Of a DNA stretch of 64,000 nt, positions 1-64,000 are shown piece by piece. The notes beneath the pieces were generated by a model. The model was given only the letters and a program-made list of their open reading frames with translations. It did no database searches and was not told the DNA's origin. Positions within the stretch are counted from its first letter, which is position 1. Every line of letters starts with the position of its first letter. This DNA comes from Lonsdalea populi (GTDB lineage: Bacteria > Pseudomonadota > Gammaproteobacteria > Enterobacterales > Enterobacteriaceae), in NCBI RefSeq assembly GCF_015999465.1, contig NZ_CP065534.1, forward strand, positions 2,604,001 through 2,668,000, written 5' to 3'. Both the position numbers and the translations under genes were made by a program.

Positions 1-928
1 ACCTAGTATCACGGTATGCCAATTCTGATGGAAAAAGAAAATCAGGTTTTTTATTTCCTTCCGTTTTAACCTGAGTGGAAAATTGTGCCAGGCCATGTTC
101 AATAAACAGCTGTTCAAGGTGTAATTCCAGAGATTTTCCCGCACGAGACTTTCTTCTGTTACTGACAGAGTTAGCCATTGAGATGAATTCACCAACAGAA
201 CCAAATCCTTTACGGATAATATCCAGTACGTGAATTTCCTCTATGTGTAGAAATATTTGATACTCAATATGTCTGCGCTCGATAAGTTTTTTATCAGGTT
301 CCCCATAACTTTCGGAATAATGTTCAGCTGCAAAACGAATAATTTCACGTCCGGTAGGAAAATTATTTTTCCATTCGATGGGGATGTTAAACGTAGGTCT
401 TAATTCTTTAGGTGTAAACGCAAAGCCCCCGAAAATTTTTTCTCCGACATCGAAAAGTACTACTCCAGGCAAGACTTCTCCGATCATTGACTCGATAATA
501 TCTTCTTCGTCAGCATTGATACAGACCCATATGTCAACGAATTCACAGTCCTTCTCAGGTGTAAAATCAAACGCCAATAGTGTAAGTGCCCCTGTGTTTT
601 CAGTATCCTGAAGAGGGCTTCCTCGGCCCCAGCGTGTGATCCGCTTTTCATTTCTAGTTTTACCAAAATAGCGGCTGTTATAGTAAATTGCTCTTGCCTG
701 GCTATCCGGACAAACATGCGACGAGACATGCGCTGTTAACATTACTGAAGGATTAAGTTCATTCGTATGGTTTATCGATGGAAAGAGAGTCCCTACCACA
801 TTAGATGGTATATAGAGACCAACCTGATGTCCGCCTGTGGCGCCAGTATCGTTCGCTGATAATCTCTTGATAAGAAAGAAGTTATTATTATCTGATTTTT
901 CCTGTAACCATTCATGCAATCCAGACAT
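1..928 (-). CDS. EcoRII-type restriction endonuclease (5' part, cut by window edge)
   Basis: A type II (IIE) restriction endonuclease for CCWGG sites, recognised by close resemblance to EcoRII throughout. The reading frame is open for 309 codons and runs off the left edge; EcoRII is about 400 residues, so roughly the last quarter is missing. The N-terminal effector/DNA-binding part shows KRLSANDTGATGGHQVGLY near residues 23-41 and RNEKRITRWGRGSPL near 92-108. The PDF motif of the nuclease core is present near residues 295-297, and the later catalytic lysine lies outside the window. ATG at 928 is preceded by GGAG at a good distance. EcoRII genes are known to be paired with a convergent cytosine-C5 methyltransferase, so that partner is expected just off the left edge (inference). 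No frameshift is seen. Confidence 0.93.
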   Translation of the reverse strand, partial: MSGLHEWLQEKSDNNNFFLIKRLSANDTGATGGHQVGLYIPSNVVGTLFPSINHTNELNPSVMLTAHVSSHVCPDSQARAIYYNSRYFGKTRNEKRITRWGRGSPLQDTENTGALTLLAFDFTPEKDCEFVDIWVCINADEEDIIESMIGEVLPGVVLFDVGEKIFGGFAFTPKELRPTFNIPIEWKNNFPTGREIIRFAAEHYSESYGEPDKKLIERRHIEYQIFLHIEEIHVLDIIRKGFGSVGEFISMANSVSNRRKSRAGKSLELHLEQLFIEHGLAQFSTQVKTEGNKKPDFLFPSELAYRDTR

Positions 929-1494
929 GGCATTCTCCGTTTTATATTGTTTGCAGCCAATGCAATAAATGACTCTGCTACCCTAAATTGTGTTTGATTA
1001 TTAACTATTTCTATTCTACAAGAATTGCACATAATGGACCAAAACTTCGTCCTATAACCTTAACGCTACAAAAAACCAAAGAAAACCGTTCACCGACAAA
1101 AATACCTTTCCCCTCTTCTCCTGCAAACCCGTTACCTTATTCGTACCCCTTATAATGGGGTGTTAGCCAACCCCGCCCACTAATCACCTATCCCCAGACC
1201 GCTTCCCTCTGGTTTCCACAAACCCCTTGATTGCGTAACGCGGATGCGTATAGTTCTTATTTTTAATTGCGGCTATTTATCCCTGTCTTTCGCCAACCGC
1301 GCGGCAAGCAGAACGCCGCTCTCCCGGCTAACGATTATTCATAGCCCGAATATTCAAGGCATTGCCGGTGACTACATCGCTGAAGCTTCTCAACCCTCAG
1401 GTCACGAGCAACCCGGCCTGCAACGTTGAATCAATAAAAACGCCCCGGAGACGGGATTTGCCACTGTCAATCTTCTTAAATAGTCAAGCGAACT
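929..1494. other. Intergenic region between the restriction gene and siderophore receptor
   Basis: A divergent intergenic stretch of 566 bases. The half nearest the restriction gene is AT-rich. A weak hairpin with GGGGT/ACCCC arms lies near 1157-1174. No convincing Fur box is visible before the receptor gene. A 61-codon ORF at 1244-1429 has no recognisable product and is not called. Confidence 0.6.
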
Positions 1495-3708
1495 ATGTAT
1501 AACGTCAAAAACACATCCACGCCTTTACGTAAAACGTTGCTGGCTCTGGCGGCAGGCTCGCTCGCTCAGACGGCTGCCGCAGCAGCAACGACGCCTGCCA
1601 ATACTGATGCCGAGACCGATTCCAAAGATACGATTGTGGTGCAGGCGAGCGAGACGGAGAACTTCCGGTCCGGCGGCGATGCGCTGGTTCCCGCCTATCT
1701 GGATGGTCAGGTCGCCAACGGCGGGCGTCTGGGGATGCTCGGTGAACAAAAGGCCTTGGATGTGCCATTTAACGTGGTGGGTTACACCGCTAAAATGGTG
1801 CAGGACAAACAGGCGAAAACCATTGCCGAGCTGGTACACAGCGATGCAGGCGTGCAGGCGGTTCAGGGCTACGGCAACGTGGCGGAAACTTATCGGATTC
1901 GCGGTTTTAAGCTGGACGGCGACGACATGACGATGAGCGGTCTGGCGGGCGTGGTGCCGCGTCAGGTGGTGGATACCCAGATGCTCGACCGCGTGGAAGT
2001 CTTCAAAGGCGCTAATTCACTGGTGAACGGCGCGGCCACCAGCGCCGTCGGCGGCATGATCAACCTCGAACCCAAACGCGCGGAAGACACACCGACAACC
2101 CGCGTAGGCGTCGATTACACGTCGTCTTCGCAGGTAGGCGGCAGTCTGGATCTGGGCCGTCGTTTCGGCGACGACAATCAGTTTGGTGTACGCATGAACG
2201 TGGTTCACCGAGAAGGGGAAGCGGCCGTGGATGACGATAAACGTCGTACCACGCTGGCCTCTCTGGGGCTGGATTATCGCGGCGACCGCTTCCGAACGTC
2301 ACTGGATGTGGGCTACCAGAAAAAAACGTTCCACGGCAGCGAAATGGGCGTCAACATCAGCGGCCTGGACAACATTCCCGCCGTACCGAGCAACACCCGC
2401 AACTATTCACAGAAGTGGGCTTATAGCGATATCTCTAACAAGTTCGGTATGGCTCGCACCGAATACGATCTTAACGATAGCTGGACGACCTACGTCGCGC
2501 TGGGCGGACAGCATGCCAATGAAATGGGCACCTACTCTTCGCCCACCTTGACCAGCGACAATGGCGATGCGACCGCCTCCCGCCTCGACACCAATAACAT
2601 CGTCGATAATTTCAGCGGCATGGCCGGCTTGCGTGGCAAGTTTGATACGGGTTTCGTATCCCAACAGGTCAATGTCGGCTACTCTGCCCTGACTAAGCGT
2701 ACCCGGACCGCCTGGGGCATGTCGTTCAATAACCCGACCACCAACATCTATCACCACAGCGACGTCGCCATACCGGACAACGCCCTTTGGGGCGGCCATT
2801 ATGCGGATCCGCTGACCACCAGTCGTTCCCGCATGCAGGGCGTACTGCTGAGCGACACGCTCGGCGTGTTGAATGACCAACTGCTGTTCACCGCGGCCGG
2901 GCGTCATCAGAAAGTGGTGGTGCGTAACTACAGTAACGTGACCGGCGAGGAAGAGGCGGATTCTCGCTTTACCGAAAGCCGCTGGATGCCGACCTACGGC
3001 GTGGTTTACAAACCGTGGGAACAGCTGTCGCTGTACGCGAACCATACGGAAGGCCTGCAGCCGGGCAGCATCGCGCCGAGCACGGCGGCTAATGCGGGTC
3101 AAAGCACCGGCATCATCCATTCGAAGCAAAATGAAGTGGGCGTCAAGGTTGATATGGGGCGCGTAGGCGGCTCGATGTCGCTGTTTGAAATCAAGAAACC
3201 GTCGGCCATTCTAGATAGCGTCAGCAATCGCTACAGCGTCGACGGCGAGCAGCGCAACCGCGGGCTGGAGCTAAATGTCTTTGGCGAACCCGTATTGGGC
3301 GTGCGTCTGAACGCCAGCACCGTCTGGCTGGACCCTGACTTGACCAAAACCGCCAACGGCGCCAACGACGGCAACGACGCCATCGGCGTTCCGCGCTTTT
3401 ACGGCGTGGTGGGCGCGGAATACGACATCAAACCGGTGGACGGTCTGACCGCGACGGCGCAGTTGAACCACTCGGGTTCACAGTACGCCAACGCGGAGAA
3501 CACCAAAAAGCTCGACAGCTACACCACGTTGGATCTGGGTCTGCGCTACCGTACTCGCGTGAATAATGATCAGAACGAAATGGTCTGGCGCGTCGCGCTG
3601 AACAACGTGACCAATGAGAAGTATTGGTCTGGCGTCGAGGACTACGGCGTGTATGTCTTCGAAGGGGAACCCCGTACGCTCAAGGTGTCCATGAGCTACG
3701 ACTTCTAA
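1495..3708 (+). CDS. TonB-dependent ferric-siderophore receptor
   Basis: An outer-membrane receptor that takes up an iron-siderophore complex using TonB energy, of the FcuA/FhuE-like siderophore-receptor class. Its 737 residues fit the family. Residues 1-29 or so form a signal peptide ending in an Ala-rich stretch. A TonB-box-like DTIVVQA lies near 45-51. The plug domain follows, with VPFNVVGYT, ETYRIRGF and the typical RVEVFKGANSLVNG segment. The rest is the beta-barrel, which ends in the terminal aromatic of SMSYDF. The ligand cannot be read from sequence; hydroxamates such as ferrichrome or coprogen are plausible. The gene stands alone, followed by its own terminator. The Shine-Dalgarno before ATG 1495 is weak. 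Confidence 0.9.
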   Translation: MYNVKNTSTPLRKTLLALAAGSLAQTAAAAATTPANTDAETDSKDTIVVQASETENFRSGGDALVPAYLDGQVANGGRLGMLGEQKALDVPFNVVGYTAKMVQDKQAKTIAELVHSDAGVQAVQGYGNVAETYRIRGFKLDGDDMTMSGLAGVVPRQVVDTQMLDRVEVFKGANSLVNGAATSAVGGMINLEPKRAEDTPTTRVGVDYTSSSQVGGSLDLGRRFGDDNQFGVRMNVVHREGEAAVDDDKRRTTLASLGLDYRGDRFRTSLDVGYQKKTFHGSEMGVNISGLDNIPAVPSNTRNYSQKWAYSDISNKFGMARTEYDLNDSWTTYVALGGQHANEMGTYSSPTLTSDNGDATASRLDTNNIVDNFSGMAGLRGKFDTGFVSQQVNVGYSALTKRTRTAWGMSFNNPTTNIYHHSDVAIPDNALWGGHYADPLTTSRSRMQGVLLSDTLGVLNDQLLFTAAGRHQKVVVRNYSNVTGEEEADSRFTESRWMPTYGVVYKPWEQLSLYANHTEGLQPGSIAPSTAANAGQSTGIIHSKQNEVGVKVDMGRVGGSMSLFEIKKPSAILDSVSNRYSVDGEQRNRGLELNVFGEPVLGVRLNASTVWLDPDLTKTANGANDGNDAIGVPRFYGVVGAEYDIKPVDGLTATAQLNHSGSQYANAENTKKLDSYTTLDLGLRYRTRVNNDQNEMVWRVALNNVTNEKYWSGVEDYGVYVFEGEPRTLKVSMSYDF

Positions 3709-3727
3709 CGCCCTTCCCTGCGCTAAG

Positions 3728-3763
3728 ATCCCGATATCCAGTCATGGACGTCGGGATTTTTTG
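3728..3763 (+). terminator. Rho-independent terminator of the siderophore receptor gene
   Basis: A 12-bp stem (3728-3739 with 3746-3757, ATCCCGA..TCC against GGA..TCGGGAT, two mismatched positions), a 6-base loop and a run of T residues directly follow the receptor stop codon. Confidence 0.85.
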
Positions 3764-3956
3764 TTTCTCCGCATCAGGGGGCCATTTCAGCCAAACGGGA
3801 GAGACGAATCAATAGAGCAACTCACACACGCCAGCCCGCCCCCACCGCATGCACTTAAAACGTTCCAGCCTATAAATACGAAGGCGAATCATGAAGACGC
3901 TTTCAAGGTCAGCACGAATATCCGCATGAGCGATCACCGCGATGATATCTGCTTCG

Positions 3957-4961
3957 TCACGCAACGACCGAATAGCGCTCATCGAGTAGCTCGAACTCGT
4001 AATTGGGGTTCGGCGACAGAATGATCTGTTTCTCTTTCGTCACGAAAATCGCGGTAATACCAGGGAAGTCTTGGAGATAAGCGATCCCGGCTTTCACCCC
4101 CATGCCATACATCAGGGTGGTGTAGATGTCGCCATCAATGGACTCGTCCGACACGATGGTGACACTGTCCAATTCGTTATTAAGCGGGTAGCCCGATTTC
4201 GGATCCAAAATATGATGATATCGCTCGCCATTGAGGGTGAAGTAACGCTCGTAAGTACCGGACGTGACGACGGATTTATCGATTGCTTTTATCACGCCGA
4301 TCAACTCGCCCTGCTCGGCGAAGGGTTTTTTAAGGCCGATACTCCAGCGCCCCTGAGGATCGTTTAACGATCGCCCCATCGCCTGCACGTTGCCGCCCAG
4401 ATTCAATAATGCATTTTTAACGCCGTTTTGCCGCAGAAAGCCTTTGATGACGTCGGCGATATAACCTTTGGCGATAGCGCCGAGATCGATCTCCATACCT
4501 TGCTGCTTGAGGAACACGGAGCGATCTGCATCGTTCAGGATCACATGGCGCGGATCCGTCAGCGCCAGCCGCTGTTGAATGTCCGCCGCGCCAGGCACAG
4601 AATTGCCGCTAAAACCGATTTTCCACAGTTTGACGACGGGCCCGATGGTGAAATTGAAATGACTATTGTCCAGCAGGCTCACCTGCCGGGCGCGTTTAAT
4701 CAGCTGATAGACGATGGGGCTCACCACTACCGGATGCTGACCCGCCGCATGATTGATATTCATGACTTCCGACGGGGAGCGATTCACCGTAAGCAAATCT
4801 TCGAGGCGTTTGATGCGTTTGAAGGCCTGAACAACCAGATCCTCATTGAGAGAAAAAAGCGTTAAGGAAATTCGCGTGCCCATCAGTGTCGCGGCATAGG
4901 AAAAGGAGCTGTCTTCAGACGTCGTCATAAAAGCACCGTCGCGGTTAGAGGGGAAAAACAT
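3957..4961 (-). CDS. apbE: ApbE-family FAD:protein FMN transferase (flavinyltransferase)
   Basis: Attaches FMN from FAD to a Thr or Ser of target flavoproteins through a phosphoester bond, using Mg2+. The ApbE fold is evident: MGTRISLTLF near the start, a conserved EIDLGAIAKGYIAD segment, NLGGNVQAMG, SVVTSGTYERYF and HHILDPKSGYP, then SVTIVSDES. There is no signal peptide or lipobox, unlike the exported ApbE of the Nqr/Rnf systems, so it should act in the cytoplasm. It lies 87 bases downstream of the multidomain flavoprotein gene on the same strand, and that protein carries an ApbE target motif, so it is the probable substrate. The start is uncertain: ATG at 4961 or ATG at 4928, neither with a strong ribosome binding site. 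Confidence 0.93.
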   Translation of the reverse strand: MFFPSNRDGAFMTTSEDSSFSYAATLMGTRISLTLFSLNEDLVVQAFKRIKRLEDLLTVNRSPSEVMNINHAAGQHPVVVSPIVYQLIKRARQVSLLDNSHFNFTIGPVVKLWKIGFSGNSVPGAADIQQRLALTDPRHVILNDADRSVFLKQQGMEIDLGAIAKGYIADVIKGFLRQNGVKNALLNLGGNVQAMGRSLNDPQGRWSIGLKKPFAEQGELIGVIKAIDKSVVTSGTYERYFTLNGERYHHILDPKSGYPLNNELDSVTIVSDESIDGDIYTTLMYGMGVKAGIAYLQDFPGITAIFVTKEKQIILSPNPNYEFELLDERYSVVA

Positions 4962-5048
4962 CGCTAATGATGGATGCTATTAAAACGCTGGCGGGGCCAC
5001 GTTGACAACGTTACCCCGCCTGTAGACTACGAACGCGACGACCCGGCG

Positions 5049-7829
5049 TTACCGTTTTGCATAGGCCGCTGCTTGTTTACCGGCCTGAATACCGAAGATG
5101 ATGATATCAGCCACGGCGTTACCCCCGATACGGTTGGCGCCGTGAATACCGCCGACCACTTCGCCCGCGGCGTAGGCGCCCTGAATAACCTCTTTATTGT
5201 TATCCAGCACCTCGGTCGCCGTGTTGACCACCACGCCGCCCATCGTATGGTGAACGCCTGGGGCGATCTTGATGGCGTAGAACGGTCCTTTGTTGATCGG
5301 ATTACGCAACGCGGTCGTTCTGCCGAAATCGTCATCGTGCTGTTTTTCAACGAACGTGTTGTAGCGTTCGATGGTTTTCGTCAGCTCGGCGGGTTCAATT
5401 TCCAACCGGTCTGCCAACGCCACGATAGAGTCTTCGACTTCGACAAACCCCTGAGCCACATATTCGCCGACCGCCATGTTCTTCTCTTTGACGTGGTCGT
5501 CAAAAACGATATAGGCATATTTTTCCGGCAGATTGATGATGCTCGCAGACACCTTGTCTCGCGTTTCCAATTCATTAAAGAAACGCTGACCACTTTGGGA
5601 AACCAGAATAGCCCCGCCGCCGCGAATGGATTCAGAGATCAGATACGACGTATTCTGCTCCACCGTCGGGTGGATCTGAATTTCACCCATGTCGACGGTA
5701 TCCGCGCCCAGCGCTTCCAGCAAAGTAATCCCGCTACCGGTGGCGCCCTTGTGGTTGGTCGTTACGAAGCCTTTCAGGTCCGGACGGTATTTCACTACCA
5801 GGTCTGGGTTGGCGCTGAATCCGCCGGTCGCCATGATGATGGTTTTCGTCGGAATGACGCGCTCTTCGTTTTCGTCGTTGATAGTGCGAACGCCGGAAAC
5901 CTTGCCGTCTTCCTGTAAAATCTCGGTGACGGACGTTTCCAACATCACGTCGATGTTGCGCTGGTTGAGGTTTTTTACCAGTCCGCTGATCAGGTAGCCG
6001 CCTACCGCCGCGCCGCTGGCCGGACGGTGAGTTCGGTCGACGCTCATGCCGCCGGTGGTCGTCAGGTCGCTCAGCTCGATGTTGCGATCGGCCAGCCAGT
6101 CGATGGCTTCGTGAGCGTGTTCGACGAAGTATTTCACCAGTTCAGGGTTGTTCTTGTTCTGGCCGCTTTTCAGCGTTTCGTTGTAGAACAGCGCTTTATC
6201 GTCGACGATACCTTTGATTTTCTGGAAACGGGTTTCCGCGGCATTCATCCCCGCAGAGGCTTTGATCGTATTCCCGCCAATCACCGGCATTTTTTCGACG
6301 ATCAGCACCTTGGCGCCGTCATCGGCGGCCTGAATCGCCGTCGCCAGACCTGCGCCGCCGCTGCCGACCACCACGACGTCGTACTGCTGAACTTCGTCCG
6401 GGTTGCCGCCCTCTTCAATAATCGCTTCTTTAAACGACTTCGTCATCGCCTTCGTCACCGCTTTTTTGATGGCTTCGCTCTGCTCGGTAGCGCCGGTCAC
6501 GGCGTCGACGTGCGAACTGTTGGCATCAAGAATACGGGTTCTGATGATTTCAAAGCTGCTGATGAGCTCGTCATCCCATCCGGCGGTATTGGCCATCGCG
6601 ATGTCTTTGATGTGATCTTTTTCCAGGCTGACGTTAACGATGAGTTCTTTATCGTTGTCCTGAACTTTCTCCTGGTACACACCAACTTTGAACTTTTTCG
6701 CGTTCAGGCTCATATCGCGGATCATGCTTTCCACCAGCGAGAAGCGCCACAGTGGTTCCGGAATGGTCAGTTCTTCACGCTTGGTGCTGTCGATATAAAG
6801 ATCGATATGTTCCTGTGCGGTGATCCGGTCCATCCAGTCCGGGTAGGCGATGCAGCCTTTCCCCACAGCGACCAGATCATAACCGTGCTCCAGCGCAACG
6901 TCGGCATCCGCCTTGTTGACGATACCGCCCACGCCCACGACCGGCACCTGCGCCAGCGTGTCGGAACGCATAGCGACATATTTTTCAATCAGCGGGGTGG
7001 CAGACTCAGTGTCGACGATAGAAGGACGCAGCGTGTGGCCCATGGAAAAATGCACGTAGTCCAGACCGCGCTCGGCCAGCTTCTCGAGCAAATACATCGT
7101 GTCATCGAAACGGATACCCGGCTCTTCCAGCTCTTCCGGCGAGAAACGGTAGCCGATGATGAAAGACGGATCGGCATACTTGTCTTTCATCTGGTGTGCG
7201 ATATCCAGCACGGCCGTCGGGAAGCGAGTGCGGTTGTCGCGGCTGCCGCCCCATTTGTCTTCACGGCGGTTGGAGTGCGGAGAATAGAATTGCTGAATCA
7301 GATAGGTGTTGGCACCGTGAATTTCCACGCCGTCAAAGCCGGCCTGAATGGCGCGGTGAATGGCGCGACCAAACTTGGCGACCATCTCTTCGACTTCATC
7401 CGCCGTCAGTTCTATAGGCGTCGGCGCACCGGGACGAGGTGCAGCAACGGCGCTCGGCCCGACCGGGGATTCGCCGCCGATGAGTTTCGGGTCGACCATG
7501 CGGCCGCCGTGGTAGATCTGCAAGATAGCTTTAGAACCCTGCGCTTTGACCGCGCTGGCGACTTTGGACAACCCTTCGATTTTGTTGTCGTCATCAATAC
7601 CAATCGCGCCGGGGAAAGCCCGCCCACGGTCATCGATGAAGCAGCATTCGACGATCAGCGCGCCGATTTTACCGGAACGCACCTGATAGTATTCAATCAG
7701 TTCCCTGGTGACGGAACCGTCAAAAAAGCCGGTGCAGGTTGTCATTGGCGCCATAACGACCCGGTTTTCCAGGGTAACGCCATTAGGCAACGTGAACGGC
7801 TGCAATAATCTGTCGTTAATGTTTGTCAT
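5049..7829 (-). CDS. Three-domain flavoprotein, soluble NADH:fumarate oxidoreductase type
   Basis: A 926-residue cytosolic flavoprotein. Domain 1 (about 1-365) is an old-yellow-enzyme-like NAD(P)H:flavin oxidoreductase, with VEIHGANTYLIQQF and the FMN-site GVGGI. Domain 2 (about 380-465) is an FMN-binding domain with the ApbE target DAVTGAT at 442-447, where T447 would carry covalent FMN. Domain 3 (about 483-926) is a fumarate reductase/FAD_binding_2 domain: GSGGAG at 489-494, IHPT at 719-722, ESIRGGGA at 733-740, HHTMGG at 860-865 and HGANRIGGNA at 896-905, keeping the His/Arg set used for fumarate reduction. This layout matches the soluble NADH:fumarate oxidoreductase described in Klebsiella. 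ATG at 7829 has AGGTGG upstream. It is probably cotranscribed with apbE. The exact acceptor (fumarate, or a related enoate such as acrylate or urocanate) is inferred. Confidence 0.88.
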   Translation of the reverse strand: MTNINDRLLQPFTLPNGVTLENRVVMAPMTTCTGFFDGSVTRELIEYYQVRSGKIGALIVECCFIDDRGRAFPGAIGIDDDNKIEGLSKVASAVKAQGSKAILQIYHGGRMVDPKLIGGESPVGPSAVAAPRPGAPTPIELTADEVEEMVAKFGRAIHRAIQAGFDGVEIHGANTYLIQQFYSPHSNRREDKWGGSRDNRTRFPTAVLDIAHQMKDKYADPSFIIGYRFSPEELEEPGIRFDDTMYLLEKLAERGLDYVHFSMGHTLRPSIVDTESATPLIEKYVAMRSDTLAQVPVVGVGGIVNKADADVALEHGYDLVAVGKGCIAYPDWMDRITAQEHIDLYIDSTKREELTIPEPLWRFSLVESMIRDMSLNAKKFKVGVYQEKVQDNDKELIVNVSLEKDHIKDIAMANTAGWDDELISSFEIIRTRILDANSSHVDAVTGATEQSEAIKKAVTKAMTKSFKEAIIEEGGNPDEVQQYDVVVVGSGGAGLATAIQAADDGAKVLIVEKMPVIGGNTIKASAGMNAAETRFQKIKGIVDDKALFYNETLKSGQNKNNPELVKYFVEHAHEAIDWLADRNIELSDLTTTGGMSVDRTHRPASGAAVGGYLISGLVKNLNQRNIDVMLETSVTEILQEDGKVSGVRTINDENEERVIPTKTIIMATGGFSANPDLVVKYRPDLKGFVTTNHKGATGSGITLLEALGADTVDMGEIQIHPTVEQNTSYLISESIRGGGAILVSQSGQRFFNELETRDKVSASIINLPEKYAYIVFDDHVKEKNMAVGEYVAQGFVEVEDSIVALADRLEIEPAELTKTIERYNTFVEKQHDDDFGRTTALRNPINKGPFYAIKIAPGVHHTMGGVVVNTATEVLDNNKEVIQGAYAAGEVVGGIHGANRIGGNAVADIIIFGIQAGKQAAAYAKR

Positions 7830-9644
7830 TAAAATACCACCTAATTTTCACAAATTTTTAGCAAATTCTTAAATTCGTAAATGGCAGGCTGTTTTTTATT
7901 GTTCGTGTTTTAGTTGCCTGCGATTATTATTCTTTTATTATGTGGTTTTTTTAATGTCATAATACTTTTTTTTAATGTCTTAATTATTTTGTATTTGCAG
8001 TTATGTTATCACTCTGTTTAAATAAAAACGTTTAATGTAAAAACATTATAAATAGCAGGGTCTTTATCAACGAATAAATAACACGCAATTTATTTCCTCA
8101 ACGTATTCGCCAAAATAGTCTTGTCGCTTTTTGTATTCGCGCATTTCAAAACATTAAATATAACCATCCATTAATCATGGATATTAACCACATTGGCGGT
8201 TTTCTATTTTGCCGCTGCGATCATGAAAATGCTAAGTTGTACCTGCTGCTCGCCACCGCCAGGAACAACCATTTTTTATATTAAAAACATAGAGATAAAC
8301 AATAACATGAAGATTTCAACATCATTTATCCATGAATAAACCTGAAAACAGGGTATTTATCAAACGCATGGAACGGCGACAGCAACCTATAAAGCTAGCG
8401 CTGGTTTCTTTTCTGTACATTCTTTTTACGCATGCTTTCCCCGCGATGACCACACAAAAATAAGCATGCCTTTATGATGCTCGCTTACCATATGATAATT
8501 CGTTAATTTGACGCATTTTTAATGCTGATAAACCTTATAAAGGCTTATATCCATAGGAGGACTATTCACCAGCAGGGTATGCGCTGATGAGTCTTCATAA
8601 AAAGGTATCTCGCATTGATCAGATCCAGGGACAACAATATATTTGGTTCAGGATGAGGGTGTTATTTTGTTATAGATAACAAGAACGATATTTATTTTAC
8701 AATCACGCAAAACATAATATTCGTTCATTCCGCCGATTGTTATTCCACACGAATGGCTATCATTATCAAAATGACGTTAAAATTAATCACGCATCACCCT
8801 TACTTTTTTTCTGTCATGCTCATCATATTTTTATGGCATCCCTCAGTTGTTTACAATCTTCAATAAATGTATGGACATTTATATTGTCCATTTTTTGGTA
8901 AACAACCGCAATATTCATTCTTACACCCACATCAATTGTACTGTTTTTATCAATCTCTCTTTGCTCATGAATAATTAACATTATCCCGCCAACATGGCCG
9001 ATCCGATGACCGTCATAAAAATTATTTTTTTCTGCCTTCCTCTCCCTTTCACTGAGTCATTGTTTAAATCAGTTCACTTTCAAAACAGACCAAAAGGGGT
9101 TGATAATTAGCCTGCATTTAAATATTCTAAATTTGATAGCCCCCTAAACATTACCGTGATTTATTAATTACTTCGTTTTGTTCAACGACTTACCCTTCAA
9201 AAGCAATAAAAAAATAACCATTATTATTAATAATATATAAAAAAACCACAAAAGGAGCACGCTCTTCGCCCTATCTTCGACTCATTTTTCACACTTAATA
9301 AAACTTAGTCATTGAATGTAACGGATGGTAATAAAAAACAACACCGCTGATTTTTAGCCCATCAGATTAGAAGTCCTACTCTATTAAACAGAATAATAGT
9401 TTCCCTGCTCATCATCACTGTATAAATGTATTAAATACGGAGGCGTTTATTGACATTTAATTACCTTATTCCCGAAAAAAAGGATGAAGTCCATTACCTG
9501 TTTGCCGATAACAGCTTCGAAGAAATGAAGTATTGATGGATTAAAACTGGTTCGCATGCTTTTCCTGATGAGTCCCTATGAATGGATGCGAAAAACAGTT
9601 CTGTTATTCAAGAACTCATATCCTAATATCCCAGGGCTACGACT
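7830..9644. other. 1.8-kb AT-rich gene-poor region
   Basis: No ORF of 60 codons occurs except a shadow at the right end. The sequence is much richer in A+T than its neighbours, with many T and A runs, as in H-NS-bound DNA. It should hold the promoter of the flavoprotein gene (left) and of the chemoreceptor (right). Three tiny ORFs are visible: 8223-8339 (38 codons, CTCCSPPPG near the start), 8332-8463 (43 codons, one hydrophobic segment LALVSFLYILF) overlapping the first by 8 bases, and 8771-8866 (31 codons, hydrophobic). None has a strong Shine-Dalgarno or a recognised relative. GCAGGC and GCCTGC arms near 7883-7922 could form a leader hairpin. Confidence 0.6.
9485..9511 (+). promoter_or_regulatory. 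Sigma-28 (FliA) type flagellar-class promoter
   Basis: GCCGATAA at 9504-9511 is a perfect match to the -10 element used by FliA. TGAAGTCC sits exactly 11 bases upstream at 9485-9492 and matches 5 of 8 positions of the -35 consensus TAAAGTTT. It lies about 130 bases before a chemoreceptor gene, the expected kind of target. Confidence 0.8.
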
Positions 9645-11318
9645 ATGAATTTTATTCGTGACATCAAAGTCAGAACCATGATGGTGCTTATCCTCATCGT
9701 GTTTTCCTTATTATGGGGAGGCGTCTCTGCCTTCGCGCTATACTCGCTCGGGCAACTCACCTCAGAAATCGAACTGACCAACGTCCAGCAGAACAACGGC
9801 GATATCATCAACGGCGCCAGCGGACAGTATTATCGGGTCCAGAACATCCTGGACCGGGCCATGGAGCAAAAACTGAATAACAATCCTGCCGGGTTTACGT
9901 CAGAAATGCAGCAGGCAGCGGCGGAAATCGCTCGGCTAAAAGCGGGTCTGGCGCAGTTTCAGGTGACCGATCACGCTAACGTGAATAAGGCAACGATCGA
10001 CGACATCTATAACAGCTCGTACCGTCTGTACAGCGAAGCGGTTGTACCGATGTATGACGCGCTGGAAGCCGATCGCATCGACACCTACAAGCAGATTACG
10101 CAACAGACATACACCCCGCTGCGCGTGCAGTTCACCAAAGCCATTGCTCAGTACAATGCGGTTATCGCCACGCTGAAAGGCGAAGCTCAAGACCGCATAG
10201 GCAATTGGGTAAAATGGTGTGAATACGTTCTGATGGCGGCGCTGGCCATCGGACTGGCTATCGTGCTGCTCACCGATCGCTACCTGGCCAAATATGTGGT
10301 GCGCCCGCTTGATCAGATCAAACAGCACCTGCAGGTTCTGGCCGTCGGTCAGCTGCACACCAAAATTGCAGACTTCGGTAAAAACTGCGTCGGCAACCTG
10401 ATCCCGTATGTTCAGCAGATGCAGGGTAACTGGGTCAATACCGTATCCGACATTCGCCTGAGCGCCGACGAAATCTACCGCAGCTCGGGTGAAATTGCCG
10501 CCGGCAACACCGACCTGTCCTCACGTACCGAAGAGCAGGCCTCTGCGCTGGAGCAAACTGCAGCCAGCATGGAAGAGCTAAGCGCCGTCGTGAAACAGAA
10601 CGCCGAGAACGCGAACCAGGCCAGCGTACTGGCTCAGAACGCCTCGAAGACGGCAAATGAAGGCGGAAACGTCGTCAATGACGTCATCAAAACGATGAAC
10701 AGCATCAGCGGCAGTTCGCAGAAAATCGCGGATATCATCAACGTCATCAATAGCATCGCGTTCCAGACCAACATTCTGGCGCTAAACGCCGCGGTGGAAG
10801 CCGCCCGTGCCGGTGAACAGGGACGCGGCTTTGCCGTCGTCGCCAGCGAAGTACGCAGCTTGGCGCAGCGCAGCGCCGACGCGGCCAAAGAGATCGAAGG
10901 GCTGATCGGTGAATCCGTCAGCAACGTGAAAATCGGCTCTGAGCAGGTTACGCAGGCTGGCGATGCCATGGGCAACATTGTGAAAGCCATCACCAACGTC
11001 ACCGACATCATGGGTGAAATTGCTTCCGCCTCGAACGAGCAGAGCAAGGGCATTACTCAGGTGGGTCAGGCCATCATCGAAATGGACAGCGTGACGCAGC
11101 AGAACGCCGCGTTGGTGGAAGAATCCACAACCGCGTCGTCGTCACTGGAAGATCAGGCTCGTCGCCTAACGGAAGTGGTTTCCATCTTCCAACTGGCTGA
11201 GTCCGAATCTCGTACCAACGCCGTCGCGCCGGGCAAAACAGCTCAGGCTGCGCCTGCCATCGCGCCGAGAAAACTGGGCACGAATGCGCCTGCCGCCAGC
11301 AACTGGGAAAAGTTCTAG
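9645..11318 (+). CDS. Methyl-accepting chemotaxis protein
   Basis: An inner-membrane chemoreceptor that signals to CheA/CheW. TM1 spans about 11-33, a periplasmic four-helix ligand domain about 35-190, TM2 about 194-210, then a HAMP domain beginning at VVRPLDQIK. The long cytoplasmic coiled coil includes methylation-helix repeats ([21 protein letters not shown]). The conserved signalling hairpin is at about 367-405, with [20 protein letters not shown]. The C-terminus is NWEKF, a variant of the NWETF pentapeptide that tethers CheR and CheB, so this is a Tsr/Tar-like high-abundance type. The ligand is unknown. It is monocistronic, with its own sigma-28-type promoter and terminator. Confidence 0.95.
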
Positions 11319-11351
11319 TCCCGCGCTGATGCAGTCCAGCGTCGCATTGTG

Positions 11352-11386
11352 ACGGCTCTCCGGTTCGCCGGGGAGCCGTTTTACTT
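11352..11386 (+). terminator. Terminator of the chemoreceptor gene
   Basis: An ACGGCTCTCCGG/CCGGGGAGCCGT hairpin (11352-11363 with 11368-11379, one G-T type mismatch) with a TTCG loop and T-rich tail, 34 bases after the stop codon. Confidence 0.85.
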
Positions 11387-11565
11387 TTCCTTCTGAAAAT
11401 CCTCCCCGCACCGTAATTTATTCGATTTGACGATATTGCTTGTCCACCGTTTTTTTTAGGGTTTTAAATAGAACCAGGCGCCATAGGGCGCAGCGATTCA
11501 CCGAAAATGGCGTAACTGGCGCAATCATGCGCCAATACGGCTTCAACGGCCTTTGTGAGGAACTT

Positions 11566-12078
11566 ATGAAATTCAAATCCGATGCGTCACCCGGTGATAC
11601 GGATAGCAAAACCAAGACCTACGAGTTGGATCGCTTCGATGTGACCATCCTGCGGCTGCTGCAGGCCGACTGTTCCATCTCCAACGTCGCGCTGGCCGAG
11701 AACGTGAATCTCAGTCCTCCCGCTACCTTACGACGCGTGGAACGGCTGAAACAGCTGGGACTGATTAAAGGTTATGTCGCCTTGCTCGACCCTGAGGCGT
11801 TGAATGCGGGTATGGTTGTTATCATCGGCGTCGTGCTGGACAGGTCGACCCCCGGCGCGTTCAAGGATTTTGAAACGTCGGTGCAGCAGATCAGCGGCTG
11901 TATGGAGTGTCACGTCGTCACCGGCGAATTCGACTATATGCTGATGATCCGCACCAAGGACAATCAGAGTTTTAACCGCCTGCACGCCGAACAGCTGCTG
12001 TTCCTGCCGGGCGTCCGTCAGATTCGTTCCTTCATCGGCCTGCGCCAAGTGTTGTCCACCACTCAGCTACCGTTCTAA
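11566..12078 (+). CDS. Lrp/AsnC-family transcriptional regulator
   Basis: A 170-residue DNA-binding regulator. The N-terminal winged-helix reads LDRFDVTILRLLQAD, then NVALAENVNLSPPATLRRVERLKQLGLI. The C-terminal RAM (ligand-sensing) domain contains VVTGEFDYMLMIRTKD. ATG at 11566 is chosen because GAGG lies five bases upstream; the longer ATG at 11440 has no such site and would add a tail atypical of the family. Its 3' end faces the acdS gene, and Lrp-type AcdR proteins control acdS in other bacteria, so this may be the ACC-deaminase regulator. It also resembles DecR-like cysteine regulators, which control the related D-cysteine desulfhydrase class. Confidence 0.9.
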   Translation: MKFKSDASPGDTDSKTKTYELDRFDVTILRLLQADCSISNVALAENVNLSPPATLRRVERLKQLGLIKGYVALLDPEALNAGMVVIIGVVLDRSTPGAFKDFETSVQQISGCMECHVVTGEFDYMLMIRTKDNQSFNRLHAEQLLFLPGVRQIRSFIGLRQVLSTTQLPF

Positions 12079-12130
12079 CGATGCGTTTAGTCGATGGCCT
12101 ATTCCTCCGGCCTGTTCCTGTTTGCCAGAC

Positions 12131-12155
12131 ATGAAAAAGCCCGCTTAACGCGGGC
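12131..12155 (-). terminator. Terminator of acdS
   Basis: GCCCGC/GCGGGC stem at 12139-12155; read on the minus strand it is followed by five T residues. It lies downstream of acdS, between two convergent genes. Confidence 0.85.
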
Positions 12156-12187
12156 CTCTATCGTGACGCAATCGGTCGCTTTCATCC

Positions 12188-13204
12188 TCAGCCGTTACGG
12201 AAGATATAGCTGTAGGCGCTCAGCGCCGGCGCGCCGCCCAGATGGGCATACAGCACTTTGGAGCCTTTCGGAAATTCGCCGCGGCGGACCTTGTCGATCA
12301 TCCCCTGCATGGATTTGCCTTCATAGACCGGGTCGGTCAATACGCCTTCCAGACGGCCGCACAGGCGAATGGCTTCCAGCGTGCCTTCGTTGGGCAGACC
12401 ATATTCCGGGCCGCCGTAGCGGGTATCCAGCACCACATCGTCTTCGGTAATCGCCTGACCCAGCTCGACCAGATCGGCGGTGTTCTGAGCGATGCGCAGG
12501 ATCTGCGCCTTAGTCTGCTCCGGCTTGGCGGAGGCGTCGATGCCGATGACGTTGCGCGCGCGGCCGTCGGCCGCAAAGCCCACCACCATACCGGCCTGCG
12601 TACTCCCGGTGACCGAACACACCACGATGTAGTCGAATTTAAATCCCAGTTCTTTTTCCTGCTGACGGACTTCCTCCGCAAAACCGACAAAACCGAGGCC
12701 GCCATAGGGATGTTCAGAACAACCGGCAGGGATCGGGAACGGTTTTCCGCCGTTCTTCGCTGCCTCGTCCATCGCATCTTTCCAGCTTTGGCGGATGCCG
12801 ATATCGAATCCCGCAGCATCCAGACGCACATCCGCGCCCATGATCCGAGACAGTTCGATATTCCCGACGCGGTCATAAACGGCGTCGGTGTAATTCACCC
12901 AATTTTCCTGCACCAGGATACATTTCATCCCCAGATGCGCGGCAACCGCCGCCACCTGGCGCGTCTGGTTCGACTGAATACCGCCGATGGAAACCAGCGT
13001 ATCGCAGCCCTGCTCCAACGCCTCGGGGATCAGATACTCCAGCTTGCGCGTTTTATTGCCGCCGAAGGCCAGACCGCTATTGCAATCTTCGCGCTTGGCA
13101 TAGATTTCAACGTCGCCGCCCAGGTACTCGCTGAGTCGTTTCATCGGCGTAATCGGTGACGGACCGAAAGTTAACGGATAACGCGGGAATTTTTCTAAAT
13201 TCAT
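12188..13204 (-). CDS. acdS: 1-aminocyclopropane-1-carboxylate (ACC) deaminase
   Basis: A PLP enzyme that splits ACC, the plant ethylene precursor, into 2-oxobutanoate and ammonia; it acts in the cytoplasm. At 338 residues it has exactly the length of Pseudomonas AcdS and resembles it throughout. The PLP lysine is K51 (GGNKTRK) and S78 lies in GGIQSNQ. The residues that separate true ACC deaminase from D-cysteine desulfhydrase are all AcdS-type: Y294 and E295 in DPVYEGKS and L322 in [11 protein letters not shown] at 13204 is chosen for the family's length and start (MNLEKF); GGAG lies seven bases upstream. It has its own terminator and converges with an Lrp-type regulator. Such genes are often horizontally acquired in plant-associated proteobacteria. 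Confidence 0.96.
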
Positions 13205-13513
13205 CATCAGGCTCCGGCAGATAAAGAGGGAAATAGCAGTCACGAGTGGGTCACGATGCCACGAAAAACAGGCTTACCCTTGGGTCAGATATTACCCGAA
13301 TGCGGGGTGATTAAAATTGCAAAATAATCTAAATTTATTGTTATAAATTTTCAAAATACGCAGAAAAACAAAAATAAAAGCCAATAAAAAACAAAATAAA
13401 GAAATTAAATTCACCCCCAAGGACCAAGATGTCCATACCCGGATTTGAACCGCCGCCTTCATAGGGGATTAACATGGTGAGACCACGCTCACAGCGCGAT
13501 CACCGCTCCGTTA
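13205..13513. other. acdS upstream region with a tRNA T-arm-like fragment
   Basis: A 309-base stretch upstream of acdS and downstream of the LysR gene. Positions about 13310-13415 are very A-rich on the plus strand. On the minus strand 13441-13451 reads GGTTCAAATCC, the T-arm consensus of tRNAs, flanked by GC-rich bases, but no full cloverleaf can be drawn. The acdS promoter should lie here. Confidence 0.5.
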
Positions 13514-14446
13514 TCAGCGAGCGGAAATCGCATACTCGCGGCGGATCCGCGCATCCTGCTCGGTCAGTTCCTGTTTCAGAAAATCACAGAAGGCGTTTAG
13601 CGCCGCCGTTCGCGGTTTGGCGACATCGGTTTGGATCTGCATGGTGCGTTGACTGAACGGTTCACCGTCAATCGAACGCATTTGCAATCCATCGCGGCGC
13701 GCTCGGTACAGCACCGAAAAGTGGCTGCAGATGGCGACCGCCTCCGGCGTATTCAGCACAAAGTCATAGAGGGTGGAAAAGTGATTGCAGGTCAGTATCG
13801 GGTCGATGAATACGCCGTTCATACGACAGGAGAGATCGAACAGTTGGCGAATGGTCGCCGCTTGATCCGGCAGCGCGACCGGGTAGCCGTTCAGGTCGGC
13901 CAGCTTGAGTCCAACATGCGCCAGCGGATGGGTGTCCTGCATGATCACCAGCACCGGCGCGGGATACGAGGCGACGATCTCGACGCCATGCTCCAGCGAC
14001 AGGCTGAATTTCAGCGCCACATCGCATTCGCCGTTGCGCACCAGATCCGGCACCTGCCGCGTGGAGCCGACCGTCAGCACGAAGTTTACCGAGGCGTGCG
14101 CCAGACGAAATTTCGCCAGCAATGTCGGCATCAAATTAAAGGCAATACCGTCGGTGCAAACAACCCGGAGGGGGGGTTGCCGAACCGATTTCAGCCCTTC
14201 AATTTCGGCGACCGCCAGCTCCATATCCGCCATGCTGCGCCGCACGTGATGCTCCAGAATTTGGCCCGCCGCGTTCAGCACCATGCCGCGCGGATGGCGT
14301 TCGAACAGCGGCGCGCCCAATCGGTGTTCCAACTGCTGGATCTGACGGCTGATGGCGGAAACCGCGACGAACAGCTGCTGGCTGGCGGCGCTCAGCGATC
14401 CGGTGCTCGCCACGGCCATGAAGTAACGAATTTCGTTATTGTGCAT
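13514..14446 (-). CDS. LysR-family transcriptional regulator
   Basis: A 310-residue regulator. The N-terminal winged helix-turn-helix covers about 1-60: RYFMAVASTGSLSAASQQLFVAVSAISRQIQQLE, then LGAPLFERHPRG (quoted in overlapping parts because it is continuous). The effector domain follows from about residue 90. GGAG lies six bases before ATG 14446. It is on the same strand as, and 129 bases downstream of, the peptidase gene that ends the peptide-transport operon, so it may regulate that operon; acdS on the other side is an alternative target. The ligand is unknown. Confidence 0.9.
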   Translation of the reverse strand: MHNNEIRYFMAVASTGSLSAASQQLFVAVSAISRQIQQLEHRLGAPLFERHPRGMVLNAAGQILEHHVRRSMADMELAVAEIEGLKSVRQPPLRVVCTDGIAFNLMPTLLAKFRLAHASVNFVLTVGSTRQVPDLVRNGECDVALKFSLSLEHGVEIVASYPAPVLVIMQDTHPLAHVGLKLADLNGYPVALPDQAATIRQLFDLSCRMNGVFIDPILTCNHFSTLYDFVLNTPEAVAICSHFSVLYRARRDGLQMRSIDGEPFSQRTMQIQTDVAKPRTAALNAFCDFLKQELTEQDARIRREYAISAR

Positions 14447-14575
14447 CGCTCGCTCCGTTTATCCCGAGGATTGCCCAAAGTTTACCCCAGTTTTTGCCCT
14501 CAACGTATCGCGCCCGCTCTGGCGTATAACCTAAGCAGGCGCGATAAATCCACGGGCCAATGAACAGCCTTTGGA

Positions 14576-16006
14576 CTAAACGATGTTTGACGTACTAGCC
14601 GCCTGCTGGCGTAAGCGCAGCCGCTCCGCCCCTTGTTCGGCCAAATCCCAAAACAGCCCGGTCATGATCCGCAGCGCCTCCAGCGTCATGTCCGCCAGAA
14701 TGTGCTCGTTGGGCGCATGCTGCGAGCAGGCCGGATAGGAGTGCGGCACCCACAGCGTCGGCAGACCCAACGTTTCCGAGAAGCAGGCGTTGGGCAGTCC
14801 GCCGCCGAAGTTGGGCAACACGGCGGGCGCTTTGCCGGAGGTCCGTGCGATCGACGCCGCGCCCCACGCCACCCACGGATCGTTCGGATCGAGCCGCGTG
14901 GCCTGATAACAGCTCACGGCGTTGACGATCTCGACGTCCGCAAACCCATTGGCGTCCAGATGCTGCCGCAGATGATGCGCGAAGTTGTCCACGTCGCTGC
15001 CGACCACGTAGCGCATGTGGCAATGCGCCGAGGCGAACGGCGGAATGGCATGCGCCGGTTTGTCGGGATTGCCGGTGACATAGGCCAGCACGTCCAGCGT
15101 ATTCCACCCATACACTTTCTCGGCCGAGGTCAGCCCCGGCTCGCCCCACAGCGGGTCGACCTCGGGATCGGTCGGTCCGCCGCCCAGCTCGATATCCGCC
15201 AGTATCCGGCGCAAACTCTCCGACACCGCCGGAGGACGCAGCCCTGGCACCAGAATTCGTCCGCGCGCATCGACCAGACAGGCGATGGCGTGCGCCAGAC
15301 GGATCCCCGGATTACTCAGCAGCCCGCCCCAGTTGCCGGAGTGGTGACCGCCCTCGCGCGGCGTGATCTTCAGCTCGAAGTTGAACACGCCGCGCGATCC
15401 CAGAAACAGCGTGGGGCGCACGGCGGAAATGCGCGGGCCGTCCGAGGCGATGAACAGATCGGCCGCCAGCCAGTCGCGGTACTGCGCGCAGATGTCGTTC
15501 AGCCCCGGCGATCCGGCTTCTTCCCCCATCTCCAGAATCAGCTTGATGTTGTAGCCCAGCCGGTCATCGCGTCCCTTCAGCACCTGCTCGAGCGCCGCCA
15601 GATTAATGGTGTGCTGACCCTTGTTATCCGCCGTCCCCCGGCCGTACCAGCGATTGCCTTCCTGCACCAGCCGCCACGGCGACAGGCCGCCGCGCCACTG
15701 GTCGTCATACCCCCGCACCACGTCGCCGTGACCGTAGGTCAGCACCGTCAGCGGGGCGTCCGCCTCCATCCGCCGCGCCAGCAGGAAGGGGGTTTTCCCC
15801 GCGATCGGGTTGTCGACAATCCGGCAGTCGAAGCCGATGGCCTGCAAACGCGGCACCATCTCTTCCGTCAGATAGGCCATCAGCACCGCACCGGTGCCCT
15901 CGTCCTGACTCTCCGTCCGATAGGCCACCCGGCGCGCCAGCGTCTCGCTGAATGCGCCGCTGTCGAAGTACTCTTCCGCCGCTCGAATCGTGTCTTCACG
16001 CGTCAT
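14576..16006 (-). CDS. M20-family metallopeptidase
   Basis: A cytosolic zinc-dependent peptidase or amidohydrolase of 476 residues, in the normal size range of M20 enzymes. Metal-site motifs are visible: YGHGDV with H93 and D95, GRGTADNKGQ with the bridging D127, and GEEAGSPG with the catalytic and metal Glu at 162-163. The C-terminal metal His lies in SQHAPNEH. The dimerisation lid begins near FNFELKITPREGGHHSGNWGG. ATG at 16006 is preferred over 16048 because a GAGAGGA site lies about ten bases upstream. It is the last gene of the peptide-uptake operon, 106 bases behind the second ATPase, so it probably cleaves the imported peptide. The precise substrate is unknown. Confidence 0.88.
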   Translation of the reverse strand: MTREDTIRAAEEYFDSGAFSETLARRVAYRTESQDEGTGAVLMAYLTEEMVPRLQAIGFDCRIVDNPIAGKTPFLLARRMEADAPLTVLTYGHGDVVRGYDDQWRGGLSPWRLVQEGNRWYGRGTADNKGQHTINLAALEQVLKGRDDRLGYNIKLILEMGEEAGSPGLNDICAQYRDWLAADLFIASDGPRISAVRPTLFLGSRGVFNFELKITPREGGHHSGNWGGLLSNPGIRLAHAIACLVDARGRILVPGLRPPAVSESLRRILADIELGGGPTDPEVDPLWGEPGLTSAEKVYGWNTLDVLAYVTGNPDKPAHAIPPFASAHCHMRYVVGSDVDNFAHHLRQHLDANGFADVEIVNAVSCYQATRLDPNDPWVAWGAASIARTSGKAPAVLPNFGGGLPNACFSETLGLPTLWVPHSYPACSQHAPNEHILADMTLEALRIMTGLFWDLAEQGAERLRLRQQAASTSNIV

Positions 16007-16112
16007 AGTCTGTCCGTCCTCTCTCTTTCGATGATAGTGATTCGGCACGCGGCGGCCCGGAGAGCAAGGCCCCGACCCGGCTCCCTGACGGTCGCGCGTC
16101 GTTTCGTTGGTC

Positions 16113-16988
16113 TTATTCGCCGAACTGGCTGATATCCGGGATACCCAACCCCGGCTCCGGCGTCAGCACCGATGCCAGCAGCGTTTTGGTATAAGGATGC
16201 TGAGGCGAGCGAAAGATCTGTTCACGCGTCCCCTGCTCTACAATCGTGCCCTTTTTCATCACGGCGACATGGTCGACCAGATGCTCCACGACGGACAGGT
16301 TGTGGCTGATGAACAGGTAGGTCAGCCCGAATTCCTGTTTTAGCGCCAGCAGCAGATTGAGGATCTGCGCCTGCACCGAAACGTCCAGCGCGGAGGTCGG
16401 CTCGTCGCAGATCAGAATGGCTGGCCGCATGATCAGCGCGCGGGCGATCGCCACGCGCTGGCGTTGACCGCCGGATAGCTGACCGGGATATTGCTGATGT
16501 GTCCGCGCAGGCATTCCCACGACGTCCAGCATCTCTTTCACCCGCGTCCTGCGCTCCTCCGGCGTCCCGATGTTGTGTAGCCGCAGCGCCACTTCCACGA
16601 TGTCCGCCACCGTACGGCGCGGATTCAGCGACGAATACGGGTCCTGAAAGATGGGCTGGATACGCGACGCCAGCGCTTTACGGTCGCCCGCGTCTATCTC
16701 CCGTCCTTCGATCAACACGTTGCCGGAGGTCGGCGGCAGCAGGCCCAGCAGCATCTTGGCCAGCGTGCTTTTGCCGCAGCCCGACTCGCCGACCAGCCCA
16801 AGCGTTTCCCCGCGCCGGATGCGCAGCGAGACATTGTTCACGGCGCGGATCTCCCCCGCTTTGGTGAACAGGCCGCGGTTGAGACGAAAGACCCGGCTCA
16901 GCACGCACAGTTCCAGCGCCAGATCCTCGTTGCCGGGAATATGCGGCGGCGATGGCGCACTCAGCCCTTCCCCTGCTTGCATCGTCAT
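16113..16988 (-). CDS. Peptide ABC transporter ATP-binding protein (OppF/DppF type)
   Basis: The second ATPase of an oligopeptide/dipeptide-type importer, 291 residues. Walker A is GESGCGKST, the Q-loop is QDPYSS, the ABC signature is LSGGQRQRVAIARAL and Walker B is ILICDEPTSALD; the switch His lies in FISHNL. The C-terminal segment SPQHPYTKTLLAS is the hallmark of Opp/Dpp ATPases. Its start overlaps the end of the first ATPase gene by four bases (ATGA), showing translational coupling. No frame damage is seen. Confidence 0.93.
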   Translation of the reverse strand: MTMQAGEGLSAPSPPHIPGNEDLALELCVLSRVFRLNRGLFTKAGEIRAVNNVSLRIRRGETLGLVGESGCGKSTLAKMLLGLLPPTSGNVLIEGREIDAGDRKALASRIQPIFQDPYSSLNPRRTVADIVEVALRLHNIGTPEERRTRVKEMLDVVGMPARTHQQYPGQLSGGQRQRVAIARALIMRPAILICDEPTSALDVSVQAQILNLLLALKQEFGLTYLFISHNLSVVEHLVDHVAVMKKGTIVEQGTREQIFRSPQHPYTKTLLASVLTPEPGLGIPDISQFGE

Positions 16989-17974
16989 ATCGCCTCCACG
17001 GTTTTTTCGGCCTGAACGCAGCGCACCGCATGCCCGTCGGTGACATCGACATACGGAATATCCCGGCGGCAGGCGTCGGTGCAGCGCGAACAGCGATTAA
17101 AGAAAGCACAACCCAGCTGCGGCCCGACCAGGCTCGGCACCACGCCGGGAATGGCGCGAAGCGGCTGCCCCGGCATCGTCTTCCCTTGTATCGGAATGCA
17201 GTCGAGCAACCCGCGAGTATAAGGGTGCTGCGGCTGGTGAAACAGCGGCATCACGGGCGCGGTTTCGACGATCTGCCCGGCGTACATCACCGACACGCGA
17301 TCGGCGATACGGGCCACCACGCCCAGATCGTGGGTGATGAAGATTACCGCGGTGCCGAACTCCTGCTGCAGCTCGCGCAGCATCCGCAGGATTTGCGCCT
17401 GAATGGTGACGTCCAGCGCCGTGGTGGGTTCATCCGCAATGATCAGTTCCGGCTCGCACATCAGCGCCATCGCGATCATGATGCGCTGGCGCAGGCCGCC
17501 GGACAGCTGATGGGGATATTGATTCAGCCGGTCCGCCGCCATCGGAATGCCCACGCGCTCCATTAGCCACACCGCCCGGTCTCGCGCCGTCGCCATCGAC
17601 ACCTTGCGGTGCGCCAGCAGCGTCTCACACAGTTGATTGCCGAGCGTGAAAGAGGGATTGAGCGACGTCATCGGCTCCTGAAAAATCATCGCCATCTCGT
17701 CGCCGCGCATCGCGGCCCGCTGCCGTGGCGTCATCACTTGCAGGTCGTGGCCTTTGAAACGCATATGGTCCGCCGTGCGCACCGCTTTGCGCGGCAGCAG
17801 ATCCATCAGCGCCAGCGACGTCATCGATTTACCGCAGCCCGACTCGCCCACCAGACACAGCATTTCGCCCCGGCGCACGGAGAAGTCGATGCCGCGTACC
17901 GCATGCAGCATGCCGCGCGGCGTCGGTAAATCGACCCGCAGGTTCTTCACATCCAGCAAAATGTCATCACTCAT
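16985..17974 (-). CDS. Peptide ABC transporter ATP-binding protein (OppD/DppD type)
   Basis: The first ATPase of the importer, 329 residues. Walker A is [10 protein letters not shown]-loop [10 protein letters not shown], signature [15 protein letters not shown], Walker [13 protein letters not shown] and switch FITHDL. The C-terminal Cys cluster ([15 protein letters not shown]) fits the iron-sulfur-type Cys motif found in DppD/OppD-family ATPases. ATG at 17974 is chosen because GGAG lies six bases upstream; the longer ATG at 18025 would overlap the permease gene. It sits ten bases after the DppC-type gene. Confidence 0.93.
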
Positions 17975-17984
17975 CACCGACTCC

Positions 17985-18914
17985 TTAACCCCGTCCGTCC
18001 AGCGCGGTGATGTCGCGCAGACCATCTCCGACCAGATTGATGCCCAGAACCAGTACCGCCAGCATGACGCCCGGTATCAGAATGACCCACGGCTGAAAGA
18101 ACATGTACGCCTTGCCTTCGGCGACCATCAGCCCCCACGACGGCATCGGCGGCTGTACGCCCAGCCCCAGAAACGACAGCGTGGCCTCCAGCAGAATGGC
18201 GTGGGCGATCTCCAGCGTCGCAACCACCGTCAGCGGCCCCAGCAGGTTGGGCAGGATCTCGCGCAGCATGATGAACAGCGATGACGCGCCCAGCGTCTTC
18301 GCCGCCGCGACGAACTCGGCTTCCCGCAATTGACGGGTGACGGAGCGGGAGACAATCAGGAAGCGGTCCCACAGCAGCAGTCCCAGCAGCATGATCACGA
18401 CTTTGACGGAGCCGCCCACCATCGACGCCATCGCCAGCGCCACCAGAATCACCGGCATGGAGAGCCGCACGGTCAGGATATAGCTGACCACCGCATCAAC
18501 GCGGCCGCCGAAATAGCCCGCCGTCACGCCCAGTGTGATACCGATAAAACCGGCCACCAACACGGACACCAGCCCGATCAGCAACGAAACCTGCGCGCCG
18601 TACAGCAGGCGGCTCAGGTAATCACGCCCCAGTTTGTCGGTGCCGAGAAGATGCTCCCAGCCGCCCTTTTCGTGCCAGACCGGCGGGATCAGGCGCTGGC
18701 TGATGTCCTGCGCATAGGGATCGTGCGGGCTGATCAGCGGCGCCAGCAGCGCGGCCACAATAATGACGGCGAGGATGACCACGCCCATCGCCATACTGTG
18801 ATGGCCCATCATCCGCCGCAGCCAGCGCCGCCCAGGGCCCGGCTCCGGCAGCAGGGCCGCCTCGGACGCCGTCGACGCGATGACGGCGGAAGAAAGCGGT
18901 GAGGATGGTTTCAT
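17985..18914 (-). CDS. Peptide ABC transporter permease (OppC/DppC type)
   Basis: An inner-membrane permease of 309 residues. A cytoplasmic N-terminus precedes TM1 (VVILAVIIVAALLAPLI), followed by the OppC-type N-terminal region ending in HLLGTDKLGRDYLSRLLYG. The BPD_transp_1 domain includes the EAA loop EAEFVAAAKTLGASSLFIMLREILPN. It lies 12 bases after the DppB-type gene and ten before the ATPase gene, in one operon. Confidence 0.92.
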   Translation of the reverse strand: MKPSSPLSSAVIASTASEAALLPEPGPGRRWLRRMMGHHSMAMGVVILAVIIVAALLAPLISPHDPYAQDISQRLIPPVWHEKGGWEHLLGTDKLGRDYLSRLLYGAQVSLLIGLVSVLVAGFIGITLGVTAGYFGGRVDAVVSYILTVRLSMPVILVALAMASMVGGSVKVVIMLLGLLLWDRFLIVSRSVTRQLREAEFVAAAKTLGASSLFIMLREILPNLLGPLTVVATLEIAHAILLEATLSFLGLGVQPPMPSWGLMVAEGKAYMFFQPWVILIPGVMLAVLVLGINLVGDGLRDITALDGRG

Positions 18915-18926
18915 GAAAGCTCCTTA

Positions 18927-19841
18927 TTACGTCCGCAGTCGAGGATCCAGCGCGGCATTGAGCACATCCGCCAGAAAACTCAATACGATGTAAAACACGG
19001 CGATAATCAGCACGATGGCCTGCACCACCGGGAAGTCGTTGCGGGAGATCGAGTCCCAGGCCAGCTGGCCCAGCCCCTGCAACGCAAACACGGATTCGAT
19101 CACGACCGAGCCGCCCAGCATAAAGCCCAGCTCCACCGTCGCCAGCGCCACCACCGGGATGATGGCGTTGCGCAGGCCATGCTTGACGATCACCCGAAAC
19201 GCGCTGAGTCCCTTAGCCCGAGCGGTGCGAATATAGTCCGCGCCCAGCACGTCCAGCATGCCGGAACGCGTCAGTCGCATCAGCGACGGCATGGCGTAGT
19301 AGCCCAACGCGACGGCGGGCAGGACGAAATTTTGCCAGCTGCTGTTGCCCGCCACCGGCAGCCATTTCAGCCCGACGGCGAACAGCAGAATCAGGATCAG
19401 CGCGAACCAGAAGTTCGGCATTGCCTGCCCGATGACGGCGATGAACATGGACCCCCGGTCGATCCAGGTATCGCGGAACACCGCCGCCAGCACGCCGAGC
19501 GGGATCGCCACCACCAGCGCCAGCAGCAGCGAGACGCCGCCCAGCTTTAGGGTGATCGGCATACGCTGACCCACCAGCTCCATCACCGTATTTTCGAAAT
19601 AGAACGAGCGGCCGAAATCCAGATGCAGCGCCGCCCACATCCACTGGCCGAACTGGGTCATCAGCGGCTGGTCCAACCCGTACTGTCGGCGAATGCCTTC
19701 AATGACCTCGGAGGAGGCGTCCGGACCCGCAATCGCGGCCGCCAGATCGCCCGATAGGTGCAGTAGCGAAAAGCTGACGATGGCCACCGTGAACAGCACG
19801 GCCAGAGCCACCAGCAGCCGTCGCAAAATATAGATAAGCAT
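18927..19841 (-). CDS. Peptide ABC transporter permease (OppB/DppB type)
   Basis: An inner-membrane permease of 304 residues. It begins with the typical MLIYILRRLLVALAVLFTV first membrane segment and YGLDQPLMTQFGQWM, and contains the EAA loop DYIRTARAKGLSAFRVIVKHGLRNA. It ends ALDPRLRT as DppB-class proteins do. It lies 63 bases after the binding-protein gene; that gap holds a GC-rich inverted repeat that may tune expression of the binding protein relative to the permeases. Confidence 0.92.
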   Translation of the reverse strand: MLIYILRRLLVALAVLFTVAIVSFSLLHLSGDLAAAIAGPDASSEVIEGIRRQYGLDQPLMTQFGQWMWAALHLDFGRSFYFENTVMELVGQRMPITLKLGGVSLLLALVVAIPLGVLAAVFRDTWIDRGSMFIAVIGQAMPNFWFALILILLFAVGLKWLPVAGNSSWQNFVLPAVALGYYAMPSLMRLTRSGMLDVLGADYIRTARAKGLSAFRVIVKHGLRNAIIPVVALATVELGFMLGGSVVIESVFALQGLGQLAWDSISRNDFPVVQAIVLIIAVFYIVLSFLADVLNAALDPRLRT

Positions 19842-19904
19842 TAATCACTCCTTCTGCGGGCCATCGCCGGAAGCCGTCGCGCGCCCTCCGGCTCGTTCAA
19901 GGTC

Positions 19905-21437
19905 TTACTTCCAACTGGCCATGGCGAAGCGCGGCAGCTCGTCCGGCCAATCATCAAAGTTCAGGTCGGAGGTAAAGGCATAGTGGGTGGAGTAGGAGAA
20001 CATCGGCGCCAGATAAGCCTGCGAGGAGATCCGCCCCAGCGCTTCGGCGTACAGGGCGCTGCGCTGTTTGGGGTCGAGCGTTTCATCCGCCTTCGCCAGC
20101 GTGGCGGTGACCTCAGCATCTTTCCAGATATCATCGCCCCGGCCGCCGAAATAGGGCGTGGTGAATGCGGCGGCGTCGTTGATGGAGAACGATCCCCAGG
20201 TGCGGATCGCCATTGGCGCTTTACCGGAGATCAGATCCGCCGCCAGCACCGTGTACTGAACGTAGTGAAGACGGGCGCGAATACCGACCTTGCGCAGATC
20301 GCCGATGATCGCCTCGGCGTAATCGCGCTCGCGGTAGGCCCAGATATCGGTATCAAAACCGTTGGGATAACCGGCTTCCGCCAGCAGTTGCTTCGCCTTC
20401 TCCGGGTTGTAGTCATATTTGATGACCTTGCTGGTGTCGCAGGCGGTTTGGGTACGGAAGCAGGCGGAATACACCGGCTGACTGCCGCCGCGCACCAGAT
20501 TGTTAACGATGCCCTCGCGGTTGATGGCGTGGTTCACCGCCTGACGCACGCGCAGATCCTTGAACGGCTCGCCGCCCGGTCCCTTGGCGTGGGTGTTCAG
20601 CGCCATAAAGCCGATACGCATGGTTTCACCGCTTTTGACGGTGAGGTTCGGCATGGTCTCCAGCGAGGTGATCTGGTCGGCGGGTACGCGCCATATCCAG
20701 TCCACCTGACCGGTCATCAGCTGCGCCAGTCGCGTTTCCGGATCGCGGATGACGACAAACTGCAGCTTGCCTATTTTTGGTTGTCCCTGCGGGCTATCCG
20801 CAAAGTAATCGGGGTTCTTTTCCATACTCACGCCCTGAGCCGGGGTGACTTTGGTGATTTTGTATGGGCCGGTGCCGATCGGCGCTTTGCTGAAGCCGGC
20901 CAGTTCCACCTTTTGGTAATAGGCTGCTGGGTAGATAGGCGTCGGGCCGGAGAGATATTCCAGCGCGGCGGGGAACGGTTTTTTTAGCTTCAGCCGGACG
21001 GTGTAGTCATCCACCTTTTCAGTGGTGTCGATCCAGTCCACGCTTTGCGGCATCACCGACGACGTCCCCGGACCGGCGATATGGTTGAAGGTATAGGCCA
21101 CGTCTTCGGCAGTGAACGGATCGCCGTTGTGGAAAGTGATCCCTTTGCGCAGATGGATCAACAGGGAGGTGGGCGATTCCCAGGTCCAGTCCGAGGCCAG
21201 CTCAGGTTTATATTCGCCGGTTTTGGGATCGCGATAAATCAGGGTATCCCAGACCAGATGGGCCAGAATTACGCCTTCACGAAGGTTGTTATGATAAGGG
21301 CTGACGTTTTCCACCTCGTTGTCGGAGGCGTAAACCAACGTGTCATTCTGTTTTCCCGCATAGCTGGATGATGCGCAGCCGAGGAGGAGTGCAGACAAAA
21401 CACCGCGTTTGATCTGGCTTGTCAGTGAACAAGTCAT
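19905..21437 (-). CDS. Peptide ABC transporter substrate-binding protein (SBP family 5)
   Basis: The periplasmic solute-binding subunit, 510 residues, of the DppA/OppA/GsiB class. Residues 1-27 form a signal peptide; SSSYA-GKQ is a likely signal peptidase I site, but LLLGC at 17-21 could serve as a lipobox, so it may be a lipoprotein. The family signature is visible as WTWESPTSLLIHLRKGITFHNGDPFTAEDV (continuous, family 5 N-lobe). ATG at 21437 has GGAG six bases upstream and gives a clean signal peptide, unlike the ATG at 21458. It heads the minus-strand operon binding protein-permease-permease-ATPase-ATPase-M20 peptidase. The bound ligand is unknown; di- or tripeptides, including glutathione-like ones, are plausible. 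Confidence 0.92.
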   Translation of the reverse strand: MTCSLTSQIKRGVLSALLLGCASSSYAGKQNDTLVYASDNEVENVSPYHNNLREGVILAHLVWDTLIYRDPKTGEYKPELASDWTWESPTSLLIHLRKGITFHNGDPFTAEDVAYTFNHIAGPGTSSVMPQSVDWIDTTEKVDDYTVRLKLKKPFPAALEYLSGPTPIYPAAYYQKVELAGFSKAPIGTGPYKITKVTPAQGVSMEKNPDYFADSPQGQPKIGKLQFVVIRDPETRLAQLMTGQVDWIWRVPADQITSLETMPNLTVKSGETMRIGFMALNTHAKGPGGEPFKDLRVRQAVNHAINREGIVNNLVRGGSQPVYSACFRTQTACDTSKVIKYDYNPEKAKQLLAEAGYPNGFDTDIWAYRERDYAEAIIGDLRKVGIRARLHYVQYTVLAADLISGKAPMAIRTWGSFSINDAAAFTTPYFGGRGDDIWKDAEVTATLAKADETLDPKQRSALYAEALGRISSQAYLAPMFSYSTHYAFTSDLNFDDWPDELPRFAMASWK

Positions 21438-22684
21438 AGGATTCTCCATTCGATACACTTCATGAAAGAATTAAATCGCCACAATCTCACCTACGTTCCG
21501 ACAGGAAGTTGCAAGAGTGGAGCCAACCCCGGCGGCGTAACCTTACTGATTTTAGATATACGCGTTCTAATAATGAGAAACCGCTTACCCCGTACTGCTT
21601 TAGCCGCAAACCACAGGTCATTACGGTGGAATAGGTTTTATTGATAGACAGGTATTCTGGAACTCGGCGTTTAGCGGCGGTGCAACAGCATGATCGACGC
21701 GCCCCCTTTTAAGGCACAGTGACTTCCCCCACGGATGACAGCATCGGCGTCATCAATGCGCCCCCGAACACAGGCGTTGCCCCTCCCCCACAGCATCACC
21801 ACTCAACGCCGGAAGTAACCTGTTTGCTTCGCGCCTTATTTCGTGCTGCCCGCGTTAAATCGACAGGCTGTAGCAGGAGGACATTTCCGCTCGTCGGTAG
21901 AGAAGCAGGCCATCATGTTCTTCATGCGGTGAAAAATGGAATAAACCCCAAACTCATTGCGATGCGATAATGCTAATTATCGCTGAACGTTCCAACTCAA
22001 CGCGCCTCCAGGCCGATTAAAATATTCGCAGAGAAAAACAAACTTCAGCGAGGGTGGCTGAATATTTTATTCAATGTCATTCGGCGAGAATGTATTTACC
22101 CCACCTCGCCAGACACCATTCTATTTTAGGCGGCACGACTATTTTAGCGAGGCAGCGACAATATCGACAAATATCTCGCCGCAAAGACGTATTGTGGTGG
22201 AAGGTATGCCTGAGTTTAGGGTGGGGTCACCTCTCCGCTCGCCGTGAGTGACGCCCAAGGCACAAAACCGCCGCAAGCAGGGATAAAGAAAAATATACTA
22301 TCTTATTGTTTTTAATGTTTAAATTTAGAGAAAAGATCTCACCTTTGTCCATATAAATCCTCTTGCATCGCGCCTGAATCACAATCTAGTGACCGTTTTT
22401 TCGGCCTTTATCGCTTTTGCTAATCGACAATCACTATTATTAATTGGCCTCATGAGTCGCGGAAAGGGATGATAGTGGCATCGATTCAATGACCCTTTCG
22501 GCGTTGTTATATTTGACGCGAATTTATTTATCCGTCGCAACACATGGAATATTTCAACAACAGAGATAATAAGCGCTGCCTTTATTAAGCGATGCTGACA
22601 TCACCAGCCGTTTATTTCTTTTTGATTATCGCCAAGACGCGCGTTCATTCTTTTTCACCAACCAACCAGAGCGAATTAAAGAGT
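21438..22684. other. 1.2-kb intergenic region without recognisable genes
   Basis: Lies between the divergent binding-protein and exporter genes. Three ORFs of 60-83 codons (21462-21644, 21719-21970, 22054-22251) have no convincing start signals and no recognised family. The right-hand 400 bases turn AT-rich. The region should hold the promoter of the peptide-uptake operon on the minus strand and that of the exporter on the plus strand. Confidence 0.5.
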
Positions 22685-23317
22685 ATGTCTACGACCATAT
22701 TAATGACGGGCTTTATGACCAGCGCCGGATTGCTGATCTCTATCGGCGCACAGAATTCATTTGTGTTGCGTCAGGGCGTGCGTCGGGAACATGTCTTTTT
22801 AGTCTGTACCCTCTGCTTCATGTTAGACATTTTATTGATCAGCGCGGGCGTGTTTGGCGTCGGCGAACTGCTCAGCGAACACCCGTGGGCGCTGAAATGC
22901 CTGACGCTGGCAGGCGTATTGTTTTTGATTCACTACGGCTACTGCGCGCTTCGCCGCGCCTGGCGCGGCAACCAGAGTCTGCGCCCTGGCGCGACCGGCG
23001 CCGCGCGTGCCAGCCGCCTTTCCGCTGTCACCGCCTGTCTGGCGGTCAGTCTCCTCAATCCTTCCGTGTATCTGGATACCATCGCCATCATCGGCGGCCT
23101 ATCGTCCAGGCTGAGCCATGAGCACAAGACGTTTTATCTATTGGGCGCGCTGCTGGCCTCAGGTATCTGGTTTTACGCCATCGGCTACCTGGCCTCCGCC
23201 TGCGCGCGGCTGTTTGAGAAGAACAGCACCTGGCGCGTGTTGGACAGTGTGATCGGCGTGTACATGCTGTTTATCGCCTGGCAGTTGCTACGGCTTCTGT
23301 TGGCTTCGGCGACGTAA
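22685..23317 (+). CDS. LysE/ArgO-family amino-acid exporter
   Basis: An inner-membrane exporter of 210 residues, the size of ArgO (211). The conserved start segment SIGAQNSFVLRQGVRREH and SLLNPSVYLDTIAIIGG, with its Asn-Pro and Asp, are LysE-family hallmarks. About six hydrophobic segments span the protein. ATG at 22685 (MSTTILMTG) is chosen by alignment with ArgO/LysE; the upstream ATG at 22592 would add a 31-residue tail unlike the family. The substrate is probably a basic amino acid such as arginine or lysine. It converges with the dehydrogenase gene. No ArgP-type regulator is adjacent. Confidence 0.88.
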   Translation: MSTTILMTGFMTSAGLLISIGAQNSFVLRQGVRREHVFLVCTLCFMLDILLISAGVFGVGELLSEHPWALKCLTLAGVLFLIHYGYCALRRAWRGNQSLRPGATGAARASRLSAVTACLAVSLLNPSVYLDTIAIIGGLSSRLSHEHKTFYLLGALLASGIWFYAIGYLASACARLFEKNSTWRVLDSVIGVYMLFIAWQLLRLLLASAT

Positions 23318-23350
23318 CAATGCACGCCGCCTCGGGTTACGTCAGGCTTG

Positions 23351-24439
23351 TTAACGGGCGAAGCGGGCAGCCAGCGACTCGACGCGGCGAATCGCTTCCC
23401 GCAGCATCGTGTCCGTCACCGCAAACGGCATCGCGTCCATATCCGTTGTTTTAACCGCCGCCTGCAAGATAGCTTGCAGCTCGGCATCGGTCAGATCGGG
23501 GCTGATATCCGCCAACGTCAGCGGCACGGCGCAGGCGTGCGCCAGCGACAGCGCATCCAGCAGTTCTTCGTCGCTGCGCGACTCCAGCGCCAGCAGGCAC
23601 AGATTGCCGAATCCCACCAGCAGGCCGTGGCCGAAGTCGCGGGTCTTGTCGCACACGGTAAAGCCTTCAAACAGCGCATGGGCCGCGGCGGCATGCGCGC
23701 CGCTGGCCATGATGGAGGTCAATCCGGCGAATAGGAATATCGCATCCAACACCTGATCCAGCGCCTCATTAGTGCGTCCTTCCGCCACCGCGCGGCAGGC
23801 CTCGGCGCCATAACGTTCGATCAGTTGGAAGCAGATCGCGCCGTGGGCGCGGGAAGAGGCGGCCAAACCGCTTTGATTGCGCCCGGTATCGATCGCCCGG
23901 AACTCGTACCACTTCGCCAGCGTGTCCCCCAGCCCTGCGGCGAGCCAGCGCAGCGGCGCCTCGGCCAACAGCGTGCTGTCGATGATGACCGCATTCGGCG
24001 CGAACGGCAGATGACACACCTCGACAAAATGCCCGTCCTCTTTGTAGATAACGGAAAGCGGGGTGACCGCCGCACAGGTGGCGGCGATAGTCGGCAGCGT
24101 CACGATGGGGATCCCCGCCTGATGCGCCACCCGCTTGCCGGTATCCAGCGACTTCCCGCCGCCCACGGACAACAAAACGTCGCTATGGGTTTCCGCCACG
24201 CGGGCACACAGTCGTTCGACCTGCTTGTCGCTACAATGCCCGCCGAACCACTCAACAGCGCTTAACGTAAGACCGGCCTGCGTCAGTTGGGTGCGGATTT
24301 TCTCCTGCGTCGCCGCCAATGCCTGATGACCGCCGACAACCAATACACGCGTCCCTAACCCGGCGCAGATGTCCCCCAGCTGACGGCTGGCGTCCGCCCC
24401 GCGTACGATTTTCGCGGGGAAAATAACCTGTTGTGTCAT
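23351..24439 (-). CDS. GldA-family (iron/zinc-type) alcohol dehydrogenase, YbdH/HcxA-like
   Basis: An NAD(P)-dependent metal dehydrogenase of 362 residues. The dinucleotide site reads SVGGGKSLDTGKR, and VTLPTIAATCAAVTPLSVIY is nearly the same as in E. coli YbdH (HcxA, a hydroxycarboxylate dehydrogenase). Metal ligands expected from GldA are present: Asp in GLGDTLAKWYE, His in ASGAHAAAAHALFEG and His in DFGHGLLVGFG. GHCSD near residues 67-71 is also shared with YbdH. Glycerol or a 2-hydroxy acid could be the substrate; sequence alone does not settle it. It is a single gene facing the exporter gene tail to tail, 33 bases apart. Confidence 0.85.
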   Translation of the reverse strand: MTQQVIFPAKIVRGADASRQLGDICAGLGTRVLVVGGHQALAATQEKIRTQLTQAGLTLSAVEWFGGHCSDKQVERLCARVAETHSDVLLSVGGGKSLDTGKRVAHQAGIPIVTLPTIAATCAAVTPLSVIYKEDGHFVEVCHLPFAPNAVIIDSTLLAEAPLRWLAAGLGDTLAKWYEFRAIDTGRNQSGLAASSRAHGAICFQLIERYGAEACRAVAEGRTNEALDQVLDAIFLFAGLTSIMASGAHAAAAHALFEGFTVCDKTRDFGHGLLVGFGNLCLLALESRSDEELLDALSLAHACAVPLTLADISPDLTDAELQAILQAAVKTTDMDAMPFAVTDTMLREAIRRVESLAARFAR

Positions 24440-24800
24440 GTGCTTTCCTGCCTTTTTTTTAGCATAAAACCAATGATTTACTCAGACACCGCACGGAGGG
24501 CGCCCAAGCGAGCGTCCTCCGTGCGGCGTTCTTGACGGCCTCTTTCCACGTTAGCACGTGCGGCGATGGAACGTGTCCCCACCGCCGGTCGTCAGGATCT
24601 GTCACGAGACGGCGGAGTGGCATCTCACAGGCCAGCGTCCTTCCCCTTTATCCGACGTATGTCGAGGCTCCTCTCAGGGCGATGACGGACGGAAACGATT
24701 GAGCGTCAGCAATTAATGTCGATACAACGCCTGACAGCACGCGCCGCTTCTGACAAAATACGCGCCATCCCCCGTTTGTGAAAAGATGGATTTTCTGTAG
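24440..24800. other. Intergenic region with a strong GC-rich inverted repeat
   Basis: A 361-base divergent region. A 15-bp inverted repeat with one mismatch (24489-24503 with 24512-24526, CCGCACGGAGG.. arms) forms a strong hairpin without a T tract. It lies in the leader of the dehydrogenase gene or upstream of folD. No other signal is recognised; folD has only a weak Shine-Dalgarno. Confidence 0.55.
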
Positions 24801-25670
24801 ATGGTTGCGAAACTTATTGATGGTAAAACGATTGCGCAGCAGGTAAAGAGCGACGTTGCTGCACGTGTCCAAGAGCGTCTGGCCGCAGGTAAGCGAGCGC
24901 CGGGTCTGGCGGTTATCCTGGTTGGGGACGATCCTGCGTCTCAGATTTATGTCGGCAGCAAACGCAAGGTTTGCGAGGAAGTGGGGTTTATCTCCCGCTC
25001 TTATGATCTGACCTCCACCACCACCGAAAGCGAGCTGTTGGGTCTGATTGACCGGCTGAACGCCGATGAAACCATCGACGGTATTCTGGTGCAGCTGCCG
25101 CTGCCGCAGGGCATCGACAACACCAGCGTCATTGAACGCATCGCACCCGACAAAGACGTGGACGGCTTCCACCCTTACAACGTTGGCCGCCTCTGCCAGC
25201 GCGCGCCGCTGCTGCGCGCCTGTACGCCGCGTGGGATTATCACGCTGCTGGAGCAGTACAACATCGACATGTTCGGCCTGAATGCCGTCGTCGTCGGCGC
25301 GTCGAATATTGTTGGGCGTCCGATGAGTCTGGAGCTGCTGCTGGCCGGTTGCACCACGACCGTGACGCACCGTTTCACCAAGAATTTGCGTCAGCACATT
25401 GAGAACGCCGATTTATTGATCGTCGCCGTCGGTAAACCGGGCTTTATCCCGGGCGACTGGATCAAACCCGGCGCAGTGGTGATCGATGTTGGCATTAATC
25501 GACTGGACGATGGCAAAGTGGTCGGCGATATCGATTTTGCCGGTGCGAGCGAACGCGCATCCTACATTACGCCGGTCCCAGGCGGCGTCGGCCCGATGAC
25601 CGTTGCCACCTTGATTCAGAATACCTTGCAGGCCTGCGAGGAATATCACGACGCCCCCGCAAAGGCATAA
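24801..25670 (+). CDS. folD: Methylenetetrahydrofolate dehydrogenase / methenyltetrahydrofolate cyclohydrolase
   Basis: A bifunctional cytosolic enzyme interconverting 5,10-methylene-, 5,10-methenyl- and 10-formyl-tetrahydrofolate, feeding purine synthesis and formyl-Met-tRNA. Its 289 residues match E. coli FolD closely throughout. The catalytic Lys lies in YVGSKRK, the folate-site [10 protein letters not shown] follows, and NADP binding uses [12 protein letters not shown]. The C-terminal [14 protein letters not shown] is typical. It is followed after nine bases by ybcJ, as in E. coli. Confidence 0.98.
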
Positions 25671-25679
25671 ACAGACATT

Positions 25680-25892
25680 ATGAAAATTTTTCACCTGAAC
25701 CAACATCCGCACGTTGAACTGTGCGACCTGCTGAAACTCCTCGGCTGGAGCGACAGCGGAGCCTCCGCCAAACAGCTCATCGCCAACGGCAACGTGAGCG
25801 TCGACGACCATATTGAAACGCGTAAGCGCTGCAAAATCGTCGCCGGTCAAGTGGTGCGTTTCGCAGACCAGGCGGTCACCGTTCAGACTTAA
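25680..25892 (+). CDS. ybcJ: S4-domain RNA-binding protein YbcJ
   Basis: A 70-residue protein made almost entirely of an S4-like RNA-binding domain: LLKLLGWSDSGASAKQLIANGNVSVDD, then ETRKRCKIVAGQVV (continuous S4 fold). It is in the same operon as folD, as in E. coli. Its RNA target is not known from sequence. Confidence 0.93.
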   Translation: MKIFHLNQHPHVELCDLLKLLGWSDSGASAKQLIANGNVSVDDHIETRKRCKIVAGQVVRFADQAVTVQT

Positions 25893-25932
25893 TTCGCCCG
25901 GCTGAGATCAACGCGGCATCGCGTCGTTCATC

Positions 25933-25970
25933 CGCATCTCTGCCCTCGCGGAGATGCGCTTTCATTTTCC
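25933..25970 (+). terminator. Terminator of folD-ybcJ
   Basis: CGCATCTC/GAGATGCG 8-bp perfect stem (25933-25940 with 25951-25958) followed by a T-rich tail, 40 bases after the ybcJ stop. Confidence 0.8.
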
Positions 25971-26107
25971 CACTATCTCCCCCTTCGCCCTTTCACGTTT
26001 TCCGCTGCCATCACGCCGCTCAAAACGCGCCTGACCTCGCCTGCGTTCGGGATAGTCGAAACTCGGATGTAGGCAGAAGACGGCAAGCATTCGCGCCATG
26101 CGGCGGA

Positions 26108-26149
26108 AAAATGAAAACGGGCCGGGAGCGCATCAGCTTCCGGCCCGTT
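26108..26149 (-). terminator. Terminator of cysS
   Basis: A 14-bp inverted repeat with one mismatch (26116-26129 with 26136-26149, AACGGGCCGG arms). Read on the minus strand it runs into TTTTCATTTTT, downstream of cysS. Confidence 0.85.
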
Positions 26150-26202
26150 GGCGGGCGTGAAACACGGCGAAACATCAGGGTCGCCGCGAGAGTGGAGACG
26201 GT

Positions 26203-27588
26203 TTACTTACGTCGCCAGATCGTCCCTTGCGGACCGTCTTCCAGCACAATCCCCATTTCATTGAGACGGTCGCGCGCGGCATCCGCCAGCCCCCAATCTT
26301 TACTCTGGCGAGCATCGTTACGCTGCTTGATCAACGCTTCGATTTCCGCCGCTTCGTTATCGTCCGCCTGAGCGCCGCTCTGCAGGAACAGCTCCGGCTC
26401 CTGCTCCAGCAGGCCCAGTACTTTCGCCAACTGGCGCAGCGCGGCGGCCAGACCGTGCGCCGCCGCAGGATCTTCCGTCTTCATCCGGTTCACTTCCCGC
26501 GCCATATCAAACAGCACGGAGTAGGCTTCCGGGGTATTGAAGTCGTCATCCATCGCCTCGCGGAAGCGGGCCTCGAAGGCGTCGCCGCCGCTGGAGGCCA
26601 CCGTCGTATCCATGCCGCGCAGCGCGGTGTACAGACGTTCCAGCGAGGCGCGGGCCTGCTTGAGGTTCTCTTCGCTATAGTTCAACTGGCTGCGGTAGTG
26701 GCCGGACATCAAAAAGTAGCGAATGGTTTCAGCATCGTAGTGCGCCAACACATCGCGCACGGTGAAGAAGTTGTTCAGGGATTTGGACATTTTTTCCCGG
26801 TCGACCATCACCATGCCGGAGTGCATCCAGTAGTTGACATATTCGCCGCCGTGGGCACAGGTGGACTGTGCAATTTCGTTTTCATGGTGCGGGAACATTA
26901 AGTCCGAGCCGCCGCCGTGGATGTCGAAGTGTTCACCCAGTTGCTTGCAGTTCATAGCGGAGCATTCGATATGCCAGCCAGGTCGACCTTTGCCCCACGG
27001 CGACGGCCAGCTCGGCTCGCCGGCTTTCGACATCTTCCACAACACGAAGTCCATCGGGTTGCGTTTAACGTCGGCGATTTCAACCCGCGCGCCGGCCTTC
27101 AGCTGTTCCAAATCCTGATGAGAAAGAACGCCGTAGTCCGCATCGGTGTCGACCGCGAACATCACATCGCCGTTCTTCGCCACATAGGCGTGACCACGGT
27201 CGATCAGCTGCACCACCAGCTCGATGATTTCACCGATATGCCGGGTAGCGCGCGGCTCCACGTCCGGCGGCAGGATATTCAGCGCGCTGAAATCGTCATG
27301 CATTTCGGCAATCATGCGGTCGGTCAGTTGTTCGATGGTTTCACCGTTTTTAGCCGCACGCTGAATGATTTTGTCATCAATGTCCGTGATGTTGCGGACG
27401 TACTTCACCTCGTAGCCGAGATAACGCAGGTAACGTGATACGACGTCGAACGCCACGAAAGTCCGCCCGTGACCGATGTGACACAGGTCGTAAACGGTTA
27501 TCCCGCACACATACATCCCGACTTTGTCAGCGTGAATGGGTTTGAATTCCTCTTTTTGACGACTCAGGGTATTAAAAATCTTTAGCAT
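26203..27588 (-). CDS. cysS: Cysteinyl-tRNA synthetase
   Basis: Charges tRNA-Cys with cysteine in the cytoplasm; a class I synthetase of 461 residues, the family's usual length. The HIGH motif appears as CHIGHGRT, the KMSKS motif as [10 protein letters not shown], and the zinc ligand C28 lies in YVCGITVY; further zinc ligands lie in [11 protein letters not shown] and HHENEIAQS. The start at [15 protein letters not shown] agrees with E. coli. It is monocistronic with its own terminator, in the conserved cysS-ppiB neighbourhood, though a DoxX gene now separates it from ppiB. Confidence 0.98.
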
Positions 27589-27908
27589 TGGGACATTCCA
27601 TGGTGTTCGCAGGATATGAGCATCACTGTTTTGCGGTACGCGTATAAAAAGTAAGGGTAGTCGAGGTTTCCGACCCAGGCTGCGTATTGAACCCCGAACC
27701 CTGACCTATTGCAAGATAGGTACCCTTAAGCGGCGGAAGTTATTTCATCCCGCGAAAAAGATTTTTGTTTGAAAAAACAATAGCCAACCGGTCGATGGGG
27801 CGACGGCAACGGGAAAATGCCCTTTTAGAAACCAAGGGTTAAACAAGGTATTGCAAGGTAACGCACCGCTTTTCTCAATGATCCCCCCCACTCACGAGCA
27901 ACCTCGCG
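27589..27908. other. Intergenic region upstream of cysS
   Basis: A 320-base leader/promoter region for cysS on the minus strand, which also follows the DoxX gene. It contains a short inverted repeat ACCTATC..GATAGGT near 27706-27722. No ORF and no recognisable tRNA-sensing T-box are seen. Confidence 0.5.
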
Positions 27909-28331
27909 TTACCGCCAACGGGGATTCGACGCCAGCGCGTAGCGCCCGCTTCCCAGCAGCAAAATGGCGAAACCGGCAAAAAAGTAGACCGCCATACTCT
28001 CAATTCCCCATGCGCCGGTCTTGTCCAGCGTAAGAGCCGCGTTCATGTCCGTCAGCAGATAAGCGGCCAACATCGTGAGCGTGAAAATCAGCGCCGACGG
28101 ACGGGTCAGTATCCCCAGTATCATCAATACCGGCGCGATGACCTCCCCGACGTAGACACCGTAGCCGACGATACCGGGCAACCCGTGCGCCGCCACCATC
28201 GACTGGATGCCGCCAATACCGCCAATCAGTTTATGAATGCCGTGGAGCAGCATCATGGCGCCGAACGACACGCGCAGCACTAGCTTGCCGAAATCCGGCC
28301 TGTCGAAGAGTGAATTGAACCCGTTGAGCAT
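27909..28331 (-). CDS. DoxX-family inner-membrane protein
   Basis: A 140-residue membrane protein of the DoxX/DoxD family, which includes YqjF- and YphA-like proteins with poorly known roles in redox or stress. About four hydrophobic segments are visible, and LVLRVSFGAMMLLHGIHKL is the typical family start. ATG at 28331 has GAGG six bases upstream; ATG 28334 and GTG 28343 are in frame but worse spaced. It replaces ybcI in the otherwise E. coli-like order. A partial Fur-like sequence (GATAATGAT) lies about 30-45 bases upstream on its strand. Confidence 0.85.
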   Translation of the reverse strand: MLNGFNSLFDRPDFGKLVLRVSFGAMMLLHGIHKLIGGIGGIQSMVAAHGLPGIVGYGVYVGEVIAPVLMILGILTRPSALIFTLTMLAAYLLTDMNAALTLDKTGAWGIESMAVYFFAGFAILLLGSGRYALASNPRWR

Positions 28332-28673
28332 CATGCGCCTCACTTGTTGTTGCCTGATTAAGAAGAATCATTATCACTCAATCCGGGGCATTTTACCGAT
28401 CGCCGCGTCACGTTTGAAAAATCGTTTCTTCCCCTGCTGCGACGAAGAATGAATGGCCCCGTTTTCCGGTTCCGGATCGTTCCGCCAGGCAGCGGCAAAA
28501 GCGCGTGTAACGCCGCTGGCTGATGGCCCCCGCCGCCCCGCTATGCGTCCGCGCGAGGCGGCCTTTGCTGACTCAGGCATTCACTTATGTTATAAGAGCG
28601 CTCTTGGTGGCTCACCGCCTCTGTAAACCTCTTCTTTAATTCTCTGTACTATGGCTAAGTAGGATTCATTATC
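28332..28673. other. Divergent intergenic region doxX-like/ppiB
   Basis: A 342-base region. Near the DoxX gene it is AT-rich with GATAATGAT on the minus strand, a partial Fur-box match. The middle is GC-rich and featureless. A plausible ppiB promoter with TTATAA lies near 28590-28597. Confidence 0.5.
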
Positions 28674-29168
28674 ATGATTACGTTTCATACCAACCATGGC
28701 GATATCGTCATCAACACCTTCGCGGACAAAGCGCCGGCTACCGTTGAAAACTTTCTGAAATACTGCCGTAACGGCTTCTATGACAACACCCTTTTTCACC
28801 GCGTGATTAATGGCTTTATGATTCAGGGCGGCGGCTTTGCTCCGGGTATGGAACAGAAAATCACCGAAGCGCCGATCAAAAACGAAGCCAACAACGGCCT
28901 GAAAAATACCCGCGGCACGCTGGCGATGGCTCGGACCAACGATCCGCACTCCGCCACCGCCCAGTTCTTCATCAACGTGGTGGACAACGACTTCCTGAAC
29001 TTCCGCTCCGAACGCGCCGACGGCTGGGGTTACTGCGTCTTCGCCGAAGTCGTGGAAGGTTTGGACGTGGTTGACAAAATCAAAGCGGTGGCCACCGGCC
29101 GCAGCGGGATGCATCAGGATGTGCCGAAGGAAGACGTCGTGGTGACCAGCGTCACGGTCAGCGAGTAA
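28674..29168 (+). CDS. ppiB: Peptidyl-prolyl cis-trans isomerase B (cyclophilin)
   Basis: A cytoplasmic cyclophilin of 164 residues (E. coli PpiB has 164) that speeds proline isomerisation during folding. Active-site signature: [15 protein letters not shown] with the catalytic Arg, and [21 protein letters not shown] downstream (continuous with GT). There is no signal peptide, which separates it from the periplasmic PpiA. It is followed after ten bases by lpxH, as in E. coli. Confidence 0.97.
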
Positions 29169-29178
29169 TTTTCTCTGC

Positions 29179-29901
29179 ATGGCGACGCTGTTTATTGGCG
29201 ATCTGCATCTGAGCGAACAGGAACCGGCTATCACCGCCGGTTTTCTGCGTTTTTTACGCGAAGAAGCGGCTCAGGCCGACGCGCTGTACATCCTGGGCGA
29301 CCTGTTCGACGCCTGGATTGGCGATGACGATCCGCAGCCGCTGCACCACACCGTCGCCGCCGCGCTGTACGAGCTGCATCAACGGGGCGTGCCCTGCTAC
29401 TTCGTCCACGGCAACCGGGATTTCCTGATCGGCAAGCGCTTCGCTCGTCAGAGCGGTATGACGCTGCTGCCGGAAGAAAACCGAATTGCGCTGTATGGCC
29501 GCGCGTATCTGGTGCTGCACGGCGACACGCTCTGCACCGACGACGCCGCCTACCAGCGTTTTCGCCGCCGCGTTCACAACCCGCTGATTCAACGTCTGTT
29601 TCTGTGGCTTCCCCTGAAACTCCGGCTACGCATCGCCGCGCGTATGCGCTCGGCCAGCCAGCAGGCTAACCAGATCAAGTCGCTCGAGATCATGGACGTC
29701 AATCCTCAGCAGGTCATAGACCGACTGCGTCACTTTCAGGTCAAGGCCATGATCCACGGTCATACGCATCGACCGGCGCTCCATACGCTGACCGTCGACG
29801 GCGAGACCGCCCAGCGGGCCGTTCTCGGCGCCTGGCATGAGGATGGCTCGGTCATCAAAGTCACGCCCGACGGTATTTCGCTGCGCGCATTTCCGTTCTA
29901 A
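29179..29901 (+). CDS. lpxH: UDP-2,3-diacylglucosamine diphosphatase
   Basis: Hydrolyses UDP-2,3-diacylglucosamine to lipid X and UMP in lipid A synthesis; a peripheral inner-membrane enzyme of 240 residues. The calcineurin-like phosphoesterase metal motifs are complete: FIGDLHLS (GDxH), [12 protein letters not shown] (GDxxD), [10 protein letters not shown] (GNHD-like), VLHGDTLC and IHGHTHRP (GHxH). It lies between ppiB and purE as in E. coli. Confidence 0.97.
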
Positions 29902-29949
29902 ATTCTGTTTTCCACTCGTTTTTCACGCTAAGCCCCGACGTTCATCGCG

Positions 29950-29965
29950 ACGCAACCGTTTTCCT
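29950..29965 (+). promoter_or_regulatory. PurR operator of purEK
   Basis: ACGCAACCGTTTTCCT matches the PurR consensus ACGCAAACGTTTTCNT with a single mismatch. It lies about 120 bases before purE, as expected for purine repression. Confidence 0.85.
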
Positions 29966-30084
29966 CCCCCTGGGGTCATGGTATGCTCTACGCCCTCGTC
30001 GCCGGAGCGCCGACTCGGCGGCGATGCGTCTTATCACCCTGTGCACTGACCGGCGTCAGGCACACTCACAGGAGCACTACAGGC

Positions 30085-30594
30085 ATGTCATCCAACGCTG
30101 CCCCGGCAAAAATCGCCATCGTGATGGGTTCAAAGAGTGACTGGGCCACCATGCAGTTCGCAGCAGAAATCCTCACCACGCTGAATCTCCCTTTCCACGT
30201 TGAAATCGTGTCCGCGCACCGCACGCCGGATAAACTGTTCCGTTTTGCCGAAGCGGCGGCGGATAACGGCTTCGACGTCATCATCGCCGGAGCCGGCGGC
30301 GCTGCGCACCTGCCTGGCATGCTGGCCGCCAAAACGCAGGTGCCGGTGCTGGGCGTTCCTGTTCAGAGCGCTGCGCTGAACGGTGTGGACAGCCTGTACT
30401 CCATCGTGCAAATGCCGCGCGGCATTCCGGTGGGGACACTGGCGATAGGCAAAGCCGGCGCGGCCAATGCCGCCCTGCTGGCCGCACAGATTCTGGCGCT
30501 GCATGACCGGGAACTGTCTATGCGTCTGGCGGATTGGCGTGAGCGCCAAACCGACGAAGTGCTCCAGCATTCCGATCCGCGGGAGGATGCATGA
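30085..30594 (+). CDS. purE: N5-carboxyaminoimidazole ribonucleotide mutase
   Basis: Converts N5-CAIR to CAIR in purine synthesis; 169 residues, class I PurE. The active-site segment VMGSKSDW and SAHRTPDKL with its His are intact, as is [15 protein letters not shown] at 30085 ([11 protein letters not shown]) matches the family start; the in-frame ATG at 29983 would read through the PurR-controlled leader. Its last four bases overlap the start of purK. Confidence 0.97.
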
Positions 30595-31655
30595 AGCCGG
30601 TCTGCGTATTGGGTAACGGCCAGTTGGGACGCATGTTGCGTCAGGCTGGCGAACCGCTGGGCATCGCAGTCTATCCCGTCGGACTGGACGCCGAACCTGA
30701 GTCTATCCCCTACCAGCACAGCGTCATTACCGCAGAGATCGAACGCTGGCCGGAAACCGCCCTCACCCGCCAGTTGGCGACGCAGCCTGCGTTCATCAAC
30801 CGCGATATTTTTCCGCGTCTGGCCGATCGCTATACGCAGAAACAGCTGTTGGACGAGCTGCAGCTGGCGACGGCGCCGTGGCAATTGTTGAGCAGCGACG
30901 ACACCTGGCCCGTCATTTTTAGCCGGTTGGGCAAGCTGGCCATCGTCAAGCGCCGCGTCGGCGGCTACGATGGCCGCGGCCAGTGGCGGCTGCGCCCCGG
31001 CGAAGAAGCTACGCTGCCTGCGGATTGCTACGGCGAATGCATCGTCGAGCAGGGGATCCCTTTCTCTGGCGAAGTCTCGCTGGTCGGCGCGCGTAACGCA
31101 CAGGGCGACTGCGTGTTTTATCCGCTGACTCACAATCTGCATCAGGACGGTATTCTGCGCACCAGCGTGGCGCACCCGCACGCGCCCTTGCAACAGCAGG
31201 CTGAAAAAATGCTGTCCGCCATTTTGAATCACCTGGGCTATGTCGGCGTGATGGCGATGGAGTGCTTTATCGTCGGCGACCAACTGCTGATCAACGAGCT
31301 CGCGCCGCGCGTGCACAACAGCGGCCACTGGACTCAGAACGGCGCATCTATTAGTCAGTTCGAGCTGCATTTAAGGGCGATACTCAACCTGCCGCTGCCC
31401 GTTCCCGTCGTGAGTACGCCGTCGGTGATGGTCAACCTCATCGGCACCGACGTGAATGCCGACTGGCTGACGCTGCCGCTGGTGCATCTGCACTGGTATG
31501 AGAAAGAGGTGCGTCCGGGCCGCAAGGTCGGGCATCTGAATCTCAGCGATCCGGACGCTATTTTGCTGAGCAAAACGCTCCGGGCGCTAGCGCCGATGCT
31601 GCCGCCGGAGTATCAGTCCGGGCTGGCGTGGGCACAGCAGATTTTGTCAGCCTGA
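30591..31655 (+). CDS. purK: 5-(carboxyamino)imidazole ribonucleotide synthase
   Basis: Makes N5-CAIR from AIR, ATP and bicarbonate, the step before PurE; 354 residues, ATP-grasp fold. [20 protein letters not shown] is the typical start, [13 protein letters not shown] holds the ATP-grasp lysine and glycine loop, and [14 protein letters not shown] is the metal/substrate site. ATGA overlap with purE indicates coupling. An inverted repeat at 31661-31692 (GTCGCGCGGA arms) just after the stop may be a weak terminator. Confidence 0.97.
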
Positions 31656-32121
31656 TTCCGGTCGCGCGGATATCCCCGGAGGTCCGCGCGACGATTCTGC
31701 TTTTGCACAACGTTTCGACGCAACATTTCAACCTCACGTTTATCCGTCGCCTCTTCAGGCGTTCGCTGCAGGCGACGGGTTTGCATCCGGGATTTATTTA
31801 GCGAGATAATAGCGCCGCCCTTTTGGTCATCTTGTTTTGCCCGAAGGCCATGACCGCGTGTTCTTACCGTGGCGCTCACGGAAACTGGTATTTAAGGATG
31901 TATTTCCCGCAATGAAGATTTTTCCTCTGTTTAACAACGATTCTCCCGGCCTCTCGCCTTCACGCGTCGCCCTATCCGCCGCATTGCCCGCTGACTGCGG
32001 CAGCCATGTCAGCGTCGCCCGGCGGCCACGGTCCTGACGGCCCCCCCTGCATCTTGCATCCGGCCCTTCGTGGTAGCCGGACGTCTGTTTTATGTGCATG
32101 ACTCGCTCAGGAGAGAGTTGT
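31656..32121. other. sdaC leader region with a possible short ORF
   Basis: A 466-base region between purK and sdaC. It begins with a 10-bp hairpin (31661-31670 with 31683-31692) lacking a clear T tract. A 41-codon ORF at 31912-32037 (start MKIFPLFNND, seven serines) ends 84 bases before sdaC, followed by CCGGC/GCCGG arms near 32059-32080. This could be a leader peptide and attenuator, but its ribosome binding site (AAGGA) is too far away to be convincing. Confidence 0.4.
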
Positions 32122-33405
32122 ATGAGCTCAATTCAGGAAAGCAGCGCGGCCTTTGACACCGCCTCCACCTGGCGCAAAAGCGATACCGTCTGGATGCTGG
32201 GACTGTATGGCACGGCCATCGGCGCCGGGGTGCTGTTTCTGCCTATCAATGCCGGTATCGGCGGTTTACTGCCGCTCATCATCATGGCGGTTATCGCGTT
32301 TCCGATGACGCACTATTCGCATCGCGCGCTGTGCCGTTTCGTCCTCTCTGGCAAAGGAGAGGCGGAAGACATCACCGAGGTCGTGGAGGAACATTTCGGC
32401 GCGCGGGCCGGACATCTCATTACCCTGCTGTACTTTTTCGCTATTTATCCCATTCTGCTGGTCTACAGTGTGGCGATCACCAATACCGTCGATAGCTTCA
32501 TCACTCATCAGCTGCACCTGCCTTCGCCGCCGCGCGCGCTGCTCGCACTGACGCTGATTTTGTGCCTGATGTTCGTTGTGCGATTCGGGGAAGCCACCAT
32601 CGTGAAAGCGATGAGCGTGCTGGTATATCCGTTCCTGACCGTGCTGTTGCTGCTGGCCTGCTATCTCGTGCCGCACTGGAATTTGTCGGTATTCCAGACG
32701 TTGTCGCTGTCCGGCGCCGTGAACGGTAGCAGCCTGCCGGCGACGCTGTGGTTGGCTATCCCGGTGATGGTGTTCTCCTTCAACCACTCGCCGATTATCT
32801 CTTCTTTCGCCGTCGCCAAGCGTAAGGAGTATGGCGATGCGGCGGAGAAGAAGTGCACGCGAATTCTGTCCTACAGCCATGTGATGATGGTGCTGACGGT
32901 CCTGTTCTTCGTGTTCAGCTGTGTGCTGGCGCTGTCGCCGGAAGAACTTATGGCGGCGAAAACGCAAAATATTTCGATCCTGTCTTATCTGGCGAACCAC
33001 TTTGATAGCACGCTGATCGGTTATGCGGCGCCGCTGATCGCGACCGTCGCTATCTCCAAGTCGTTCCTGGGTCATTACCTTGGCGCGGGCGAAGGGTTCA
33101 ACGGGCTGATGGTGAAAACGCTGCGTCGGAGCGGCAAAACGTGGGCTCCGCACACGTTAAACCGAATCACCACCCTCTTTATGCTGCTGACCACCTGGCT
33201 GGTGGCGACGCTGAATCCCAGCATTCTGGGGATGATTGAAACGCTGGGCGGCCCGATTATCGCCTGCCTGCTGTTCCTGATGCCGATGTATGCGATTCAT
33301 CGCGTCCCCACCATGCGGCGTTACAGCGGTCAGCTCAGCAATCTCTTCGTGACGCTGACCGGCCTGATTGCGATGACCGCGATTATCTACAGCCTGTGCC
33401 AGTAA
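32122..33405 (+). CDS. sdaC: Serine/proton symporter SdaC
   Basis: An inner-membrane serine:H+ symporter of the HAAAP family, 427 residues, closely like E. coli SdaC along its length. The opening WMLGLYGTAIGAGVLFLPINAG (N-terminal unwound helix region) and MVFSFNHSPIISSFAVAKR are characteristic; about 11 membrane segments are evident. GAGAG lies before ATG 32122, which is preferred to ATG 32092. No serine deaminase gene (sdaB) follows, unlike in E. coli, where sdaC-sdaB are adjacent. Confidence 0.93.
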   Translation: MSSIQESSAAFDTASTWRKSDTVWMLGLYGTAIGAGVLFLPINAGIGGLLPLIIMAVIAFPMTHYSHRALCRFVLSGKGEAEDITEVVEEHFGARAGHLITLLYFFAIYPILLVYSVAITNTVDSFITHQLHLPSPPRALLALTLILCLMFVVRFGEATIVKAMSVLVYPFLTVLLLLACYLVPHWNLSVFQTLSLSGAVNGSSLPATLWLAIPVMVFSFNHSPIISSFAVAKRKEYGDAAEKKCTRILSYSHVMMVLTVLFFVFSCVLALSPEELMAAKTQNISILSYLANHFDSTLIGYAAPLIATVAISKSFLGHYLGAGEGFNGLMVKTLRRSGKTWAPHTLNRITTLFMLLTTWLVATLNPSILGMIETLGGPIIACLLFLMPMYAIHRVPTMRRYSGQLSNLFVTLTGLIAMTAIIYSLCQ

Positions 33406-33627
33406 GCCCCGGCGTGCGGCGTGTTGCGCCGCATGCTGTCCCGTTAGCCTATCCTCGCCCTGTCACGCCGGCGGCGTTTCTGAACAGCCCAGCGCACGCA
33501 AAACATCGCCGCCCCGTTGATCAGGATAGAAAAAGTCCATCGGAATACTCGCCATGCCCTTCACTCGCGCGCCATAATGGTAACGGATAGTAGAAACACT
33601 TCAGTAAAATCATTTAACGGAGTGAGA

Positions 33628-35691
33628 ATGAGTCAGGACAAACTCTACATAGACAAAGAGTTGAGTTGGTTATCTTTCAATGAACGCGTACTTCAAGAAG
33701 CCGCCGACAAGAATAATCCGCTGATTGAACGTATGCGTTTTCTGGGCATCTACTCCAGCAATCTGGACGAGTTCTATAAAGTCCGATTCGCCGACCTCAA
33801 ACGTCGTATTCTTATTAACGAAGAGCAAGGCTCCGCCAGCGGACTGCGTCATCTGCTGAGCAAAATTCAGATGCGCGTGCTGAAAACCGATCAGCTGTTC
33901 GACAATCTGTATAACGAGCTGCTGCTGGAGATGGCGCGTAACCAGATTTTTCTGGTCAACGAACGGCAGGTGTCGCCCAATCAGCAGGCGTGGCTGCGCG
34001 ATTACTTTAAACACTACTTGCGCCCGCATATCACCCCGATTCTGCTGCTGCCTGAAACCAATCTGATTCAGTTCTTGAAAGACGATTACACCTATTTGGC
34101 CATCGAGATCATTCGCGGCGAGAAGACGGACTACGCGCTGCTGGAAATCCCGTCCGACAAGGTCGCTCGCTTCGTCGATCTGCCGCCGGAAGCGCCGCAT
34201 CGCCGCAAGACTATGATTCTGATCGACAATATCCTGCGCTACTGTCTGGATGATATCTTCCGGGGATTCTTCGATTACGACGTGCTGAACGCTTACTCCA
34301 TGAAAATGACGCGTGACGCCGAGTACGATCTGGTGACGGAAATGGAGTCCAGCCTGCTGGAGCTGATGTCGTCCAGTCTTAAACAGCGGCTGACGGCCAA
34401 GCCTGTCCGCTTCGTCTATCAGCGCGGTATGCCGGATGCGATGGTGGAGTGCCTGCTCAAGAAACTCGATATCACCTCCTATGACTCGGTCATTCCCGGC
34501 GGCCGCTATCACAACTTCAAAGACTTCATCGGCTTCCCGAACGTAGGCCGCGCCAATCTGGTCAATAAACCGCTGCCACGCCTGCGTCACCTGGGTTTCA
34601 ATCACTTCCGCAACGGCTTTGACGCTATCCGCGAGCGCGATGTGCTACTGTACTACCCCTATCATACCTTCGAACATGTGCTGGAGATTTTACGGCAGGC
34701 GTCCTTCGACCCCAGCGTGCTGGCGATAAAAATCAACATCTACCGTGTCGCCAAGGATTCTCGCATCATCAATTCTATGATCCATGCCGCGCACAACGGT
34801 AAAAAGGTCACGGTGGTCGTCGAATTGCAGGCGCGTTTTGATGAGGCGGCCAACATCCACTGGGCGAAAAGACTGACGGAAGCCGGCGTACACGTCATTT
34901 TCTCCATTCCCGGGTTGAAAATTCACGCCAAGCTGTTTTTGATCTCGCGTCGTGAAGGCGACAACGTGGTGCGCTACGCGCATATTGGCACCGGTAACTT
35001 CAACGAAAAAACCGCGCGGCTGTATACCGACTACTCGCTGCTGACCGCCGACGAACGGATCACCAACGAGGTGCGCCGTGTCTTCAACTTTATCGAAAAC
35101 CCGTACCGGCCGGTGAGCTTCGATCACCTGCTCGTCTCTCCGCAGAACTCTCGCAGCCGTCTTTATGCGCTGATTGACCGCGAGATTGCCAACGCGCAGA
35201 ACGGACTGGAAGCGAAAATCACCCTGAAGGTGAACAATCTGGTAGACAAAGGTTTGGTTGACCGGCTGTATGCCGCCTCCGGCGCCGGGGTGAAAATGAA
35301 TCTGTTGGTCCGAGGGATGTGCTCGCTAATACCTAATATCCCAGGGATTAGTGATAATATCCGCGTCACTAGCATCGTGGACCGCTATCTGGAGCACGAT
35401 CGGCTGTATGTCTTCCACAATGGCGGCGAACAGCAGGTGTTTCTCTCCTCCGCCGACTGGATGACTCGCAATATCGATTACCGTATCGAAGTCGCAGTAG
35501 AAGTGCTGGACCAGACGCTGAAAGCGCGGATCCTCGATATCCTGGAGATTCTGTTCAGCGATACGGTCAAAGCCCGCGTGCTGGACAAGGAGTTGAACAA
35601 TCACTACGTCACCCGCGGCAACCGGCGCAAAGTCCGCGCCCAAAATGCGATCTATGAATATCTTAAGGTCCTTGAGCAACCCGAAGAGTAG
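33628..35691 (+). CDS. ppk: Polyphosphate kinase 1
   Basis: Builds long-chain polyphosphate from ATP; a membrane-associated cytoplasmic enzyme of 687 residues (E. coli 688). The start [20 protein letters not shown] matches the family. The histidine motifs of the PLD-like domains are present ([13 protein letters not shown] with the autophosphorylated His, and later [10 protein letters not shown]). ATG at 33628 has GGAG upstream and is far better than the in-frame ATG at 33517. ppx follows after nine bases, forming the usual ppk-ppx operon. Confidence 0.98.
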
Positions 35692-35700
35692 GCCAGAGCC

Positions 35701-37239
35701 ATGCCGCTAACCGACAATATCGCTGAAAATCCCCAGGAATTCGCCGCCATCGATCTGGGTTCCAACAGTTTTCATATGGTGGTCGCGCGCGTGGTCAATG
35801 GCGCGCTTCAGGTACTGAGCCGCCTGAAACAACGGGTGCATATGGTAGACGGACTCGACAGCCAGAATCGACTGAGCGAGGAGTCCATCGAGCGTGGTTT
35901 AAACTGTCTCGCGCTGTTCGCCGAGCGCCTGCAGGGATTTCCGGCCGCCAATGTCTCTATCGTCGGCACCCACGCGCTGCGAGAAGCGCATAACGCGCAG
36001 GAATTTTTGCACCGCGCCGCCAAAATCATCCCCTATCCAATTTCGATTATTTCCGGGCATGAAGAAGCGCGTCTGATCTTTATGGGCGTGGAGCATACGC
36101 AGCCGGAAAAAGGCCGCAAGCTGGTGATCGATATCGGCGGCGGGTCGACGGAGCTGGTGATAGGCGAAAATTTCGAACCGAAGCTGGTGGAAAGCCGCCG
36201 CATGGGATGCGTCAGCTTCGCCCAACTGTTTTTCCCCGATGGCGAAATCAGTGCCAATAACTTTAAGCGCGCCCGTCTTGCCGCGGCACAGCAGTTGGAA
36301 AATCTAGCCTGGCAATTCCGTATCTACGGATGGGACTATGCGTTAGGCGCTTCCGGCACTATCAAAGCGGCCAACGAAATCCTGCTGGCGATGGGCGAGA
36401 AAGACGGTCGGATTACGCTGGAACGTCTTGAGATGCTGCGCGATGAAATTCTCAAGCATAAGAACGTGAAAGCGCTCAGTCTGCCGGGCCTGACGGATGA
36501 ACGGCAGCACGTACTGGTTCCCGGGCTTGCCATTCTATGCGGCGTCTTCGACACGCTGGCGATTGATACGCTGGGGTTATCGGACGGCGCATTGCGCGAA
36601 GGCGTACTGTATGAAATGGAGGGCCGCTTCCGTCATCAGGATATCCGTATCCGTACCGCGAAAAGTCTGGCCAGCCACTACAACATCGACCGCGCACAGG
36701 CCCATCGCGTCCGTGAAACGGCGGAACTGCTCTACAGCCAGTGGGAAGAACAGAATCGCTCGCTGGTGAATCCGCAGTTGGAGGCCATTCTGAAATGGGC
36801 GGCCATGCTGTACGAAGTGGGACTCGGCATCAATCACAGCGCTATGCACCGCCACTCCGCTTACATCCTGCAAAACACTAATCTGCCGGGTTTCAATCAG
36901 GAACAGCAGATAGTGCTGTCGCTATTGGTGCGCTGGCACCGCAAGACGATAAAAACGGACGAGCTGCCGCGCCTGAATCAGTTCAAAAAGAAACAGTACA
37001 TGCCGATGATACTGCTGCTGCGGCTGGCTACGCTGCTGAACAACCAGCGTCAGGCCACGACGTCGCCGCAGACGCTGCGTCTGGCGACGGACGATCGCAC
37101 CTGGACCCTGATTTTCCCGTTTGGCTATTTCAGTCAAAATACGCTGGTACAGCTCGATCTGGAAAAAGAGCAGGAATACTGGCAGGGCATCAGCGACTGG
37201 ACGTTGTTGATTGAAGAGGAAAAAGAGTCATCGATGTAA
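35701..37239 (+). CDS. ppx: Exopolyphosphatase
   Basis: Releases phosphate from the ends of polyphosphate and also degrades pppGpp; 512 residues (E. coli 513). It belongs to the ASKHA-fold family: [18 protein letters not shown] is phosphate motif 1, [16 protein letters not shown] is motif 2. The C-terminal HD-like part contains [14 protein letters not shown]. It forms an operon with ppk. In E. coli yfgF follows; here the next gene is yfgG. Confidence 0.97.
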
Positions 37240-37305
37240 AGTTAGACTGTAACAGCTAGCCTAGCGCCCTACTCCTGCTTCATCTTGTGAGATTTTTAAC
37301 ATTTT

Positions 37306-37333
37306 CGCCTGGGGTAATTTTTTGCCCCAGGCG
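37306..37333 (+). terminator. Hairpin downstream of ppx (possible terminator)
   Basis: CGCCTGGGG/CCCCAGGCG 9-bp perfect stem with a T-rich loop, 67 bases after ppx. No T run follows the stem on either strand, so termination activity is uncertain. Confidence 0.45.
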
Positions 37334-37407
37334 CATTGACCCCACCGCCAGCTTGTGCCTAAATAAACAACAGCGAATGTCCGCTTTCATCAGGATTTCA
37401 TCCGGTA

Positions 37408-37629
37408 ATGTCTACGGTTACCCACAGGCGAAAAATCATGTTACGTCAACGACGAAGTAGTACGCGTATAGCCCGTACCGTACTCATGGTTAGTCTCATC
37501 ATTCTGTTAGGTCGCTTTGTTTATTCCGCCGTCGGCGCCTTTCTTTATCACCAGGAAATTCAGCAGCAAATACGCGTTGAGCATTCCCTGGACACCTCTT
37601 CAGTTACCGCACCTGCTCAACGAGAATAG
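37408..37629 (+). CDS. yfgG: Small membrane protein YfgG (DUF2633)
   Basis: A 73-residue small inner-membrane protein. One hydrophobic segment, VLMVSLIILLGRFVYSAVGAF, matches E. coli YfgG (VLLISFIFFFGRFIYSSVGAW), flanked by a basic N-terminus. YfgG has been linked to metal and oxidative stress tolerance in E. coli. The start is 37408 by resemblance to the E. coli N-terminus; ATG 37438, with AGG nine bases upstream, is an alternative. It lies next to the ppk-ppx operon, as in E. coli, but without yfgF between. Confidence 0.85.
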   Translation: MSTVTHRRKIMLRQRRSSTRIARTVLMVSLIILLGRFVYSAVGAFLYHQEIQQQIRVEHSLDTSSVTAPAQRE

Positions 37630-37762
37630 TCGCTAGCCTACGCATTCTGCTGATTTCAGAGCTATTTCGTAATTACCGACTCACACCGAGGCGGACGTCG
37701 TGCATTTGTGTCAGACATGCTGCAAACGCTCACCGTGTCATTCAGCAAGCAGGGGGCTAATA

Positions 37763-38029
37763 ATGGCAAGTGGTTGGTCAAATGACGGTTCCGTTCAGGA
37801 ACAAATCGACGCCACCGTCGATGATGCTATCGCTCAGGCGCGTAGCCGGCTACATCGCGGCGAAAGCGCTGACTACTGCGAGGAGTGCGGGGAGCCCATA
37901 CCCGAAGCCCGACGTAAAGCACTGCCGGGCGTTCGCTACTGCATTGCCTGTCAGGCGATAATAGACAAACAGCACAGCATCAATGCGGGATACAACCGCC
38001 GCGGCAGTAAGGACAGCCAGCTTCGTTGA
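37763..38029 (+). CDS. ybiI: DksA/TraR-family zinc-finger protein YbiI
   Basis: An 88-residue C4 zinc-finger protein: CEECGEPIPEARR and GVRYCIACQ give the four cysteines. The N-terminus MASGWSNDGSVQEQID and the C-terminus GYNRRGSKDSQLR nearly equal those of E. coli YbiI. It lacks the long coiled coil of DksA, so an RNA-polymerase secondary-channel role is only a family-based guess. ATG 37763 is preferred over 37700 by this match. Confidence 0.92.
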   Translation: MASGWSNDGSVQEQIDATVDDAIAQARSRLHRGESADYCEECGEPIPEARRKALPGVRYCIACQAIIDKQHSINAGYNRRGSKDSQLR

Positions 38030-38068
38030 GGGGCGGACGTCGCCAGACCGCGCAGCGGCCCCATATCG

Positions 38069-38497
38069 TCACCGAACCACCAGCACCGATGTTCTGGCGT
38101 GACGCACAATCGCCGAAGAGTTGGACCCCAACAGGTAGGTTTTGACGCTCGGGCGGCGAGAACCGACCACGATCAGGTCGGCATGGATCTCCTCGGCCAG
38201 CTCCAGTACTTCATCACGCGGCGTACCAAAGGTAATACTGTGGTCAAGCTGCTCAGTTGGCAGATCAATCTGGCTCAGTAGTTCATGCAACTTATCATCG
38301 GCCTTGACCACCGCCTCGTTTTCAAACTCCTTCAGCCCGAACGCGTAAGCGGAGATATAAGCGGAGACATCCGGCAGAACATGAAACAGATGCAGTTTCG
38401 CACCGGATAATTTAGCCAGGACAGTGGCCTGAGACAGGGCATTCTTGGTCAGCTCTTCTTCATCGATATCGACAGGCACCAAAATGGTCTTATACAT
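38069..38497 (-). CDS. Universal stress protein (UspF/UspG type)
   Basis: A cytoplasmic UspA-fold protein of 142 residues. It has the ATP-binding signature DLIVVGSRRPSVKTYLLGSNSSAIVRHA (G-2x-G-9x-G-S/T pattern) and starts MYKTILVPVD. It shares features with both UspF (ELTKNALS) and UspG (FGTPRDEVLELAEE), so no single symbol is given. It is divergent from the DUF4186 gene, with 219 bases between. Confidence 0.92.
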   Translation of the reverse strand: MYKTILVPVDIDEEELTKNALSQATVLAKLSGAKLHLFHVLPDVSAYISAYAFGLKEFENEAVVKADDKLHELLSQIDLPTEQLDHSITFGTPRDEVLELAEEIHADLIVVGSRRPSVKTYLLGSNSSAIVRHARTSVLVVR

Positions 38498-38716
38498 AAC
38501 AGCCCCCTTTGACTGTGTACTTTGACACTTTCAGCGTAGCTCTGTTTTTCGCTCAGATAAATGGCGGCATAACACTTTTGTGAGATGAGAGGGGATTAAT
38601 GATACGACGAAAATATATCTAATATACATGCAGTTATACTGTTATAGTTTGCTTGTCGATCAAAACCCGTTAAGCTTCCTGCGTTTTCGAGCACTTACGT
38701 TTACGAGCACCGCGCT

Positions 38717-39079
38717 ATGTCTTCCCATCAAGACTTATTTCTCCGCCTTTCGCGCTCCACTTTTCGCCAGCGGTTTCATCTCGGCCCCAAGGAACGTGAT
38801 TATTGCTACAGCAAAGGTAAAGCCGTGGTCGCTTCACATGCCGCCGACTTTATCGCGCAACGGCTGGCGCCGGCGACGCCGCACAATGACGGCAAACAGA
38901 CGCCGATGCGCGGACATCCGGTCTTCATCGCCCAGCATGCTACGGCGACCTGCTGTCGGGGATGTCTGTCAAAATGGCACGGCATCACCAAACAACGGCC
39001 GCTAACGCCGGAGGAGCAACGCTATATCGTCGAGGTGATTTTGCAGTGGATTGAGCTGGATTTAGCGGCGGTAGCTTAA
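38717..39079 (+). CDS. DUF4186-family protein
   Basis: A 120-residue soluble protein of unknown function. FRQRFHLGPKERDY near the start and the block HPVFIAQHATATCCRGCLSKWHGI are the conserved core as I recall it for DUF4186. His and Cys residues there (H, H, C, C, C, H) suggest a metal site (inference). The Shine-Dalgarno is weak. It is a single gene between the usp gene and the glycosidase module. Confidence 0.78.
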   Translation: MSSHQDLFLRLSRSTFRQRFHLGPKERDYCYSKGKAVVASHAADFIAQRLAPATPHNDGKQTPMRGHPVFIAQHATATCCRGCLSKWHGITKQRPLTPEEQRYIVEVILQWIELDLAAVA

Positions 39080-39181
39080 ATAAGGACCAGGGAAATGAAT
39101 GGCGGGTAGCGATTAATCGCGCTCGCCGATCGCTAAGCGCTGCCGTCTCTGTAGGAGCAACAGCGTCAAACACCCTCTAGA

Positions 39182-39210
39182 GGTCCGCTTCACGAAAGGG
39201 GAAGCGGACC
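39182..39210. terminator. Strong hairpin between convergent genes
   Basis: GGTCCGCTTC/GAAGCGGACC, a perfect 10-bp stem with a 9-base loop, lies between the DUF4186 gene and the glycosidase gene. No T run follows on either strand, so it may act as a weak bidirectional terminator or an mRNA end stabiliser. Confidence 0.5.
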
Positions 39211-39220
39211 GTATGGGCAA

Positions 39221-40615
39221 TCACATACTGACGATGTTGACCTGTGCATCTCCTGCCGAAGAGAAGGTCACAAACGTGCAGGACTCACCCGAACTGAAAA
39301 ACAGCTCAATGACGCCGTAATCAATAAACATGTTCATCCACATGATATCTTTGCTCAGCGTAAAGGTATGCGGTTTTTCAAATTCGACAATTCCCACTGC
39401 TTTCCTCGACCGACGAAGGATGTTGCATTCGCGTATCGCAGGGGTATAGGTCACGACAAAATTCCAGTCAGTACCGCCGACCTCAATTTTGATCTCGCTG
39501 GCGGTACTGCTCTGAAAGTCAAAGCCGATGTAGCCCCGGCCATCAATGACCAATGGCAGCGCGGTATCTCCACTATCGAGAGTTTCAGTGATTTCTGAAA
39601 CAATCTCATCCGAGAATGAAAATACGGGTTTATTTTCAATGTAGTATTCATCGTTCACATAGCGTAGTTTGAGTTTACGCATGAGAGACGCAATGCCGAT
39701 GTTGCTGGATTTGTCGATGATGGGCTGGGCCTCTTTATCCTGCCAGTAGCCCCAGTTCGAAGCCCATCCCAGGCAATACAACCGGTCATGACTTATGGTC
39801 TCATCATACCCAGCGCGCGCGCCGTAGAAATCTGGCCCATTGTCGATCACCACCGGCGCAGGCGTTTCAATATTACCGAACACCATCGTGTCGTAGTCCA
39901 ACGTCCCGACGTGTATAAACGTCCCCGTCGTCCCTAATGTTCCGCCGTTAGCACCGAACACCAGCACGGACTTGTTATATCCCAGATCGCCGCAGCGAAT
40001 ATCCAGCAACGTAGGACACTCGATCAACCCCATGTCTTTGATGATGACACTGTCGACATAGGTAAACGGTGCTTTACCCGTGCGGGAACGGTAAATGCCG
40101 ATCTTGTCGCCTTCGGCGAGATAGATATATACCCAACCATTCTGGATAAACGCGAAAGGGTCGCGGTAATTATCCAACCGGAGATTGTTAGGTTGTACGG
40201 GATTAGACTCGCAGGGTGAAAAAGTATAGCCCTTATCGTCGGAGTACCACAGATTCGTGGTCTGCAATCCATCGATATAGCTGGTGACATAGGCTAGCCA
40301 GGCACCCTCGCCATAACCCACAAGGTTACCCTGATCGATGACCACCGACCCCGTAGCGATATCACCCTGCGGCGTTTTATATTTCGGGATGGCTACCCCG
40401 TGATCTTCGAATTTGACCCAGTCAGACGTCGTGAAATGACGCCATTCTGTGCCATTTCCTCCCCACACATAGTCTCCATTCCAAAGGTAATATCCATGCC
40501 ACAGGGCGTTATCGCTGTCGTAAATGAATGTCTGAATGTCATTCATGAAGCCCGGTTCTTTACTGGATAGATGAAAACCGTTGCTGAAAACACGTTGCTC
40601 AATGACTTCGGACAT
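39221..40615 (-). CDS. Glycoside hydrolase family 32 protein (fructan/sucrose-type)
   Basis: A five-bladed beta-propeller glycosidase of 464 residues with a C-terminal beta-sandwich from about 320. All three GH32 catalytic motifs are present: the nucleophile D26 in FMND, the stabiliser in YRDP (D152) and the acid/base E199 in IECP. DFYGARAG (262-269) and LGWASNW (282-288) fit the family. The first motif departs from the usual WMNDPNG (here FMNDIQT), so the subsite preference may differ. No signal peptide is seen, so the protein should be cytosolic and act on an imported or phosphorylated fructoside; no transporter or PTS gene is adjacent. A good GAGAGGGG site precedes ATG 40615. It is divergent from a phage-type repressor gene, which probably controls it. 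Confidence 0.88.
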   Translation of the reverse strand: MSEVIEQRVFSNGFHLSSKEPGFMNDIQTFIYDSDNALWHGYYLWNGDYVWGGNGTEWRHFTTSDWVKFEDHGVAIPKYKTPQGDIATGSVVIDQGNLVGYGEGAWLAYVTSYIDGLQTTNLWYSDDKGYTFSPCESNPVQPNNLRLDNYRDPFAFIQNGWVYIYLAEGDKIGIYRSRTGKAPFTYVDSVIIKDMGLIECPTLLDIRCGDLGYNKSVLVFGANGGTLGTTGTFIHVGTLDYDTMVFGNIETPAPVVIDNGPDFYGARAGYDETISHDRLYCLGWASNWGYWQDKEAQPIIDKSSNIGIASLMRKLKLRYVNDEYYIENKPVFSFSDEIVSEITETLDSGDTALPLVIDGRGYIGFDFQSSTASEIKIEVGGTDWNFVVTYTPAIRECNILRRSRKAVGIVEFEKPHTFTLSKDIMWMNMFIDYGVIELFFSSGESCTFVTFSSAGDAQVNIVSM

Positions 40616-40850
40616 AGTGAAACCCCTCTCGTTGACTCATAACCCACCTTCGGCATACACGGGCGAAGACTTTTTCTAATGATCCCAGCGTGTCCGATTT
40701 GTTTAACTCGCTGCGTCGGACGCCGCAGTTTCCTGACAGTAAGGCGCGAAAAGCAGCAAATCCGCCCCCTGTCATCTTGGGCATACGCGGCCAATCACGC
40801 TGTAACGAATTGGCAGCGTTGATTGTTAGTACGTTGATAAAAGTTGTCAT
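40599..40850 (-). CDS. Small hypothetical protein upstream of the GH32 gene
   Basis: An 83-codon ORF whose ATG at 40850 has GGAG five bases upstream, a better start signal than most spurious ORFs. It is basic (about 12 Arg/Lys), with no signal peptide, no membrane segment and no recognised family. Its last 17 bases overlap the start of the GH32 gene, and the GH32 ribosome site lies inside it, so it could be translated first and couple to the enzyme. It may equally be a leader with no protein function, or a remnant. Confidence 0.35.
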   Translation of the reverse strand: MTTFINVLTINAANSLQRDWPRMPKMTGGGFAAFRALLSGNCGVRRSELNKSDTLGSLEKVFARVCRRWVMSQREGFHYVRSH

Positions 40851-40874
40851 ATTGGCTCCATGTTGGTTGATGAC

Positions 40875-40945
40875 AACTTAAAGTTACAATTCTCCGCCAG
40901 AATTACAAGTATTAATTTAAATGCTAATTTAAATATAAACTTGTA
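40875..40945. promoter_or_regulatory. Cluster of inverted repeats, probable operator of the S24 repressor
   Basis: Between the small ORF and the repressor gene lie AACTT-A-AAGTT (40875-40885), AATTCT-N5-AGAATT (40888-40904) and TACAAGT...ACTTGTA (40904-40910 with 40939-40945, perfect arms 28 bases apart). The last pair encloses a direct repeat of TAATTTAAAT. Such clustered palindromes in a divergent promoter are typical of phage-like repressors. Confidence 0.6.
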
Positions 40946-40956
40946 GCATTAAAGAT

Positions 40957-41682
40957 ATGAACGGAAAAAACCGCCTCACTACGGCATCGCGCATCGCGCA
41001 ATTACTCACAGAGAAGGACTGGAATCAGTCTATTCTGGCCCGCAAACTGACGATTTCACCTCAGGCTGTACAAGGCTGGGTGTCAGGTAGAACGACGCCG
41101 CGCGGCTCTCACCTGCAAAAGCTGTCCCAGGTCAGCGGCTATCCGGAACACTGGTTTTTCATGCCCCGGGAAGACGACAAAGACACCGTGATTAGTCCCA
41201 ATATGTCTCCGGCGGCACCGCTGCCCGTGAAGCGCCCGGAGTGCCAACGTTATCGCGTGGATATGCTCGCCGTTCAGGTCAGCGCGGGGAATGGCATCGT
41301 GTCATCATCCGAGTTTGTTGAAACCGTCAAAGCCATTGAATACACCCATGAGCAGGCACGGATGCTGTTTGGCGGCAAACCCGCCAGCGCCATTAAAATG
41401 GTGACGGTTAAAGGTGACAGCATGGCGTCTACCATCGAACCGGGGGATATGATCTTTGTCGATGTATCCGTCAATACTTTCGATGGAGATGGGATCTATG
41501 TGTTTGTCTTCGGCAATATGCTGTATGTCAAACGGCTGCAAATGCTGAAACATCGGCTGCTGGTTCTTTCCGACAACCCTAAATATCAGTCCTGGCACAT
41601 CGAAGATGGGGAGCAGGAAGAACTCCATATCATTGCGAAAGTGCTGCTCAGTCAGTCAGTTAACTTCAAACGTTTCGGTTAA
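40957..41682 (+). CDS. Phage-type XRE/S24 (LexA-like) repressor
   Basis: A 241-residue transcriptional repressor with a self-cleavage domain. The N-terminal helix-turn-helix (about 10-60) reads NQSILARKLTISPQAVQGW. The C-terminal S24 peptidase domain has the nucleophile S155 in KGDSM and the base K192 in LYVKRL. An Ala110-Gly111 pair in VSAGNG is the expected cleavage site, so RecA-stimulated inactivation is plausible. It closely resembles lambda-type prophage CI repressors but stands alone, without integrase, Cro or phage structural genes nearby. It is divergent from the small ORF and GH32 gene, with palindromes between. The Shine-Dalgarno is weak. Confidence 0.9.
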   Translation: MNGKNRLTTASRIAQLLTEKDWNQSILARKLTISPQAVQGWVSGRTTPRGSHLQKLSQVSGYPEHWFFMPREDDKDTVISPNMSPAAPLPVKRPECQRYRVDMLAVQVSAGNGIVSSSEFVETVKAIEYTHEQARMLFGGKPASAIKMVTVKGDSMASTIEPGDMIFVDVSVNTFDGDGIYVFVFGNMLYVKRLQMLKHRLLVLSDNPKYQSWHIEDGEQEELHIIAKVLLSQSVNFKRFG

Positions 41683-42033
41683 GCCACACAGTAGAAGTTG
41701 CAGACCGTCTGACAAAATAGTTGCTTTAATCGCTCGCCGCATAGGCATAACCTAAAACCCTAGACATTTCGCCCTGACGTCCTTAATCCGAAAGAATCCT
41801 GCCAATAAAACACCGGGAATGAAGCGTGTTCCAGCGTCACGTTGCTCGAGAAAAAACGGGCGTACTGATGACGGCAAAAATTTTAACGGTAGTACAGCGA
41901 GGATGTGCAGGCTCATGCTAAACAGCACAGCGCAATGACATGATATAAAAGAAAAACAATGCTAGGGGGATGTTCGCGCGTAGGATAACGCAAAGGAAAA
42001 AGGGGCTGCTATTAAGCAACCCCTTGAAATGTA
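41683..42033. other. Intergenic region between the repressor and tRNA-Ser
   Basis: A 351-base stretch with no ORF and no integrase remnant recognised. It contains the tRNA terminator at its right end. No second copy of the tRNA 3' end (possible attL/attR) was noticed in it. Confidence 0.5.
41997..42027 (-). terminator. Terminator of the tRNA-Ser gene
   Basis: AAGGGGCTGCT/AGCAACCCCTT stem (one mismatch) around an ATTA loop; on the minus strand it ends in TTTTTCC. It lies just downstream of the tRNA 3' end. Confidence 0.8.
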
Positions 42034-42121
42034 TGGCGGAGGAGTAGAGATTCGAACTCTAGAACGGTTTCCCGTCGCCGGTTTTCAAGACCGGTGCCTT
42101 CAACCACTCGGCCACTCCTCC
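42034..42121 (-). tRNA. serT: tRNA-Ser (anticodon UGA)
   Basis: An 88-nt class II tRNA. The acceptor arms are GGAGGAG (5') and CTCCTCC (3'), ending in an encoded GCCA. The anticodon loop CTTGAAA gives UGA, the T-arm loop is TTCGAAT, and the long variable arm of tRNA-Ser is present. It lies 5' to and divergent from yccA, as serT does in E. coli. Confidence 0.97.
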
Positions 42122-42355
42122 GCAACGAGGCGAACTATAAACAGAGCGCCCGATATTGTAAAGCGACAACCGGTTCGATTGCCTTAAAAATAGGCTGATA
42201 GAGATTAAATGGGTGCAAAATCATCATTTAGCTCACGCCTTCTTCTGTCTGCGCCGGTGAAAACAAGTAAAGAAGGGTAAAACACCTTTAATCACACAGC
42301 GTGACTACCTAATCTAGGCATGAAATAAAGACCCCTTAAAGAGAGAGTCGCCACT

Positions 42356-43015
42356 ATGGATCGCATTGTTACCTCAACATCACGTGAACAATCGCTGCTG
42401 AGCACCCATAAAGTCCTGCGCAATACCTATTTTCTTCTGTCACTGACATTGGGATTTTCCGCCGTCACCGCAACGCTCAGCACCGTCTTCAAACTACCCG
42501 CCCCCGGCCTATTGCTGATGGTGGCGGGATTCTATGGCCTGATGTTCTTAACCTACAAACTGGCGAACAGCCCAGCGGGGATACTGGCTGTTTTCGCGCT
42601 GACCGGCTTTATGGGATATACCCTTGGTCCGATGCTGAGCACGCTCATCGCGTCCGGCGCGGGCGACATCATCATGCTGGCCTTGGGCGGCACCGCGCTG
42701 GTGTTCTTCTGCTGTTCCGCATACGTACTGACCACGCGTAAAGATATGTCTTTCCTGTCCGGAATGATGATCACCGGTTTTGTCGTGCTGCTGGTCGCCA
42801 CCATCGCCAACTTGTTCCTGCACATTCCCGCGTTGCAGATGGCGATTAGCGTTATGTTTATTCTGTTCTCCGCCGGCGCCATTTTGTGGGAAACCAGTAA
42901 CATCATTCACGGTGGCGAAACCAACTACGTTCGCGCCACCGTCAGCCTGTACGTTTCCATCTACAACGTATTCGTCAGCCTGTTGAGCTTGCTGGGTATG
43001 AGTCGCAGCAACTAG
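42356..43015 (+). CDS. yccA: FtsH-modulating inner-membrane protein YccA (Bax inhibitor-1 family)
   Basis: An inner-membrane protein of 219 residues, the same length as in E. coli, with about seven membrane segments. In E. coli it is a substrate and modulator of the FtsH protease and protects SecY when translocons jam. The N-terminus [25 protein letters not shown] (cytosolic tail for FtsH in E. coli; continuous) is conserved. It is preceded by serT and followed by a strong terminator. Confidence 0.96.
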
Positions 43016-43042
43016 CGCTACGTACTTCCCCATCTCGTCAGA

Positions 43043-43066
43043 GCCCCACTCCGGTGGGGTTTTTGT
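43043..43066 (+). terminator. Terminator of yccA
   Basis: GCCCCAC/GTGGGGT stem with TCCG loop followed by TTTTTGTTTTG, 28 bases after the yccA stop. Confidence 0.92.
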
Positions 43067-43135
43067 TTTGGTGCCTCCTTCCCTGAGCCAGAAATTTGGT
43101 AAACTGGGCGCGTTTTAACGTCATTCCGAGGTGTT

Positions 43136-43465
43136 ATGTTTACGTTTGAAGGCCGCGTCATCGAGACAGACGCGCAGGGATATTTGAAAAACAGCCAGGA
43201 CTGGCAGGAAGAGATGGCGCCGTTGCTGGCAGAGCAGGAGGCGATCGCACTCACGGAGGCGCATTGGGAAGTGCTGCGTTTTGTGCGGACGTTTTATCTG
43301 GAGTTCAACACGTCGCCCGCGATCCGCATGCTGGTCAAAGCGATGGCTCAGAAATACGGCGATGAAAAAGGGAATAGCCGCTATCTCTATCGCTTATTCC
43401 CCAAAGGGCCCGCCAAGCAGGCCACCAAAATCGCAGGATTGCCGAAACCGGTGAAGTGCATCTGA
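43136..43465 (+). CDS. tusE: Sulfurtransferase TusE
   Basis: A DsrC-family protein of 109 residues that passes sulfur from TusBCD to MnmA for 2-thiolation of tRNA wobble uridine. The sulfur-carrying Cys is the penultimate residue (PVKCI). The conserved [14 protein letters not shown] and [23 protein letters not shown]-type ending is present (continuous). It converges with acyP, two bases apart. Confidence 0.96.
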
Positions 43466-43467
43466 AT

Positions 43468-43746
43468 TCAATGGCGAATATCAAACGCGCGGTAATCGGT
43501 ATTGCCGTGCGGCTCAATCAATATCCGATCGACGCGAGAATATTTCGGTCCGCCTTTCCTCACCCATTTGAGTATTTTTTCCACCGCTTCTGATTCGCCA
43601 CAGGCCACCAGCTCGACGCTACCGTCATCACAGTTTCTGACGTAGCCGGTCAGCCCTAACATTTGAGCCTGCGCCTGCGTATGAAAACGGAACCCTACTC
43701 CCTGAACTACGCCGTAAACGTAGACTTTCACCGCCACCTGTGACAT
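43468..43746 (-). CDS. acyP: Acylphosphatase
   Basis: A small cytosolic enzyme (92 residues, as in E. coli YccX) that hydrolyses acyl phosphates. Active-site features: [13 protein letters not shown] with the phosphate-binding Arg, and [13 protein letters not shown] with the catalytic Asn. ATG 43746 (MSQVAVKV) gives the family length; the longer start at 43776 would add an Arg/Gly-rich tail. GAGG lies just upstream. Confidence 0.95.
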
Positions 43747-43843
43747 CCCCCCTCCTCGATTTCGTGTTGAAGCCACGTCGTATACCTTGGCCCTTCAGGG
43801 TTTGACCATGTCGAAAACAGATAAAAAACGCCTGTCCGCCACG

Positions 43844-43870
43844 CTTGAAATCGCCGCTGACATACCCATT
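43844..43870 (+). promoter_or_regulatory. Sigma-32 (heat-shock) type promoter of hspQ
   Basis: CTTGAAA (43844-43850) is a perfect sigma-32 -35 element; ACCCATT (43864-43870) lies 13 bases downstream and matches the CCCCATNT -10 element well. It is 35 bases before hspQ, a known heat-shock gene in E. coli. Confidence 0.85.
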
Positions 43871-43904
43871 TATAGTAAGTCAAGTTTGTCTCACGGGAGG
43901 TTAT

Positions 43905-44216
43905 ATGATTATCTGTAAATTTGGCATCGGGCAGCAGATTCGTCATAAGCTGCTGGGATTTCCCGGAGTCGTGGTCGACATCGACCCTGAGTATTCGCTG
44001 GAAAAACCCGCCTGGGAAGAGCTTGCCGCTGCCGAGACGCAGCGTACTGCGCCGTGGTACCACGTGGTCATGCAAGATGAAGCAGGCCAGCCGGTCCATA
44101 CCTATCTGGCGGAAGAACAGTTGCAGCAGGATGAGCATATCGATACGGAATCGGACTCACCGTTGGATGAGCTGGCGGCCCGCATCAAAAGTCGAGCCCC
44201 TAAACTACTGCATTAA
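43905..44216 (+). CDS. hspQ: Heat-shock protein HspQ
   Basis: A 103-residue hemimethylated-DNA-binding-type (YccV) protein; in E. coli it promotes breakdown of a mutant DnaA, and in Yersinia it acts as a specificity factor for Lon. [28 protein letters not shown] and [17 protein letters not shown] match the E. coli protein (first piece continuous). ATG 43905 has GGGAGG four bases upstream, preferred over ATG 43845, which lies within the heat-shock promoter. rlmI, which lies next to it in E. coli, is missing. Confidence 0.95.
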
Positions 44217-44273
44217 CCTCATCGCACACTGCCAGCCTTATCACTTAGCCGCAAAGTCATAAGGCCCGGCAGG

Positions 44274-44693
44274 CTATTTATCCAGTCCCAACCGTGGGAT
44301 TTCAATTTTCGGACAGCGATCCATAATGACCTTTAACCCGGCATCGCTAGCCAGCACCGCAGCCTCTTCGTTAATGACGCCTAACTGCAGCCACAGCACC
44401 TTCGCGCCAATTGCGATGGCGTCTTGCGCCACGCCGAACGCCGCTTCGGGCTGGCGGAAGACATCCACCATATCCACTGTCCGGGGAATATCCTGGAGCG
44501 AGGCATAGGCTGTTTGTCCCAATAGCGTCTTTCCGGCGAGTTTAGGGCTCACCGGGATCACGTCATACCCTTGCCCCAGCAGATAAGCCATGACGCCATA
44601 GCTGGGCCGCGTACTTTTTTCGCTGGCGCCGACCAGTGCGATAGTCTTGACGGAGCCGAGCACCGATTGAATCTCAACGTCGTTCAACATCAT
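44274..44693 (-). CDS. yccU: CoA-binding-domain protein YccU
   Basis: A 139-residue cytosolic protein with a Rossmann-like CoA-binding domain: TIALVGASEKSTRPSYGVM, then GYDVIPVSPKLAGKTLLGQ. The end MDRCPKIEIPRLGLDK equals the E. coli form closely. Its function is unknown. ATG 44693 has GAGG six bases upstream; ATG 44690 is the next in-frame choice. It is convergent with hspQ and divergent from yccT, as in E. coli. Confidence 0.94.
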   Translation of the reverse strand: MMLNDVEIQSVLGSVKTIALVGASEKSTRPSYGVMAYLLGQGYDVIPVSPKLAGKTLLGQTAYASLQDIPRTVDMVDVFRQPEAAFGVAQDAIAIGAKVLWLQLGVINEEAAVLASDAGLKVIMDRCPKIEIPRLGLDK

Positions 44694-44914
44694 GCTACCC
44701 CTCATTGATACAAAGACGATGGTTTCAGTGTATCTCATGTCGCATGTTGGCCGGGCGTCCCGTGAAATATCATTTTCCGCCGGGTCAACAAAACGCTATT
44801 CTTCGCCGTCTTTTTAAACGAAACGCAAACTGCCCGAGGTTTCGCGGCTGAAACTTTGACACAGGCTGCGCCTTATTAAACAATATTGCCGTTGCTGTAT
44901 ATTCTGGGGAAATG

Positions 44915-45586
44915 ATGAAATTCAAGTTTGCCTTTATCAGCCTGTCACTGGTCATGTGCGCAACGCCTGCGATGGCCACGACGTTGAAACTCAGCCCCGA
45001 TGTCGAGCTGATTGTCGTCGATGGCAGAAAGGTTCCCGCCCCGCTGTTAAAAGGCGCGGGAAGTTTGGAATTAAACGGCGGCGACCACCAACTTCTGTTC
45101 CGGGTGAGCAAAACAATCGATGTGCATAAAAGCGTGAAGGGCGTTTTCCACAGCAACGGGCTGATCGCCACATTCAATACTCATAATCAAAGCGCGATCA
45201 CGATCCGCCTGCCGGATCTATCCACGCCAAAGTTACGCAAACAGTTTAAGCAAAAAGCGCACTATCAGTTGGTGGGCGACAACAATCAGCCCATTACCGC
45301 GGCGACCGATCGGATAACGCTGACCGATGCCGATCTGGGCGGAGATATCGAGAAAAAAATGGTCGACTACAATAGCGCAGCCCGCCCGGCCTCGGTCCCG
45401 TCGCTCACCGCCCTACCGCCATCGCAGCCGGTGATGCCGCCTGTAAACGATGTCAATGCCGAGCCGCTGACGCCTGCTGCAGATAAAACCGACCCGTTTA
45501 TCCTGATGCAGTACTGGTTTCAAAAGGCCGACCAGAAAACCCGACAGCGTTTTCTTCAGTGGGCCGCAAGTAAAGACGGCCAATAA
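44915..45586 (+). CDS. yccT: DUF2057 protein YccT (curli-synthesis inhibitor class)
   Basis: A secreted or periplasmic protein of 223 residues with a clear signal peptide (MKFKFAFISLSLVMCATPAMA, cut before TTLKLS). In E. coli the product (CsgI) inhibits curli fibre formation. The core KLSPDVELIVVDGRKV and LNGGDHQLLFRVSKTI are typical. A linker rich in Pro (about 155-185) precedes a short C-terminal helix region. Two ATGs (44912, 44915) are possible. Confidence 0.92.
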   Translation: MKFKFAFISLSLVMCATPAMATTLKLSPDVELIVVDGRKVPAPLLKGAGSLELNGGDHQLLFRVSKTIDVHKSVKGVFHSNGLIATFNTHNQSAITIRLPDLSTPKLRKQFKQKAHYQLVGDNNQPITAATDRITLTDADLGGDIEKKMVDYNSAARPASVPSLTALPPSQPVMPPVNDVNAEPLTPAADKTDPFILMQYWFQKADQKTRQRFLQWAASKDGQ

Positions 45587-45705
45587 TCGCCCTCGTGCAC
45601 AGACGTTGAAAACGATCGCAACGGTCCGCCCAGGCATTCACCCTTTTCTGTTTCAATTAAAAATCTGGTTTTGTCACCTGACAAACGCACAGTGCTAAGG
45701 AAGCC

Positions 45706-46173
45706 ATGATGGAGCTTAAGCTCACTACCCGTCAAATCGAAGCGCACAAGCATATTGCGCTGGTCGCGCACGATCACTGCAAAGAGTCGCTGCTGGAATG
45801 GATCGCCGCCAATAAACCTAAGCTCGCCGGACACCACCTCTATGCGACGGGAACGACCGGTAACCTGATTGAGCTCCACACCGGCCTGCCGGTTAAAAGC
45901 ATGATGAGCGGACCGATGGGAGGCGATCAGCAGGTCGGCGCGCTGATCGCGGAGAGTAAGATCGACATGATGATATTCTTCTGGGATCCGCTGAATGCCG
46001 TACCGCACGACCCGGACGTGAAGGCGCTGCTGCGTCTGGCCACCGTCTGGAATATTCCGGTCGCCACCAACCGCTCCACGGCGGATTTCCTGGTGAACTC
46101 CGATATGTTCACTCAGCCCGTCGACATCGCCATTCCCGACTATCAGCGCTACCTGCAGGCCCGCCTGAGATAA
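45706..46173 (+). CDS. mgsA: Methylglyoxal synthase
   Basis: Turns dihydroxyacetone phosphate into methylglyoxal and phosphate, a bypass of lower glycolysis in the cytoplasm. 155 residues (E. coli 152). The active-site features are ALVAHDHCK with its His and Asp, [11 protein letters not shown] for phosphate binding, [12 protein letters not shown] with the catalytic Asp, and [18 protein letters not shown] with the second His. AAGGA lies before the double ATG start. It converges with helD. Confidence 0.97.
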
Positions 46174-46180
46174 TCGTCAT

Positions 46181-46210
46181 GCGGGCCGCTGTTGGCCCGC
46201 GTTCATCCTT
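46181..46210 (+). terminator. Terminator of mgsA
   Basis: GCGGGCC/GGCCCGC 7-bp perfect stem with a 6-base loop, eight bases after the stop. The following tail is only moderately T-rich. Confidence 0.65.
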
Positions 46211-46278
46211 AGATCCCCGTCACCGACTCACCTGCCGCCGCAATAGGCTTCGATCGCGGCGGGTGTTTCCCGATTGAT

Positions 46279-48336
46279 TTAACTCGCCTTGCGCTGCTTG
46301 GGCACGCCCAGCCGATGCAGCTGTTCGACGAAAACCGACGGTTCATCTTTACGGAACAGCAACCAGACCTGATGTTTTGCTCTGGTCAGCGCCACGTAAA
46401 GCAGACGGCGCTCCTCAGCGTCGGGAAAATCTTCCGGCTTCGGCAACAGTACCTCTTCCAGCATCGACTCTCGTCCCGGCGCGGGGAAGCCGTCTTTGCC
46501 ATCCTGCAGCCCAACGATAATCACAAAATCGGCCTGCTGCCCTTTGCTGGCATGGATGGTCATAAAATCGATATTCAGTTTGGGCCAGCGGGTCGAGGCT
46601 TTTAGCAAAGCCTCGGGGCGCAGGTGGTGATAACGCGCGAGCACCAAAATGCGCGCCTCGGGCTTCACATAACCGCTCATTTTATCCAGTAGTCCTTCCA
46701 ATTGCTCGTCAGGCAGCAGCACCACCGACTTTTTGTTCCCGTCTCGCAGACCGTTGAGCGCCTTTTTCAGCTGGCTTGGATTCTGCTGAACGAATTGACT
46801 GGCTACCTCGCCGATGCGCCGGTTGAAACGGTAGGTGGTGTCCAGCACGCACTGCGCCCCAACGCCAAAATGGTGCTCAAACGCAGTCGTCAGCATCAGT
46901 TCCGCGCCGCTGAAACGATAAATGGCCTGCCAGTCATCTCCCACCGCAAACAGACTGGTTTCGCGATTTTGCCGCCGCAGCGCGGACAATAGCATCGCTC
47001 GCTGGGGGGAGATATCCTGAAATTCATCGACCAGAATGTGCTTCCACGGACTGATGAAGCGCCCTTTATCCAGCAGATTGACGGCCTGATGGATTAAGCC
47101 TGGGAAGTCGACCGCCGCTTCCTCTTTCAACGCTTTCTTCCAGGCTTTCAACAGCGGGGCCATCAGCCTGATGCGCTGTTGAAATACCGTGCGCCGGTCA
47201 TCATCCGCCAGCTCCACCATTTCGCTCTGCGACCCGCCGTGCGAACGCATCAGTCCCAGCCAGCGCTCAAGACGGCCCGACAGCCGGGAGGACAACGATT
47301 TATCCCGCCAGAAGTCGCCTTCAGGCACATCCCATGCTAATTCGTCGGTCAACCACTGCCGCCACCCCTTGGCCTGCGCTTTCTTATCGTTGCACTGTTG
47401 TTGCCACTCTTTGATCAGGAAGTGACGGCGATGCTCGGCGTCGGTTTCCAGTTTACTGATAGTCGGAACGCTGCGGCTGCAGCTTTGAATAATATGCAGC
47501 GCCAGCGCATGGAAGGTTTTGGCCTTGATCTCGCCGGTATTGAGGCGCGTCTGAATACGCTCGTTCATCTCCTCGGCCGCCTGTCGCCCGAAGGCCAGCA
47601 GCAAAATCTGGTCCGGCGTCGCGTCGCCGCGGTAGAGCAGCCATGCGGCCCGCGCCACCAGCACCGAGGTTTTGCCGCTGCCCGCGCCGGCAAGCACCAG
47701 CACGGCGTCCTCACCATTGATCACGGCCCGACATTGGGAAGGATTCAGCGGCGAGCTTTCCACGTTGGCGAAAAAGTGCTGCTGTGCGTCGAGCGTCTGT
47801 GCCGTCCAGTGCTGGTTCGCCTTTTCGCGCTGCGGCTCTCCCGCCTCCAGCCACTGCATGCAGCGTAAATAGTGCTCCCGGCAGTTGTCGAATTCGTTGA
47901 GTCTCTCCAGCGGCAGCGGTAAGGCGGAAAACGCGCCGCGAATATCCTGCTGCAACTGCGCCAGCTCTTTACGCCCGAACCAGCGGTCGCGCGTTTCCAA
48001 ACGGTGAATGGCGTCGATTTGGCGCATCAGCACGTCGGAGCTGACTTGGCTCATTTCCTCACTCCACCCCTGCCAGGCTTTCACGACATAGTGAAAGAAC
48101 TGCTGAGTCTCCTGCCATTCAGTACCGTGAAGACGCACGACTTTTTTATCCGGCAGTTCGAATTCGAGTTCACCCCAAATCAGCCCTTTCTTGCAGCGGA
48201 TCGCCATTAATTGATTGAACGGAATAAGATACTCGTGTTTGTCGCCGCTGACTTTGACGCCGGCATTAAGCAATCTCACCCGGTTATAAGGGTGCTGCGC
48301 CAGATGCTTGCCCATAGAGGTTGATTTAAGTTCCAT
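46279..48336 (-). CDS. helD: DNA helicase IV
   Basis: A superfamily I 3'-5' DNA helicase of 685 residues, very like E. coli HelD (684). Motif I is LAGAGSGKTSVLVARA, motif II ILVDEFQDISP, motif III VGDDWQAIYRFSGA, motif V/VI TIHASKGQQAD and YVALTRAKHQVW. The N-terminal domain starts MELKSTSMGKHLAQHPYNR, which fixes ATG 48336 as the start; the frame extends 26 codons upstream without family support. GGAG is present with short spacing. It is divergent from yccF. Confidence 0.96.
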   Translation of the reverse strand: MELKSTSMGKHLAQHPYNRVRLLNAGVKVSGDKHEYLIPFNQLMAIRCKKGLIWGELEFELPDKKVVRLHGTEWQETQQFFHYVVKAWQGWSEEMSQVSSDVLMRQIDAIHRLETRDRWFGRKELAQLQQDIRGAFSALPLPLERLNEFDNCREHYLRCMQWLEAGEPQREKANQHWTAQTLDAQQHFFANVESSPLNPSQCRAVINGEDAVLVLAGAGSGKTSVLVARAAWLLYRGDATPDQILLLAFGRQAAEEMNERIQTRLNTGEIKAKTFHALALHIIQSCSRSVPTISKLETDAEHRRHFLIKEWQQQCNDKKAQAKGWRQWLTDELAWDVPEGDFWRDKSLSSRLSGRLERWLGLMRSHGGSQSEMVELADDDRRTVFQQRIRLMAPLLKAWKKALKEEAAVDFPGLIHQAVNLLDKGRFISPWKHILVDEFQDISPQRAMLLSALRRQNRETSLFAVGDDWQAIYRFSGAELMLTTAFEHHFGVGAQCVLDTTYRFNRRIGEVASQFVQQNPSQLKKALNGLRDGNKKSVVLLPDEQLEGLLDKMSGYVKPEARILVLARYHHLRPEALLKASTRWPKLNIDFMTIHASKGQQADFVIIVGLQDGKDGFPAPGRESMLEEVLLPKPEDFPDAEERRLLYVALTRAKHQVWLLFRKDEPSVFVEQLHRLGVPKQRKAS

Positions 48337-48502
48337 AATCTCCGCGCCATACCTTGTGAGATCTTGTCGTTTAACCGCTAGTTTAACCGCTCTTTCCCCG
48401 CATGCTCTAGCCATAAAAACGGGTTAGGATATCGTTGCCAATAATGTGATAATTCTTTCTTCATCATAGAGTTTGATTCAAAACACAAGTCCTGGAGAAA
48501 CT

Positions 48503-48949
48503 ATGCGCACCGTGCTCAACATTCTGAATTTTGTCCTGGGCGGATTTTTCACCACGCTAGCCTGGCTCGCGGCAACCTGCGTCAGCATCCTATTGATTTT
48601 CACGATTCCCCTGACCCGCTCCTGTTGGGAGATCACCAAGCTGTCTCTGCTGCCCTACGGTAATGAAGCCGTACACGTTGACGAATTGTGCCCCTCAGAA
48701 AAAAACCGTTTACTTAATGCGGGTGGCACACTGTTGAATGTCTTTTGGGTGATCTTTTTCGGCTGGTGGCTCTGCCTTTCACACATCGCCTGCGGGATTG
48801 CACAGTGCCTTACCGTCATCGGTATTCCGGTCGGCATCGCCAACTTCAAAATTGCAGCCATTGCACTCTGGCCGGTCGGTCGCCGCGTGGTCTCTGTGGA
48901 AGAAGCTCGAGCCTCACGGGAAGCCAATGCCCGACGCCGTTTTCAGTAA
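48503..48949 (+). CDS. yccF: Inner-membrane protein YccF
   Basis: A 148-residue membrane protein with two YccF domains and about four hydrophobic segments. MRTVLNILNFVLGGFFTTLAWL and LSLLPYGNEAV match E. coli YccF (same length; first piece continuous). Its function is unknown. ATG 48503 is chosen over 48473 by this match. yccS begins 16 bases downstream, so they are likely cotranscribed. Confidence 0.94.
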   Translation: MRTVLNILNFVLGGFFTTLAWLAATCVSILLIFTIPLTRSCWEITKLSLLPYGNEAVHVDELCPSEKNRLLNAGGTLLNVFWVIFFGWWLCLSHIACGIAQCLTVIGIPVGIANFKIAAIALWPVGRRVVSVEEARASREANARRRFQ

Positions 48950-48964
48950 TCAAGCGGAATTATT

Positions 48965-51121
48965 GTGATCGTGATCCTTACAGCCTATCTGCGCCGGTAT
49001 ATCTATAACAGTCACTGGCTTTACAACATCCGTATTTTTCTAGCGCTGGCGGGTGCTGCCGTCGTCCCCTGGTGGCTGGATATTCCAACCACCACGATTC
49101 CGCTCACGCTCGGCGTGGTTGCCGCAGCGCTGGCGGATCTTGACGATCGTCTGACGGGCCGCCTGATGAATCTGCTCATTACCCTGGGCTGTTTTTTGAT
49201 CGCCTCCGTTTCCATCGAACTGTTGTTTCCCTACCCGTGGCTCTTTGGCCTTGGACTCGCGCTTTCCACCTGCGGATTTATTCTGCTGGGCGCGCTAGGA
49301 CAGCGCTACGCCACAATTGCCTTCGGCGCGCTGCTGATCGCCATTTACACCATGCTCGGCATTTCGCTCTACGACAGCTGGTATCAGCAGCCTGCTTTGT
49401 TGCTGGTCGGCGCGCTGTGGTACAACCTGCTCACGCTGCTCGGACACATTCTGTTCCCCATCCGTCCTCTCCAGGATAGCCTGGCCCGCTGCTATCAACA
49501 GCTTGCGCACTATCTCGACGCCAAATCCAATCTGTTTGATCCTGATATAGAAGACGATAATCAGCCGTTGATCGATGTGGCGATGGCTAACAGTCAACTG
49601 GTTGAGACACTCAATCAGGCCAAGTCTTCGCTGCTGACCCGTCTGCGGGGAGATCGCGGTCAGCGCAGCACTCGCAGAACGTTGCACTACTATTTCGTCG
49701 CGCAAGATATTCACGAACGCGCCAGCTCTTCCCATGTGCAGTATGCGCAGCTACGCGAAACGCTGCGTTACAGTGATGCACTGTTTCGTTTTCAGCGCCT
49801 GCTGTCGATGCAATCTCGTGCCTGTGAGCAACTGGCCCGGTCCATTTTGCTGCACCAGAAGTATCAGCACGATCCGCGTATTGAAAAAGCCTTCACGCAT
49901 CTGGAACTGACCCTCGAAAAACTGGCGACGCAGGGGACATCCGTCGCACAGCTGAAGGCCATGCGCCACCTAATCAACAACCTGCGCGCCATCGATGCCC
50001 AGCTCGCCACCATTGAATCCGAGCAATCCGTTGAACAGGACGAGCAGAAGGAAAACCGGCTGCTGGCGGATGATAAAATCACCGGTTGGAGCGATATCTG
50101 CCTGCGTATCAGCCGTCATCTCACGCCGAAATCGGCGCTGTTTCGCCACGCGGTGCGGATGTCCGTACTGCTGTGCGGCGGTTATGCATTTATTCAGGTC
50201 ACTCATCTGCAACACGGCTACTGGATTTTGCTGACCAGCCTGTTTGTCTGCCAGCCGAACTACAATGCGACGCGTCATCGTCTCAAGTTGCGCGTCATCG
50301 GCACGCTGGCCGGGGTTCTGTTCGGGCTACCCATCCTCTATTTCGTACCGTCGATAGAAGGACAAATGACGCTAATCGTCATCAGCGGCGTGCTGTTTTT
50401 CGCTTTCCGCACCGTGCAGTACGCCCACGCGACGCTGTTTATCACCCTGCTGGTGCTGCTGTGCTTCAACCTGCTGGGTGAAGGATACGAAGTAACCGTG
50501 CCGAGAGTGCTTGATACGCTGATCGGCTGCGGCATCGCCTGGGCGGCAGTCAGCTTCATCTGGCCCGACTGGCGTTTCCGCGCTCTTCCTGCGGTCGTCA
50601 ATAAAACGCTGTATGCCAACTGCCGCTACCTGGATGCAATTATGGAGCAGTACCATCAGGGGAAAAATAACAGCCTGGCGTACCGTATCGCCCGTCGCGA
50701 TGCTCACAACAGCGATGCCGAACTGGCGTCGGTGGTCTCTAATATGTCCGTCGAGCCATATGCCACCAAAGAAAAACGCGAGCATGCTTTTCGGCTGATG
50801 TGTCTGAACCACACGTTACTGAGCTATATCTCCACGCTAGGCGCCCATCGGGAAAAACTTTCGTCGCCAGAAACGCTGCAGCTGCTGGATGACGCGGTTT
50901 GCTACGTGGACGACGCTTTGCATAGCGATGGCAACGATCGGGGTCAACTCAGCCGGCGGCTGGCGTCGTTGGAAGTACGCATTCGCACCGCTAATCCAGA
51001 GTCTGAAAGTAAAGATCAGTTGGTGTTGCAGCAAATTGGCCTCATGAGTGAGCTGCTGCCGAAGTTAGAAGCCTTAAAAGCCCAGATGGCGGAGCCGTCG
51101 GCCAGCCCGGCGCGGACTTGA
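48965..51121 (+). CDS. yccS: YccS/YhfK-family inner-membrane protein
   Basis: A large membrane protein of 718 residues resembling the FUSC/aromatic-acid exporter type. It has two blocks of membrane segments (about 20-165 and 395-525) separated by a soluble helical region, with LTSLFVCQPNYNATRHRLKLR typical of FUSC proteins. It matches E. coli YccS across its length. The start is a GTG at 48965, with another GTG at 48971; no ATG start fits the alignment. The transported compound is unknown. Confidence 0.93.
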   Translation: MIVILTAYLRRYIYNSHWLYNIRIFLALAGAAVVPWWLDIPTTTIPLTLGVVAAALADLDDRLTGRLMNLLITLGCFLIASVSIELLFPYPWLFGLGLALSTCGFILLGALGQRYATIAFGALLIAIYTMLGISLYDSWYQQPALLLVGALWYNLLTLLGHILFPIRPLQDSLARCYQQLAHYLDAKSNLFDPDIEDDNQPLIDVAMANSQLVETLNQAKSSLLTRLRGDRGQRSTRRTLHYYFVAQDIHERASSSHVQYAQLRETLRYSDALFRFQRLLSMQSRACEQLARSILLHQKYQHDPRIEKAFTHLELTLEKLATQGTSVAQLKAMRHLINNLRAIDAQLATIESEQSVEQDEQKENRLLADDKITGWSDICLRISRHLTPKSALFRHAVRMSVLLCGGYAFIQVTHLQHGYWILLTSLFVCQPNYNATRHRLKLRVIGTLAGVLFGLPILYFVPSIEGQMTLIVISGVLFFAFRTVQYAHATLFITLLVLLCFNLLGEGYEVTVPRVLDTLIGCGIAWAAVSFIWPDWRFRALPAVVNKTLYANCRYLDAIMEQYHQGKNNSLAYRIARRDAHNSDAELASVVSNMSVEPYATKEKREHAFRLMCLNHTLLSYISTLGAHREKLSSPETLQLLDDAVCYVDDALHSDGNDRGQLSRRLASLEVRIRTANPESESKDQLVLQQIGLMSELLPKLEALKAQMAEPSASPART

Positions 51122-51234
51122 TCGCATCAGTTTTCGGAGTCTCATCTTCATCGCTACTCAGCTTAAATCCCGTGCGCGCCACACGACGTCTGCGCGCACG
51201 GAGATTCTTCCCTTGGGTTGGATGAACAACCTTA

Positions 51235-51861
51235 TCAGTGTTTAGGCTGTTTCCCCTGGCTCGCAAGGTGGTGTTTAAACCACTCAATCAGCTCTTGGCG
51301 CACTTGCTCCGGCAACGCCGCCTGATGAACGCCACGAATGGCGCCTGCCAGCGCGAGCAATACGCTGAGATTGAGATCGTGCCTGACGACGCTTAACCGA
51401 AGAAAACTCTGTATCTCCCCCAGTTCATGCAACTGTTCAATGTTGCGAATCCCCGCTTTCCACAACTGCCGTTCTAAATAATGGTTAAGGTTAGGCAAGT
51501 CTTTCAGCCTGATACTTTGCGTCTTGATGACCTTATCTTGCCGGGCCCCTTCCAATGACAACGACGCCAGATGCAGGAGTTCTGGTTCATTGTTCCACAA
51601 GGTATTGTCCACCTCGTAATAGTTCAATGGAACAGGCACGCCGCGGTTGGTGCAAACCATGCTCACCATCTCCCGAGCGCGAAAATGCACTTCATGCTGT
51701 CGCGATGCCCGTAGATAAAGTTCACCGTTGGACACCAGCGCGAAGATAATCTTGTCTGCTGCGATGCTGTAGCCGCCAAATTGAGACCGGGAACTAATAG
51801 TTCCCAAAGAGGAGAAAACGTACTTAGACTGCCGAATCCTTTTTTCGCATAAATGCTTCAT
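51235..51861 (-). CDS. sxy: Competence regulator Sxy (TfoX)
   Basis: A 208-residue (E. coli 209) coactivator that works with CRP at CRP-S promoters to switch on DNA-uptake genes. The TfoX N-domain SRSQFGGYSIAADKIIFALVSNGELYLRA and the C-domain with LKDLPNLNHYLERQLWKAGI (both continuous) match the family. It is divergent from sulA, as in E. coli. Its presence suggests the CRP-S regulon is retained; it does not prove natural transformation. Confidence 0.95.
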   Translation of the reverse strand: MKHLCEKRIRQSKYVFSSLGTISSRSQFGGYSIAADKIIFALVSNGELYLRASRQHEVHFRAREMVSMVCTNRGVPVPLNYYEVDNTLWNNEPELLHLASLSLEGARQDKVIKTQSIRLKDLPNLNHYLERQLWKAGIRNIEQLHELGEIQSFLRLSVVRHDLNLSVLLALAGAIRGVHQAALPEQVRQELIEWFKHHLASQGKQPKH

Positions 51862-52035
51862 AACATTGTCCTTATCATGTTCACCCTAATTACTGAATCG
51901 CAATATACGTAACGGGAACAAGTAATTAAGCATACGAAAACGGTTGCCTCAAACACAAAATGGCGTTACTGGACATTCCCTGTAAATTATGCGAGGCGCT
52001 TTCAAATTCCGATTGATCTTTATTTGTACACGCAT

Positions 52036-52055
52036 TACTGTATGCGCATACAGTA
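52036..52055 (+). promoter_or_regulatory. LexA box (SOS operator) of sulA
   Basis: TACTGTATGCGCATACAGTA is a perfect palindrome containing the exact LexA consensus CTGT-N8-ACAG (52038-52053). It lies 22 bases before the sulA start. Confidence 0.97.
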
Positions 52056-52077
52056 ACCCTGCCGGTGGAATTCACTC

Positions 52078-52575
52078 ATGCGCACACAACTCGTTAACGC
52101 TCGCCGCTTCTCTCAGTCTTCTTTACACACGCAGGATGTGCCTGCGGCCACGCCTAACGGCGGCGGCATCATCAGTGAAATTGTCTACAGCGACGATCAG
52201 CCTATTCTGGCCCCCTTGCTGCTGCCGTTGTTGCAGCAATTAGGAATGCAGTCTCGCTGGCTGTTATGGCTGGCGCCACAGCAAAAACTCAGCCGCGCCT
52301 GGCTGCAGCAAGCGGGCTTGCCGCTCGAGAAGATGATTGAACTCCACCATATCAACCCGGCAGGGACATTAGAGGCAATGGAAAAAGCGTTGAGGACGGG
52401 GAACTACAGCGCGGTGTTATGCTGGTTGCCGGCGGATCTGGAAGATGAAGAAAAAACGCGCCTGCGCGAGGCGGCGGAAAGCGGGAATACCTACGGATTT
52501 ATCATGCGATCAGAGCCAAAAGCCATCAACAGACCATTTTCTACGTTAAAAATTCACTCCAGATTGTATCATTAA
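52078..52575 (+). CDS. sulA: SOS cell-division inhibitor SulA
   Basis: A 165-residue protein that binds FtsZ and blocks septation during DNA damage until Lon removes it. The core QPILAPLLLPLLQQLGMQSRW, ALRTGNYSAVLCWL and the C-terminal KIHSRLYH, which Lon recognises in E. coli, are all conserved. It is controlled by the perfect LexA box just upstream and is followed by ompA. Confidence 0.95.
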   Translation: MRTQLVNARRFSQSSLHTQDVPAATPNGGGIISEIVYSDDQPILAPLLLPLLQQLGMQSRWLLWLAPQQKLSRAWLQQAGLPLEKMIELHHINPAGTLEAMEKALRTGNYSAVLCWLPADLEDEEKTRLREAAESGNTYGFIMRSEPKAINRPFSTLKIHSRLYH

Positions 52576-52934
52576 GTAAATTAAGAGCATTCCTACGGGG
52601 GAAGGCCTCAGAGTTAAAGATCCCCCGCAGGCATTGAGTTCTTTACTCCTCCCCTCCCATCACCAGCCATAAATAATCTGTCCGAACTGACAAATTAATC
52701 TATTATTTGTTAGTAAGTATGTGTGAAACGCTAGGATTTTGTCTGGGACTTCTAACATCATACTTGTAACTTTTGCATCACGTTGTAGACTTTACCCGCA
52801 GGAGTTGCTCTTCATATAACATCAGCTGACTGGTGAGAATAATTAAGAGCAATGTTTCCTTCAAAAAGATTTTAACCAAAGGTTTATTATCTCGAAGAGT
52901 TAATTACCTGTTTGGATGATAATGAGGCGTAAAA
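52576..52934. other. ompA promoter and long leader region
   Basis: A 359-base region after sulA. It holds the conserved ompA promoter and an untranslated leader of roughly 137 bases, similar in length to that which stabilises the ompA mRNA in E. coli. The ribosome site reads ATGAGGCG just before the start, the region targeted by the sRNA MicA in E. coli. Confidence 0.75.
52764..52791 (+). promoter_or_regulatory. ompA sigma-70 promoter
   Basis: TTGTAA (52764-52769) and TAGACT (52786-52791) are 16 bases apart. The surrounding bases ACTTGTAA and ACGTTGTAGACTTTAC are nearly identical to the E. coli ompA promoter. Confidence 0.85.
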
Positions 52935-53987
52935 ATGAAAAAAACAGCTATCGCAGTTGCAGTGGCACTGGCTGGCTTGGCTTCCGTAGCTCAAGCAGCA
53001 CCTAACGACAATACCTGGTACGCAGGCGCCAAACTGGGCTGGTCTCAGTTCCATGACACTGGCCTGTACGGCAACGGTTACCAAACCACTAACTCCCCGC
53101 ACGAAAACCAACTGGGCGCTGGCGCCTTCGGTGGTTATCAAGCTAACCAATACCTGGGCTTCGAACTGGGTTATGACTGGCTGGGCCGTATGAAGTACAC
53201 CGGTGAAAACCGTGGTAACTTTAAAGCACAGGGCGTTCAGCTGGCTGCCAAACTGAGCTACCCGATCGTTGACGATCTGGACGTTTATACTCGTCTGGGT
53301 GGTTTTTTCTGGCGTGCTGACAGCCACGACGACGTGACTGGCCGCGGCGGCAACGACACCGGTATTTCTCCGATGGCTGCAGTAGGTCTGGAATATGCAG
53401 TCACCAAAAACTGGGCTACTCGTCTGGACTACCAGTGGGTTAACAACATCGGCGACGCAGGTACCGTTGGCGGTCGTCCTGATAACGGCATGCTGAGCGT
53501 TGGCGTTTCTTACCGTTTCGGTCAGGAAACTCCAGCTCCGGTCGTAGCACCGACTCCGGCGCCGGCTCCGGTCGTTCAGACCAAACGCTTCACTCTGAAA
53601 TCTGACGTACTGTTCACTTTTAACAAAGCAGAACTGCGTCCTGAAGGCCAGAGCTCTCTGGACCAGCTGTACACTCAGCTGAGCACCATGGATCCTAAAG
53701 ACGGTTCCGTAGTCGTCCTGGGCTTCACTGACCGTCTGGGTTCAGAACAGTATAACGAAGGCCTGTCCACTCGCCGTGCTCAGAGCGTCGTTGACTATCT
53801 GGTTGCCAAAGGCATCCCGGCTGACAAAATCTCTGCCCGTGGTCTTGGCGAATCTAACCCGGTTACCGGTTCTACCTGTGACAGCGTGAAAGGCCGTAAA
53901 GCCTTGATCGACTGCCTGGCCCCGGATCGTCGTGTAGAAATCGAAGTGAAAGGTATTAAAGACGTTGTGACTCAGCCGCAGGCTTAA
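52935..53987 (+). CDS. ompA: Outer membrane protein A
   Basis: A major outer-membrane protein of 350 residues. The signal peptide (1-21) ends SVAQA before APNDN. The eight-strand beta-barrel follows to about 195, then a Pro/Ala-rich hinge ([13 protein letters not shown]), then the peptidoglycan-binding OmpA-like domain with [17 protein letters not shown] and [20 protein letters not shown] (conserved Asp and Arg). The pair of Cys residues in the C-domain is kept (STCDS, IDCLAP). Codon use looks biased as in highly expressed genes. Confidence 0.98.
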
Positions 53988-54607
53988 TCGCACTCGCCTT
54001 TCACATGAGATGATGACGTAGCGACTCACTGCGTCATATCCCGAGAAGGATTATGGCCCTTGAATTTCAGGGGCCATTTTTATTTTTAAATGTCGATTCA
54101 TGCTTAATCACCGACTCTGCAAACTACCGCGCTTCCTGCTCTTTTTATTTAACCTTCCCACGCCAAACTATTTCTTCCTGCCGAAAAACAATCGTGTGAT
54201 TTTTATTAAGTGAGTGACATTGAAATAAAATACGCCATTTATTTTTATTGCCGCTTTCATTTCCTGATGACTAACTCCCTTTCCTGCTAATTTTTAACTC
54301 AGCGAAGGATTAGGCATACTTTTATCATGACAATAAATAATACGAAAACTAAATAAACGGACAAAAAAGAGGAAAGAAAAAAGTGCAAAAAAAAAAGAAT
54401 GTGGTCTATGACAAGACCATAGTGCTTGTCATCAAAGATCGGGACGGCAGAAAATAAGTGAACGGGAATAACGACATAGGTAATCTTCGGTTGTTCTCTT
54501 CTTCTTTTACGCGATTGTAGACGTCAGCTGAAAGTGCGTCTCCGTAATGGGGGGTGGTACGCGCGCCCTGTCATAAACGAGTACGCGCGCTTATGTTTAC
54601 CTCATCA
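53988..54607. other. 620-base region after ompA
   Basis: Holds the ompA terminator, then about 350 bases of AT-rich DNA without an ORF. At 54402-54432 two competing inverted repeats overlap: TGGTCT/AGACCA and ATGACAAG/CTTGTCAT. A 10-bp direct repeat GTACGCGCGC occurs near 54557 and 54581. No known RNA gene is recognised. Confidence 0.5.
54053..54081 (+). terminator. Terminator of ompA
   Basis: ATGGCCC/GGGCCAT hairpin (54053-54064 with 54066-54077, one mismatch at the base of the loop) followed by TTTT, 65 bases after the stop. Confidence 0.88.
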
Positions 54608-55570
54608 CTATTGGCTTGCGCTATTCAGCACAGCAATATCCTCCGCTGTCAGAGACAATCGGGTCGCAGCAGCCAGTTCGGCGACCTGCTGAACCGACGT
54701 GGCGCTGGCGATTGGCGAAGTCACGCTCGGACGCGCGATCAACCAGGCCAGCGCGACCTGGCTGGACGACACATTATGTGCCTTCGCGACCTGATCCAAT
54801 GCCTCTACGATCTTGATGCCCCGATCATTGAGATAACGATCCACGACGCCTTTACCCCGTAAGCTTTTGGAGGCGTCTTCCGGGTGGCGATATTTACCGG
54901 ACAAGAATCCGCTAGCCAGCGAATAATAGCTAATAACGCCCAGTCCATACTCTTTGGCTATCGCTTCCAGACCCGATTCATAGTGCTGCCTGTCATACAA
55001 ATTGTATTCAGGCTGCAGCGTTTCATAACGTGCCCACTGGTGGTCTTGACTCATTTGCAGCGCCTGAACCAATCGGTCAGCCTCATAATTCGAGGCGCCG
55101 ATAGCGCGAACTTTACCCTCTCGAATCAACGCATCGAATGTTGACAGCGTATCTTCCAGCGGCGTCGCTTTATCGTCGGTATGGGCCTGATAGAGGTCGA
55201 TATAGTCCGTGTTCAGACGACGCAGAGAGTCCTCAACAGCGCGACGAATGTAGGCGGGAGCCAGCCCCTTAGCGCCATTTCCCATCTCCATGCCAACTTT
55301 GGTCGCGATGATGACCTTGTCGCGTTGACCGCTTTTCTTTAGCCAGTTGCCGATAATCGTTTCAGATTCGCCGCCCTGGTTGCCATCTGCCCATACGGAG
55401 TACACATCCGCCGTATCGATAAAATTGAGTCCCTGATCCACCAACGCGTCCAGCAGGTTAAACGAGGTTGGCTCATCGATAGTCCAGCCGAAAACGTTAC
55501 CGCCGAAAGTGATCAAAGGAACGTGGATCCCAGAACGTCCAAGCTCTCGGGAAGGGGTTGAAGCAGTCAT
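54608..55570 (-). CDS. Aldo/keto reductase
   Basis: A cytosolic NADPH-dependent aldehyde/ketone reductase of 320 residues. The catalytic tetrad is visible: Asp and Tyr in FIDTADVYSVW, Lys in IIATKVG and His in YQAHTDD. The cofactor-binding SPIASATSVQQV lies near the C-terminus. It resembles the YajO/Gpr-like family branch; the substrate is unknown. ATG 55570 has GGAG seven bases upstream, better than the in-frame TTG at 55576. It stands alone. Confidence 0.93.
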   Translation of the reverse strand: MTASTPSRELGRSGIHVPLITFGGNVFGWTIDEPTSFNLLDALVDQGLNFIDTADVYSVWADGNQGGESETIIGNWLKKSGQRDKVIIATKVGMEMGNGAKGLAPAYIRRAVEDSLRRLNTDYIDLYQAHTDDKATPLEDTLSTFDALIREGKVRAIGASNYEADRLVQALQMSQDHQWARYETLQPEYNLYDRQHYESGLEAIAKEYGLGVISYYSLASGFLSGKYRHPEDASKSLRGKGVVDRYLNDRGIKIVEALDQVAKAHNVSSSQVALAWLIARPSVTSPIASATSVQQVAELAAATRLSLTAEDIAVLNSASQ

Positions 55571-55824
55571 AGGCAATCTCCTTTTTACTTAAACTCGCCT
55601 TAAAGTAGCCGCTGAAAAGCAGCCGCGTTCGTACAAGACTTAGTCAGCAAAGCGCTGGTCCCCGGCGCCACTGAGCCGAATAAAAGTTAATGCTATGAGA
55701 CCAATGCTTTAGTTTAGGTTATTTTCCAATATATAATTCGCGCCCAGCGTATCTACTCTCAATGTTGACGCCGACGTTACCAACCTAACGTGAAAATTTG
55801 GCCTGTATCATATCTGGAGCAAAC

Positions 55825-57009
55825 ATGTCCCATCTCGTGCAATTCGTCCTGGCGCTAATCGTCATCGCCGGCTTATCGCTTTTGATCTGCCGCGATCGAA
55901 AAAGCATCCGTATCCGCTATATCATCCAGCTCTTAGTCATAGAAATCGTACTGGCCTATTTCTTCCTCTACTCTTCCATAGGGTTAGGTTTCGTCACCGG
56001 ATTCGCGAGCATGTTCGACAAGTTGCTCGGTTTTGCCGCTGAAGGCACCAACTTCGTCTTTGGCAACATGAATGCTCAAGGTCTGGCCTTTTTCTTCCTC
56101 AAGGTACTCTGCCCCATTGTCTTCATCTCTGCGTTGATCGGTATCCTGCAATACATCAAAGTTCTGCCTTTTATCATTCGCGTAATCGGAACCGTGCTGT
56201 CGAAAGTGAACGGAATGGGCAGGCTGGAATCCTTCAACGCGGTGAGCTCGCTGATTTTGGGACAATCGGAAAACTTCATCGCCTATAAAGATATTCTGGG
56301 CAAGATGTCGGAAAAAAGAATGTACACGATGGCGGCGACGGCGATGTCCACCGTGTCCATGTCTATTGTCGGCGCCTACATGACCATGCTGGACGCCAGG
56401 TTCGTGGTGGCCGCGCTGGTGCTCAACATGTTCAGTACGTTCATCGTCCTGTCCCTGATTAACCCGTACAGCGTCGATGATGAGCCGGAACTACAACTCA
56501 GCAACATTCACGAAAATCAGAGCTTCTTCGAAATGCTGGGAGATTACATTCTCACCGGCTTCAAAGTAGCCGTCATCGTCTCCGCCATGCTGATTGGTTT
56601 TATCGCGCTTATCGCCGCCATTAACGCCTTGTTCAGTGCAATCTTCGGCCTTAGCTTCCAGGAAATTCTCGGCTACTTCTTCTACCCCGTTGCCTGGATC
56701 ATGGGTATCCCGGCAAATGAAGCCCTGCAGGTAGGCGGCATTATGGCGACCAAACTGGTGTCTAACGAATTCGTCGCCATGATGGAATTGCAGAAAGTTT
56801 CTGCCCAGCTGTCTCCGCGCAGCGTGGGGATTCTGTCTGTTTTCCTGGTCTCCTTCGCCAACTTCTCCTCCATTGGAATTGTGGCAGGGGCGATCAAGGG
56901 CCTAAATGAAGCACAGGGCAACACCGTATCCCGCTTCGGACTGAAGCTGGTTTACGGCTCCACACTGGTGAGCCTGCTGTCTGCGGCTATTGCCGGACTG
57001 GTGCTCTAA
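55825..57009 (+). CDS. CNT-family nucleoside transporter (NupC/NupX type)
   Basis: An inner-membrane proton- or sodium-coupled nucleoside importer of 394 residues. CNT hallmarks are present: [13 protein letters not shown] (QxEx substrate motif), [24 protein letters not shown] with the second Glu/Asn site (continuous), and [18 protein letters not shown]. About eight membrane segments are evident. GGAG precedes ATG 55825; the ATG at 55798 would add nine residues without a ribosome site. Of the E. coli proteins it seems nearer to NupX/PsuT than to NupC, but this is a judgement by eye. Confidence 0.9.
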
Positions 57010-57040
57010 GCCTTTCCAGCTTACCTCTTTGCGTTAACGC

Positions 57041-57075
57041 TACCCGGTCATCAAACGATAACCGGGTGTTTTTTT
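57041..57075 (+). terminator. Terminator of the nucleoside transporter gene
   Basis: ACCCGGT (57042-57048) pairs with ACCGGGT (57061-57067), followed by a run of seven T residues. Confidence 0.85.
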
Positions 57076-57221
57076 ATCCTCACGAAGTTCTCTTCCTTAT
57101 TGTCTTAATTTATGTTTCATATTTACTCTCTATAGTTATAAGCACTTTACCCTATAGACCAAGCATCGCTCTCTTTGCTAATTCCCCCACTTTGGGGCAT
57201 CGGAGATCTCGTTTCATTACT

Positions 57222-58448
57222 ATGAATACCAAACGTCTCTTTCGCTTGCTGTCATTGATCGCCGTTATCGTCGTAGTGGTTATTGCGTGGCGATATTTTT
57301 ACTCCACGACCCCGCCCGCGAGCTCAACGGAAAAAGCCGCTTCCAACGGCGGCAGAGGCGAAGGTCATCGTTCCATGACCACACCGCCGGTGCAGGTCGC
57401 GCGCTCGTTTACCGCCTCGGTGCCTTACTACCTGACCGGACTCGGCACCGTCACGTCGGCGAATACCGTCACCGTGCGCAGCCGGGTCAGCGGACAATTG
57501 ATGGCGCTGCACTTTGAAGAAGGCCAGCAGGTGGCCGCCGGCGCGTTGCTGGCGGAAATCGACCCGCGGCCTTTCGAGGTGGACGTCGCTCAGGCGAAAG
57601 GACAGTTGGCCAGAGACCAGGCGCTGCTCGCCAATGCGCGCCGGGATCTGGCGCGTTATCAGGGGCTGGTGAAAACCAATCTGGTGTCGCGTCAGGAGCT
57701 GGATACGCAGGCCTCGCTGGTGAAGCAGTACGAAGCCGCCGTCCAGACCGATCAGGGTGCGCTGGACAGCGCCCTGTTGCAGCTGACGTACAGCAGGATA
57801 ACCGCTCCCGCCGGCGGCCGCGTCGGCCTGCGTCTGGTCGATGTCGGCAACTATATCACCAGTACGGACGATCTGCTGGTATTGACGCAGACGCACCCCA
57901 TCGACGCCATTTTCTCGCTGCCGGAAGACAGTATCGCCACTATTCTCAAGGCTCAGAAATCCGATCGGCCCGTCGTTGTCGAAGCCTGGGACCGCGCCAA
58001 CCAGCAGATGCTGTCGCAAGGCCGGTTGCTCAGCATGGATAACCAGATCGACGCCACCACCGGCACCATCAAACTGAAAGCGCGTTTTGAAAACAGCGAA
58101 GATCGCCTGTTTCCCAATCAATTTGTGAACATCCGGATGAAGGTAGATACGTTGCAAAACGCGGTTCTAGCGCCCGCCTCCGCCGTGCAAATGGGCAACG
58201 AAGGCCACTTCGTCTGGTTGTTGAATGACGAAAATCAGGCGAGCAAGCATCTGGTATCCATCGGTATCCAGTACGGACAGAACGTGGTCATCAATAGCGG
58301 CCTAAATGCAGGTGAACAGGTCGTGACGGACGGTATCGACCGTCTCACGGAAGGCATGAAGGTTGACGTAATCCCTTCCGCCTCCACCGAGCCAGCGTCC
58401 ACAACCGCCGGTAAAGATCGCCAGGCGAAAAAAGCGGAGACGCCCTGA
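57222..58448 (+). CDS. mdtA: RND efflux periplasmic adaptor MdtA
   Basis: The membrane-fusion subunit of the MdtABC-TolC efflux pump, 408 residues. A single N-terminal membrane anchor ([19 protein letters not shown]) precedes the lipoyl/hairpin domain ([24 protein letters not shown], continuous) and the beta-barrel; [17 protein letters not shown] is conserved. It resembles E. coli MdtA throughout. ATG 57222 is chosen because the upstream in-frame stretch from 57066 is hydrophobic and unlike the family. The stop overlaps the mdtB start (ATGA). No BaeR box was recognised upstream. Confidence 0.95.
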
Positions 58449-61400
58449 TGCAGGACAGCACGCCGAATCAGGGCGGCGGCCCGTCCCGACTGTTCATTCT
58501 GCGCCCGGTCGCCACCACGTTGTTGATGGTGGCGATTTTGCTGGCCGGGATCATCGGCTATCGCGCCCTGCCCGTTTCCGCGCTACCGGAAGTCGACTAC
58601 CCGACGATCCAGGTGTTCACGCTCTATCCCGGTGCCAGCCCCGACGTCATGACGTCGGCGGTGACCGCTCCGCTGGAACGCCAATTCGGCGGCATTTCCG
58701 GGCTAAAGCAGATGTCGAGCCAAAGCGCCGGCGGCGCATCGGTCATTACGCTGCAGTTCCAGCTCAATCTGGCGCTCGACGTCGCGGAACAGGATGTTCA
58801 GGCGGCCATTAACGCCGCCACCAACCTGCTGCCCAGCGATCTGCCTAACCCGCCGGTTTACAGTAAGGTCAACCCGGCCGATCCGCCGATTATGACGCTG
58901 GCGGTGACCTCCACCGCCATGCCGATGACGCAGGTGCAGGATCTGGTGGAAACCCGCATCGCCCAAAAAATCTCTCAGGTCTCCGGCGTCGGGCTGGTCT
59001 CGCTCGCGGGCGGGCAACGCCCCTCGGTTAGGGTCCGCCTGAACCCGACGGCGCTGGCGGCCTATGGGCTGAGCAGCGAAACCGTGCGCACCGCCATTAC
59101 CGCCGCTAACGTCAACGCGCCGAAAGGGAGCTTCGACGGCCCGACCCGCTCGGTCACGCTCTCCGCCAACGACCAGATGCATTCGATTGACGACTATCGC
59201 CAGCTCATCATCAACTGGAGCAACAGCGCGCCGGTCAGGCTGCGCGACGTCGCCACGGTTGAACAGGCGCCGGAAAACACTTATCTGGCCGCGTGGGCGA
59301 ACCGCCAGCAGGCCATCATTATTAACGTGCAGCGCCAGCCGGGCGCCAACGTGATTGCGACGGCGGATAACATCCGCCGTCTGCTGCCGTCTCTACAGGC
59401 CAGCCTGCCCAAGTCGGTCGAAATGTCGCTGCTCACGGACCGCACCACCACCATCCGCGCCTCCGTCGAGGATGTGCAGTTCGAGCTGATTCTGGCCATC
59501 GCGCTGGTCATCATGGTGATCTACCTCTTTCTGCGCAACGCGGTCGCCACGCTCATCCCCAGCATCGTCGTGCCGCTGTCGCTGATCGGCACCTTTGCCG
59601 CCATGTATTTCCTCGGTTTCTCCATCAACAACCTCACGCTGATGGCGCTGACTATCGCCACCGGTTTCGTGGTGGACGATGCCATCGTGGTAATCGAGAA
59701 CATCGCCCGCTACATCGAACGCGGCGAAAAGCCGCTGAACGCGGCGCTGAAGGGGGCAGGCGAAATCGGCTTTACCATTATCTCCCTGACGTTCTCGCTT
59801 ATCGCCGTGCTGATCCCGCTGCTGTTTATGGGCGATATCATCGGCAGGCTGTTTCGCGAATTTGCGATGACGCTGGCGATCTCCATTTTGATTTCCGCCG
59901 TGGTGTCGCTCACCCTGACGCCGATGATGTGCGCCCGCATGCTGAGCCACAAGGGCCTGAGTCGACAAAACCGTTTTACGCGCGCCAGCGAACGCTTCTT
60001 CGACCGGGTGATTGCCGCCTATGGCCGCGGGCTGACGCGGGTGCTGCAACATCCCTGGCTGACGCTCTGTGTGGCGTTAAGCACGCTGGTACTGACCGTT
60101 TTACTGTATCTGGTGATTCCGAAAGGCTTTTTCCCGCAGCAGGATAACGGGATCATTCAGGGCACCGTACACGCCTCCCAGACCGTATCTTTCACCGCGA
60201 TGGCGCAAAAACAGCAGCAGGTCGCCTCCATCATCATGAAAGATCCGGACGTACAAAGCGTCTCGTCGCTAATCGGCGTGGATGGCACTAACCCGTCGCT
60301 CAACAGCGGACGTCTGCAAATCAACCTTAAGCCGCAGAGCGAGCGCAGCGACAGCATGACCGAGGTCATCATTCGCTTGCAGCAGCAGACGGCGCAGCTG
60401 CCGGGCGTTACGCTGTATCTGCAGCCGGTTCAGGATCTGACTATCGATACCCAGATCAGCAAAACCCAGTACCAGTTGACCGTCCAAACGCTGTCGCTGG
60501 ATACGCTCAGCGCCTGGGTGCCCAAGCTGGTGGAACAGCTCTCCGCCCTGCCCGAACTACAGGACGTCAGCAGCGACTGGCAGGACGAAGCCGCCGTCGC
60601 TTACGTGAAGGTAGACCGGGACAGCGCCACCCGGCTCGGTATTTCGATGTCGGATATCGATAACGCGCTCTACAACGCCTTCGGACAGCGGCTGATTTCC
60701 ACCATCTATACCCAGTCAAACCAGTACCGCGTCGTGCTGGAACAAGACACCCGCCAGCGCAACGGATTAGCGGCCCTCGACGATATCCGGCTGATCAATA
60801 GCGAGGGCGGCGTCGTCCCGCTGGGCAGTATCGCCACGGTGGAACAGCGTCAGGGACCGCTGGCGATCAACCACATCGACCGCTTCCCGGCGGCGACGGT
60901 CTCCTTTAATCTGGCGCCCGGTTATGCGCTGGGAGATGCGGTCAAAGCCATCGAGAAAGCTCAGCAGAGCATGGAACTGCCGTCGGAAATCACGACTCGT
61001 TTTCAGGGCAGCACCCTCGCCTTCCAGTCCGCACTGACCAGCACCGTCTGGCTGGTTATCGCTGCGGTAATCGCGATGTATATCGTGCTCGGCGTGCTGT
61101 ACGAAAGCTTCATTCATCCGGTGACCATCCTCTCCACCCTCCCGACGGCGGGCGTCGGCGCGCTGCTGGCCTTGCTGGTCGCCGGGAGCGATCTGGATAT
61201 CATCGCCATCATCGGTATCATCCTGCTGATCGGGATCGTGAAAAAGAATGCGATCATGATGATCGACTTCGCGCTGGCCGCCGAACGCCAACAGGGTATG
61301 TCGCCGTATGACGCGATTTATCAGGCCTGTCTGCTGCGTTTCCGCCCCATCCTGATGACCACAATGGCCGCGCTGCTCAGCGCACTGCCGCTGATGCTGA

Positions 61401-61570
61401 GCACCGGGGTCGGCGCCGAACTCCGGCGTCCGCTGGGCATCTGTATGGTCGGCGGCCTGGTGATGAGCCAGGTGCTGACGCTATTTACCACGCCGGCGAT
61501 CTACCTGCTGTTTGACCGCCTTTCTCTTCGTCTTCGCCGCAAACCGGCCGAAACGCAGGAAGAAGTCTGA
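58448..61570 (+). CDS. mdtB: RND efflux pump subunit MdtB
   Basis: An inner-membrane RND transporter of 1040 residues, the same length as E. coli MdtB. TM1 ([20 protein letters not shown]), periplasmic porter domains and the [20 protein letters not shown] segment in the second TM block are typical. With MdtC it forms a heterotrimer (MdtB2C) that exports bile salts, novobiocin and similar compounds in E. coli. Its stop codon overlaps the mdtC ATG by one base. Confidence 0.97.
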
Positions 61571-64000
61571 TGAAGCTGTTCGCGCTGTTTATTCATCGTC
61601 CCGTCGCGACCACGCTGCTGGCGCTGGCGATTGCGCTGTGCGGGGTACTCGGCTTCCGACTGCTGCCGGTCTCGCCGCTGCCGCAGGTAGACTTCCCGGT
61701 AATCTCGGTCTCGGCCTCGCTGTCGGGCGCCTCGCCGGAAACCATGGCATCCTCGGTGGCGACGCCGCTGGAGCGGTCGCTCGGCCGCATCGCGGGCATC
61801 ACCGAAATGACCTCCATGAGTTCACTCGGCAGCACCCGCATTATTCTGCAGTTTGAGCTGGATCGTGATATCAACGGCGCCGCCCGCGACGTGCAGGCCG
61901 CCATCAACGCCGCCCAGAGTCTGCTGCCCTCAGGCATGGCCAGCCGCCCCACCTACCGTAAGGTGAACCCGTCAGACGCGCCGATCATGATTATGACGCT
62001 GACCTCGGACACCTACTCCCCCAGCCAGCTGTACGATATCGCCATCAATCAGGTCTATCCGCGCATTTCACAGCTGGAGGGCGTGGGCGATATCACCATC
62101 GGCGGCAGTTCGCTCCCGGCGGTGAGGATATCGCTTAACCCGCTGGCGCTATTTAACCAAGGCGTATCGCTGGATAAAGTCCGTGAGGCGATCGATAACG
62201 CCAACGTGCGCCTGCCCGTCGGCAGCGTGAATGACAACACGACGCACTGGCAGATTGAAACCAACGACGAGCTGAAGACGGCGAAGGTCTACCGTCCGCT
62301 CATTGTTCACTACAACAACGGCGCGCCAGTGCGGCTCAGCGACGTCGCCAAAGTCGAAGACTCCGTGCAGGACACGCTCAACGCGGGGATGACGAACGGC
62401 GAACCCGCCGTGCTGGTTATTATCCGCCGCGCGCCCGAAGCCAACATCATCTCCACCGTCGACAGCATCCGCGCCGCGTTACCCGAACTGAGCGCCACGC
62501 TGCCCGCATCCGTGCATTTAAACGTCGCGCAAGACCGCACTCCCACGATTCGCGCGTCGCTGGCGGAGGTGGAGCAGGCGCTGGTCATTGCCGTCGCGCT
62601 GGTGATTCTGGTGGTGTACCTGTTCCTGCGCTCCGGGCGCGCCACGCTGATCCCGGCGGCGGCGGTGCCTATTTCGCTGATCGGCACGTTCGCCGCCATG
62701 TATCTGTGCGGTTTCAGCCTGAACAATCTGTCGTTGATGGCACTGACGATCGCCACCGGCTTCGTGGTGGACGACGCCATCGTGGTGCTGGAAAACACCG
62801 CCCGTCATATCGAAGCGGGCATCAGGCCGATGCAGGCGGCGATACAGGGCGTGCGCGAAGTCGGTTTCACCGTTGTCTCCATGAGCGTGTCGCTGATCGC
62901 CGTTTTCATTCCGCTACTGCTGATGGACGGGCTGTCGGGGCGACTGTTTCGTGAATTCGCCGTCACCCTGTGCGTGGCGATCATCATTTCGCTGGTGGTC
63001 TCGCTCACCCTGACGCCGATGATGTGCGCGCGCCTGCTGCGTCCGCACGCCCCACGCAGCCAGCCGCGCCGCCGGGGATTCAATCGCGTATTGCTCGCCT
63101 TGCAGGGGCGGTATGCGCTGTCGCTGAACGGAGTATTGGCGCGCGCGCGCTGGGTTGTGCTGGTCCTGTTCGGCACTATCGGCCTGAGCGTCTGGCTCTA
63201 TGTCGACATGCCGAAAACCCTGTTCCCGGAGCAGGATACCGGCCGGATTATGGGCTTCGTGCAGGGCGACCAGAGCATCTCGTTCCAGGCCATGAAGATC
63301 AAGATGCAGGATCTCATGAAAACCATCAGCAGCGATCCCGCCGTGGACAACGTGACCGGTTTTACCGGCGGCAACCGGACCAATAGCGGGTCAATGTTCA
63401 TCAGCCTGAAACCGCTGGCGGAGCGCGGCGCCAGCTCGCAGCAAATCATCGCCAGGCTGAGGTCCAAACTGGCTCAGGAACCGGGCGCCAGCCTGTTCCT
63501 GATGGCGGTGCAGGATGTGCGGATGGGCGGCCGCGAGGCTAACGCCAGCTATCAATACACGCTGTTGTCTGACGATTTGAGCGCGTTGCGCCAGTGGGAG
63601 CCGAAAATCCGCGCGGCGCTGGCTGAACGGCCGGAGCTGGCGGACGTCAGTTCAGACCAGCAGGACAAAGGCGCAGAACTGGCGCTGACCTACGACCGCG
63701 ATACGCTGGCTCAGCTCGGCATCAGCGTGTCGGATATCAACGCCCTGCTCAACAACGCCTTCGGGCAACGGCAGATCTCCACCCTCTATCAGCCGCTGAA
63801 CCAGTACAAGGTGGTGATGGTGGTCGATCCGGTGTATGCGCAGGACGCCACCGCGCTGAACCAGATGTTCGTTATCAACAGCGAGGGCAAGGCGATCCCC
63901 CTGTCCTATTTCGCCCGCTGGCTGCCCGCTAACGCGCCGCTGTCGGTCAACCATCAGGGGCTGTCCGCCGCGGCGACGATCTCCTTCAACCTGCCGCCGA
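61570..64000 (+). CDS. mdtC: RND efflux pump subunit MdtC (3' end cut by window edge)
   Basis: The second RND subunit of MdtABC; 810 codons are in the window, of about 1025 in E. coli. It starts [20 protein letters not shown] and has the same domain plan as MdtB, with [20 protein letters not shown] in the TM block (quoted core only). The frame is open to the edge. In E. coli mdtD and the baeSR two-component genes follow; these would lie beyond the window. Confidence 0.95.

Follow-up and report, generated by a model that had tools for sequence, protein, structure and literature searches.

A CI-type repressor facing a probable endo-levanase gene: a candidate phage-derived regulatory unit in Lonsdalea

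Background

Why does a gene for a leaderless glycoside hydrolase of family GH32 lie head to head with a phage-type repressor in the chromosome of Lonsdalea populi, a bacterium that infects trees? An earlier note on this DNA had drawn attention to the pair and had suggested that it is either cargo left by a temperate phage or a regulated system that uses an intracellular glycan hydrolase during the SOS response. We have followed up the pair in a window of 64,000 nucleotides (contig NZ_CP065534.1, positions 2,604,001 to 2,668,000), in which all positions are counted from the first letter (Table 1). The explanation that we favour, with moderate confidence in the proposal as a whole, is that the two genes form a self-contained regulatory unit of phage-derived genes, a co-opted phage-repressor unit like that of FddR in Francisella.

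Table 1. Features of the locus and of its flanks, with the basis of each assignment or a remark
Feature	Position	Strand	Basis or remark
DUF4186 gene, flank of the pair	38717-39079		
GH32 protein, probable endo-levanase, leaderless, 464 aa	39221..40615	-	Pfam, PHROG, phmmer, catalytic residues
Leader ORF, 83 aa, on the promoter side of the GH32 gene and overlapping its start	40599..40850	-	Open in 5/5 Lonsdalea
Shared divergent promoter region, 106 bp	40851..40956	.	Equal length in 5/5 Lonsdalea
42-bp interrupted dyad, presumed repressor operator	40904..40945	.	Shuffles, conservation, genome-wide half-site scan
CI-type XRE/S24 repressor, 241 aa; Ala110-Gly111, Ser155, Lys192	40957..41682	+	Pfam, CI comparison, residues
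tRNA-Ser(tga), context only	42034..42121	-	Phage integrase gene at 3' end in one relative, G015
yccA, flank of the pair	42356-43015		

Results and Discussion

A CI-type repressor faces the GH32 gene

The XRE/S24 repressor with an Ala-Gly cleavage site and the residues S155 and K192, which the earlier note had placed head to head with the GH32 gene, is borne out in all its parts, as the open reading frame, the domains (Pfam, Peptidase_S24 with 2.9e-22 and HTH_3 with 1e-7) and the residues required for self-cleavage could all be located. RecA-driven cleavage at Ala110-Gly111 follows from the three conserved residues only as a prediction, according to which the repressor probably is cleaved. The protein is 47-50% identical to the CI repressors of phages HK75 and HK022, and the locus resembles the CI-cro switch of these phages also in having the same S24 residues and divergent transcription from an operator region. 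HK75, however, has cro and three 15-bp operators, whereas Lonsdalea has a short leader ORF, the enzyme gene and one long dyad. Another arrangement, which we compare by description only, is the rdgA/rdgB control of the pectin lyase of Erwinia carotovora: RdgA resembles phage repressors, but control of the enzyme works via the second gene, rdgB. Our searches of open-licence papers turned up no S24 repressor combined with a levanase; related ideas are already in print.

How exceptional is an enzyme gene in this position? As a control we inspected the divergent side of a further 18 CI loci that the family search had given, using open-ended ORFs and tblastn with both GH32 proteins. A GH32 match beside CI was seen at none of the 18 loci, and all ten divergent ORFs that were scanned match models of HTH or YdaS type, in eight cases above the curated cut-off. 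A GH32 gene facing CI is unusual. At one of the control loci, L026, an ORF 942 bp off resembles a phage lysozyme by eye.

The GH32 protein is a probable endo-levanase

The leaderless, cytosolic-type GH32 gene described earlier is likewise present, its ORF matching Glyco_hydro_32N (Pfam, E=1.6e-36) as well as the PHROG family 'levanase' (1.2e-37) and encoding a protein in which no signal peptide was found by eye. The Pfam model GH32C for the C-terminal beta-sandwich scores 19.8 bits, just below its cut-off of 21.9, and the best solved relative by sequence (phmmer) is the endolevanase LevB1 (9h8i, 2.1e-46). The first motif, FMNDIQT, had been read as divergent. It is not a defective motif, because the nucleophile D26, the residues R151-D152-P153 and the acid/base E199 are all in place and because MNDIQ recurs in phage endo-levanases: it is common to both endo-levanases of Bacillus phages that were compared (33-35% identity) and is found in the GH32 proteins of the viral contigs L083-L086, with the variants MSDIQ in L087, INDVQ in L088 and NDPQ in LevB1 and two plasmid enzymes. 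This recurrence, together with the presence of the three catalytic residues, makes levan the likely substrate, and we regard the protein as a probable endo-levanase.

In two trees of 18 and 29 sequences, a small and mostly viral sample that in the larger tree includes L115-L122 from the phylum search, the Lonsdalea GH32 proteins group with endo-levanases and apart from the enzymes with an NDPNG motif, and L083-L085 form the group nearest to them (support 0.999-1.000). A structure model (mean pLDDT 76, built with nine sequences) and Foldseek confirm the GH32 fold, not the substrate; Foldseek ranks LevB1 26th, after invertases and levan fructotransferases, and does not separate the levanases. 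Within the genus, the L. populi enzyme is 95% identical to the copy on an L. britannica contig and 87% identical to that on an L. quercina contig.

Could the protein nevertheless be an ordinary intracellular hydrolase of sucrose or fructan oligosaccharides that stands under an odd regulator? Its lack of a signal peptide would fit such a role, and it does match the scrB family of NCBIfam, if weakly (46.8 bits vs a cut-off of 356.4). However, the MNDIQ motif and the position in the trees place it with the endo-levanases and apart from the NDPNG enzymes, and neither a transporter nor a kinase was seen next to the GH32 gene in the ORF list or by Pfam. We therefore consider this explanation very improbable and, in place of the intracellular glycan use suggested earlier, judge levan outside the cell to be the more likely target.

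How would such an enzyme compare with the levanases of phages? LevP of Bacillus phage phiNIT1 belongs to the same GH32 group and shares 31-33% identity with the Lonsdalea protein; it is described as an endo-levanase that is not a tail spike, and burst release is described for its companion PghP (PMC6966330). LevP, however, is the product of a lytic-phage gene without a facing repressor, whereas the Lonsdalea gene is chromosomal. Given the burst release of PghP, a leaderless enzyme in Lonsdalea would be understandable if it, too, were set free by lysis. The tail-type levanases L083-L085 and L088, the first three of which are the nearest relatives in the trees, carry N-terminal tail-type parts (by eye), whereas the Lonsdalea enzyme stands alone; in L083, Pfam matches GH32 alone. 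Two of these contigs deserve mention in their own right. In L084 (6759-9446) a frame of 895 aa has collagen-like GPQG repeats before the levanase domain and by eye is a likely tail fibre. In L088 (4521-6524) the levanase domain comes after a part resembling Mu Gp48 (4.6e-5, below cut-off), possibly a tail-borne levanase of a proteobacterial-looking phage.

The shared promoter region holds a presumed operator and precedes a short leader ORF

The shared promoter had been described as filled with clustered palindromes. What we find is one interrupted dyad of 42 bp (19+4+19, with three mismatches in 19 pairs) and, nested within it, TTTAAAT repeats; the dyad covers 40% of the 106-bp gap. None of 300 shuffles gave an equally good dyad. 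The four other Lonsdalea genomes have an equivalent but less perfect dyad with 3 to 5 mismatches, and the numbers of shuffles as good as the dyad are 0, 0, 5, 1 and 14 of 300 for G000 to G004, respectively; since the five genomes are related, their dyads are not independent of each other. We presume that the dyad is the operator of the repressor. It matches none of the three operators of HK75, and HK75-like 15-bp operators were not found by eye in the gap. The spaced half-sites of the dyad have one exact match in the whole genome, and when up to two mismatches are allowed there are 4 matches per strand vs 10 in the reversed control, so that no regulon can be drawn from them. A promoter scan of the intergenic gap gave no clear promoter.

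The small ORF that had been noted to overlap the GH32 gene was located as well, and in the five Lonsdalea genomes it is 79-83 aa long. In none of 4000 neutral simulations did all four other copies keep start, frame and stop; with both ends fixed, a setting in which divergence stays below that observed, 0.9% of the runs keep the ORF. Its dN/dS is 0.31-1.17. Searches with Pfam, PHROG and NCBIfam gave no match, and on the divergent side, where this ORF lies, no cro-like HTH gene was found; the unit contains neither a Cro-like nor a lysis gene. The leader ORF may serve to couple translation to that of the GH32 gene.

Both genes are under purifying selection and are of likely phage ancestry

The GH32 and repressor genes lie head to head in all five Lonsdalea genomes. 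Over the ten genome pairs dN/dS is 0.046-0.083 for GH32 and 0.066-0.192 for the repressor, and both genes thus are under strong purifying selection. The GH32 gene of G002 is closest to those of G003 and G004 (dS 0.18-0.38) while the repressor gene of the same genome is closest to that of G001 (dS 0.30), a discordance that points to recombination between enzyme and repressor gene. Between the two groups, dS is higher for GH32 (0.95-1.25) than for DUF4186 (0.45-0.66) or for yccA in the pairs that could be used (0.34-0.40); the four of ten yccA comparisons that involve G004 are shifted by one codon and were left out.

The pair is flanked by the DUF4186 gene and a gene for a universal stress protein on one side and by tRNA-Ser(tga) and yccA on the other. 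In five further genera of this family that have both DUF4186 and yccA (G005, G006, G008, G013 and G015) these two genes are far apart or on different contigs, and the pair therefore sits at a rearrangement junction. The tRNA gene lies at most about 2.1 kb from yccA in the four relatives that were read upstream, and one of these relatives, G015, has a Phage_integrase gene whose end is 69 bp away from the 3' end of the tRNA. In the window, a repeat of the tRNA-Ser 3' end is absent at up to three mismatches and no att repeat was found within 38500-42400. Since a terminator-like hairpin (by eye) separates the tRNA from the repressor gene, insertion at tRNA-Ser stays a candidate only.

Is the pair then what is left of a prophage? 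Phage ancestry of both genes, with no particular source phage, is likely from the relationship of the repressor to the CI proteins of HK75 and HK022 and from the grouping of the enzyme with the levanases of phage tail-type proteins. In its strict form the suggestion of cargo left by a temperate phage would make the two genes all that remains of a phage that once used tRNA-Ser as its site and has since been lost, with no present role, and the integrase gene at the same tRNA in one of the four relatives speaks for it too. However, strong purifying selection on both genes argues against a mere leftover, as does the recurrence of the pair in a second genus, at a locus with no relation to that in Lonsdalea (see below). 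Moreover, besides the lack of an att repeat, there is no phage gene beside the pair: as the earlier note had remarked, neither transporter nor phage genes are nearby, and among the scanned ORFs of 38.0-43.0 kb Pfam found no phage family other than those of the pair itself. We thus retain the phage ancestry and regard a remnant without function as improbable.

The pair recurs at an unrelated locus in a second genus

The earlier note would have given up its proposal had the pair been found together nowhere else. In addition to the five Lonsdalea genomes, one genome of another genus, G729, carries both genes in head-to-head orientation, with 51-52% and 55% identity. Here 121 bp separate the two starts and the pair adjoins hipBA, with tRNA-Gly about 2.5 kb away, at a locus that is unrelated to that of Lonsdalea. 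The leader ORF is absent and the enzyme gene directly follows the gap, which contains a dyad with perfect arms of 13 bp whose sequence is unlike that of the Lonsdalea dyad. Enzyme and repressor thus stay together at two unrelated loci, and the likely operator varies with the repressor. This gives the pair the appearance of a small transferable unit and not of junk.

Variation of the putative operator between Lonsdalea and G729 is, on the other hand, also what would be expected of immunity specificities, and CI proteins with intact residues differ widely in the ease with which they are cleaved. Both points, and membership in the CI family as such, are compatible with a repressor that responds to a phage anti-repressor, to another stress or to no signal at all, or that mainly provides immunity against related phages while the enzyme rides along. 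However, the recurrence of one type of enzyme at the equivalent position in two genera suggests that the enzyme is of importance, and we hold such a repressor to be unlikely.

G729 is the sole carrier that we found outside Lonsdalea in the sample of genomes searched. With a nine-row GH32 profile at 1e-25, 16 of 392 family genomes match, namely the five Lonsdalea, G729 (3.8e-138) and ten others at 5.6e-26 to 5.9e-35, of which the two inspected carry NDPNG. Single-protein searches matched 2 of 198 genomes of the family, both Lonsdalea, and at 1e-15 one of 369 genomes of the class, which is the own genome. The genome-contig scan gave two loci, again both Lonsdalea. Viral contigs gave no match with the single protein and six and two loci with profiles, the latter two on contigs already known. 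Matches were obtained in 13 of 5426 E. coli genomes, and among those listed (10 places) only repressor-like sequence is covered; the 132 matching plasmid records all are below 60% identity. The phylum search matched 12 of 398 genomes, including the own genome. Of the phylum regions L128-L132, L128 (G1016) was read gene by gene; no repressor was found there, and the GH32 gene, whose product has a leader by eye, adjoins a probable levansucrase gene.

A DNA-damage switch for levan breakdown?

In design, the arrangement has its closest tested counterpart in the FddR units of Francisella, in which a phage-type S24 repressor controls itself and a divergent gene, binds a palindrome and is induced by ciprofloxacin (PMC13148647). 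Like these units, the Lonsdalea pair combines an S24 repressor that has the cleavage residues with one divergent gene, the two being kept together in all five Lonsdalea genomes and in G729 with a palindrome between them, so that the unit is found genus-wide and in other surroundings. It differs in its cargo, which is a polysaccharide-cutting enzyme where FddR units have dinB or a gene with no known function; and whereas binding and the ciprofloxacin response were measured for FddR, the Lonsdalea unit is known from sequence (PMC13148647).

In the explanation that we favour, the CI-type repressor would hold down its own gene and the divergent endo-levanase gene via the dyad in the gap. DNA damage would then cause RecA to trigger its cleavage, opening the promoter, and the leaderless endo-levanase would accumulate. 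The enzyme could get to levan either upon lysis of the damaged cell or through export that needs no signal peptide; the resident prophages, seven of which are predicted for this L. populi genome (PMC7914447), may respond to the same DNA-damage signal and lyse the cell. Its target would be levan made by the cell's own GH68 enzyme or by neighbours, the matrix of which would be loosened. Repression, release by SOS, levan as the substrate, the route of exit and the benefit are all steps that we infer within this explanation. If the switch works as predicted, a captured phage repressor lets DNA damage set off the degradation of a biofilm polysaccharide in bacteria that carry a gene to make it, the range of self-contained S24 units extends beyond DNA repair and includes matrix remodelling, and the pair is a compact case of phage genes turned into a host trait.

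A bolder version, which we put forward only tentatively and consider rather doubtful, is that the pair is a transferable unit for matrix release at cell death: damaged cells would fill with endo-levanase through the RecA-sensitive switch, and their lysis by co-induced prophages or tailocins would dissolve levan and free kin or phages. Were this true, bacteria would have taken over a phage-style depolymerase strategy as a trait of their own, passed between genera in the form of two genes.

Is there levan for the enzyme to act on? A gene of the levansucrase family GH68 is present in all five Lonsdalea genomes (490-500 bits, cut-off 27), and levan therefore is plausible there; in the portions of the literature available to us it is described for Erwinia amylovora, not for Lonsdalea. 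On a Pseudalkalibacillus plasmid (L098:311-3437), too, there is a GH68 gene; it is immediately followed by a GH32 gene that has the NDPQ motif, and the two form a make-and-cut levan pair.
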